Shown here: positions 1 through 35,000 of the stretch, piece by piece
How positions within the stretch are numbered: the stretch's first letter is position 1
Layout of the letters: every line of letters begins with the position of its first letter
NCBI GenBank assembly: GCA_020850325.1
Contig: JADZEW010000011.1
Coordinates: 1-35,000, forward strand
DNA: 35,000 nucleotides
Direction of reading: 5' to 3'
From: Methanoregulaceae archaeon
GTDB taxonomy: Bacteria > Armatimonadota > Fimbriimonadia > Fimbriimonadales > Fimbriimonadaceae
Notes under the pieces: generated by a model
Databases searched by the model: none
What the model was told of the DNA's origin: nothing
The model's input: the letters and a program-made list of their open reading frames with translations, nothing else
Program-made: the position numbers and the translations under genes

Positions 1-1
1 A

Positions 2-64
2 AGAGCCATCGCCGTCGTGCAGAGAAACACCCCTTGGGAGAAGAACATCGAACTGAGCGCTTGA
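2..64 (+). CDS. C-terminal fragment of an unidentified protein
   Basis: An open frame enters from the left edge and stops with TGA at 62-64. It reads RAIAVVQRNTPWEKNIELSA, with GC-rich third positions like the rest of the window. Only 20 residues are visible, so the family cannot be told. The stop lies about 20 nt before the first repeat copy, which fits a gene end followed by an intergenic repeat. It could be a chance open frame. Confidence 0.4.
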   Translation, partial: RAIAVVQRNTPWEKNIELSA

Positions 65-85
65 CTTCCTCTTACGCTATCTTGC

Positions 86-191
86 AGGGGAAGGCCTGTG
101 AGCGAAGCGAACAGGGATGGGGTGGCAGGAGAAGCGTATTCACCCCGCCTCTTCGCGCATGCGCGAAGGTCCTCCCCTGCAAGGGGAGGAT
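86..191 (+). repeat. Dispersed hairpin-rich repeat, copy 1
   Basis: This is the first of three related intergenic copies (also 4198-4318 and, inverted, 34781-34874). It begins AGGGGAAGG, carries the core GCGAACAGGGATGGGGTGG, then a hairpin CTTCGCGCATGCGCGAAG, and ends in a C-rich/G-rich inverted pair (CCTCCCCTGC, AAGGGGAGG). The middle section differs from copies 2 and 3, which match each other closely. It lies between two convergent gene ends. It resembles REP- or MITE-type non-coding repeats. Short open frames across it are not supported as genes. Confidence 0.8.
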
Positions 192-264
192 AACATCGAG
201 GGATACCAGCAGAAAAAAACTGGCGGCACGTATCATCCGCCGGCTACAAACAAGCGCGTCGAAC

Positions 265-654
265 CTAGTTGTTCGTCTTTTCGCCGCGGTACTGGTCGCG
301 GAACCAGCCTGAGGCCGGAATGGCCGGGTTGACCGTCGCTTCACGCTGCGTCTTCGGCACCGAGTGCTTGATGAGCGGATCTTTGCGCTCGGGCTTCCGG
401 TCCATGTTGCCCGACGGCTTCTTCTCTTCGGCGAGCGCATCCTTCATGCCCTTAGCCAAATCACCCGAGGAAACGGTGGGGCGAGGTCCCGAGGTCTCGG
501 GGGCTTTCTCGTTCTCCTTTCGCTTTTCGTCAGCGATGTGTTTCTGAACCGTGGCGTAGTCGCCGACCATGGGCTTGTTCGCGTTCAAGAACGCGGCGGT
601 GCCGATGCCCACGACGAGGAGGGCGGGCAACCAAGGAAACTTCTTTTGCTTCAT
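265..654 (-). CDS. Small membrane-anchored hypothetical protein
   Basis: A 129-residue protein of no family I recognise. The start at 654 (MKQKKFPWLP) is preferred over an upstream in-frame alternative at 684. It puts a basic stretch directly before a hydrophobic helix (about residues 8-24, PALLVVGIGTAAFL), and a GGAG sequence lies about 11 nt upstream. The rest is highly charged, rich in Lys, Glu, Pro and Arg, and looks extracytoplasmic and partly disordered. A single-pass anchor or an uncleaved signal is likely. It converges on the unseen gene at the left edge across the repeat and is divergent to the glycosyltransferase gene. Function unknown. Confidence 0.65.
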   Translation of the reverse strand: MKQKKFPWLPALLVVGIGTAAFLNANKPMVGDYATVQKHIADEKRKENEKAPETSGPRPTVSSGDLAKGMKDALAEEKKPSGNMDRKPERKDPLIKHSVPKTQREATVNPAIPASGWFRDQYRGEKTNN

Positions 655-722
655 GCTAATAGGGCTCCAAGACTCTTGATGCAATTAAAGCAGGTTTGAG
701 ACCAAATCAGGTCGTTTCCACG

Positions 723-1802
723 ATGAAGCCGACATTTGTTGCGCTCGACGCTCGTTCCGTAGGCCGCCCGCACACGGGCGATGCAACCTACTGGACCGGC
801 CTCATCCGAGGATTGACACGATTTGATTCCGATCTGCGGTATCTGCTCTTTTCTAACGCGCCAAAGCCTGCCGAGATTCCCAACACCGATCGATTCCGCT
901 GGATCGAGCTTCCGTCGCGGTCGGATCGGTGGTGGTCGCTCGTCCGATTTCCGCTCGCGGCACGACGCATGGGGGCCAGGGCTTTGCATGTCCAGTACAA
1001 CCTCAGTCCACTCATTCGTCGCGGCGGGGTCACCACCATTCACGACGTTAGCTTCTTCCATGAGCCGGAGTGGTTCCGTCCCCGCGACCGGATGCTGCTT
1101 CAGCGTTTCGTCCCCACATCGGCTCGTCGGGCGAGCCGGGTAGTCACCGTGTCTCAGTTTTCGAAGTCGGAGATCGAGCGGTACATCCCCGGCCTTGGGG
1201 ACAAGGTGCGGGTCGTGCCCAACGCTTGCCCCGATGAGATTCAAGCGATGGACGTCGCGTCCGCTCGCCAACTCCTCCGAGACCAGCTCGGCCTGGACGG
1301 CCCATATCTCCTTACGGTCGGCACGCGGTGGCCGCGAAAGAACCTCAATCTCGCGATCGAGGCGGTGGACGCATTGCCGGAGTCGATCGCCCCGCGCCTG
1401 GTAGTCACCGGCAAAGCTGGCTGGGGTGACGAGAGGAGCAGTTCACGCGCAACATCGACAGGCTACGTCGATAACCCGACGCTCTCTGCGCTCTACTCGA
1501 CGGCGAGTCACTACTTGGCCCCAGCCCGGTACGAGGGATTCGGAATCACGCTGCTCGAGGCGTTCCGCGCCGGTTGTCCGGTGCTCGCTTCCGATATCCC
1601 TGCCCATCGCGAGGTCGGAGGCGACGCCGCGGTCTACGCCGCCGACAACGATGTTGCGGCGTGGAAAGATGCGATCACCCAAATGATGGGTGACGAAGAC
1701 CAACGTCAGTCCCTCGTCGCGGCCGGAAGAATCCGCGAGTCGAAGTTCACCTGGATCGATGCTGCTCGGCAGACTGAAGCGGTGTACCGCGAAGTGGTTT
1801 AA
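723..1802 (+). CDS. Glycosyltransferase family 4 (GT-B, RfaB/WcaC-like)
   Basis: This 359-residue protein should transfer a sugar from a nucleotide donor to a cell-surface glycan or lipid carrier. It has the GT4 layout. The N-terminal acceptor half begins MKPTFVALDAR, and TIHDVSFFHEPEWF and VVTVSQFSKSEI are typical of this family. The C-terminal donor half contains LLTVGTRWPRKNL and the catalytic region YEGFGITLLEAFRAGCPVLA, where the E-x7-E motif contacts the donor. The ATG at 723 fits the usual family start; a TTG at 696 would add nine residues. No clear ribosome-binding site precedes either. The substrate cannot be told from sequence, and there is no polysaccharide cluster around it. Confidence 0.88.
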   Translation: MKPTFVALDARSVGRPHTGDATYWTGLIRGLTRFDSDLRYLLFSNAPKPAEIPNTDRFRWIELPSRSDRWWSLVRFPLAARRMGARALHVQYNLSPLIRRGGVTTIHDVSFFHEPEWFRPRDRMLLQRFVPTSARRASRVVTVSQFSKSEIERYIPGLGDKVRVVPNACPDEIQAMDVASARQLLRDQLGLDGPYLLTVGTRWPRKNLNLAIEAVDALPESIAPRLVVTGKAGWGDERSSSRATSTGYVDNPTLSALYSTASHYLAPARYEGFGITLLEAFRAGCPVLASDIPAHREVGGDAAVYAADNDVAAWKDAITQMMGDEDQRQSLVAAGRIRESKFTWIDAARQTEAVYREVV

Positions 1803-1824
1803 GTTTCGGCTCATCGCGATGCGC

Positions 1825-1830
1825 TAAGCT
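1825..1830 (+). promoter_or_regulatory. Candidate -10 box of a leaderless promoter for the Gfo/Idh/MocA gene
   Basis: TAAGCT is followed by 7 nt (TGACAAC) and then ATG. Transcription would start at or next to the start codon. No convincing -35 box is seen. The call rests on the same spacing recurring at eight other genes in this window. Confidence 0.4.
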
Positions 1831-1837
1831 TGACAAC

Positions 1838-3094
1838 ATGAGCGGCAACGGCTTTTCTCGTCGAGATGTATTACGGACCGGTGGCGTGGCGGCAGCGACC
1901 ATCCTGCTACCCAATGGCGTATTCGCCCAGGGCAAGGACCAGATCAAAGTCGGTGTGATCGGATGCGGCGGGCGCGGCACCGACGCCGCGATCAACTGCG
2001 CGGATGCCGAGTCCAGCGTCGTGATCTGGGCGATGGCCGACGTGTTCAAGGACCGCCTTGAGAGTTCTTCGGGGACGTTGAAGGACCGGCTCAAGGATCG
2101 CTTCCAAGTCACCGCCGACCGGACCTTCGCCGGCTTCGATGCCTACGAGAAGCTGCTCCAAACCGGCGTTGATGTCGTCATTCTCACCTCACCCCCAGGC
2201 TTCCGACCGGCGCACCTGAAGGCCGCGGTTGCCGCGGGCAAGCACATTTTCACCGAGAAGCCGATCGCGGTCGATGGCCCGGGTGTGCGCACCGTCATCG
2301 AAGCCGCCAACGCGGCCAAGGCCAAGGGCCTGGCGATCGTCGCTGGCACGCAGCGCCGCCACGACGTGGCCTACCGCGAGGCGATGGCCCGCATCCACGA
2401 CGGAGCGATGGGCGATGTCGTCGCTTGCTATGCCTACTGGAACCAGGGTGGCTTGTGGATGCACCCGCGCAAAGAAGGCTGGAGCGACATGGAGTGGCAA
2501 CTCCGCAACTGGCTGTACTTCACGTGGCTCTCCGGCGACCACATCGTTGAACAGCACGTCCACAACCTCGACGTTTGCAACTGGGCGATGAAGGGCCACC
2601 CGGTGAAGGCGGTCTGCTTGGGTGGACGCGAAGTGCGCACGGACGCCGCTTACGGCCACATCTTCGACCACTTCGCTACCGAGTATGAGTACGCCAATGG
2701 CGTGAAGATGCTGAGCATGTGCCGCCAGATCGATGGAACGGCGAGCCGGGTTTCCGAGCATCTCGTCGGCACGCGGGGCACCTCGAACGGCAACACGTGG
2801 ATTCGCGGCGAGAACGCTTGGCGCTGGGACGGCGACCGGCCCAACCCTTACATGCTAGAGCACCGCAATTTGTTCACGAGCATCCGCGAGGGCAATCCGA
2901 TCAACGAGGGCGTCCAGGTTGCAGAGAGCACCATGACCGCAATCATGGGTCGCATGTCGGCCTATACGGGTCAGGAAGTCACATGGGACCAAGCGATGGG
3001 ATCGCAGGAATCCCTCGTGCCCGAGAAGCCCGAGATGGGCGCCAAGCTCGAAGTACCGCCGATCGCGGTCCCCGGCAAAACCAAGCTCATCTAG
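1838..3094 (+). CDS. Tat-exported Gfo/Idh/MocA family oxidoreductase
   Basis: A 418-residue NAD(P)-dependent sugar or sugar-acid dehydrogenase-like protein. A twin-arginine signal (FSRRDVLRTGG, hydrophobic to about residue 30, ending FAQG) suggests export in folded form with its cofactor. The Rossmann fold follows: KVGVIGCGGRGTDAA binds the dinucleotide and FTEKPIAVD carries the family EKP motif. The C-terminal substrate half includes EQHVHNLDVCNW, with the His/Asp region usual in secreted members. Length and Tat signal match the 'OXR' type abundant in Planctomycetes and Armatimonadetes. Its stop shares the tetranucleotide CTAG with the stop of the opposing peptidase gene. Substrate unknown; sugar alcohols, inositols or uronates are typical of the family. 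Confidence 0.9.
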   Translation: MSGNGFSRRDVLRTGGVAAATILLPNGVFAQGKDQIKVGVIGCGGRGTDAAINCADAESSVVIWAMADVFKDRLESSSGTLKDRLKDRFQVTADRTFAGFDAYEKLLQTGVDVVILTSPPGFRPAHLKAAVAAGKHIFTEKPIAVDGPGVRTVIEAANAAKAKGLAIVAGTQRRHDVAYREAMARIHDGAMGDVVACYAYWNQGGLWMHPRKEGWSDMEWQLRNWLYFTWLSGDHIVEQHVHNLDVCNWAMKGHPVKAVCLGGREVRTDAAYGHIFDHFATEYEYANGVKMLSMCRQIDGTASRVSEHLVGTRGTSNGNTWIRGENAWRWDGDRPNPYMLEHRNLFTSIREGNPINEGVQVAESTMTAIMGRMSAYTGQEVTWDQAMGSQESLVPEKPEMGAKLEVPPIAVPGKTKLI

Positions 3095-4137
3095 TCAGCC
3101 ACTGCATACTCGGCGACGAGCAGGGCCGTATCATGGAGCGCTTCCATGTGGGTCCGCTCGTAGCCGTGGCTGGTGTCCACTCCCGGCCCGATGAGCGCCA
3201 CCTGTGCCGCCCCGCCCGTCTGCCAATACACGCTTCCGTCTGAGCTGTAGTGGGGGTAGATATCGGCCTTCAGGTCGATCCCCACGCGGTCGGCAATGCC
3301 AATCAGTTTGTCGCTGAGGGGCTTGCTGTAGGGGCCAGAGGAGTCCTTGAGGCAGATCGTGCAGTGGTATTCGTCGCTCTGCTGCCCGGTGCCGATCGCC
3401 GCCATATCGAGAACGACCAGTTCGGCAAGGTCATTGGGCATGCCGTCGAATCCGCCGTGGCCGACTTCCTCGTAGTTGCTGAACTGGATCGTCAGTCGCT
3501 GCGCCGGAGTTACGCCGACGTCGCGCATCGCCTTGATTGCCGCGAGCACTGCGGCCACGCACGCCTTGTCGTCGAGGAAACGGGATCGGACGAAGCCGGA
3601 CTCGCTGCTCTCGACGCGAGGGTCGAAGTGGACAAAGTCGCCGACCTCGATGCCGAGCAGCCGCGTCTCTTCGGCGCGGGTGGTGCGCTCATCGAGGCGG
3701 ACTTCCAAGTTATCTGCGGTTCTCGCGGCGGAGCGCGCCTCCCGGTTGACGTGGGTGGCGCCGTTCTCAAGCACGATTGAGCCGCGGATGCTGCGTCCGG
3801 AGCGGGTCTCTACCCACACGCCTTCGCTCTCCACCGTCGGCCACATCACGCCGTTCAAAGCGGTCAGCTTGAGTCGTCCGTTCGCCTTGATCTCCTTGAC
3901 CATGGCGCCCAAGGTGTCGACGTGGGCCGACAGCGCGCGCGGGGCGTCGTCCCTCAGCCCGGGCAACGTGGCGATCAGTGCGCCCTTCGTCGTCTGCTGG
4001 GTGGGCACGCCAAGCGCCTCGAGTTCTTGCTGGACGAACCCGATGGCCCAATCGGTGAAGCCGGTGGGGCTGGGGGTGTTCAGCAGGTCTACGAGCACGC
4101 GGCCCAAATAAGGCTTGTCGATCTCAAAGCGCGACAT
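3091..4137 (-). CDS. M42 family zinc aminopeptidase
   Basis: A 348-residue metallo-aminopeptidase, probably a cytoplasmic large oligomer that trims peptides, as known for the TET/FrvX/YsdC family. Metal-ligand motifs are all present in order: AHVDTLG (His72, Asp74), FLDDKA (bridging Asp near 189), NYEEVGHGG (catalytic Glu223 and ligand Glu224), VLDMA (Asp244) and DTSHGYERTH near the C-terminus (last His ligand). Between the first two motifs lies the inserted beta-barrel dimerisation domain usual in M42. There is no signal peptide. The ATG is preceded by a leaderless-type -10 box. It converges on the oxidoreductase gene with a 4-bp stop overlap, so it is its own transcription unit. Confidence 0.9.
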   Translation of the reverse strand: MSRFEIDKPYLGRVLVDLLNTPSPTGFTDWAIGFVQQELEALGVPTQQTTKGALIATLPGLRDDAPRALSAHVDTLGAMVKEIKANGRLKLTALNGVMWPTVESEGVWVETRSGRSIRGSIVLENGATHVNREARSAARTADNLEVRLDERTTRAEETRLLGIEVGDFVHFDPRVESSESGFVRSRFLDDKACVAAVLAAIKAMRDVGVTPAQRLTIQFSNYEEVGHGGFDGMPNDLAELVVLDMAAIGTGQQSDEYHCTICLKDSSGPYSKPLSDKLIGIADRVGIDLKADIYPHYSSDGSVYWQTGGAAQVALIGPGVDTSHGYERTHMEALHDTALLVAEYAVAD

Positions 4138-4143
4138 GAGCAG

Positions 4144-4149
4144 AGTTTA
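4144..4149 (-). promoter_or_regulatory. Candidate -10 box of a leaderless promoter for the M42 peptidase gene
   Basis: On the minus strand TAAACT is followed by 6 nt (CTGCTC) and ATG. The same hexamer and spacing occur before the GH2 gene. No Shine-Dalgarno sequence lies between. Confidence 0.45.
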
Positions 4150-4197
4150 GCGGATTCTGCGGGAGTACCTTCCCGACGAATAGGTAGGGAAGTTCCA

Positions 4198-4318
4198 CCT
4201 TCCCCTTCCAGGGGAAGGCCTGTGAGCGTCAGCGAACAGGGATGGGGTGGCAGGAAATCAGAGACTCACCCCACCTCTTCGCGCTATGCGCGAAGGTCCT
4301 CCCCTGCAAAGGGAGGAT
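4198..4318 (+). repeat. Dispersed hairpin-rich repeat, copy 2
   Basis: This copy starts with a perfect hairpin (CCTTCCCC, TTCCA, GGGGAAGG at 4198-4218). It continues with the shared core GCGAACAGGGATGGGGTGG, a CTTCGCGCTATGCGCGAAG hairpin, and CCTCCCCTGC/AAAGGGAGG at the end. From the core to GGATTCG it is nearly identical to copy 3 near the right edge and less like copy 1. It lies between the M42 gene promoter and the end of the ABC exporter gene, about 10 nt beyond that gene's stop. A role as an mRNA 3'-end structure is possible. Confidence 0.8.
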
Positions 4319-4328
4319 TCGAAACCGC

Positions 4329-6548
4329 CTACGCTTTCGCTTCCTCTTCCTCGGCGACTTCGCCGAGGAATCCCGAGCGAACCTTATTCATCTCCAGCTG
4401 CATCTTGACCAGCTTCGTGTAAAGCCCCAGCGGGTTCGCGAGGAGCTCCTCGTGGGTGCCCATCTCTACGATCTTGCCCTCCTCCATCACCACCAATCGA
4501 TCCGCGTTCTTAAGCGTGGACAGTCGGTGGGCGATCGCGAACACGGTGCGGCCCTGGACTAGCCGATCTAGGCCTTCCTGGATCATCCGCTCGGTTTCGG
4601 TATCCACCGAGGCGGTAGCTTCGTCGAGGATCAGAATCCGCGGGTTGTGAAGGATCGCGCGGGCGATGGCGATGCGCTGACGCTCGCCGCCGGAGAGGCG
4701 GTGTCCCCGCTCACCGACGTACGTGTCGTAACCATCCGGGAAGTGGACAATGAAGTGGTGGGCATTCGCGGCGTGGGCGGCGGCCATAACCTCCTCGAGC
4801 GAGGCATCGGGCCGGCCATAGGCGATGTTGTCCCGGATCGAGCCAGGGAAGAGATACGACTCCTGCAGCACCGCGCCGACCTGACGTCGGAAGTCGTCGA
4901 TCTTGATATGTCGTAGGTCGACGCCGTCGATCTCGATATGCCCTTGCGTGGGATCGTAAAACCGCAGCAACAAGTTGATCAGCGTCGACTTGCCTGCGCC
5001 CGAGTGGCCAACGAGACCGATCATTTCGCCCGCCTTAACTTCGAGGTCTAGGCCGTGCACGATCTCGCGGGCCTTCTCGTAGCCGAAGTGCACATCCGTG
5101 AACTTAACTTCACCCTTGAGCGATGGCATCGGCAGTGAGTGCGCGGTGTCTTCGATGTCGAGCGGCGTATCGAGAATTTCGAACACGCGTTCGGCGGCGG
5201 TCAGCGACCGCGAAACCCAGTCGATGAACCGCTGGAGACTCATCAGCGGCTCGCGCATCATGGCGACGTAGCCGATAAAGGCCGTCAGTTCGCCGACGGT
5301 CATCTTGCCTTGGAGGACCGACTGCCCGCCGACCCACCAGATGATGAATCCGCTCAGGCTCATCACGAACATGACCATCGGAAAGAAGTTGGACCAGCCG
5401 ATCTCGGCGGTGTAGCCGGTTTGGGCAAGGTCACGGATCCGACGGCCGAACTTGTCTTCTTCTCGGTTCTCGCCTCGGAACGTGCGCACGACGCGCGTGC
5501 CTTGGAGGACACCATTCAGCGACGAGCTCATGCGCGACCAGCTGTGCCAATAGCGGCTCCACACCCGCATCATCTTCTTGCGGAAGCGGTTCACCGCCCA
5601 CAGCACCAGCGGAACCGGTAACAGCGCCCACAGCGCGATCTGCCAGTTCATGATGCACATCGCGATCGGGATGCCTACGAGGAGCGCCGCGTTGTTGAGC
5701 GTGATCGGAATGCCGTCCACGAGCACGTCGTAAAGCGCGCCGGTGTCGTTGGTCATCCTGCTCATCAGCGAGCCGACATTGCGCTTGTCGTAGAACCCCA
5801 TGCTCAGCTGCTGGAGCTTGTGGAAGAGCCGCGTGCGAATGTCGATGGTAACGCCGCGACTGAGGTATGCGGTGTTTCGGTTGCGAGCACCCTGCATCAA
5901 GTTCGACAGGGCTTGAGTCGCCACCAACCCCGCGATGAGCCACCCGAAGAGGTACGTCTTCTTGTCGGTAAGCACATCGTCGATGAGATGACGCGTGAGA
6001 AACGGGGGTAGCAGGGCGACGACGGTGCCCATCACCACAAGCACGCACGCCCAGACAATCCGGAATCGGTAAGGCTTGGTGAACTCGAACAGCCGCAGGA
6101 GGGTCTTGCCCCGGTTCAAACACGCCGGGCAAACGTCGGTATCTTCAGGCAGCGGCCGCGAACATCGCGAACAAACCCGCAACTTGTCCTCGATCGGAGG
6201 CACCGGCTTACCCTTGAGGAGGGCGGCGAGCTTCTTCTGGGCGTTCGCGAAGATCAATCCCTTCGCCGTTGTTCCGCGCAAGAGCTCCACGTACCGATCT
6301 CCGCGCCGAGCCTGCAGCGACACCGCATCGACCCAGTCTTCCACTTTGGGGTCGGCGAGCTCGGCAAGAGGGTAGCTCGCAACCACCTGCTCACCGGCGG
6401 GGGTGGATTCGACGCGGTACACCGTATCGGCAGTTACGATGAGACGGGCCGCCCCAAGGGAGCCCAGGGAAGTCAGGTCGCCCGCGGCCTCGATCAAGGG
6501 CGTGATCGAAGCGGGCAGTCGCGATGAATCGTCAGGATCGTCGGGCAT
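4329..6548 (-). CDS. ABC exporter half-transporter with N-terminal PH-like region and zinc ribbon
   Basis: A 739-residue exporter with membrane and ATPase domains fused, as in the MsbA/Sav1866 type, expected to work as a dimer in the inner membrane. Residues 1-120 form a beta-rich region with no export motif that looks PH-like. A four-Cys zinc ribbon follows (C126-x2-C129, C140-x2-C143). The transmembrane domain spans about 160-455. The ATPase domain has Walker A GHSGAGKST (514-522), Q-loop Gln562, signature LSGGE (618-622), Walker B ILILDE (638-643) and switch His674. All catalytic residues are present. The extra 150-residue cytoplasmic front end makes it longer than the usual ~580-600 aa. 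The substrate cannot be inferred. Repeat copy 2 follows its stop. Confidence 0.9.
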   Translation of the reverse strand: MPDDPDDSSRLPASITPLIEAAGDLTSLGSLGAARLIVTADTVYRVESTPAGEQVVASYPLAELADPKVEDWVDAVSLQARRGDRYVELLRGTTAKGLIFANAQKKLAALLKGKPVPPIEDKLRVCSRCSRPLPEDTDVCPACLNRGKTLLRLFEFTKPYRFRIVWACVLVVMGTVVALLPPFLTRHLIDDVLTDKKTYLFGWLIAGLVATQALSNLMQGARNRNTAYLSRGVTIDIRTRLFHKLQQLSMGFYDKRNVGSLMSRMTNDTGALYDVLVDGIPITLNNAALLVGIPIAMCIMNWQIALWALLPVPLVLWAVNRFRKKMMRVWSRYWHSWSRMSSSLNGVLQGTRVVRTFRGENREEDKFGRRIRDLAQTGYTAEIGWSNFFPMVMFVMSLSGFIIWWVGGQSVLQGKMTVGELTAFIGYVAMMREPLMSLQRFIDWVSRSLTAAERVFEILDTPLDIEDTAHSLPMPSLKGEVKFTDVHFGYEKAREIVHGLDLEVKAGEMIGLVGHSGAGKSTLINLLLRFYDPTQGHIEIDGVDLRHIKIDDFRRQVGAVLQESYLFPGSIRDNIAYGRPDASLEEVMAAAHAANAHHFIVHFPDGYDTYVGERGHRLSGGERQRIAIARAILHNPRILILDEATASVDTETERMIQEGLDRLVQGRTVFAIAHRLSTLKNADRLVVMEEGKIVEMGTHEELLANPLGLYTKLVKMQLEMNKVRSGFLGEVAEEEEAKA

Positions 6549-6571
6549 GCCGCGAATCCGATTGTGGCACG

Positions 6572-7261
6572 TTAGAAATTAATCTGCCGTCTGAGCCAGA
6601 TCGCGCTGATCTTGACGGAAACGACAACCTTGAGCGTTCGGTTTTGGAAGTTGCCCTTCATGCCCGTAATCGACGATACGGGCCACGACTTGGTGAACTC
6701 GGATCTGCCGAGCTTCGAAAGACGAACCGTGCAGGCTCGGAACTCGTCTTTGGCGGTGCGAAAGTTCGGAATCTGGGTTAGGCCGAAGGTCGAGGACTGC
6801 GCCGAACCTGGCAGATAGAGCTTGGTCGTCACGGCGTCGGTCGCCCCGAGCGTGTCCCCGATTCCGAAGACGAGATCGAAGTTCTTCCCACCATGGCCAA
6901 GCTCGATGCTGGCCTCCGTCATCACCGGTCGCTCGGTATGGTCGGCAGTCCAAGATTGAAGTAGGTCCGTGCCATCACGACGCTCGTCGTCGATCTTCAC
7001 TTTGGCGCGCGTCGTCTGGATCAGCCGGGGGTCGGTCTGGGGCGTGTCGAAATTGAAGTCCCATGCGCCGTCTAGTTCGCGTCGGTCGAGCACGATCCGT
7101 CCCGAGTACGTCCTCTTCACGATAAGCAGATGATGATCGAGTCGCCCCTCGCCCTGGATCGAAAACCGATATTCGAGGACCAGCTTTGGGGTGTTGTTGG
7201 GCCACAGCTCGAGGGCCGGCGGGGTTTGGGCGAGCGCCACCAAGGCAAGGAGTTGGATCAT
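6572..7261 (-). CDS. Secreted hypothetical protein
   Basis: A 229-residue protein with a short likely signal peptide (MIQLLALVALAQTPPA). The mature part is beta-rich without a recognised domain. Alternating hydrophobic strands such as LVLEYRFSIQGEG, HHLLIVKRTYSGRIVL and a C-terminal run TLKVVVSVKISAIWL suggest a periplasmic or outer-surface beta protein. Its ATG overlaps the stop of the upstream gene (ATGA at 7258-7261), so the two are translationally coupled and co-transcribed. About 23 bp separate its stop from the exporter start, so the exporter may belong to the same operon. Function unknown. Confidence 0.7.
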   Translation of the reverse strand: MIQLLALVALAQTPPALELWPNNTPKLVLEYRFSIQGEGRLDHHLLIVKRTYSGRIVLDRRELDGAWDFNFDTPQTDPRLIQTTRAKVKIDDERRDGTDLLQSWTADHTERPVMTEASIELGHGGKNFDLVFGIGDTLGATDAVTTKLYLPGSAQSSTFGLTQIPNFRTAKDEFRACTVRLSKLGRSEFTKSWPVSSITGMKGNFQNRTLKVVVSVKISAIWLRRQINF

Positions 7262-7863
7262 GATGCGGCAGCCTGTTCGACGACTCCACCCAGCGACCGT
7301 ATCGCTTCATGCAAGTCATCCATCCCTAATCGCAGTAATCCCAGGATTTCGGGCACTTCGGGCTGGTCGGCCAGGGCCGGGTCTTGGCTCAGGGTGTCGA
7401 GAATGCCGCTCGCGTCCTCCAGTTCATGGAGTGCGTCGTTGGCGGCGCTGATAGCAGCGAGCCGGCGTTCATCCATCTTGGCGAACTCGGGGTCGCTCTT
7501 CGCCGGTTCGGCGGGTTCGCTGGTGTGTTCGGCTAGAGTGGCGCCTACGGAGTCAAGTGCGTCGAGGAACTCGCCCAAGGCCGCGGCCAACTGGGGATCG
7601 CCCTTGATATCGAGCGCACGAGACTTGGTGAGCGCTTCCTCGATCGTGCCCCCGACGCCGGCAATCTGAAAGGCACCGCTGCGCAGCTGCTCGAAGATGG
7701 TCTGTTCGGGCTTTTCTCGGTCGACGGTAACCGCCGGCGGCTTCGGCCGCGCTGGCCGGCTGGAGTCTTCGCCGCCTTTGCGGCATCCCAAAGTGGCTCC
7801 CAATAGAACGACCGCCACCGCAACAAGCAGTTCAGGCGAGCCTCGGGGAGTGCGCCGGACCAT
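7258..7863 (-). CDS. Putative lipoprotein, function unknown
   Basis: A 201-residue protein with an N-terminal basic stretch, a hydrophobic helix and a cysteine (LLVAVAVVLLGATLGC) that resembles a lipobox, although the residues at -3 and -2 (Thr, Leu) are not ideal. A Pro/Lys/Arg-rich linker follows. The rest is acidic and largely helical, rich in Ala, Glu, Asp and Leu (for example ALGEFLDALDSVGATLAEH). No family recognised. It is the first gene of a minus-strand unit with the secreted protein (4-bp overlap). It is divergent from the ChaN-like gene, with only 21 bp between the two start codons. Confidence 0.7.
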   Translation of the reverse strand: MVRRTPRGSPELLVAVAVVLLGATLGCRKGGEDSSRPARPKPPAVTVDREKPEQTIFEQLRSGAFQIAGVGGTIEEALTKSRALDIKGDPQLAAALGEFLDALDSVGATLAEHTSEPAEPAKSDPEFAKMDERRLAAISAANDALHELEDASGILDTLSQDPALADQPEVPEILGLLRLGMDDLHEAIRSLGGVVEQAAAS

Positions 7864-7868
7864 GGCTG

Positions 7869-7878
7869 ATGGTACCCT
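7869..7878. promoter_or_regulatory. Overlapping divergent -10 boxes (leaderless pair)
   Basis: Two start codons face away from each other with only 21 bp between (7864-7884). On the plus strand TACCCT (7873-7878) stands 6 nt before ATG 7885. On the minus strand TACCAT (7874-7869) stands 5 nt before ATG 7863. The two hexamers share GGTACC. There is no room for conventional leaders with ribosome-binding sites on both sides. Confidence 0.45.
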
Positions 7879-7884
7879 TAGCCT

Positions 7885-8760
7885 ATGTGGAGCACTCTCC
7901 TCGCCGTCGCCCTAGCCGTTGATCCTTACCTGTTGAAGATCGGGGCCCCCGGCACCGTTCAGTCCGTTCCAAATCAGATTGTTGACACCCGGAGCGGACG
8001 AGTCGTCGGCATCGAAGCCGTGGCTGCTGCCGCCGATGGGATGCAGTATGTGTATCTGGCGGAGAGCCACAACAACCCGGATCACCACGTGATGCAGGCC
8101 GCGGCGATCGAGGCGTTGGTCGCGCGGGGCCGCAATGTGATCGTCGGCATGGAAATGTTCACCCGCCCAGTCCAAGAGCAGCTGAACCCCTGGACGCTGG
8201 GCTGGTGGGACGAGGCGACCTTCATCGAGCAGAGCGACTGGAAGAAGCAGTGGGGCTTCGACTACAACCTTTACAAGCCGATCTTCGACTCGGTCAAGAA
8301 GCATCGGCTGCCGCTGGTCGCGCTGAACGTCCCGCGGGATTGGGTGCGCGCCGTCGGACGTGGAGGCTATGCGGCCCTGACCGCGGAGCAGAAGAAGGAG
8401 TTGCCGAGCGATCTCTTCCTGGGCAACACCAACCACAAGCAAGTCTTTGAGGGCCTCATGGGCGGACACCCGATGACCGGCACCCAGGGTGAGAACATTT
8501 ACGCCGCCCAGGTTCTGTGGGATGAAGGCATGGCGGATACGGCGCTGAAAGTCATGGCCGACAAGGGCGGCTCTCCCAACACGGTGATGGTCATCGTCGC
8601 CGGCAGCGGCCACGTGATGTACGAGCAGGGCATCAACTACCGGATCAAGCGGCGCACCGGCGCCGATGGCATTTCGCTGATGATGATCGACGGCACCGAG
8701 CCTCGCCCGGTCACGCGCGGAATCGGCCAGTTCATCTACATGGCCAAGCCGGGTTCGTAA
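7885..8760 (+). CDS. ChaN-like protein (DUF399, haem-iron regulated family)
   Basis: A 291-residue protein of the ChaN family; the best-known member is a haem-binding outer-membrane lipoprotein of Campylobacter iron uptake. Family motifs are clear: YLAESHNNPDHHVMQ (about 58-71, the Glu/His cluster), VIVGMEMFTRPVQEQL (about 86-100), the Trp-rich stretch after it, and VMVIVAGSGHVMYEQGI near the C-terminus. The N-terminus (MWSTLLAVALAV) is a short hydrophobic signal without a lipobox Cys, so this copy is probably soluble periplasmic or anchored rather than a lipoprotein. It begins a five-gene plus-strand run; the RNase HIII gene starts 6 nt after its stop. The exact ligand is uncertain. Confidence 0.82.
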   Translation: MWSTLLAVALAVDPYLLKIGAPGTVQSVPNQIVDTRSGRVVGIEAVAAAADGMQYVYLAESHNNPDHHVMQAAAIEALVARGRNVIVGMEMFTRPVQEQLNPWTLGWWDEATFIEQSDWKKQWGFDYNLYKPIFDSVKKHRLPLVALNVPRDWVRAVGRGGYAALTAEQKKELPSDLFLGNTNHKQVFEGLMGGHPMTGTQGENIYAAQVLWDEGMADTALKVMADKGGSPNTVMVIVAGSGHVMYEQGINYRIKRRTGADGISLMMIDGTEPRPVTRGIGQFIYMAKPGS

Positions 8761-8766
8761 GCTCGG

Positions 8767-9390
8767 ATGGACGGCCATATCGGGGTCGATGAAAGCGGCA
8801 AGGGCGACTATTTCGGTCCCTTGGTGATCGCCGCCTGCTACGTTGGCCCGGAGCATCTGGCCGAACTCGATGGCGTGAAGGACTCCAAAAAGCTCACCGA
8901 TCCGGTGGCGCTGAAGCTCGCGACGAAGATTCGGGCGGTGTGTCCCCACTCGGTCATCTCGATTGGACCCGCGAAGTACAACGAGCTTTACGAGAAGTTC
9001 CGGAATCTGAATCGCCTGCTGGCTTGGGGCCACGCCCGCGCCATCGAGAACGTGCTTGAGGCGCATCCTTGCAACCTGGTGATTTCGGACCAGTTCGCCG
9101 ATCCGGCCGGACTGAAGCGGCAGCTCTTCGAGCGCGGCCAGCAGATCGAACTGCGATCCATGGTGCGGGCGGAGTCCGACATCGCCGTTGCCGCGGCATC
9201 TATTTTGGCCCGGGCGGAATTCCTGAATCGACTGCAACGCCTGGGTGGTGAAATCGGCATCCCGCTGCCCAAGGGCGCGTCGTCTCCGGTCCTCACGACG
9301 GGACGGCAGGTGTTTCAGAAACACGGAATGGACGGCTTGCGCCAAGTAGCTAAGCTGCACTTCAAGACCACCCTGCAGGTCACGTCGTAG
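8767..9390 (+). CDS. rnhC: Ribonuclease HIII, catalytic domain only
   Basis: A 207-residue type-2 RNase H that cleaves RNA in RNA/DNA hybrids. The family signature IGVDESGKGDYFGPL holds the first acidic pair (Asp8, Glu9). VKDSKKL follows, then SDQF (Asp108) and RAESDIAVAAASILAR, where Glu136 occupies the position typical of HIII rather than the Asp of HII. Known RNase HIII enzymes are about 300 aa with an N-terminal TBP-like substrate-binding domain. That domain is absent here and no frame upstream encodes it, because the ChaN-like gene ends 6 nt before. It is either a shortened HIII or an HII/HIII intermediate. It sits inside the operon-like run. Confidence 0.85.
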   Translation: MDGHIGVDESGKGDYFGPLVIAACYVGPEHLAELDGVKDSKKLTDPVALKLATKIRAVCPHSVISIGPAKYNELYEKFRNLNRLLAWGHARAIENVLEAHPCNLVISDQFADPAGLKRQLFERGQQIELRSMVRAESDIAVAAASILARAEFLNRLQRLGGEIGIPLPKGASSPVLTTGRQVFQKHGMDGLRQVAKLHFKTTLQVTS

Positions 9391-9401
9391 AAGAGACTCG
9401 G

Positions 9402-10001
9402 ATGTCCGTCGTTATTCCCGTCGCTCACGACTATAACTGCCCTTGGTGCTGGATCGGCTACGTCCAAGCGTTCGACCTCGTGCGAGAGTTTGGGGTCGCG
9501 CTTGACTGGCGGGGTTACGAGCTGTATCCTGACGAACTCGAGTGGCCGGAACCTGCTCCTCCCGTGCCCTCTGCCTATCCGGATCGCCCAGCCACGCCGA
9601 CGCGCCTCGAACTTGCGTATGCCGCACAAGGCATGAACAAGCCGACCGTCGAGCGTCCGAGGCGGATGCGCACCCACAACGCCCACGAGGCCGCTGAGCT
9701 GGCGAAAGAGCGCGGCGTGGTCGACGAACTCATGCATCGACTCTATCCGGCGTACTGGGAACGAGGTGAGAACATCAACGAGCCGGATGTGCTGATTGAA
9801 TTGGCGCAGGATCTGCTCGACCCGGACGAGCTTGCCGAGGTGATGGCAAGCCGCCGTTACGCGGGCCGCATCGTCGGGTTCAACAAGCCCGCCTACGCGA
9901 CGGGTGTTTACAACGTCCCGACGTTCTTCATCGGCGGAGAGCGCTATGCTGAAGAGTCCTATCGCACGCTGCAGCGCGCGATACGGGCGTTGAACCCATG
10001 A
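9402..10001 (+). CDS. DsbA family oxidoreductase (FrnE-like)
   Basis: A 199-residue thioredoxin-fold protein with a helical insertion, as in FrnE and 2-hydroxychromene-2-carboxylate isomerase relatives. The active site CPWC is at residues 13-16 (DYNCPWCWIGY), and the cis-proline loop VPTFFIGG lies near residue 180. No signal peptide is present, so it acts in the cytoplasm. Likely roles are dithiol-disulfide exchange or glutathione-linked chemistry under stress. It starts 11 nt after the RNase HIII stop and its own stop overlaps the next start (ATGA at 9998-10001), so it is co-transcribed with both neighbours. Confidence 0.88.
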   Translation: MSVVIPVAHDYNCPWCWIGYVQAFDLVREFGVALDWRGYELYPDELEWPEPAPPVPSAYPDRPATPTRLELAYAAQGMNKPTVERPRRMRTHNAHEAAELAKERGVVDELMHRLYPAYWERGENINEPDVLIELAQDLLDPDELAEVMASRRYAGRIVGFNKPAYATGVYNVPTFFIGGERYAEESYRTLQRAIRALNP

Positions 10002-10642
10002 GCATCTACGCCGACCTCCAGTGGCCCACCCCCCCCGCCGATCGGCCGTACGTGTTCATGAACATGGTCTCGACCATCGACGGCAAGATTCTCACCGGCG
10101 AGCGGGATGAGCCCGTTATGGACCTTGGCTCGCCTCTCGACCATGCCACCATGCGCTACTTGGAGTCGCAGGCCGATGCGGTGCTGATCGGTTCGGGTTC
10201 GCTCAGGGCCACGCCGGGCATCTGGTACGAGCGTTCACTCAAGCGAGTGGTGATGACCCGATCGGGTGACCTTCCTTGGCATTCTCGATTCTTCACCGAT
10301 GCGCCTGAGATGGCGTACGTCGCCGGCGGGGACTTGCCCCTCCCCGATCAGGTTCGGAGACTGCCCTCGGAGCCCGCTGACGTATTGGGTGCCCTGAGAG
10401 AAGATGGCGTCCAGCGGCTGCTCATCGAAGGCGGAAGTGAGATCAACGCGGTGTTTCTCGCCGCCGATCTCGTGGATGAGCTGTTCCTGACGGTCGCTCC
10501 GAAGGTCAAGCTCGGCCGTGAGGTGCCGACGATCGCGGATGGCGAGCCTCTAACTCGCGCCCAGGTGAAGTCTTGGGAGTTGGTGTCTTGCCTCACTCAG
10601 GGAAGCGAAGTGTTTCTGCGCTATCGAAGAGGTGTCCGATGA
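9998..10642 (+). CDS. RibD C-terminal domain-like reductase (dihydrofolate reductase fold)
   Basis: A 214-residue single-domain protein matching the reductase half of RibD. The N-terminal YVFMNMVSTIDGKI resembles the substrate and NADPH-binding strand and loop of this fold. ADAVLIGSGSLRATPG and VQRLLIEGGSEINAVFLAADLVDELFLTVAPKV are typical conserved blocks. No deaminase domain is present, so it is either a stand-alone riboflavin-pathway reductase or one of the many RibD-like reductases of unknown substrate. Four-base ATGA overlaps at both ends couple it to the DsbA-like and FtsX genes. Confidence 0.85.
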   Translation: MSIYADLQWPTPPADRPYVFMNMVSTIDGKILTGERDEPVMDLGSPLDHATMRYLESQADAVLIGSGSLRATPGIWYERSLKRVVMTRSGDLPWHSRFFTDAPEMAYVAGGDLPLPDQVRRLPSEPADVLGALREDGVQRLLIEGGSEINAVFLAADLVDELFLTVAPKVKLGREVPTIADGEPLTRAQVKSWELVSCLTQGSEVFLRYRRGVR

Positions 10643-11784
10643 GCCGCGGCCCCTTGCACCCGACCACGTACCTGCTTCGCAACGCGGCCAAGACGATCCC
10701 GCTCATCGCGGTCATCCTCCTGGCGGTGATGTTGGTCATGGGCATCGTGAGCATGATCAACTCGATCCCGTATTCGATCCGCACGATCTACTCGTACAGC
10801 AAGAACGTGCTCGGCGTGACGCCTCGCGGCGACCCCGAGATGACGCCAAGGATCGAGAAGGACATCCGCGAACAGTCTCCCTATCCCATCGAACGGATCA
10901 TCCGGTGCCGGGCGAGCGGTGCGCAAGTCAAGAGCATTGTCGGCAAGTGGCCGTTCGTGGTGCTCGGCATGAAGCGCGACGACCTGGAGTACTTCCTGAA
11001 CAAGCTCGGGGCTGAGCGCGTCGAAGGTCGACTTCCCGAGTCCGGCAAGCCAGAGGTCGTCATCTCAGAACCGGTCGCCCGCAATCTTGGGCTCAGGCTC
11101 GGCGACAACCTGTTGAGCCCCGATACCCAGGAGATGTATTCGCCCCTGCCGGTCAAGGTGGTCGGCATCGCTCAGACGACCGAGTGGCTGATGTTCAACG
11201 ACATCACTTATCAACAGGAGAACCACTTCCCGCCCATCGAGAATGTGCTCGTGTTCGGCAAGGACCTCGAAACCCAAGACAAGATCGACCGTTGGGCTTA
11301 CGAGGAGTTCCGTGGGGAGCGCGCTCAGGTGCTCGCCTACTTCCAGCTTGAGGAGAACACTCAGGAAATGTTCAGCATTCTGTATCGAATCTTGGATGTA
11401 GTCATCGGCACTCTCGTGCTCGTGATCACCTTCATGATGGGCATGCAGATGAACATCTACCAGTCACAGCGGCTCGTCGAGTTCGGCTTGCTCCAGGCGA
11501 TCGGCTACACGAAGCGGCAGCTCATCCAGCGGGTGTTCCTTGAGACCGCGATCGTGATCGTCTCGGGTTGGCTGCTCGGAGTGGGGTCGGCCCTCCTTCT
11601 TCTCAACGTGGTCAAGCGAATCCTCATGGACCCGAGAGCCTTTGCCCTGAACACGCTGGATCAGGTCTCCATTCTGTACACCGTGCCGATCCCGATTGCG
11701 ATCACCATTGTCGCCGTGCTGACTGTGACCCGGCGATTCCGCAAGTTTGATCCAGTCGGCGTCGTCGAGCGGCGTCTTGTCTAG
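10639..11784 (+). CDS. FtsX/MacB-type ABC transporter permease
   Basis: A 381-residue permease with one N-terminal helix (about 19-43), a large extracytoplasmic MacB-type periplasmic domain (about 45-255, including PEVVISEPVARNLGLRLGD), and three C-terminal FtsX helices (about 260-290, 312-340, 352-372). The cytoplasmic loop contains RLVEFGLLQAIGYTKRQLIQ, typical of the family. The start at 10639 overlaps the upstream stop (ATGA); an earlier in-frame start at 10573 would overlap the previous gene by 70 bp. No LolD/MacB ATPase gene lies nearby, so the partner must be encoded elsewhere. DevC-like or lipoprotein/small-molecule export roles are possible. Confidence 0.87.
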   Translation: MSRGPLHPTTYLLRNAAKTIPLIAVILLAVMLVMGIVSMINSIPYSIRTIYSYSKNVLGVTPRGDPEMTPRIEKDIREQSPYPIERIIRCRASGAQVKSIVGKWPFVVLGMKRDDLEYFLNKLGAERVEGRLPESGKPEVVISEPVARNLGLRLGDNLLSPDTQEMYSPLPVKVVGIAQTTEWLMFNDITYQQENHFPPIENVLVFGKDLETQDKIDRWAYEEFRGERAQVLAYFQLEENTQEMFSILYRILDVVIGTLVLVITFMMGMQMNIYQSQRLVEFGLLQAIGYTKRQLIQRVFLETAIVIVSGWLLGVGSALLLLNVVKRILMDPRAFALNTLDQVSILYTVPIPIAITIVAVLTVTRRFRKFDPVGVVERRLV

Positions 11785-11832
11785 TTCGCGCAACTTCACG
11801 TTAAGGGGGATGCGATTCGGAAGCGCTGCGCG

Positions 11833-11838
11833 TATAAT
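11833..11838 (+). promoter_or_regulatory. Consensus-like -10 box upstream of the DUF433 gene
   Basis: TATAAT is an exact match to the sigma-70 -10 consensus. It lies in the 133-bp gap after the FtsX gene and about 80 nt before the chosen start of the DUF433 gene. No good -35 box is seen at the usual distance. The rest of the gap holds no gene that I can support. Confidence 0.4.
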
Positions 11839-11917
11839 GCATGGGACCGGTCAAGGATGATCGGTCGTATTATCTGTCGAGGTCGCCGTAGCCCTCGCAA
11901 TGGAAGGCCATTTTCTT

Positions 11918-12430
11918 ATGTGGGCTAAGTATGAACCTTGGCAGCTTCAACAGCTGCAACGGCTGGCCAAGCTCGACCCCGAACGGGTGGAGAGCTTGAT
12001 GAACCTGCTTTTTCGTCAGCATCCCGGGCTGTATGGCGATCTCGCCATCGCCGCGGTCGACCAAGAGCAGCTGACCGTGCCAGAGTGCGCGGATCGACTG
12101 AACCTTGAGGAACATGTGATCGAGGAGAAGCGGTCGGTTTGGCGCAGAGCACTGGTGTCGAACATCGACTCCGCGGTGGTTGTCCATGAGGGAACCAAGC
12201 CGGTGGCGCGGCTCGCCGAAGGCCACTTGGCCGTGTGGGAAGTCGTCCGGGAATACCGCAAGGTCGGCACCCTCGATGCTTTGCGAGACTCCTTCCCCGG
12301 CATCTCGGAGGTCGAGTTGGCGTCCGCGCTTCGCTACGCCCAAGACCATCCGGGTGAGATCGAGGATCAGATTCAGGCTTACGAGAAGATGCTGGCGCTC
12401 AAACGCGCCGAGTATCCGTTCGCAAGCTGA
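11918..12430 (+). CDS. DUF433 domain-containing protein
   Basis: A 170-residue protein. The C-terminal half (about 85-160) matches the DUF433 pattern: GHLAVWEVVREYRKVGTLDALRDSFPGISEVELASALRYA, then EIEDQI. It is a small helical DNA-binding-like fold often found as an antitoxin. The N-terminal half (MWAKYEPWQLQQLQRLAKLD onward) is helical and unassigned, and longer than in stand-alone DUF433 proteins (about 80 aa). The start at 11918 is chosen because GGAAGG lies 10 nt upstream; an ATG at 11900 would add six residues and has no ribosome-binding site. No PIN-domain toxin gene lies beside it. A regulatory role is the likeliest guess. Confidence 0.65.
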   Translation: MWAKYEPWQLQQLQRLAKLDPERVESLMNLLFRQHPGLYGDLAIAAVDQEQLTVPECADRLNLEEHVIEEKRSVWRRALVSNIDSAVVVHEGTKPVARLAEGHLAVWEVVREYRKVGTLDALRDSFPGISEVELASALRYAQDHPGEIEDQIQAYEKMLALKRAEYPFAS

Positions 12431-12462
12431 TTCCGATCATGTCTGTCTGATTCCTGACTCGG

Positions 12463-12468
12463 CATACT
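12463..12468 (+). promoter_or_regulatory. Candidate -10 box of a leaderless promoter for the PLP decarboxylase gene
   Basis: CATACT is followed by 6 nt (TGGACC) and a GTG start. It departs from TANNNT at the first base but keeps the spacing seen at the other genes. It lies in the 44-bp gap after the DUF433 gene. Confidence 0.35.
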
Positions 12469-12474
12469 TGGACC

Positions 12475-14343
12475 GTGAACGTCCAAGATGCCATGTCCGC
12501 TTGGTTTGCCGGTCCAAAGGGCGAGAATGCCGAGTGGTTCGCGGAACTCCTCGCCCAAGTCACCTGGGATTACTACTTCTGGCGGCGCAACTACTTCCCC
12601 GAAGACGGCGTTGTCGTGGGGGCCGCCGACCGGCGACAGCAGGACGAGTTCCGGGATCGCTTTGAAGACCGTCTGAACGAGCTGTTGGGCCGCCTGAAGG
12701 CGGATTGCCCGTTCCACAGTCCCCGATACGCGGGGCACATGATCGCCGAGCAGACCCTGCCGAGCATCGCCGGATATTTCGCGGCCATGCTCTACAATCC
12801 GAACAACGTCGCTTACGAGTCGGCTCCGGTCACCCTGCAGCTGGAACTGGAAGCTGCGGCGATGATCTCGACAATGCTGGGCCACGGCGAGGGAGCTTGG
12901 TCACACCTCACGAGTGGCGGCACCATGGCCAACTTCGAGGCGCTCTGGATTGCCCGGAGCGTCCAGTACCTGCCGTTCATCATCGACGAGATTCGGAGCA
13001 GGCGGGGTGAACCCGCCACGGGCGCGGGACTCGGGGCATCTCCTCGTCAGACGTTGGCCGAGTTTGCGCGCCTGTACCGCGATCACACGATCAGCCAGGA
13101 TCTTCTGGCCTCGCCATACAACGTGGCCGAATACGGCGTTGCGGCCGTGGAGTCGCGGGTGGGCTCCCGCGGGGTGATTCTCGTCCCCGAGACCCACCAC
13201 TATTGCTTCTCGAAGGCGATGGATCTTCTCGGCCTGGGACGTGCTCAGCTGGTCCGGGTGCGGGTCGATACCGACTTCCGCATGGATGTCGCCGACCTTG
13301 ACGCCAAACTCGATGCGCTCGAGGCGAAGGGGCAGCATGCGCTGATGGTGGTTGCGGTGGTCGGCGCAACGGAAGAAGGCGCGGTGGATCCCGTGGACAA
13401 GATCATCGCGCTTCGAGCCTCTCGTGAGGCGGCCGGCAAGCGGTCGTTCTGGCTCCATGCCGACGCCGCGTACGGCGGTTACCTGAGGACGGTCATCCTC
13501 CCCGAGCGCATCGGCCTCGGCGAGCCGTGGGCGGATGTCGAGGTTAACGGTCAAGCAATGCGTCTGCCGCTCCAGCTACCCGAGCATGGAGCGTGCGACG
13601 CCCTGGAGTGCCTGGGTGAGTGCGACTCCATTACCGTCGATCCGCACAAGCTCGGCTATGTACCCTATCCGGCCGGAGTAGTCAGTTTCCGCACCCGCGC
13701 GGTCAAGCCGCTCGCTCGCCAGCAGGCGCCCTATCTAGAGGAACATGCCGCCCGCGTCCAGGATGACGAGACCTCGAACCAGATTGGGGTGTTCACGCTT
13801 GAAGGCAGCAAGCCGGGAGCGGCGGCGGCTGCCGTTTGGCTGAGTCACCAAGTCATCGCCTTGGATGCGCGGGGACACGGCGCGCTGGTTCAGCAGACCA
13901 TCCGCAACGCGTGCGAGCTTCATGCGCTGCTCGAGACCTACGGAGACGAGGAGATTCGTGCGGTTCCGCTGTGCGCGCCAGGCTCGAACATCGTCTGCTA
14001 CGCGCTCCGCCCGCGACGGGAATCGTCGCTCAGTGAGATCAACCTCCTAAACAAGGCCCTCTATGAGCGCTTCAGCATGGCCTCAGCAAATCGAAGCGTG
14101 TACGAGCAACGGTTCTTCGTCAGCCGGACCACGCTCGAGCCGAGCCGTTACGCAACGGAGACGGTGTCCGACTTCCTCGAACGGCTCGGCGTGACTCCTT
14201 CCGAGTACGAGCGCGAAGGCGTGTTCATGCTGCGGTCGGTGCTTATGAACCCATGGTACGGCGCGGCAAAGCAGCGCGGCCGTTATGTGCTGAGTGACCT
14301 GGTGGCTGAGTTACACGTTGCGGCGCGCGCGGCGACGAGCTAG
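12475..14343 (+). CDS. PLP-dependent group II decarboxylase (tyrosine/glutamate decarboxylase-like)
   Basis: A 622-residue enzyme expected to decarboxylate an aromatic or acidic amino acid using pyridoxal phosphate in the cytoplasm. The key residues are visible: the cofactor-stacking His in PETHHYCFSKA (about 241), the pyridine-N-binding Asp330 in HADAAYGGYLRTV, and the Schiff-base Lys392 in TVDPHKLGYVPYPAG. The wording of these motifs and the length of about 620 aa resemble bacterial tyrosine decarboxylases more than GadB (about 465 aa) or MfnA (about 390 aa). No amine/amino-acid antiporter gene is adjacent, so an acid-resistance role is not supported. The GTG start fits the alignment and the upstream -10 box. 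The 3' end overlaps the opposing PEP-CTERM gene by 33 bp. Confidence 0.9.
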   Translation: MNVQDAMSAWFAGPKGENAEWFAELLAQVTWDYYFWRRNYFPEDGVVVGAADRRQQDEFRDRFEDRLNELLGRLKADCPFHSPRYAGHMIAEQTLPSIAGYFAAMLYNPNNVAYESAPVTLQLELEAAAMISTMLGHGEGAWSHLTSGGTMANFEALWIARSVQYLPFIIDEIRSRRGEPATGAGLGASPRQTLAEFARLYRDHTISQDLLASPYNVAEYGVAAVESRVGSRGVILVPETHHYCFSKAMDLLGLGRAQLVRVRVDTDFRMDVADLDAKLDALEAKGQHALMVVAVVGATEEGAVDPVDKIIALRASREAAGKRSFWLHADAAYGGYLRTVILPERIGLGEPWADVEVNGQAMRLPLQLPEHGACDALECLGECDSITVDPHKLGYVPYPAGVVSFRTRAVKPLARQQAPYLEEHAARVQDDETSNQIGVFTLEGSKPGAAAAAVWLSHQVIALDARGHGALVQQTIRNACELHALLETYGDEEIRAVPLCAPGSNIVCYALRPRRESSLSEINLLNKALYERFSMASANRSVYEQRFFVSRTTLEPSRYATETVSDFLERLGVTPSEYEREGVFMLRSVLMNPWYGAAKQRGRYVLSDLVAELHVAARAATS

Positions 14344-14838
14344 AGCCGCAACACCCAATCCAAGCGCGACCATCGTGCCGGGCTCGGGGACCGGATTCAG
14401 CGTCACCCCGTAATACTCGTTGTCGCCAGCGACGTTCGCTCCGTCCGTGGCGAAGACCACAATCTCACTCAACTGGTCAGGCGTGGTGCTGTGATAGAAG
14501 TAGTCGCCCGCGAGGTCGGTGCTGTTGACGGTCACGCTGAGGATCGCGCCCGAATAATCGACGCCGGGGTTAAATCCATTCACGTAAGTGACGAACGCCG
14601 AATCGAAGAGCGCGGCGAGAAATGGGCCTGAAGGCGACAATCCGGGCCACTCTGCACTCGCGGTGTGGACATCCCAGGTCGGCAGAAGCACATCGACCGT
14701 CCCGAAGAACGTGACCTGGATCGACCCAGAGTTCGGGATCGTGGCGACTTCGTAGTTCGTGTTCAGATTGAAGTTCAAGGCGGCGTGTGCCGAACCCAAT
14801 GAACCCAAAGCAATGCCAATCGCAAGTAACTTCTTCAT
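14311..14838 (-). CDS. PEP-CTERM sorting domain protein
   Basis: A 175-residue exported protein. It has a signal peptide (MKKLLAIGIALGSLGSAHAA) and a C-terminal sorting tail: PEP motif (VPEPGTM), a hydrophobic helix (VALGLGVAALA) and an Arg-rich end (RRRARR). Such tails are recognised by exosortase and mark surface or extracellular-matrix proteins. The middle section is beta-rich and unassigned. The start at 14838 is chosen for its signal peptide; an in-frame start 21 codons upstream would spoil it. Its last 33 bp overlap the end of the decarboxylase gene on the other strand. No exosortase gene lies in the window. Confidence 0.88.
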   Translation of the reverse strand: MKKLLAIGIALGSLGSAHAALNFNLNTNYEVATIPNSGSIQVTFFGTVDVLLPTWDVHTASAEWPGLSPSGPFLAALFDSAFVTYVNGFNPGVDYSGAILSVTVNSTDLAGDYFYHSTTPDQLSEIVVFATDGANVAGDNEYYGVTLNPVPEPGTMVALGLGVAALARRRARRNV

Positions 14839-14860
14839 TAGTGTCCCAACCCTCTTACCA

Positions 14861-14866
14861 AGTATA
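14861..14866 (-). promoter_or_regulatory. Candidate -10 box for the PEP-CTERM gene
   Basis: On the minus strand TATACT lies 22 nt before the ATG at 14838. AAGAGGG stands between them at a distance usable as a ribosome-binding site. This gene therefore looks conventionally led, in contrast to the leaderless candidates. A weak -35 (TTGTTC) would be 19 nt upstream. Confidence 0.35.
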
Positions 14867-14913
14867 CGCCGGGTAAACGTGATCTGAACAACTTCCCGCA
14901 ATTGTGCTAGGAG

Positions 14914-15429
14914 CTACTTGGGTGCCCCGTAGACGAGGTAGCCCAACAAGTCTCCAGCTTTGGCGGACTTGTGGCAGCTGAGGCAGTTTGCCTTCGCTCG
15001 GATCGGGTAGCCCTTCGCGAGCCAGTTGTTCGGTTGGATGGTGGCGACGAACTCCTTGCCGAAGTTGCTGCGGACGAGTTTCTCCACGTCTGCGACTCGG
15101 AAGGACGGCTTGGGCTTGGCTTCACGCGTCCTCGCGAGGTTGATGCGGATGGGGACGTGGTTAACTCGGAATGACCTCGCGGTAAAGTTGCCCGTCTTGT
15201 TGCCGATGAGAAATCGGTCCAAGCGAACGGGATCGAGACCGAACTTCGCTATCAGCGCATGCTGATCTGCTGCGCGCACCGTACCCTCCATACGACCCAT
15301 GCCGAACTTGCCGTCGGCCTTCTGGAACACCGCTAAGTCTCTCTCCGCGAATGCATCCATGGCGGCCTCACGCTCGTCCGCCAGTACTTGCATCAGCAGC
15401 AAGGTCCACATACCCCTAGGACGCGCCAT
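14914..15429 (-). CDS. Small protein with one c-type haem motif (CxxCH)
   Basis: A 171-residue protein with a single CxxCH motif near its C-terminus (Cys149, Cys152, His153, in AKANCLSCHKSAKAGD). This is the attachment site for haem c or, less often, a metal site. The earlier part has no recognised fold, though the placement of the motif after PNNWLAKGYPIR recalls DUF3365-type sensor domains. The N-terminus (MARPRGMWTLLLMQVLADE) has only a short hydrophobic stretch, so export is uncertain; haem c attachment would require it. An alternative ATG at 15411 starts at the hydrophobic stretch. Divergent from the GH2 gene with 40 bp between. Function unknown. Confidence 0.65.
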   Translation of the reverse strand: MARPRGMWTLLLMQVLADEREAAMDAFAERDLAVFQKADGKFGMGRMEGTVRAADQHALIAKFGLDPVRLDRFLIGNKTGNFTARSFRVNHVPIRINLARTREAKPKPSFRVADVEKLVRSNFGKEFVATIQPNNWLAKGYPIRAKANCLSCHKSAKAGDLLGYLVYGAPK

Positions 15430-15457
15430 CGCGGCGATGGGGTTGGTGAAGATACGT

Positions 15458-15463
15458 TAAACT
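15458..15463 (+). promoter_or_regulatory. Candidate -10 box of a leaderless promoter for the GH2 gene
   Basis: TAAACT is followed by 6 nt (GCCCTC) and a GTG start. It is the same hexamer and spacing as at the M42 peptidase gene on the other strand. Confidence 0.45.
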
Positions 15464-15469
15464 GCCCTC

Positions 15470-17644
15470 GTGTGGGTACTTGGATTGACGGCGTGGCTCG
15501 CCCTTGGAGTTGGCGAAATGGATGAGATGGCGGGTTTGACGACGCGCTGGACGAAGGCGGCGGAGAGCGCGGCGGTTCCGTGGCCCGAGTATCCGCGCCC
15601 GCAACTGCGACGTGAAAACTGGACCAACTTAAATGGAAGCTGGGACTTCGCGATCGGCGGCACCCAGCGCCCCGAGAAGTTCGACCGCAAGATCCGCGTA
15701 CCCTATCCGGTCGAGTCCCACCTGTCAGGAGTCAACGAGATGGTGCCCGAGGGGGCGACCGTTTGGTACCGCCGAGAACTGCCTCCGACGACGGCGACGG
15801 GTCGGACCTTCCTCCGCTTTGAAGCCGTGGACTGGCACGCGAAGGTGTATCTCGATGGCCAGCTGCTGGGCGAGCACAAAGGTGGCTCGGATCCGTTCGC
15901 TTTCGATGTTACGGGTGTCGTCAGTAACGGCAAACCTCATGAACTCGTGGTCGCGGTTACCGACCCAACCGACGCGGGTCCCCAACCGCGGGGCAAGCAG
16001 GTGCGCAAGCCGGGCGGCATCTTCTACCGCCCCACGACGGGTATCTGGCAGACCGTTTGGATGGAAACCGTGCCCGAGCGGTTCGTGCACTCGCTATACA
16101 CCGAGACTAAGATGGACGGCAGGGTAACCGTTCACTTGGGAACCTCGTCTTCGGGGCCGGTGACGCTGTCCGTCTTCGATGGCGCAGAACGAGTGGCCCA
16201 GATTACGGGCGATACCGCGAAGCCGATCGAGCTTCGCGTGCCGAGTCCAAAGCTGTGGTCGCCCTCGTCGCCTTTCCGCTATCGGCTCGAAGTCACTTGT
16301 GGCAGCGACAAGGTGGAACACAAGTTCGGCATCCGGGAGTTTGGGCTCAGCAAAGAGGCGCAGCCACGCTTCACCCTGAACGGCAAGCCCATCTTCCTGT
16401 TTGGGCCGCTGGATCAAGGCTACTGGCCCGACGGACTGCTGACCCCGCCCACCGAGGCGGCGATGCGGTACGACCTGGAAGTCACCCAGCGTCTCGGCTT
16501 CAACACCGTGCGGAAGCACGTCAAGGTCGAGTCCGCGCGATGGTACGAAGCATGCGACGAGATGGGCCTCATCGTGCTTCAGGACATGCCGAGCGGCGAC
16601 CGCTCGATTGGCCCCTCCGACCCCGATCTGCAGCGCACTCCTGAGTCCGCGGCGATCTACGAGCAGGAGCTGCGGGCGATGATCGCCGGGCGGAGGATGT
16701 TCACCTCGGTCGCGATGTGGGTGGTCTTCAACGAGGGCTGGGGTCAGTTCGACACCGCCCGGATCACCGACTTGACGAAGAAGCTCGACCCCAACCGCTG
16801 GGTGAACAGCGCCAGCGGCTGGACGGATCGCGAGGTTGGCGACACGTGGGACATCCACGTGTATCCGGGACCAGCGAGTCCGAAGCCCGATCCCAAGCGA
16901 GCGCTGCTCCTGGGCGAATATGGCGGGCTTGGTCTGCGCGTCGAGGGCCATCTGTGGCAAGCCGATGGAGGCTGGGGTTATCGTTCCTATCCGTCGCGCG
17001 AAGCACTGGGTGAGGCGTTGCGGGACTCGTTCTTCGCGCTGAACATGCTCCGCGGGGATGGGCTCTCGGGGGCGATCTACACCCAGACGACCGACGTGGA
17101 AACCGAGATCAATGGTCTCCTCACCTACGACCGCGAAGTGCTGAAAGTGGACGAGAAGACTTTCCGGGGCTGGGCGGACAGCTTGCATGGCCCGATCCCC
17201 AAGGTCAGCACCCTGATCGAAACCAGCGAGCGGACGGGGCACCTGTGGCGCTACACGAAGTCCGATCCCGGCGAGGGCTGGATGGCTACCGCGTTCGATG
17301 ACTCAAAGTGGGCCGAGGGCGAGGCGGGATTTGGTTCGACCGGTACTCCCGGTGCGGTTGTCCGCACCCCGTGGACCGAAAACGGCTCGATCTGGATTCG
17401 CCGAAAGGTCGAACTTGCGGCGACCCCGCGGAGTGAACTCGCGCTCCGCATCCATCACGACGAGGACGCCGAGGTGTATCTGAACGGAGAACTGGCGGCC
17501 AAGCTCCCGGGGTGGTCCGATGGTTACAGGCTAGTTAGGATTCCGACAAAGCTCGCGAAAGGACCGCTGACGATTGCCGTGAAGTGCACGCAGACCAGCG
17601 GCGGCCAGAACATCGATGTCGGAATTGTCGAGCTTGGGCAATAG
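15470..17644 (+). CDS. Glycoside hydrolase family 2 protein (beta-galactosidase/glucuronidase-like)
   Basis: A 724-residue enzyme, probably exported (short N-terminal signal MWVLGLTAWLALGVG), that should cleave beta-linked sugars from oligosaccharides. GH2 domains run in order: a sugar-binding jelly roll (about 40-200, with ENWTNLNGSWDFAIGG and GIFYRPTTGIWQTVWME), an Ig-like domain (about 205-290), and the TIM barrel (about 295-580). The barrel holds the acid/base in VVFNEGWGQF (Glu422) and the nucleophile in LLGEYGG (Glu483). After about residue 590 a second jelly-roll-like domain follows (GHLWRYTKSDPGEGW, EVYLNGELAAKLPGW). The GTG start fits the signal peptide and the -10 box. Specificity cannot be fixed by eye. 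It suits polysaccharide use together with the sugar importers downstream. Confidence 0.9.
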   Translation: MWVLGLTAWLALGVGEMDEMAGLTTRWTKAAESAAVPWPEYPRPQLRRENWTNLNGSWDFAIGGTQRPEKFDRKIRVPYPVESHLSGVNEMVPEGATVWYRRELPPTTATGRTFLRFEAVDWHAKVYLDGQLLGEHKGGSDPFAFDVTGVVSNGKPHELVVAVTDPTDAGPQPRGKQVRKPGGIFYRPTTGIWQTVWMETVPERFVHSLYTETKMDGRVTVHLGTSSSGPVTLSVFDGAERVAQITGDTAKPIELRVPSPKLWSPSSPFRYRLEVTCGSDKVEHKFGIREFGLSKEAQPRFTLNGKPIFLFGPLDQGYWPDGLLTPPTEAAMRYDLEVTQRLGFNTVRKHVKVESARWYEACDEMGLIVLQDMPSGDRSIGPSDPDLQRTPESAAIYEQELRAMIAGRRMFTSVAMWVVFNEGWGQFDTARITDLTKKLDPNRWVNSASGWTDREVGDTWDIHVYPGPASPKPDPKRALLLGEYGGLGLRVEGHLWQADGGWGYRSYPSREALGEALRDSFFALNMLRGDGLSGAIYTQTTDVETEINGLLTYDREVLKVDEKTFRGWADSLHGPIPKVSTLIETSERTGHLWRYTKSDPGEGWMATAFDDSKWAEGEAGFGSTGTPGAVVRTPWTENGSIWIRRKVELAATPRSELALRIHHDEDAEVYLNGELAAKLPGWSDGYRLVRIPTKLAKGPLTIAVKCTQTSGGQNIDVGIVELGQ

Positions 17645-17656
17645 GGCAAGTCGTCC

Positions 17657-17662
17657 TATACT
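17657..17662 (+). promoter_or_regulatory. Candidate leaderless promoter of the mntA/hepT pair
   Basis: TATACT is followed by 6 nt (ACGAAC) and ATG 17669. A weak -35 (TTGGGC, 17634-17639) stands 17 bp upstream, inside the end of the GH2 gene. This is the best two-part promoter among the leaderless candidates. Confidence 0.5.
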
Positions 17663-17668
17663 ACGAAC

Positions 17669-17992
17669 ATGCACCCTCAGGTAAGCAAACTCCTATCAGA
17701 TCACGCGGCGAACATCGCCCAGCTGTGCCGGGACTATGGAGTACTTCGCCTGGCCCTGTTTGGATCCGCCCTCACGACCGCGTGGGACCCGGCTTCGAGT
17801 GACTTGGACTTCGTCGCCGAGTTTGGCCCGCCCCCTCCAGGTGTTGACTTGTTTGCCCAGTTCTTCGTGTTTCAGACGAAGCTCCAAGAAACGCTTGGTC
17901 GTCCCATTGACTTGGTTGAAAAGGCGGCAGTCCGCAAGCCTCGATTTCTCGAGCTGCTTCAATCACAGTCCGAGGATGTGTATGCGGCCTGA
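17669..17992 (+). CDS. mntA: MntA-like nucleotidyltransferase antitoxin
   Basis: A 107-residue minimal nucleotidyltransferase. The catalytic motif is intact: LALFGSALTTAW (Gly32-Ser33) followed by SSDLDFVAEF (Asp45, Asp47). In studied HepT/MntA modules the antitoxin adds AMP to a tyrosine of the HepT toxin and so blocks its activity. The C-terminal GRPIDLVEKAAVRKP is typical of the family. A GAGG stretch near its 3' end (17972-17975) is well placed as the ribosome-binding site of an overlapping hepT start at 17982, which supports translational coupling. Cytoplasmic. Confidence 0.88.
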   Translation: MHPQVSKLLSDHAANIAQLCRDYGVLRLALFGSALTTAWDPASSDLDFVAEFGPPPPGVDLFAQFFVFQTKLQETLGRPIDLVEKAAVRKPRFLELLQSQSEDVYAA

Positions 17993-18016
17993 GACAGCCA
18001 CCTTCTGGGGGACATC
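17982..18016 (+). other. Displaced hepT start segment with a G5 tract
   Basis: ATG 17982 overlaps the end of mntA by 11 nt and has GAGG 6 nt upstream, the usual arrangement for hepT. It encodes MRPETATFW, which matches the common HepT beginning. The frame is then lost at the run GGGGG (18007-18011). Reading one base back at this run, or having one extra G, would give WGDIVAVCDEIMEIGG and join the main HepT frame. Removing two G would give WDIVAVCDEI, closest to the family. Homopolymer error, mutation or slippage are all possible. Confidence 0.6.
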
Positions 18017-18319
18017 GTGGCGGTTTGCGACGAGATCATGGAGATCGGTGGGGCAGACGGGGCGGCCTACTTGGAATCGCGTCGCGATGCCTTGGCGATT
18101 GAACGTTTACTTGAGATTGTTGGAGAGGCGTTTGTGAGATTGCGGGACTCTGACGATCTGGTGTTCTCTAGAATCACCGACGGCCCCGCGATCATTGCCA
18201 TGCGTAACGTTATTGCCCATGGCTATGATGTGGTGGATCCACGCCGCGTTGTCCAAGTCATCGCTGACCGGGTGCCGCAACTTCGAGCCGAGATCGGCCA
18301 ACTAGAACTTGGCAGCTAG
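18017..18319 (+). CDS. hepT: HepT-like toxin (DUF86 family), 5' end out of frame
   Basis: The open frame from GTG 18017 gives 100 residues covering most of a HepT/HEPN toxin. The RNase motif R-x4-H-x-Y is intact (MRNVIAHGYD: Arg63, His68, Tyr70), with the tyrosine being the expected AMP target of MntA. ALAIERLLEIVGEAFVRL is the usual helix before it. The true start is probably ATG 17982, since GTG 18017 lacks a ribosome-binding site and drops about a dozen residues of the first helix; rejoined, the protein would be 112 aa, the family length. It is unclear whether a functional toxin is made. Its TAG shares CTAG with the stop of the opposing M56 gene. Confidence 0.75.
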   Translation: MAVCDEIMEIGGADGAAYLESRRDALAIERLLEIVGEAFVRLRDSDDLVFSRITDGPAIIAMRNVIAHGYDVVDPRRVVQVIADRVPQLRAEIGQLELGS

Positions 18320-19965
18320 TCACCCTTAGGTGCCGAAGATCCCATCGGCGGCACTGGCGGATAGAAAGCTGCCGCCTTCTCGACCGCCTTCATGGCCTCC
18401 TCCATTGCTCGCTTGGACTTCTCCGTCATCTTCTTTGCGTCGGCGTCGGAGTAGACCCAGGTCATCTCTTTGCGAAGCTGCTCCATATGCTTCTTGAACT
18501 CCTCGCGCTCGGAAACCGACGCCCAGGTAGCGATTTTCTCCAGATGAGCTGCTGGCAGTTGCTTGAGTTCTTTCAAGTCCTTCACGTCGGCCAGTTCGGC
18601 AAAGCTGTAGGCGAAGGTCTCGGTGCGGACCCTCGTCTTCGGCGCAGAGGGCGCGATCGCGTTATCATCGATCTCAACAAAGACGACTCGTGCCTCTCGA
18701 TCCTTCGATCGAGGCGCCAGTGCTACGGTGTCTTCCACCGTCACCCGGATCGTGGCCTCATGGGAGCGCAAGTCGGTGACGGGAGCCGAAGGTTCCACGG
18801 CCTCGGCGGGCTCCGGCAGACTCGGCCTCGGCTTGGCCTGCTTTAAAACCACCACCTTCTTGGCCTCCCACTTGGGGGCCACGGCAGTCTTGGCGGGCTT
18901 GATCGTCGGGAGCGGGTCCAGGCCCGCATCCGTGGTCACGACGATATCCTCAAGTTCGAGAGGGACGTCTTCGGCGGGCATGTTGAAGACGATCGGCGTC
19001 GGCTTACCCTTCACCACGAGAACATCCGCTTGAGGCAGCTGCGGGCGAAGGCCGCCCACGGCGACGACCGCGCCCATAGCGGCGGCCATCATGCCCAGCG
19101 CACCAATGGGCGTGAATCCTGCTCGACGGCTTTCGAGGGCGCTGGAAACGCGCCGACTGAGCTGACCTTCGCGCATGAGCGCCGTGCCGGCGATCGGCGT
19201 CCGCCCGTGGCTCTTCGTGCGCGCGATTTCGACCAGCGCGGCGGCATAGTCGGTGGCCTCGAGACCGGCGGCGATCACTCGCTCGTCGGCGGCAAGTTCA
19301 GCTTCGTCCTTTATCGCATGCGCCAACCACCACACCAGCGGGTGGCACCAAAGCAGCGCTCGAACTGACGTCGCCAGCCACTGCCAACCGCAATCGAAGC
19401 GGCGGATGTGGGCGGCCTCATGCATCAGCGCGGCTTCGCGGTGGGCTTCGGGCCAGGTATCAAAGTCGCTCGGAACAACGACGCACGCCCGGCGAATGCC
19501 AAAGGTCATCGGTGAGCCGATCGGGGCCATCCGGAAGTCAACGGGACGGGACACATCGAGCTTGGCCAGCGCCTGATAGAGCTCGTCCGTGAGGTCGTCA
19601 CCCGCTTGCCGTGCGCGCGACCACAGGCGCATGAGCGCAACGCCCCCCATGGTCATCCGGAGGGCGAGCAAGGCCGCGACTGCGGCCCACACCCAGCTCC
19701 AGTTCGCGGCGGGTGCCGCCGCCACAACCGGGGCACCTTCGGCGGCCATCATCATGATCGGTGCTGGCTTTTCAGCCCAGGGAATGTCGAAACGAAACTC
19801 GGGTCCGGCCCAAATCCACACCGGGAGGGCGAGCAAGCAGAGGACCGCGGTTCGCAACCAAGCCGAGCGCATCTGCGCGGACTGCGGCTTCAATACCCAC
19901 CAGCCCATAAGGGCGACGCCGAGCAAGAGGGTGGCACGAATGCCGAGATCGAACAACTCGTTCAT
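18316..19965 (-). CDS. M56 family membrane metallopeptidase (BlaR1/MecR1-like, no penicillin-sensor domain)
   Basis: A 549-residue inner-membrane zinc protease. Membrane helices lie at about 5-25, 35-53 and 88-112, with a fourth at about 285-305. The cytoplasmic catalytic site is HEAAH (His182-Glu183, His186), with the further ligand in KDEAELAADERV (about 221-223). In BlaR1/MecR1 such domains cut the BlaI/MecI repressor after signal binding. Here no beta-lactam-binding domain follows. Instead there is a 240-residue charged tail (about 310-549) rich in Lys, Glu and Pro. The gene overlaps the stop of the BlaI-like gene by 4 bp (ATGA), so the pair is one unit. The signal sensed is unknown. Confidence 0.87.
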   Translation of the reverse strand: MNELFDLGIRATLLLGVALMGWWVLKPQSAQMRSAWLRTAVLCLLALPVWIWAGPEFRFDIPWAEKPAPIMMMAAEGAPVVAAAPAANWSWVWAAVAALLALRMTMGGVALMRLWSRARQAGDDLTDELYQALAKLDVSRPVDFRMAPIGSPMTFGIRRACVVVPSDFDTWPEAHREAALMHEAAHIRRFDCGWQWLATSVRALLWCHPLVWWLAHAIKDEAELAADERVIAAGLEATDYAAALVEIARTKSHGRTPIAGTALMREGQLSRRVSSALESRRAGFTPIGALGMMAAAMGAVVAVGGLRPQLPQADVLVVKGKPTPIVFNMPAEDVPLELEDIVVTTDAGLDPLPTIKPAKTAVAPKWEAKKVVVLKQAKPRPSLPEPAEAVEPSAPVTDLRSHEATIRVTVEDTVALAPRSKDREARVVFVEIDDNAIAPSAPKTRVRTETFAYSFAELADVKDLKELKQLPAAHLEKIATWASVSEREEFKKHMEQLRKEMTWVYSDADAKKMTEKSKRAMEEAMKAVEKAAAFYPPVPPMGSSAPKGD

Positions 19966-20342
19966 GAAGTTCCCTTCTTCTTGGCCCTGGCGGCCTCGAT
20001 CATCCGCGACAGTCGGTCAAGCTCCGACTCGTCGATGTTCTGATCCTTTTCACTCAGCAACGCGGACACCATCTCGCTGACGTTGCCCGCAAAAAACGTA
20101 TCCACCACGCCATGGAGAGCCGATTTGGCCGCTTCGTCGCGCGGTGTAGACGGGGTGAAGAAGTAGCGCACGCCTTCCGCTCGCACCGAGACCCGTCCCT
20201 TCTCGGTAAGCACCCGCAACATTCCCCGAACGGCGGAGTACGATGACCCGTCGTTCAACTCTTCTTGAACCTCGGCTGCGGTGGCTTCGCCCCGGCGGTA
20301 GAGGATCTCGAGGAGCTGGCGTTCGCGGCGGCTGACATTCAT
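19962..20342 (-). CDS. BlaI/MecI/CopY family transcriptional repressor
   Basis: A 126-residue winged-helix regulator. The N-terminal DNA-binding domain (about 5-70: RRERQLLEILYRRGEATAAEVQEEL, then YSAVRGMLRVLTEKGRV) is characteristic of the family. The C-terminal helices (about 85-120, FFAGNVSEMVSALLS) form the dimer interface and hold the site cut by BlaR-type proteases. It is transcribed just ahead of, and overlaps by 4 bp, the M56 peptidase gene, the classical repressor/sensor arrangement. It probably represses its own operon through the inverted repeat just upstream. Confidence 0.9.
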   Translation of the reverse strand: MNVSRRERQLLEILYRRGEATAAEVQEELNDGSSYSAVRGMLRVLTEKGRVSVRAEGVRYFFTPSTPRDEAAKSALHGVVDTFFAGNVSEMVSALLSEKDQNIDESELDRLSRMIEAARAKKKGTS

Positions 20343-20349
20343 GGTTGTA

Positions 20350-20412
20350 CTTACGATCCATCCTTGCGGGGCATGTTCCCGTTGTGCAAAGTTTTTCGCA
20401 TTTTATCGTAAG
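20350..20412. promoter_or_regulatory. Widely spaced 8-bp inverted repeat upstream of the BlaI gene
   Basis: CTTACGAT (20350-20357) and ATCGTAAG (20405-20412) are perfect reverse complements 47 bp apart. Both lie directly upstream of the repressor start at 20342. On the minus strand TAAAAT next to the distal arm could be a -10 box. The arms differ from the TACA-x-TGTA core known for BlaI. The rest of the gap to the polymerase gene (20413-20514) holds an imperfect palindrome TAACGTAT/ATGCGTTA (20463-20489) and no gene that I can support. Confidence 0.4.
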
Positions 20413-20514
20413 CCGACGGGCTTTCCGAGGCTTTGGTCCCACCATCGGCTGGCGCAACCCTGTAACGTATGGGCATTTGTTATGCGTTAAGTTCGCACGA
20501 CGACAATGCTGTGG

Positions 20515-21783
20515 CTAGTCGTCGACTTCGTTGTCGCCCTTGCCTTCGCTGAACAGCCACGTCTTGTTGAACGCGATCTTCTCGCTCGCCGTATCCCGTG
20601 CCCCTTCCATGCCAGCCAGGAAGATCGAATTCTTCCCGAACTTCCGGTTGACCGTATCGACCGCCCGGTTTAGCAAGTCGCGCTGACCCGAGTCGTCGAA
20701 AAGGCTCGGAGTCACGTTTTTCGCCGGTGACAGATCGGCAAACCCCACTCCGACTTGGCGGGGACGATCGAAGTCGCGGTCCGCCCAGAGTCGTAGGAAC
20801 TCGTCGTTCACGGTTACGGTGTCGTTCGTTGCATCGAGCCGCGTGTGGGCCCTCCAACTGCGGTCGAAGCCTCGCACATGAACCGACATGAACGAGGCGC
20901 ACAACTCGTTCGCTCGCAAACGCGCGGTCGCCTTCTGAATCAAGCGCAGCAGGACTTCGCGGCATCCTTGGTCGGTGCGCAGTTCCGGGGGCAGGACGTG
21001 CGAGTGGCTCAGCGTCTTGGGTGGAGCCTCTTGCTCATCCAACTCGTAGCCGCGCAGCAGGTACCACCAGCGCTCGCCGATAACCGACCCAAATGCGGCC
21101 CGTAGCTCCTGCCGGCTCGTGGCGAACAGGTCGCCCACGTCGAAGATTCCCGCCCCGTTGAGCCGTGCTTTCATCCGCACGTTGATGCCCGCGATCTCGG
21201 TCAATGCCAAGTGCTGGACCCGTCCGGGCAGATCGTCCCGTTGTAGGATGACCAGTCCGTCCGGCTTTTGCATATCGCTCGCCAACTTTGCTAGGAAGGC
21301 GTTTGGGGCGATGCCGACTGAGCACGTCATCACCTCACCGACTTGCTCGCGGATCGTCCGTTTCATGCGGAGGGCCAGTTCGCGAGCTTGCCCAGGATCG
21401 CGCTCTTTTCCAAGGAGCCGAAACCGCATCTCGTCGATGCTCGAAACTTTGTCGACAGGGAGCACCGACTCCGCTGCCTCGATGATGGCATTGTGATAGT
21501 GCACGTAGACCGGCGGCCTCGCGGGAACAACGACCAGGTCCGGGCACATCCGCCGGGCGTCGCCCACGTTGGTCCCGGTGCGGATGCCGTACCGCTTGGC
21601 CTCGTAGCTCGCGGCGATCGCGCACGTTGCATCGGTCTCAACCGGAGCGACGATGATTGGCCGCCCCCGCAAGTTAGGGTTCTCTTGCTGCTCGCACGAG
21701 GCGAAGTAGGCATTCAAATCCAAGAACAACACCCGTAACGGGCGGTTGTCCTCGCGCTCGAATGGTAGAGAATCGTCTACCAT
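20515..21783 (-). CDS. Y-family DNA polymerase (DinB/UmuC-like)
   Basis: A 422-residue translesion polymerase. Palm/fingers motifs are present: LFLDLNAYFASCEQ (Asp22 metal ligand, Tyr26 as likely steric gate), YEAKRYGIRTG, and SSIDEMRFRL, where Asp117-Glu118 are the other two metal ligands. The residues after SIDE (MRFRL) differ from the usual A-Y-L-D. TCSVGIAPNAFLAKLASDMQKPDG and the helix-hairpin-helix LTEIAGINVRMKARLNGAGI are typical. The little-finger domain follows from about 245, and TPSLF near 350 is a possible weak clamp-binding motif. A leaderless-type -10 box precedes the ATG; no LexA-type operator is evident. The gene lies 15 bp after the hydrolase gene. Confidence 0.88.
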   Translation of the reverse strand: MVDDSLPFEREDNRPLRVLFLDLNAYFASCEQQENPNLRGRPIIVAPVETDATCAIAASYEAKRYGIRTGTNVGDARRMCPDLVVVPARPPVYVHYHNAIIEAAESVLPVDKVSSIDEMRFRLLGKERDPGQARELALRMKRTIREQVGEVMTCSVGIAPNAFLAKLASDMQKPDGLVILQRDDLPGRVQHLALTEIAGINVRMKARLNGAGIFDVGDLFATSRQELRAAFGSVIGERWWYLLRGYELDEQEAPPKTLSHSHVLPPELRTDQGCREVLLRLIQKATARLRANELCASFMSVHVRGFDRSWRAHTRLDATNDTVTVNDEFLRLWADRDFDRPRQVGVGFADLSPAKNVTPSLFDDSGQRDLLNRAVDTVNRKFGKNSIFLAGMEGARDTASEKIAFNKTWLFSEGKGDNEVDD

Positions 21784-21790
21784 ATCGAAA

Positions 21791-21796
21791 AGTATA
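21791..21796 (-). promoter_or_regulatory. Candidate leaderless -10 box of the Y-family polymerase gene
   Basis: On the minus strand TATACT is followed by 7 nt (TTTCGAT) and ATG 21783. It falls in the 15-bp gap after the hydrolase gene, so the polymerase could be transcribed separately from its upstream neighbour. Confidence 0.45.
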
Positions 21797-21798
21797 CG

Positions 21799-24129
21799 CT
21801 ACTTCTGCCAGAGCGGAGCTTCGCCCCAGAATCCTGCGCCGACCACGCCGCCGGTCCCTTCAGACCAAACGCTCGGGCTGAACACCGTCCAGTCGGGATA
21901 AGCGACTCCGGCGGCAAACAGAGGGAGTCTATCCGTGGAGCGCATCCCCTTCAGGGTGGTGCCGCCGATCACCGCGACCATCCCGCCGCCGACTTCCGTG
22001 GCGAACAGGCAGCCGTAGTCTCCCTCGAGATTGCGATCGTCGATCTTGACCGCTCCGCGCCGAAGCGTGAGCGGCGCGGCGAGCTTAGCGGTCGCAAAAG
22101 CGGCATTGGTGTCGGCGTTACCGTAGAGCACCAGATTCCGGTTGCGCAGAGTATCTGCCCGGACGGCGGCATCAGGGATCACGTCCACCGCGCCGTTCCC
22201 GCGGTACCACCACTGCTCGGCGTCGTAGCGCGCCTTATTGAACGACCAGGCGTTCTCCTCACGGGAGCCCTTGGTGCTGTAAACGAAGGCCATCTTGCGC
22301 TGCATCGCCTCCTTGAAGGGGCCAGCCTGCATCGGATTCGCGGTGACCGTCTTCCAGGTGCCGTTGACCTTTTGCAGATCGATGAAGGCAGCTCGGGTGA
22401 TCGGCGGTGGCACGGTTTGGCCGTCGATTTCACGTAGACCGGCAAAGACCCTCACGGCGGCCACGTTCTCGGTCGTCATCTTCATGGTGCTGCCGTTGTC
22501 GATCACGTGGATGCGGCTGGGTTCAAGTTTCTTCTCTTGGCGCCGAATCTCGACCATGTCCATCCGGCCGCTGATCGCGGGGTTCAGCGTCATGAACCGA
22601 AGTTCCCGCCCCTCGTTGGTCTTGACAAATCGGGTGAGCTCGGTCTTTTGGAACATCTCGAACATGGGTGGCCAATCGACGCAGTCCGCCCCTGCCGAGC
22701 GATCTCCGTCCCACCAGTGGCCAGCACCCTTCTCTTCGTAGTAGCCAATCTCCTTGCCGACCTTGGCAAAGGCGTCGCGCATGGCTCGCGCCTCTCGCAC
22801 CGGCACATTGTCGTCGGCGTCACCATGCAGGATGTACACCTGCTGCGTGGCGTGGTTCTCAAAGAGCCGCTCGGTGTCGGTCGGGGAGACAGCACGCTCG
22901 AAGAACGCCTCCATCGGCGTGGGATTCTGCGGACGCGGCTTGCCGACGTAGGTGTAGAAGCTGCGCCAGCCCGCGCTTGGGGCAATGGCGGCGAAGCGGT
23001 CGGGGAAGTGCGCGCCGAGCTGCCATGTGCCGTGGCCGCCCATCGAGTGGCCGGTCAAGTAGGTTCGACGGCGATCGGTGCCGTACTTAGCCTGTACATG
23101 GTCCAGCACCTCCATGGCGTCCATCCGGCCCCAGTCTTCCCAGTCGAAGCCATACGGACGACGGTTGGTTGCCGCGACGACCCAGCACCAGTCCTTCGCG
23201 CTGTAGGCCTCGGCCTGACCCTGGGCTTCGACGGACGCGCCATGGACCGTCAGGACCAGCGCCAATCCCTTCTCAGGTTTGGTCGGCGGTACGACCGCGT
23301 AGTATTGGACCGAGCCATCGATCGCGCTGACGAACGTCTCGCGGCGACTCTGATCAGGCTTGCGAATACGGATGGTCGGAGTGATGGTGTCGGTCTGCCC
23401 TCTGGCGGTCAGTTGGAGACTCAGAGCCGCCGATGCCCCGGTCAGATCCGTTCCCGGGGGGATCCGAAAGCCGACCTTTCGGATGGATAGCGGAGGAATC
23501 GAGGGGAGTGCCGTGGATTCGGTGCGGCGGTTCGGCAGCGTTGCTTTTAGCGTGCCGCCACTGAGAGGTGCATCGGAGCCGTTGACGACGATGACCGCGC
23601 CCCACTGGGTCTCGGGCTTGCCGTCGATCAGGTCGGGCAAGGTTAGGTCGTCCCTGTTGAAGACCACCGGCTTGGGCATCGGATCGAGGCTGACCTTGAG
23701 TCGTCCGCGTCCGGTGGCGAACAGCAGGTTGTTTGTGCCTTGCTGCAGCTTGACCGGCACCCGGTTGTAGCCGTAGCCGTAGACATCGCCGCCGCGCAGC
23801 TCCCCGTTGACATACGCGAGGTTGTGGCCGACCGCGTTCATCAGCACCACCTCGGTGCGGGGGTGATTGAGTTTGAAGGCCGCATAGCCGCCCTGGAAGG
23901 GACGGCCTTCGAACCAGCCGTCCTTGTTCGCCTTGTGCTCAGCCCAGGTTCGGTTGGCAACCGTCTCACCCGCCGACGGAGCCCGCCAGGTTCCATTCAC
24001 GATTTGAAGCGCGACGGCGTCGGTAGGGAAGGGAATCCGCCCGCCTCGTCCGACGGATTCGATGGCGAGGCAACTGTCAAGCGTCGTCGGCATCGCGACG
24101 ACCGTAAGAACCAACGGAATCCACGGCAT
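21799..24129 (-). CDS. Secreted alpha/beta hydrolase (prolyl oligopeptidase/esterase-like), multidomain
   Basis: A 776-residue protein with an N-terminal signal (MPWIPLVLTVVAMP). The front (about 25-265) is beta-rich with GGYAAFKLNHPR and NLAYVNGELRGGDVYGYGY, resembling a carbohydrate-binding or jelly-roll-like module. The alpha/beta hydrolase domain spans about 270-510: oxyanion region LVLTVHGAS, nucleophile elbow TGHSMGGHGTW (Ser362), acid in ILHGDADDNVP (Asp437 or nearby) and His471 in GAGHWWDGD. The order and spacing match S9-type or acyl-esterase folds. A 260-residue beta-rich C-terminal region is unassigned. It likely removes ester groups or cleaves peptides outside the cell. It lies 13 bp after the PEP-CTERM gene, probably in the same unit. 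Confidence 0.8.
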   Translation of the reverse strand: MPWIPLVLTVVAMPTTLDSCLAIESVGRGGRIPFPTDAVALQIVNGTWRAPSAGETVANRTWAEHKANKDGWFEGRPFQGGYAAFKLNHPRTEVVLMNAVGHNLAYVNGELRGGDVYGYGYNRVPVKLQQGTNNLLFATGRGRLKVSLDPMPKPVVFNRDDLTLPDLIDGKPETQWGAVIVVNGSDAPLSGGTLKATLPNRRTESTALPSIPPLSIRKVGFRIPPGTDLTGASAALSLQLTARGQTDTITPTIRIRKPDQSRRETFVSAIDGSVQYYAVVPPTKPEKGLALVLTVHGASVEAQGQAEAYSAKDWCWVVAATNRRPYGFDWEDWGRMDAMEVLDHVQAKYGTDRRRTYLTGHSMGGHGTWQLGAHFPDRFAAIAPSAGWRSFYTYVGKPRPQNPTPMEAFFERAVSPTDTERLFENHATQQVYILHGDADDNVPVREARAMRDAFAKVGKEIGYYEEKGAGHWWDGDRSAGADCVDWPPMFEMFQKTELTRFVKTNEGRELRFMTLNPAISGRMDMVEIRRQEKKLEPSRIHVIDNGSTMKMTTENVAAVRVFAGLREIDGQTVPPPITRAAFIDLQKVNGTWKTVTANPMQAGPFKEAMQRKMAFVYSTKGSREENAWSFNKARYDAEQWWYRGNGAVDVIPDAAVRADTLRNRNLVLYGNADTNAAFATAKLAAPLTLRRGAVKIDDRNLEGDYGCLFATEVGGGMVAVIGGTTLKGMRSTDRLPLFAAGVAYPDWTVFSPSVWSEGTGGVVGAGFWGEAPLWQK

Positions 24130-24142
24130 ACGCCGGTTTTAC

Positions 24143-24886
24143 CTAGCGGTCGGTTCGTCGGGTTCGACGTCGAAGCACGTATCCGGTAGCCAGGGCCACC
24201 GCACCGAGCGTTGCCGGTTCCGGCACCACGGTGTCACCGCCGCCATCGATCGTGCCGATGATCAACCCGCCGCCAAGAAGGCCCAGGAGCCACGGACCGA
24301 TGCCGAGGGGCGTGCCGATAATCGGGATCGGGCTCTCGTTGGTGGTGATGATCTCCTCGGGTAGATCGCTGAGCCCCGGCACTTCGGGGGTCATGGCGAT
24401 CAAATCTTCAAACTCAGAGAGTTCGTCCGGTTGTGCTTCAAGTTCGCGAAGATCTTCGGTCACCCGGGCGGACAGCTTGGGCTCAGGATTCTTGGCCGAC
24501 TCGGGCACCTTCGGCCCTCGGGTCAACGGGTTGCCACACTTGGCGATCAGTACGGGGCTGCCGAACATGTCCGCAAAGACGGGCGTTCCGAGTTTCAGCT
24601 TTTGGACATGCATCTTTACGAAGCCTCCCGGAGGGATGCTGTAGACCTGATAGGTTCCTGGAGTCGTCAGCCGGGCCAACTTTAGGCTCGAAAGATAGGC
24701 GAGCACTTCACGGTGATTCATCGCGAAATGTCGCTGAAAACGGTCGCTGACCTCGGCATCAGTACGAACTTGTTCCACCAACTGAGCAACTGACCCCGCA
24801 TGACGATTCAAGAAAGCGTTTCGATCAGGTCTTGCGACCGAAAGGGAGACCAGTAACAACCCAACAACAATCCAGAACGTTCTCAT
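24143..24886 (-). CDS. PEP-CTERM sorting domain protein
   Basis: A 247-residue exported protein. The start at 24886 gives a proper signal peptide (MRTFWIVVGLLLVSLSVA); a longer frame reaching 25159 has no support and would overlap the importer gene. The mature part is unassigned and rich in charged residues. A low-complexity stretch near 185-215 (ITTNESPIPIIGTPLGIGPW, then LLGLLGGG) precedes the C-terminal sorting tail: VPEPATLG, a hydrophobic helix and RRRTRR. Exosortase would process it. The hydrolase gene follows within 13 bp, so both products may act at the cell surface. The 134-bp gap upstream (24887-25020) shows no gene. Confidence 0.85.
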   Translation of the reverse strand: MRTFWIVVGLLLVSLSVARPDRNAFLNRHAGSVAQLVEQVRTDAEVSDRFQRHFAMNHREVLAYLSSLKLARLTTPGTYQVYSIPPGGFVKMHVQKLKLGTPVFADMFGSPVLIAKCGNPLTRGPKVPESAKNPEPKLSARVTEDLRELEAQPDELSEFEDLIAMTPEVPGLSDLPEEIITTNESPIPIIGTPLGIGPWLLGLLGGGLIIGTIDGGGDTVVPEPATLGAVALATGYVLRRRTRRTDR

Positions 24887-25020
24887 AATGCAACCCAGAA
24901 ACTCCCACATATTCGGACTCCCGGAGGCTCTAGGCTGTTCCGCGCAAGAAGCGCGCCATAGGTTCAAAGTACACGATACGTCCATCAAAGAAACGACACA
25001 AACGATGGCGTTCTGCGGGG

Positions 25021-27450
25021 CTAGACTCGCGCGGTGGTGAACTTCACATTCAGGAGGCTTCTGATCTGGAGGAGGGTGAAGCCGATGAGGATCGTGCCCA
25101 TCATCCAGGCTGCGGCGGTGGCGTAGCCGAACTTCAAGAACATGAACGCGTTCTCCCAAATCTCAAGCCCGACCGTGCGCGTGGCATTGAGTGGGCCGCC
25201 GCCGGTGAGAACGAAGATGTTCTCCATCGCCTTGAACCCCGCGATGAAGACGCCCAGCAGGTTGATCATGATCAGCGTCCGCAACCCGGGCAGGGTGATG
25301 AATCGAATCTTCGCAAGCCAACTGGCACCATCGAGATCGGCGGCCTCATAGCGCTCCTCGGGGATGTTCTTCATGGCGGCAAGATAGAGGATCGACCCCG
25401 GCCCCGCACCGGCCCAAATGCCCGGGAGAACCACTGCGAACAATGCCAGGGAGGGATTGCCGAGCCAATCAACCGCCTTGGGCGCGACGTTCATGCCGAT
25501 GGTTGGAGCCACTAAGTTGTACAAATCGATGAAGGGGGACAAGAGCGTGTTCAGGATGCCCTGCTCGGTCTTGTCGTAGAACTGCCGCCAGAGGAACGCG
25601 ACGACGATCGCGCTGGTCATCGCCGGCAGATAGAACACCGTGCGGAAGAACACCTTCGCCCGCGGAATCTCGTTGAGGGCGATCGCGAGAAACACCGGGA
25701 TGAAGAACCCGATGAGCAGACTCAGCCCAACATACAGGAACGAGTTGAGCAGCGAGCGCCAGAACACCGGCTGAGAAAACACCGCGATGAAGTTGTCGAG
25801 CCCAACGTACGTCGGCGCCTGCCCGATGCGGTAGTCCTGGAAGGCGATGACGAGGCCGCGAGCGAGCGGGTAGTACGCCCAGAGCACGATGCTCGCCACC
25901 GCAGGCGCCAGGCAAGCCGCCATGAACCGGAGCATGCGCGGGCGACTCTGACCGACCGGGCCACCCACCGAAACGAACGCGCCCCGTCGACGGCTCGCCC
26001 GGATTCCCAGTCCTAGCCCGACAATGGTGAGCACTCCCAAGCCGCCCACGAAGCCCGCGGCCCACGCGCGCGTCCTCGCCATCTCTTCCGGTGGCACATA
26101 GCCAAGCATCTTCTGGTCCATCTCGCGAGCCACCCCGCTGAGGATCTCCATCGCGGGCGTCTCCGGCTCAAGCTTTGCTCGGTCGAGCGCCTGGTCGAGT
26201 ACCGCATAAACCTGCTGCATGTTCCGGCCGTAGGGTTCGGGGTGGCCGGTCTCGAATACGGATCTGCTCGCTTTGACGTATAGCGGATCGACCTGCGCGG
26301 CGAGATCGGGATAGCCAAACTTCTCGAGCCAAATCGGGTTGACGAGCCGTCCCATGCCGAGTTCGACGAACCGCTCGGTGTTGATTTGCGCGGCGCGCTC
26401 GCCAGCGAAGAATGCGATGAACTTCCAGCACGCTTCGAGCCTCTTAGGGTCTTTGACGTTGGCGTTGATCGCCCACATGCCCGCGTTGATCTCATTCGCC
26501 GGACCGGCGGGGCCAGCAGGCAGCGCGGCGACGCCGAGCACGCTGGGGTCGAGGTCGGACATGTTCAGGAGGACATCGTTGGTGTAGTCGAACCACATCG
26601 ACGCCTTGCCCTCTCGAATGGCGGAAAGCCGGTCGGAGGTGAGCAAAGCGATCGGTCCTGCGTCCTTGCCGCTCTTGCCTGGCCAGGTCTCGACGGTCAA
26701 TCGTCGGTACATGTCGAGCGCCTTCACGCCCGCTTCGGTCGCGATGCCTGCCTTCCAGATGCCCGACTCGGTGGGATAGGCGACCTCGCCCCCCGCCTGG
26801 TACACGAAGTTGCTCCAGTGGTAGCCGCGGCCGCCGATGCCGGTCGAGAACAAGAACCCATTGCGGCCGGGGCGCGCCTCGGTCAATCGGCGCCCGTACT
26901 CGATGAACTCATCCCACGTCCGAGGCGGGCGGTTCGGGTCAAGTCCGGCCTCCAAGAAGTGGTCTTTCCGATAGTACAGCGCCATCGCCACCTGAAAGAA
27001 CGGCACCGCGTACAGATGCTTGTCGTAGCTGCGCAGGACCTTCTCGATGAAGGGGTGGATGCGCTCCTTCGCGGCGGGGTCGCGCTCGATCAGATCGTCC
27101 AGAGGGCGGCAAAACCCCTGATCGATGTAGTTGAAATACTGCCGGAAGTTGACGTAGAACACGTCCGGCGCGGTGTCTCCCGCCATCGACATGAGGAAGC
27201 CGCTTTCCGCGCGCTCGCCGGTGAGTTCCAGGCCCCCGGCGTTCACGACGCGGATGCCCGGATGCTCGCGGTGGAACGTGTCGAAGACGGCGCGGCGGGC
27301 GAGCGAGCGAGGGTCAGTCGCTTCCTTCGCGGGGATGCCTTGGGCCGGGCCGGCCATCATGCGAATGGTCACGGGCTCTTGGCTCGCGGCGACCGCGACC
27401 AAGCCCCATACCAGTCCCGCGGCGATCCAGCTCCGCATACGCTCCATCAT
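25021..27450 (-). CDS. Substrate-binding protein fused to MalF-type permease (carbohydrate ABC importer), second fusion
   Basis: An 809-residue fusion. An N-terminal signal or anchor (about 1-22) leads to an extracytoplasmic family-1-type solute-binding domain (about 25-450), with the marks APDVFYVNFRQYFNYIDQG, HLYAVPFFQVAMALYYRKD and RPPRTWDEFIEYGRRL. A membrane helix (463-483) and a basic loop (RASRRRG) connect to a complete MalF-like permease (about 505-805), whose EAA loop YEAADLDGASWLAKIRFITLP is at 701-721 and docks the ATPase. Normally the binding protein and permease are separate chains. There is no MalG partner downstream; the one at 27696-29438 lies upstream. Several ATG codons (27450, 27447, 27438) could serve as start. 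Sugar type unknown. Confidence 0.88.
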   Translation of the reverse strand: MMERMRSWIAAGLVWGLVAVAASQEPVTIRMMAGPAQGIPAKEATDPRSLARRAVFDTFHREHPGIRVVNAGGLELTGERAESGFLMSMAGDTAPDVFYVNFRQYFNYIDQGFCRPLDDLIERDPAAKERIHPFIEKVLRSYDKHLYAVPFFQVAMALYYRKDHFLEAGLDPNRPPRTWDEFIEYGRRLTEARPGRNGFLFSTGIGGRGYHWSNFVYQAGGEVAYPTESGIWKAGIATEAGVKALDMYRRLTVETWPGKSGKDAGPIALLTSDRLSAIREGKASMWFDYTNDVLLNMSDLDPSVLGVAALPAGPAGPANEINAGMWAINANVKDPKRLEACWKFIAFFAGERAAQINTERFVELGMGRLVNPIWLEKFGYPDLAAQVDPLYVKASRSVFETGHPEPYGRNMQQVYAVLDQALDRAKLEPETPAMEILSGVAREMDQKMLGYVPPEEMARTRAWAAGFVGGLGVLTIVGLGLGIRASRRRGAFVSVGGPVGQSRPRMLRFMAACLAPAVASIVLWAYYPLARGLVIAFQDYRIGQAPTYVGLDNFIAVFSQPVFWRSLLNSFLYVGLSLLIGFFIPVFLAIALNEIPRAKVFFRTVFYLPAMTSAIVVAFLWRQFYDKTEQGILNTLLSPFIDLYNLVAPTIGMNVAPKAVDWLGNPSLALFAVVLPGIWAGAGPGSILYLAAMKNIPEERYEAADLDGASWLAKIRFITLPGLRTLIMINLLGVFIAGFKAMENIFVLTGGGPLNATRTVGLEIWENAFMFLKFGYATAAAWMMGTILIGFTLLQIRSLLNVKFTTARV

Positions 27451-27541
27451 AGCGCGAATGGGCCGTTTACCGACGCCGAGGACCCTCGAAGGGTTGGGGT
27501 TAGTTCAGAGGGTGTTTCGTCGTGCCCAAACCTGAGGACTC

Positions 27542-27616
27542 ATTGTGGGAGCGGGATGTATCCGTGCCCGCTCTGAACCTGAGAGGTTCCGGCACGATGC
27601 ATCCGGAACCCACAAT
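27542..27616. repeat. Compact inverted-repeat element predicted to fold as a three-way junction
   Basis: Within the 245-bp gap between two importer genes, ATTGTGGG (27542-27549) pairs with CCCACAAT (27609-27616). These enclose two hairpins: GAGCGGG...CCCGCTC (27549-27573, 11-nt loop) and GGTTCCGG...CCGGAACC (27585-27610, 10-nt loop), with one or two bases shared at the junction. An alternative hairpin, GAACCT-GAG-AGGTTC (27575-27589), competes with the second. There is no T-run, so a simple terminator is unlikely. The flanks (27451-27541, 27617-27695) show no gene. It could be a REP-like unit or a 5' leader structure. Confidence 0.6.
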
Positions 27617-27695
27617 CAAGCACGATGCAACAACCTCGTTCGTTCCCCCGCCGCCAGGTTGCACGCCCACCTCGTTGCCAATCAAGCGGGGTCGA

Positions 27696-29438
27696 TTACC
27701 GCCCGCCCAAGCCGCTCAACGCCACGCCCTCGATGAAATAGCGCTGGAAGAAGAAGAAGATCGCCAGCACCGGCACCATCGTCAACGTCGCAAACGCCAT
27801 GAGATAGCCCGGTTCGCCACCACGGTCGCTCGCAAAGAGCTGTAGCGCGTACGAGAGTGGCATGTTCTCGGGCGAGTTGATGTAGATCAGCGGCCCCATG
27901 AAGTTGTTCCAGGCACCCATGAAGGTCCAGATGAAGATCACCGCGAGCGCGGGCTTGATCTGCGGCAGCATGATGCTCCAGAACGTGCGCAAGTAGCTGC
28001 AGCCGTCGATCTTCGCCGCGTCCTCGAGCTCCATCGGGATGTTCATGAAGAACTGGCGCAGCAAGAAAATGTTAAACGCCGAGCCGAAGAAAGCGGGCAC
28101 CCACAACGGATAGAGCGTGTCGATCCACCCCAGCGACCGGAAGATCAAGAACTGGGGCAGCAGCGTTACCGCGCCGGGCAGCATCATCGTGGCGAGCATC
28201 AGGCTAAAGAGCGGTCCTCTCCCCGGGAAGCGCATTCGGCTGAACGCGTAGCTCACGATGCTTGAGCTGAAGAGCGTGCCGATGATGCTCAAGACGACGA
28301 GGAGCAGTGTGTTCTTTAAGTACACGAGGCCGAACTGGGTCTCCGGGGGTAAGTAGCTGAGGGACTCAGGGTAGTTTCGGACATTCAGCCCAATATGGCG
28401 GACCGGCTCGGTTTCACCTGCCGGGATGATGCGCTCTTGGTCCTTCAGTTCTGCTGGCTGCTGAATCTTGACTTTCTTGCGCCCATCCTCGAAGTCCTCG
28501 ATCACGATGCCGCGGATCGAGGTGCCGTCGGCATTCGCGGTGACCACCTCGGCCTTGCGCGGGACTTCTTTGAGTTCGCTTCGCAGCGTGTCCATGGTGA
28601 CGCCACGAATCGAAAGCGGCCGGTAGATGTCGATCTTGACCCGATCCGCGTCCAGTTCCTCGATGATCACCCCCTCGACCATCTGGCCGTTCAAGCTGGC
28701 TTCGTACATCGGCTGGCGCGGGTCGAAGTAATCCACCCGCTCGGTGACGCGGGGCACCCAGATGATGCCCTCGGGGGAAGACATGTCGCGGTCTTCCTTA
28801 AAGCTCGTGATCAGCAGGTAGGCGAACGGCAGACCGAACACGAACGAACCTGCGATCAGCGCCGCCTGCACGACGATGCCTTTCGCGAAGCCTCGGGTGG
28901 CCGTCGACCGGGCCGCGAACGCCATCGCTCCGACTCCCGCCACCAGAAGCAGCAACGTCACCACGGCGGTGTTGATGCCGAAGGGAATCCCGCCCTTCAG
29001 CACCGCGATGGTGTTCGCGGGCTCGCGGAAGTACAGCACGGAGAAGCCTATCGCGACCAGCAGCCAGATGCCAGCCGCCTTATGCTTGCCCAAAGCCTCG
29101 CGACCGTTGAGTGCTTGGGCGGCTTGGACAAAGCGGACGCCCACCATGAGCAGCGCGACAACCGCGCCCCACGCGGTGAACGGCATCACGAACCAAACGA
29201 TGGGCAGACGCCAGACGCCCTCGGTTGAGGTCTCTCGCATCGGAGGAAGCAGCCATCCGAGAGCGAGGCCCAGCGCCGCGAGCGCGACTGACGTGAGCAT
29301 CGCGCGACGGTTCGCGTCCCGGGTCGTAGCGGGGCCGGTGAAGAGTTGGAAGCCAAACCAAACTCCGCGAAAGAGCATGTACCAACCCAGCCAAATCGCG
29401 AGCGTTCCGAGGGCGTACAGTAGGTTCGTGGTGATCAT
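27696..29438 (-). CDS. MalG-type carbohydrate ABC permease with extra N-terminal helices and a periplasmic insert
   Basis: A 580-residue permease, about twice the usual ~280 aa. The C-terminal part (about 370-580) is typical: NTLLLVVLSIIGTLFSSS, the EAA loop LEDAAKIDGCSYLRTFWSIMLPQ (470-492), and the end FIEGVALSGLGG. The first MalG helix lies at about 190-212 and is followed by a 150-residue extracytoplasmic insert. Within it a short motif occurs twice (VEGVIIEELDADRVKIDIYRP at 254-274 and IRGIVIEDFEDGRKKVKIQQP at 308-328). Residues 1-180 add about five membrane helices. The start at 29438 overlaps the upstream stop (ATGA), so it is coupled to the first fusion gene. An upstream in-frame extension overlaps that gene too far to be real. 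Confidence 0.87.
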   Translation of the reverse strand: MITTNLLYALGTLAIWLGWYMLFRGVWFGFQLFTGPATTRDANRRAMLTSVALAALGLALGWLLPPMRETSTEGVWRLPIVWFVMPFTAWGAVVALLMVGVRFVQAAQALNGREALGKHKAAGIWLLVAIGFSVLYFREPANTIAVLKGGIPFGINTAVVTLLLLVAGVGAMAFAARSTATRGFAKGIVVQAALIAGSFVFGLPFAYLLITSFKEDRDMSSPEGIIWVPRVTERVDYFDPRQPMYEASLNGQMVEGVIIEELDADRVKIDIYRPLSIRGVTMDTLRSELKEVPRKAEVVTANADGTSIRGIVIEDFEDGRKKVKIQQPAELKDQERIIPAGETEPVRHIGLNVRNYPESLSYLPPETQFGLVYLKNTLLLVVLSIIGTLFSSSIVSYAFSRMRFPGRGPLFSLMLATMMLPGAVTLLPQFLIFRSLGWIDTLYPLWVPAFFGSAFNIFLLRQFFMNIPMELEDAAKIDGCSYLRTFWSIMLPQIKPALAVIFIWTFMGAWNNFMGPLIYINSPENMPLSYALQLFASDRGGEPGYLMAFATLTMVPVLAIFFFFQRYFIEGVALSGLGGR

Positions 29439-31888
29439 CGGTCCGCCTCGTAGTGCACCCACTTCGGCGCGAGTTTGAACTGGATTGCCGTCAGGATGAC
29501 AATGATCGCGAAGATGATCCAGGCGATTGCCGACGCCGAGCCCATCTTGAAGAACGAAAACGCGTCTTGGAAGAGGCGGTACACCGGAGTGAGCATCGCG
29601 TCGTCGGGGCCGACCGGGCCGTCCTTCGACGGCCGCATGACGTACATGCGGTCGAACTCCTGCATTGCGCCGATGAATCCCATGACCGTGTTGAAGAACA
29701 CGATCGAACTCAGCTGCGGGAAGGTGACGCTCCAGAACTGCCGCCACGGCGTTGCGCCGTCGATGGACGAGGCCTCGTAGAGCGAGGTCGGAACTCCCTT
29801 CAGACCGGCGAGCCACAGAATCATGCCACTGCCTGCTCCCCAGACGCCCATGAGAACAAGAGCCGGCTTGGCCCAGTCCGCGCTCTGAATCCACCCAGGA
29901 GGACTCACGCCGAGCCAGGGCGATATCGTTTCCCGCCAGAAGGCATTGATGAGGCCCTTGTTGGGGTCGGGCGTCAGCACCCACGTCCACAGCACCGCGC
30001 TGGCGATTCCGGGCACGATCGCCGGCATATAAAACATCGTTCGGTAGACCCGCATCCCGCGAGCCGCCGCATTCAAAAGGAGCGCTACTAGCAGACCGGT
30101 GGCCAACCCGAGCGGCACTCCGACCCCCGCGAGATACGCCGCGTTGCCGAATGCCTTAAGCATGATCGCCCGGTCGGTCGTGGCTAGGTCCGCGTAGTTC
30201 TTCCCGCCGACCCATCGCGCCTCGTTGAGCACGTCCCACTGCGTGAAGCTGAAGAACAGGGAGGCGACCATCGGGCCGAGGGTGAACACCAGGAAGCCGA
30301 TGACCCAGGGGGCGATGAACAGATACGCCCACTTTGCCTCCGTCCGCTCAAGCCGTCCAAGTTGTTGCCGGAGGAACCACACCACCGCGGCGGCGAGGCC
30401 CAGAAGTGCCAGCAGAATGCCGATCCGCACCGGTACGCCGAGGTCGAGTTCTGGGTAACGGTCTTTCTGAAAGTAGGCATCGAGGTCGCGCTGTACAGCG
30501 GCCTGTCCGGTGGCGAGCGCCTGCTCCGGAGTCTTGTTCTTGTACAGCGCGGCCTCCATCGCCTTCACATGCTCGTTCCATAAGGTTTGAGCGACGACGG
30601 TCGGGGGCCGGCCCTTGCCGAACGTACCCATTTCGATGTGCATCCCCAGCGCGTCGGCGAACTTCTTGTCCGCGTAGTTGAAGCGCTTGAGCACCGCTTC
30701 GTTGTACTCCTCGCTTGCCGAAACCCGGGGAATGAGCGTGCGGCCCTGGCGACGATCCCACTCGCGCTGGGCATCGAAGTCGATCAGCCGCCCTTCGGTG
30801 CTGCTCATGAACTTGATGAACCGCCACGCCGCCTCAGGGTTGCGGGCTCCGCGGGGGATGGCGTACGAGAAGCCGCCAAACCAAGTCACCCACTTGTTGG
30901 GCTCGTTGGCGAAGGCCCCCCGCTGGTGGAAGCGGTCGTCGGGGACGGGAGGCGGGGATGCGCCGAGATCGATCTGCGGGCCGTAGCGGGCAAGGCCGGA
31001 TAGGATCCAATCGCCGTCGATCTTCATCGCGACCTTGCCGATGATGAACGCGTCGTTCTCGCGACCGAGGAAGCCCGATTCAAACGACTTCGCCTTGTCG
31101 TAGCCGCCGACGATTTCGTAGCCGTCGACCATGAACTGCAGCGCCTTCTGCGCCTCCGGCGAGTTCAGCGTGCAGGTGCGTCCGTCCGCCGACATAAACT
31201 CGGCGTTCATCATGAACGCGAACATGTACAGCCACGAGTTGCCGAAGTTCGGCATGAACCCGGCGCGCTTCAGAGTGCCGTCCTTGTTGAACTCGGTGAG
31301 CACTCGGCTGTAGGCGAGCAACTCGGTCCAGGTTTGCGGAGCCCGATCGGGATCGAGTCCCGCCGCTCGGAGTTCCTTCGCCTTCAGCTTGAAGATGGCG
31401 CGGTTCCAGTAGAGGACCCGGTTGTCCGCCGAGGACGGGATCGCGTACACCTTGCCGCCGTAGCTCGCCTCGATCCAGGTTGCGTCGTAATATTGGTCGG
31501 ACCGCGGGTTGAGCGGATCGTCTTGGTCGCGCTGCATCAGCTCATCCAGCGGGAGGAACGCTCCCCGGCTTGCCCAGTCGGAAACGGTAAATCGATCTTG
31601 GCTGATGACGTCTGGCGCGACGTTGCCCACGATTGAGGTCATCAGCTTTTGCGGATCCATGGCGCCCGCGCCCATCGTCAGGGTCTTGACGCGGATGTCC
31701 GGGTTGCGTCGCTCGAACTCACGCAGAGCGGCGTCGGTGCCTTTGGAGTCGGGCCCTAGGCCGATGCCCCAGACCACAAGATCCGTCCTTTCCGCCGCCG
31801 GCTGGTTCTGCCCGGCCCCTTGTGCACCCGCAAGGACGCTCAAGGCTACGGCCAAGAAACCAACGAGGACGGGACGGCATCGTCTCAT
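29435..31888 (-). CDS. Substrate-binding protein fused to MalF-type permease (carbohydrate ABC importer), first fusion
   Basis: An 817-residue fusion with the same architecture as the later gene but a divergent sequence. It has a signal or anchor (about 8-24), then a family-1-type solute-binding domain (about 33-478) with NVAPDVISQDRF, GKVYAIPSSADNRVLYWN and APQTWTELLAYSRVL. A linking helix (487-506), a basic cytoplasmic loop (RQQLGRLERTEAKW) and a MalF-like permease (about 520-805) follow, with EAA loop YEASSIDGATPWRQFWSVTFP at 704-724. It is the first gene of the importer unit and couples to the MalG-type gene by ATGA. TACAAT lies 9 nt and GGAGG 4 nt before its ATG. Substrate unknown. Confidence 0.9.
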   Translation of the reverse strand: MRRCRPVLVGFLAVALSVLAGAQGAGQNQPAAERTDLVVWGIGLGPDSKGTDAALREFERRNPDIRVKTLTMGAGAMDPQKLMTSIVGNVAPDVISQDRFTVSDWASRGAFLPLDELMQRDQDDPLNPRSDQYYDATWIEASYGGKVYAIPSSADNRVLYWNRAIFKLKAKELRAAGLDPDRAPQTWTELLAYSRVLTEFNKDGTLKRAGFMPNFGNSWLYMFAFMMNAEFMSADGRTCTLNSPEAQKALQFMVDGYEIVGGYDKAKSFESGFLGRENDAFIIGKVAMKIDGDWILSGLARYGPQIDLGASPPPVPDDRFHQRGAFANEPNKWVTWFGGFSYAIPRGARNPEAAWRFIKFMSSTEGRLIDFDAQREWDRRQGRTLIPRVSASEEYNEAVLKRFNYADKKFADALGMHIEMGTFGKGRPPTVVAQTLWNEHVKAMEAALYKNKTPEQALATGQAAVQRDLDAYFQKDRYPELDLGVPVRIGILLALLGLAAAVVWFLRQQLGRLERTEAKWAYLFIAPWVIGFLVFTLGPMVASLFFSFTQWDVLNEARWVGGKNYADLATTDRAIMLKAFGNAAYLAGVGVPLGLATGLLVALLLNAAARGMRVYRTMFYMPAIVPGIASAVLWTWVLTPDPNKGLINAFWRETISPWLGVSPPGWIQSADWAKPALVLMGVWGAGSGMILWLAGLKGVPTSLYEASSIDGATPWRQFWSVTFPQLSSIVFFNTVMGFIGAMQEFDRMYVMRPSKDGPVGPDDAMLTPVYRLFQDAFSFFKMGSASAIAWIIFAIIVILTAIQFKLAPKWVHYEADR

Positions 31889-31897
31889 ACCGCCTCC

Positions 31898-31903
31898 ATT
31901 GTA
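31898..31903 (-). promoter_or_regulatory. Candidate -10 box of the sugar importer operon
   Basis: On the minus strand TACAAT is followed by 9 nt (GGAGGCGGT) and ATG 31888. The strong GGAGG would lie in or just after the transcription start region, so the leader, if this box is used, is nearly absent. An upstream promoter using GGAGG as an ordinary ribosome-binding site is an alternative. Confidence 0.35.
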
Positions 31904-31983
31904 GCGCGGCTTTCTCGCTGTGAATACGTATTCTTGAACTTTGGCCTTGGGAATTCGCCGAAGGTGGGGCAGAATAGGCGAAA

Positions 31984-32343
31984 GTGGAGGCTTCTCGACG
32001 GTCAGGGCTCGGATTTATCCCGTGGATGCTCGCGTTTCTGTTTGCGTGCGTGGCGGGCTTTCTCTACGTAATGGATTCGATTGACCGGGACTGGCACGCG
32101 AAGAACGCGCTTGTGGTCTTGGAGTGGCTCGATCGAGCACAGAAAGACCGAGCGCACCAATCTGAGCTTCAGAGATTCTTCGGGCGGCCAACCGAGCCGG
32201 TGGAGAGCGAGCGCTATCACTTCTCGCCTCGTACCGCGGACACCTGGAGTATTCACGTCGATTACGCGGCGGACGGTCGGGTCGAGCGGATTCGGGTGGA
32301 TGGGCGTACACCCGCGGAGTTCGCCGAGCTCTATCGGGAGTAA
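31984..32343 (+). CDS. Small single-pass membrane protein, unknown function
   Basis: A 119-residue protein starting at GTG 31984. A single strong membrane helix (about 10-30, GFIPWMLAFLFACVAGFLYVM) is followed by a soluble domain with helix DWHAKNALVVLEWLDRAQKDRAHQSELQRFF and a beta part (TWSIHVDYAADGRVERIRVDG). The last part recalls the small-protein-assembly-like or SmpA-like beta folds often seen in envelope proteins, but I cannot assign a family. The start is not certain; no clear ribosome-binding site is present. It is divergent from the importer operon (95 bp) and stops 22 bp before the aminopeptidase gene. Confidence 0.65.
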   Translation: MEASRRSGLGFIPWMLAFLFACVAGFLYVMDSIDRDWHAKNALVVLEWLDRAQKDRAHQSELQRFFGRPTEPVESERYHFSPRTADTWSIHVDYAADGRVERIRVDGRTPAEFAELYRE

Positions 32344-32353
32344 GGGCAACCGG

Positions 32354-32359
32354 TATCCT
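32354..32359 (+). promoter_or_regulatory. Candidate -10 box of a leaderless promoter for the M29 aminopeptidase gene
   Basis: TATCCT is followed by 6 nt (TCTCAC) and ATG 32366. It falls in the short gap after the small membrane protein gene. No Shine-Dalgarno sequence is present. Confidence 0.45.
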
Positions 32360-32365
32360 TCTCAC

Positions 32366-33487
32366 ATGCTTGATCCCCGCGTCACCGCGCTTGCCGAACT
32401 GCTTTGTGGCCACTCCACCCGACTCGGCCCCGCCGACAACGTCCTCATCCACGCCTTCGATATCCCCGATGAGGCCGTCGCCGAAGTCATTCGAGTCGCC
32501 CAATCCAAGGGAGCGAACGTCGCCGTTCGCTTAGAGAGCAACCTCATCCGCCGCGAGTGGATGCTCGGCATGACCGAAGCGAACGCCAAGCTCATCTGCG
32601 AGATCGAAAAGCACGAAATGGAGCAGATGACCGCCTACATCGCGCTTCGGGGCAGCCACAACTACGCCGAACTTTCGGAGGTGCCGGAGGCGACCATGCG
32701 GATGTGGAGCAAGGAGTACTCGCAGCCCGTCGTGTTCGGAGTCCGCGTGCCGAAGACGAAGTGGGTCGCCCTTCGCTGGCCGACCGAGAGCATGGCCCAG
32801 CAGGCGAACATGAGCACCCCGGCGTTCGAGAAGTTCTACTTCGACGTTTGCACGCTGGATTACGCGAAGATGGCCAAGGCGTGCGAGCCGCTCAAGGAAC
32901 TGATGGACAAGACCGATCAGGTTCGAGTCACCGCCCCCGGTACCGACTTCACCCTGAGCATCAAAGGCATCGGCTCCGTACCGTGCACCGGCCTTCGCAA
33001 CATCCCGGATGGCGAGTGCTTCAGCGCTCCGGTTCGCGACAGCGTCAATGGGCGGATCCAGTACAACACGGTTTCGCTCTATCAGGGGACGGAGTTCAAG
33101 GATGTCGTTTACGAGATCAAGAACGGCAAGATCGTCGAGGCGTCGGCCGGAGCGAACACCCAGAAGCTGAACGATATCCTCGACACCGACGAGGGCGCGC
33201 GCTACTTCGGCGAGTTCGCCATCGGCTTCAACCCGTACATCCTCCACCCGATGAAGGACACGCTGTTCGACGAGAAGATCGCCGGATCGCTGCATTTCAC
33301 CCCGGGCAACTCGTATGATCCGCCCGGTGGCAATGGCAACGTGTCGGGCATCCACTGGGACAAGGTGCTCATCCAGCGTCCCGAGTACGGCGGCGGCGAG
33401 ATTTGGTTCGACGGCGTGCTGATCCGCAAAGATGGCCTCTTCGTGCTCCCCGAGCTTGCGGGCCTCAATCCCGAGAACCTGAAGTAG
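32366..33487 (+). CDS. M29 family aminopeptidase (aminopeptidase T/AmpS-like)
   Basis: A 373-residue cytoplasmic metallo-aminopeptidase. The M29 pattern is visible. The N-terminal Rossmann-like half has LIHAFDIPDEAVAEVIRVA and the MEQMTAYIALRGSHNYAELSEV region. The catalytic half has GTDFTLSIKG, NIPDGECFSAPV (metal-binding Glu), EFAIGFNP, GSLHFTPG and SGIHWDKVLI (metal-binding His/Asp). Length agrees with the family (about 370-410 aa). No signal peptide. It stands apart from the M42 enzyme at the other end of the window, so this strain has at least two unrelated metal aminopeptidases. It converges on ftsZ, with a terminator hairpin between. Confidence 0.88.
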   Translation: MLDPRVTALAELLCGHSTRLGPADNVLIHAFDIPDEAVAEVIRVAQSKGANVAVRLESNLIRREWMLGMTEANAKLICEIEKHEMEQMTAYIALRGSHNYAELSEVPEATMRMWSKEYSQPVVFGVRVPKTKWVALRWPTESMAQQANMSTPAFEKFYFDVCTLDYAKMAKACEPLKELMDKTDQVRVTAPGTDFTLSIKGIGSVPCTGLRNIPDGECFSAPVRDSVNGRIQYNTVSLYQGTEFKDVVYEIKNGKIVEASAGANTQKLNDILDTDEGARYFGEFAIGFNPYILHPMKDTLFDEKIAGSLHFTPGNSYDPPGGNGNVSGIHWDKVLIQRPEYGGGEIWFDGVLIRKDGLFVLPELAGLNPENLK

Positions 33488-33520
33488 TCAAAAAGAAAAG
33501 AGCCCCGCTTACGCGGGGCT
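33488..33520 (-). terminator. Rho-independent terminator of ftsZ
   Basis: A perfect 8-bp stem AGCCCCGC/GCGGGGCT with a 4-nt loop lies at 33501-33520. On the minus strand it is followed by a T-rich run (CTTTTCTTTTTGA, 33500-33488). That polarity fits the end of ftsZ transcripts, about 30 nt past its stop. On the plus strand no T-run follows, though the hairpin could still help end the opposing aminopeptidase transcript. Confidence 0.8.
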
Positions 33521-33549
33521 TGAGGTTGGACCAGCGGTCAAGAAAACGA

Positions 33550-34677
<1,128 letters not shown>

Positions 34678-34780
34678 CTGGGTTCCAACCGTGGGCGTGG
34701 CGAGGACGCAACGACCCTATGGTCAGGACGACGAACGAAGCGGAGAAAGCCGCGAGAAGTTTTCCCCAATCGGGTTCCGA

Positions 34781-34874
34781 ATCCTCCCTTTGCAGGGGGG
34801 ACCTTCGCGCATAGCGCGAAGAGGTGGGGTGAGTCTCTGATTTCCTGCCACCCCATCCCTGTTCGCTTCGGCTC
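34781..34874 (-). repeat. Dispersed hairpin-rich repeat, copy 3 (inverted, truncated)
   Basis: This is the reverse complement of copy 2, sharing the end GGATTCG, the CTTCGCGCTATGCGCGAAG hairpin, the middle section CAGGAAATCAGAGACTCACC, and the core up to GAAGCGAACAGGG. It lies about 100 bp upstream of ftsZ. Similarity to the other copies stops after GCTC at 34871-34874, where TGGACTGAGCCC begins. The missing 5' part (CCTGTGAGCG side) is presumably beyond the inserted element. Confidence 0.8.
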
Positions 34875-35000
34875 TGGACTGAGCCCAATTGAGTGGACAC
34901 CTCATCCTACAATGAGGTTGTCGTTATGTCACGCAGATTTGCACGCGAGTGGAAGTTGAAGTTGTGCCGTCAGATCGTGGGCGGCGAGTTGTCTCGTACG
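34875..35000 (+). mobile_element. Left end of an IS3-family-like insertion sequence (continues off the window)
   Basis: Starting at TGGACTGAGCCCAATTG and continuing to AGTGGACACC (34875-34901), the sequence resembles the terminal inverted repeat of IS3-family elements, which often carry TGGACAC. A transposase OrfA-like start lies 51 nt inside the end. The left boundary coincides with the point where repeat copy 3 is broken. A small inverted repeat CCTCAT/ATGAGG (34900-34917) precedes the gene. The right end, the target duplication and OrfB are not visible. Confidence 0.6.
34926..35000 (+). CDS. IS3-family transposase OrfA-like protein, N-terminal fragment
   Basis: The first 25 codons of an open frame continue past the right edge. 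The visible residues (MSRRFAREWKLKLCRQIVGG, then ELSRT) match the start of the HTH-type OrfA of IS3/IS911 elements, where R-R-F/Y-x-R-E-F/W-K-L is common. The helix-turn-helix itself lies beyond the window. The position just inside a putative inverted repeat supports the call. It could be a remnant; completeness cannot be judged. Confidence 0.65.
   Translation, partial: MSRRFAREWKLKLCRQIVGGELSRT

Follow-up and report, generated by a model that had tools for sequence, protein, structure and literature searches.

Gene content and architecture of the B-G-A locus

The window (the whole stretch of 35,000 nucleotides analysed) could be assigned to a Fimbriimonadaceae genome of the Armatimonadota, protein B being 98% identical in a genome of the same genus; B was also present at 98% identity on a contig of the Fimbriimonadaceae MAG RX3_metabat.bin.16. 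Three genes are transcribed from the minus strand in the order B, G and A (Table 1). The gap of 245 bases from G to the downstream gene A contained no terminator-like or promoter-like site in a simple scan.

Table 1. Positions of the genes and predicted features (window coordinates, except for G2)
Feature	Position	Strand	Basis or remark
B, 817-aa SBP-MalF fusion, importer 1	29435..31888	-	ORF, Pfam, AlphaFold, orthologues
SBP_bac_1 receptor domain of B	30791..31735	-	Pfam and structure/profile comparison
Linker transmembrane helix of B, residues 484-507, then basic loop	30368..30439	-	Predicted
MalF/UgpA-type permease core of B, residues 511-816	29441..30358	-	EAA loop ~29711-29779
ATGA overlap, B stop / G start	29435..29438	-	Read in sequence
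G, enlarged MalG/UgpE-type permease, 580 aa, predicted partner of B	27696..29438	-	Pfam, permease models, linkage
Extension at the N terminus of G (residues 2-180), predicted to add five membrane helices	28899..29435	-	Alignment and model
Insert of G separating TM1 from TM2 (residues 229-352), predicted extracytoplasmic; all-beta, made of two similar units	28383..28754	-	Model and alignment
A, 809-aa SBP-MalF fusion, importer 2	25021..27450	-	ORF, Pfam, orthologues
SBP_bac_1 receptor domain of A	26389..27294	-	Pfam
Linker transmembrane helix of A, residues 465-483, then basic loop	26002..26058	-	Predicted
MalF-type permease core of A, residues 501-808	25027..25950	-	EAA loop ~25282-25350
G2, MalG-type, most likely partner of A	G000:C16:182372-183913	+	Elsewhere in genome

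Neither a glycosidase nor a sugar regulator was seen next to the A, B and G genes, and a conserved gene adjoining A in several relatives, considered as a possible glycosidase, was identified as PriA. Downstream of A lies a protein with a PEP-CTERM-like tail (VPEPATLGAVALATGYVLRRR) and a weak DUF6777 match below cut-off (24143-25159, minus strand), followed by a 776-aa protein with a prolyl-oligopeptidase/PHB-depolymerase-like hydrolase domain (21799-24129, minus strand). A BlaR1-like M56 peptidase (18316-19965, minus strand) and a glycoside hydrolase family 2 protein (15470-17644, plus strand) were also found. The latter does not adjoin B and is of possible interest given the B receptor described below, as family 2 includes beta-mannosidases.

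Both fusion ORFs are open over their full length. Pfam analysis revealed SBP_bac_1 and BPD_transp_1 domains above cut-off in each: in A at residues 53-354 (E 1.7e-32) and 583-792 (29.7 bits against a cut-off of 26.4), and in B at residues 52-366 (E 8e-33) and 594-809 (47.5 bits). The permease parts matched UgpA, GlcT and MalF models and carry the EAA loops YEAADLDGA... and YEASSIDGA.... A linker helix was predicted in both proteins, and the linker segment was present in 153 of 157 collected fused proteins, in which the 22 residues after the helix average 5.5 K+R against 1.9 D+E. The AlphaFold model of B had a mean pLDDT of 85.6 and a pTM of 0.81. These results bear out the preliminary description, which had read each protein as a receptor, linking helix, basic cytoplasmic loop and permease with an EAA loop, joined in a fusion of the MalF/CUT1 type.

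An origin of the fusions in a sequencing or assembly join could be rejected. Of 60 relatives, 33 encode an orthologue of A that is full-length and in a single frame, mostly at 56-67% identity; orthologues of B were found in about as many, and in a same-genus genome the start of A occurs on the same contig as the 98%-identical B; A and B are therefore not artefacts. Sampling of 251 genomes across the phylum gave A-type matches (E 1e-70 or better) in 117, of which 64 do not belong to the order, and homologues of B with about 50% identity occur in several families outside the order.

The nearest solved relative of the B receptor was the mannan-oligosaccharide-binding protein CpMnBP1 (4r9f; profile E 1.4e-59), and structure comparison (VIA) with it gave Z 36.0 and rmsd 3.1 over 387 aligned residues, a result tied with others. 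This likeness hints at a plant-type oligosaccharide as the substrate of B; for A, nothing narrower than a sugar is proposed. PDB chain 6ffl matched the B profile at E 5e-24, which denotes SBP homology only. In one genome (G003), the sole two SBP_bac_1 matches were the two fused proteins.

MalG-type partners and the ATPase

In relatives, 25 of the 28 B loci (L044-L071) have a G-type MalG next to B, and one of the three that lack it has just 0.3 kb of flanking sequence. G, the linked MalG, is accordingly listed as the predicted partner of B. Its insert was all-beta in the model, with pLDDT mostly 85-90, and the two halves resembled each other with a score of 58 against 23 ± 4.5 for shuffled sequences. 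Among the matches listed, a Foldseek search with G returned permease chains only and none for the insert alone.

Enlargement of MalG was associated with fusion of its partner. Among MalG-type proteins in loci near B homologues, the median length of the stretch before the permease core was about 320 residues where MalF was fused and about 70 where it was unfused (Mann-Whitney p 2e-9, uncorrected for phylogeny). In alignments, much of the extra sequence falls between TM1 and TM2 and its content differs between phyla; in Fimbriimonadaceae, MalG also has an N-terminal membrane extension. The association suggests that the inserts may touch or dock the tethered receptor. The insert is no requirement of fusion, because the C-type fusions of this family, a third set described below, are mostly followed by an ordinary short MalG.

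When no MalG gene was found near A, a homodimer of A acting without MalG was considered; it was dropped once G2 had been found by a permease search in genomes with A but without B. G2 belongs to the MalG type and has about 250 inserted residues separating TM1 from TM2; in nearly every genome of this order its gene is unlinked to that of A. Across 61 genomes, 36 had both A and G2, 23 had neither, one had A only and one had G2 only, so that 59 of 61 agree (Fisher 1.5e-14, a value that ignores phylogeny); the two discordant genomes are 73% and 68% complete. A and G2 were also missing together inside families f1 and f5. In genomes from outside the order, a same-strand G2-type gene was no more than 4 kb away for 55 of the 80 A copies, as counted from the coordinates of matches within set E-value limits, and just one genome with A was without G2. 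The sister pair in G002 is adjacent. One locus (L140:938-5996, plus strand) encodes a 1020-aa A relative with extra stretches, followed directly by a 665-aa G2 relative.

A occurs without B in G040, G044, G048, G050, G052 and G054, and B occurs without A in some other genomes. Because A and G2 are co-retained, B and G are linked, and A and B each occur alone, A would represent an importer separate from that of B. Two fusions in one importer was rejected as the default reading by these distribution and linkage data; A and B appear to belong to two different transporters, with unlinked G2 the most likely partner of A. The simplest reading is that an ancestral A-G2 operon came apart in this order and that A landed beside B-G in this genus.

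This genome has one MalK-type ATPase with an OB domain, an unlinked copy on G000:C1. Exactly one OB_MalK protein was found in 10 of 12 genomes checked, and G175 has one despite 22 SBP_bac_1 matches; the two genomes without OB_MalK (G042 and G046) were also without A, B and G2. Judging from gene counts, one MalK-type ATPase probably serves both importers. PMC4519317 describes one ATPase of the MsmK type as common to several importers, to which the present arrangement is similar; it differs in that sharing is deduced here from the counts.

Origins and spread of the fusions

In quick trees, from which four very-long-branch rows were left out for the clade tests, A and B each formed one clade with both the permease and the receptor domains. 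For the permease domain, the AU test rejected a single clade of A and B (p 5.5e-5), and one clade of all fused rows was weakly rejected (p 0.023). Of the earlier view that two independent fusions are present, the separateness of the A and B lineages thus stands, whereas independent fusion events are favoured rather than proven; an ancestral fusion may have split.

A survey across phyla, made on the best 80 of at least 580 matches from one contig scan (mostly MAGs, a sample rather than a census), recovered the architecture throughout Armatimonadota and in at least nine other named phyla. Among these 80 matches, single-ORF fusions were found in 14 of 15 loci of Armatimonadota, in Hydrogenedentota (5), Kiritimatiellota (4), Planctomycetota (4), Latescibacterota (3), Abditibacteriota, Poribacteria, Gemmatimonadota, Nitrospirota and Verrucomicrobiota (1 each), and in two unassigned MAGs. 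Within the same 80, every locus was unfused in Bacillota (19), Chloroflexota (14), FCPU426 (3), Actinomycetota (2), Deinococcota (1), Firestonebacteria (1) and two other unassigned MAGs. The ten phyla with fusions are, we assume, all diderm, yet Deinococcota, which we also take to be diderm, were unfused in the sample; a tie between fusion and diderm envelopes is suggestive only. A third set, the C-type fusions (L101-L120, L141-L170), is about 30% identical to B, was used in the survey and occurs in several copies in some genomes.

Known systems, proposed mechanism and significance

The features of CUT1 importers could be recognised here: MalF and MalG permeases with EAA loops, an SBP_bac_1 receptor and an OB-domain MalK in the genome. 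A maltose/maltodextrin importer of Bdellovibrio bacteriovorus with a MalE-MalF fusion and separate MalG and MalK was reportedly described by Licht et al. in 2019, and PDB chain 6ffl, an SBP-fold chain named as a permease homologue, is presumably the MalE domain of that fusion. The preliminary description had linked receptor-permease fusions mainly to other importer classes. Since a MalE-MalF fusion has already been described for the CUT1 class, going by the citing passage in PMC7756565, the architecture has one reported precedent and is not categorically new. As in that system, A and B each hold one SBP domain and MalF in a single polypeptide; unlike it, the present fusions fall into two lineages that are not sisters, each with dozens of orthologues, have enlarged MalG partners and extend over many phyla, and the genes of one of the two systems are scattered.

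GlnPQ and OpuA, which serve other substrate classes, likewise have receptors covalently joined to the permease. Their permeases are homodimeric and each transporter carries at least two receptor domains, whereas the data on MalG-type partners point to heterodimers for A and B, with one receptor per transporter expected. CUT1 importers typically consist of four gene products, and their receptors in Gram-negative bacteria float freely in the periplasm (PMC11212667, a review). MalFGK2-MalE, UgpAEBC and LpqY-SugABC share with A and B the permease folds, the EAA loops and the heterodimeric MalF/MalG types; they differ in having a free or lipid-anchored receptor and a MalG that measures about 280-300 aa and lacks any large insert. 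No literature on such fusions in Armatimonadota was found in a search that mostly covered journals other than subscription titles. As far as found, what is new is how widely the fusions occur, their division into two non-sister lineages, the enlargement of the MalG partners, and the A-G2 pair, which is co-retained although scattered.

From the gene and domain evidence, we consider it probable that A and B each serve as the combined receptor and MalF subunit of a separate CUT1-type sugar importer, B working with the adjoining enlarged G and A with G2, and with a common MalK most likely. In such importers, the exported sugar-binding domain would be held at the outer side of the membrane by the linker helix, which would cross inwards to the basic loop inside and lead on to the permease core. 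The receptor would deliver its ligand, presumably an oligosaccharide, in cis to its own attached permease for transport, energised in both importers by the single MalK-type ATPase. One fixed receptor per MalF-MalG pair, as proposed earlier, is to be expected because MalF occurs once per MalFGK2.

The fused receptors might instead act mainly as tethered scavengers or sensors that pass ligand to other permeases or increase sugar levels nearby, their own permease being secondary. Unfused MalF- and MalG-type permeases are indeed present in the same genome. This role appears improbable, as EAA loops and Pfam matches above cut-off persist in the permease cores, each fusion has a MalG of its own, either linked or co-retained, and the characterised MalE-MalF fusion is transport-competent according to the passage of PMC7756565 that cites it. 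Cleavage after export, which would make the receptor an ordinary free binding protein and leave the joint gene merely to set the ratio, appears very improbable in view of the near-universal retention of the linker helix and inside-positive loop.

The single-strand B-G-A order in this genus and the G-A gap, in which the scan found no terminator-like site, would also suit a G common to A and B, with two receptor specificities on one MalG, and A could also use G from its position downstream. This seems unlikely: G2 is kept in the A-without-B genomes G044, G048, G050 and G052, a G2-type gene rather than G adjoins A in many other families, and the relatives' loci that were checked showed no G-type gene closer than 1.5 kb to A. 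Pairing of B with G and of A with G2 thus remains the preferred reading. It is possible, if somewhat doubtful, that CUT1 importers combining a tethered receptor with an enlarged MalG make up a separate and widespread diderm class, in which the insert docks or clamps the attached receptor and replaces the pool of free receptor.

Such fused proteins may be given wrong names by annotation pipelines designed for separate genes, and the A-G2 case illustrates how co-retention can point out a MalG partner once an operon has broken up. The fusions would also give kinetic and structural studies natural systems in which receptor and transporter stand in a one-to-one ratio. Welded receptors are common in Armatimonadota and occur in several other diderm phyla; with the fused receptor so widespread, an excess of free receptor is therefore probably no general need of the CUT1 class.
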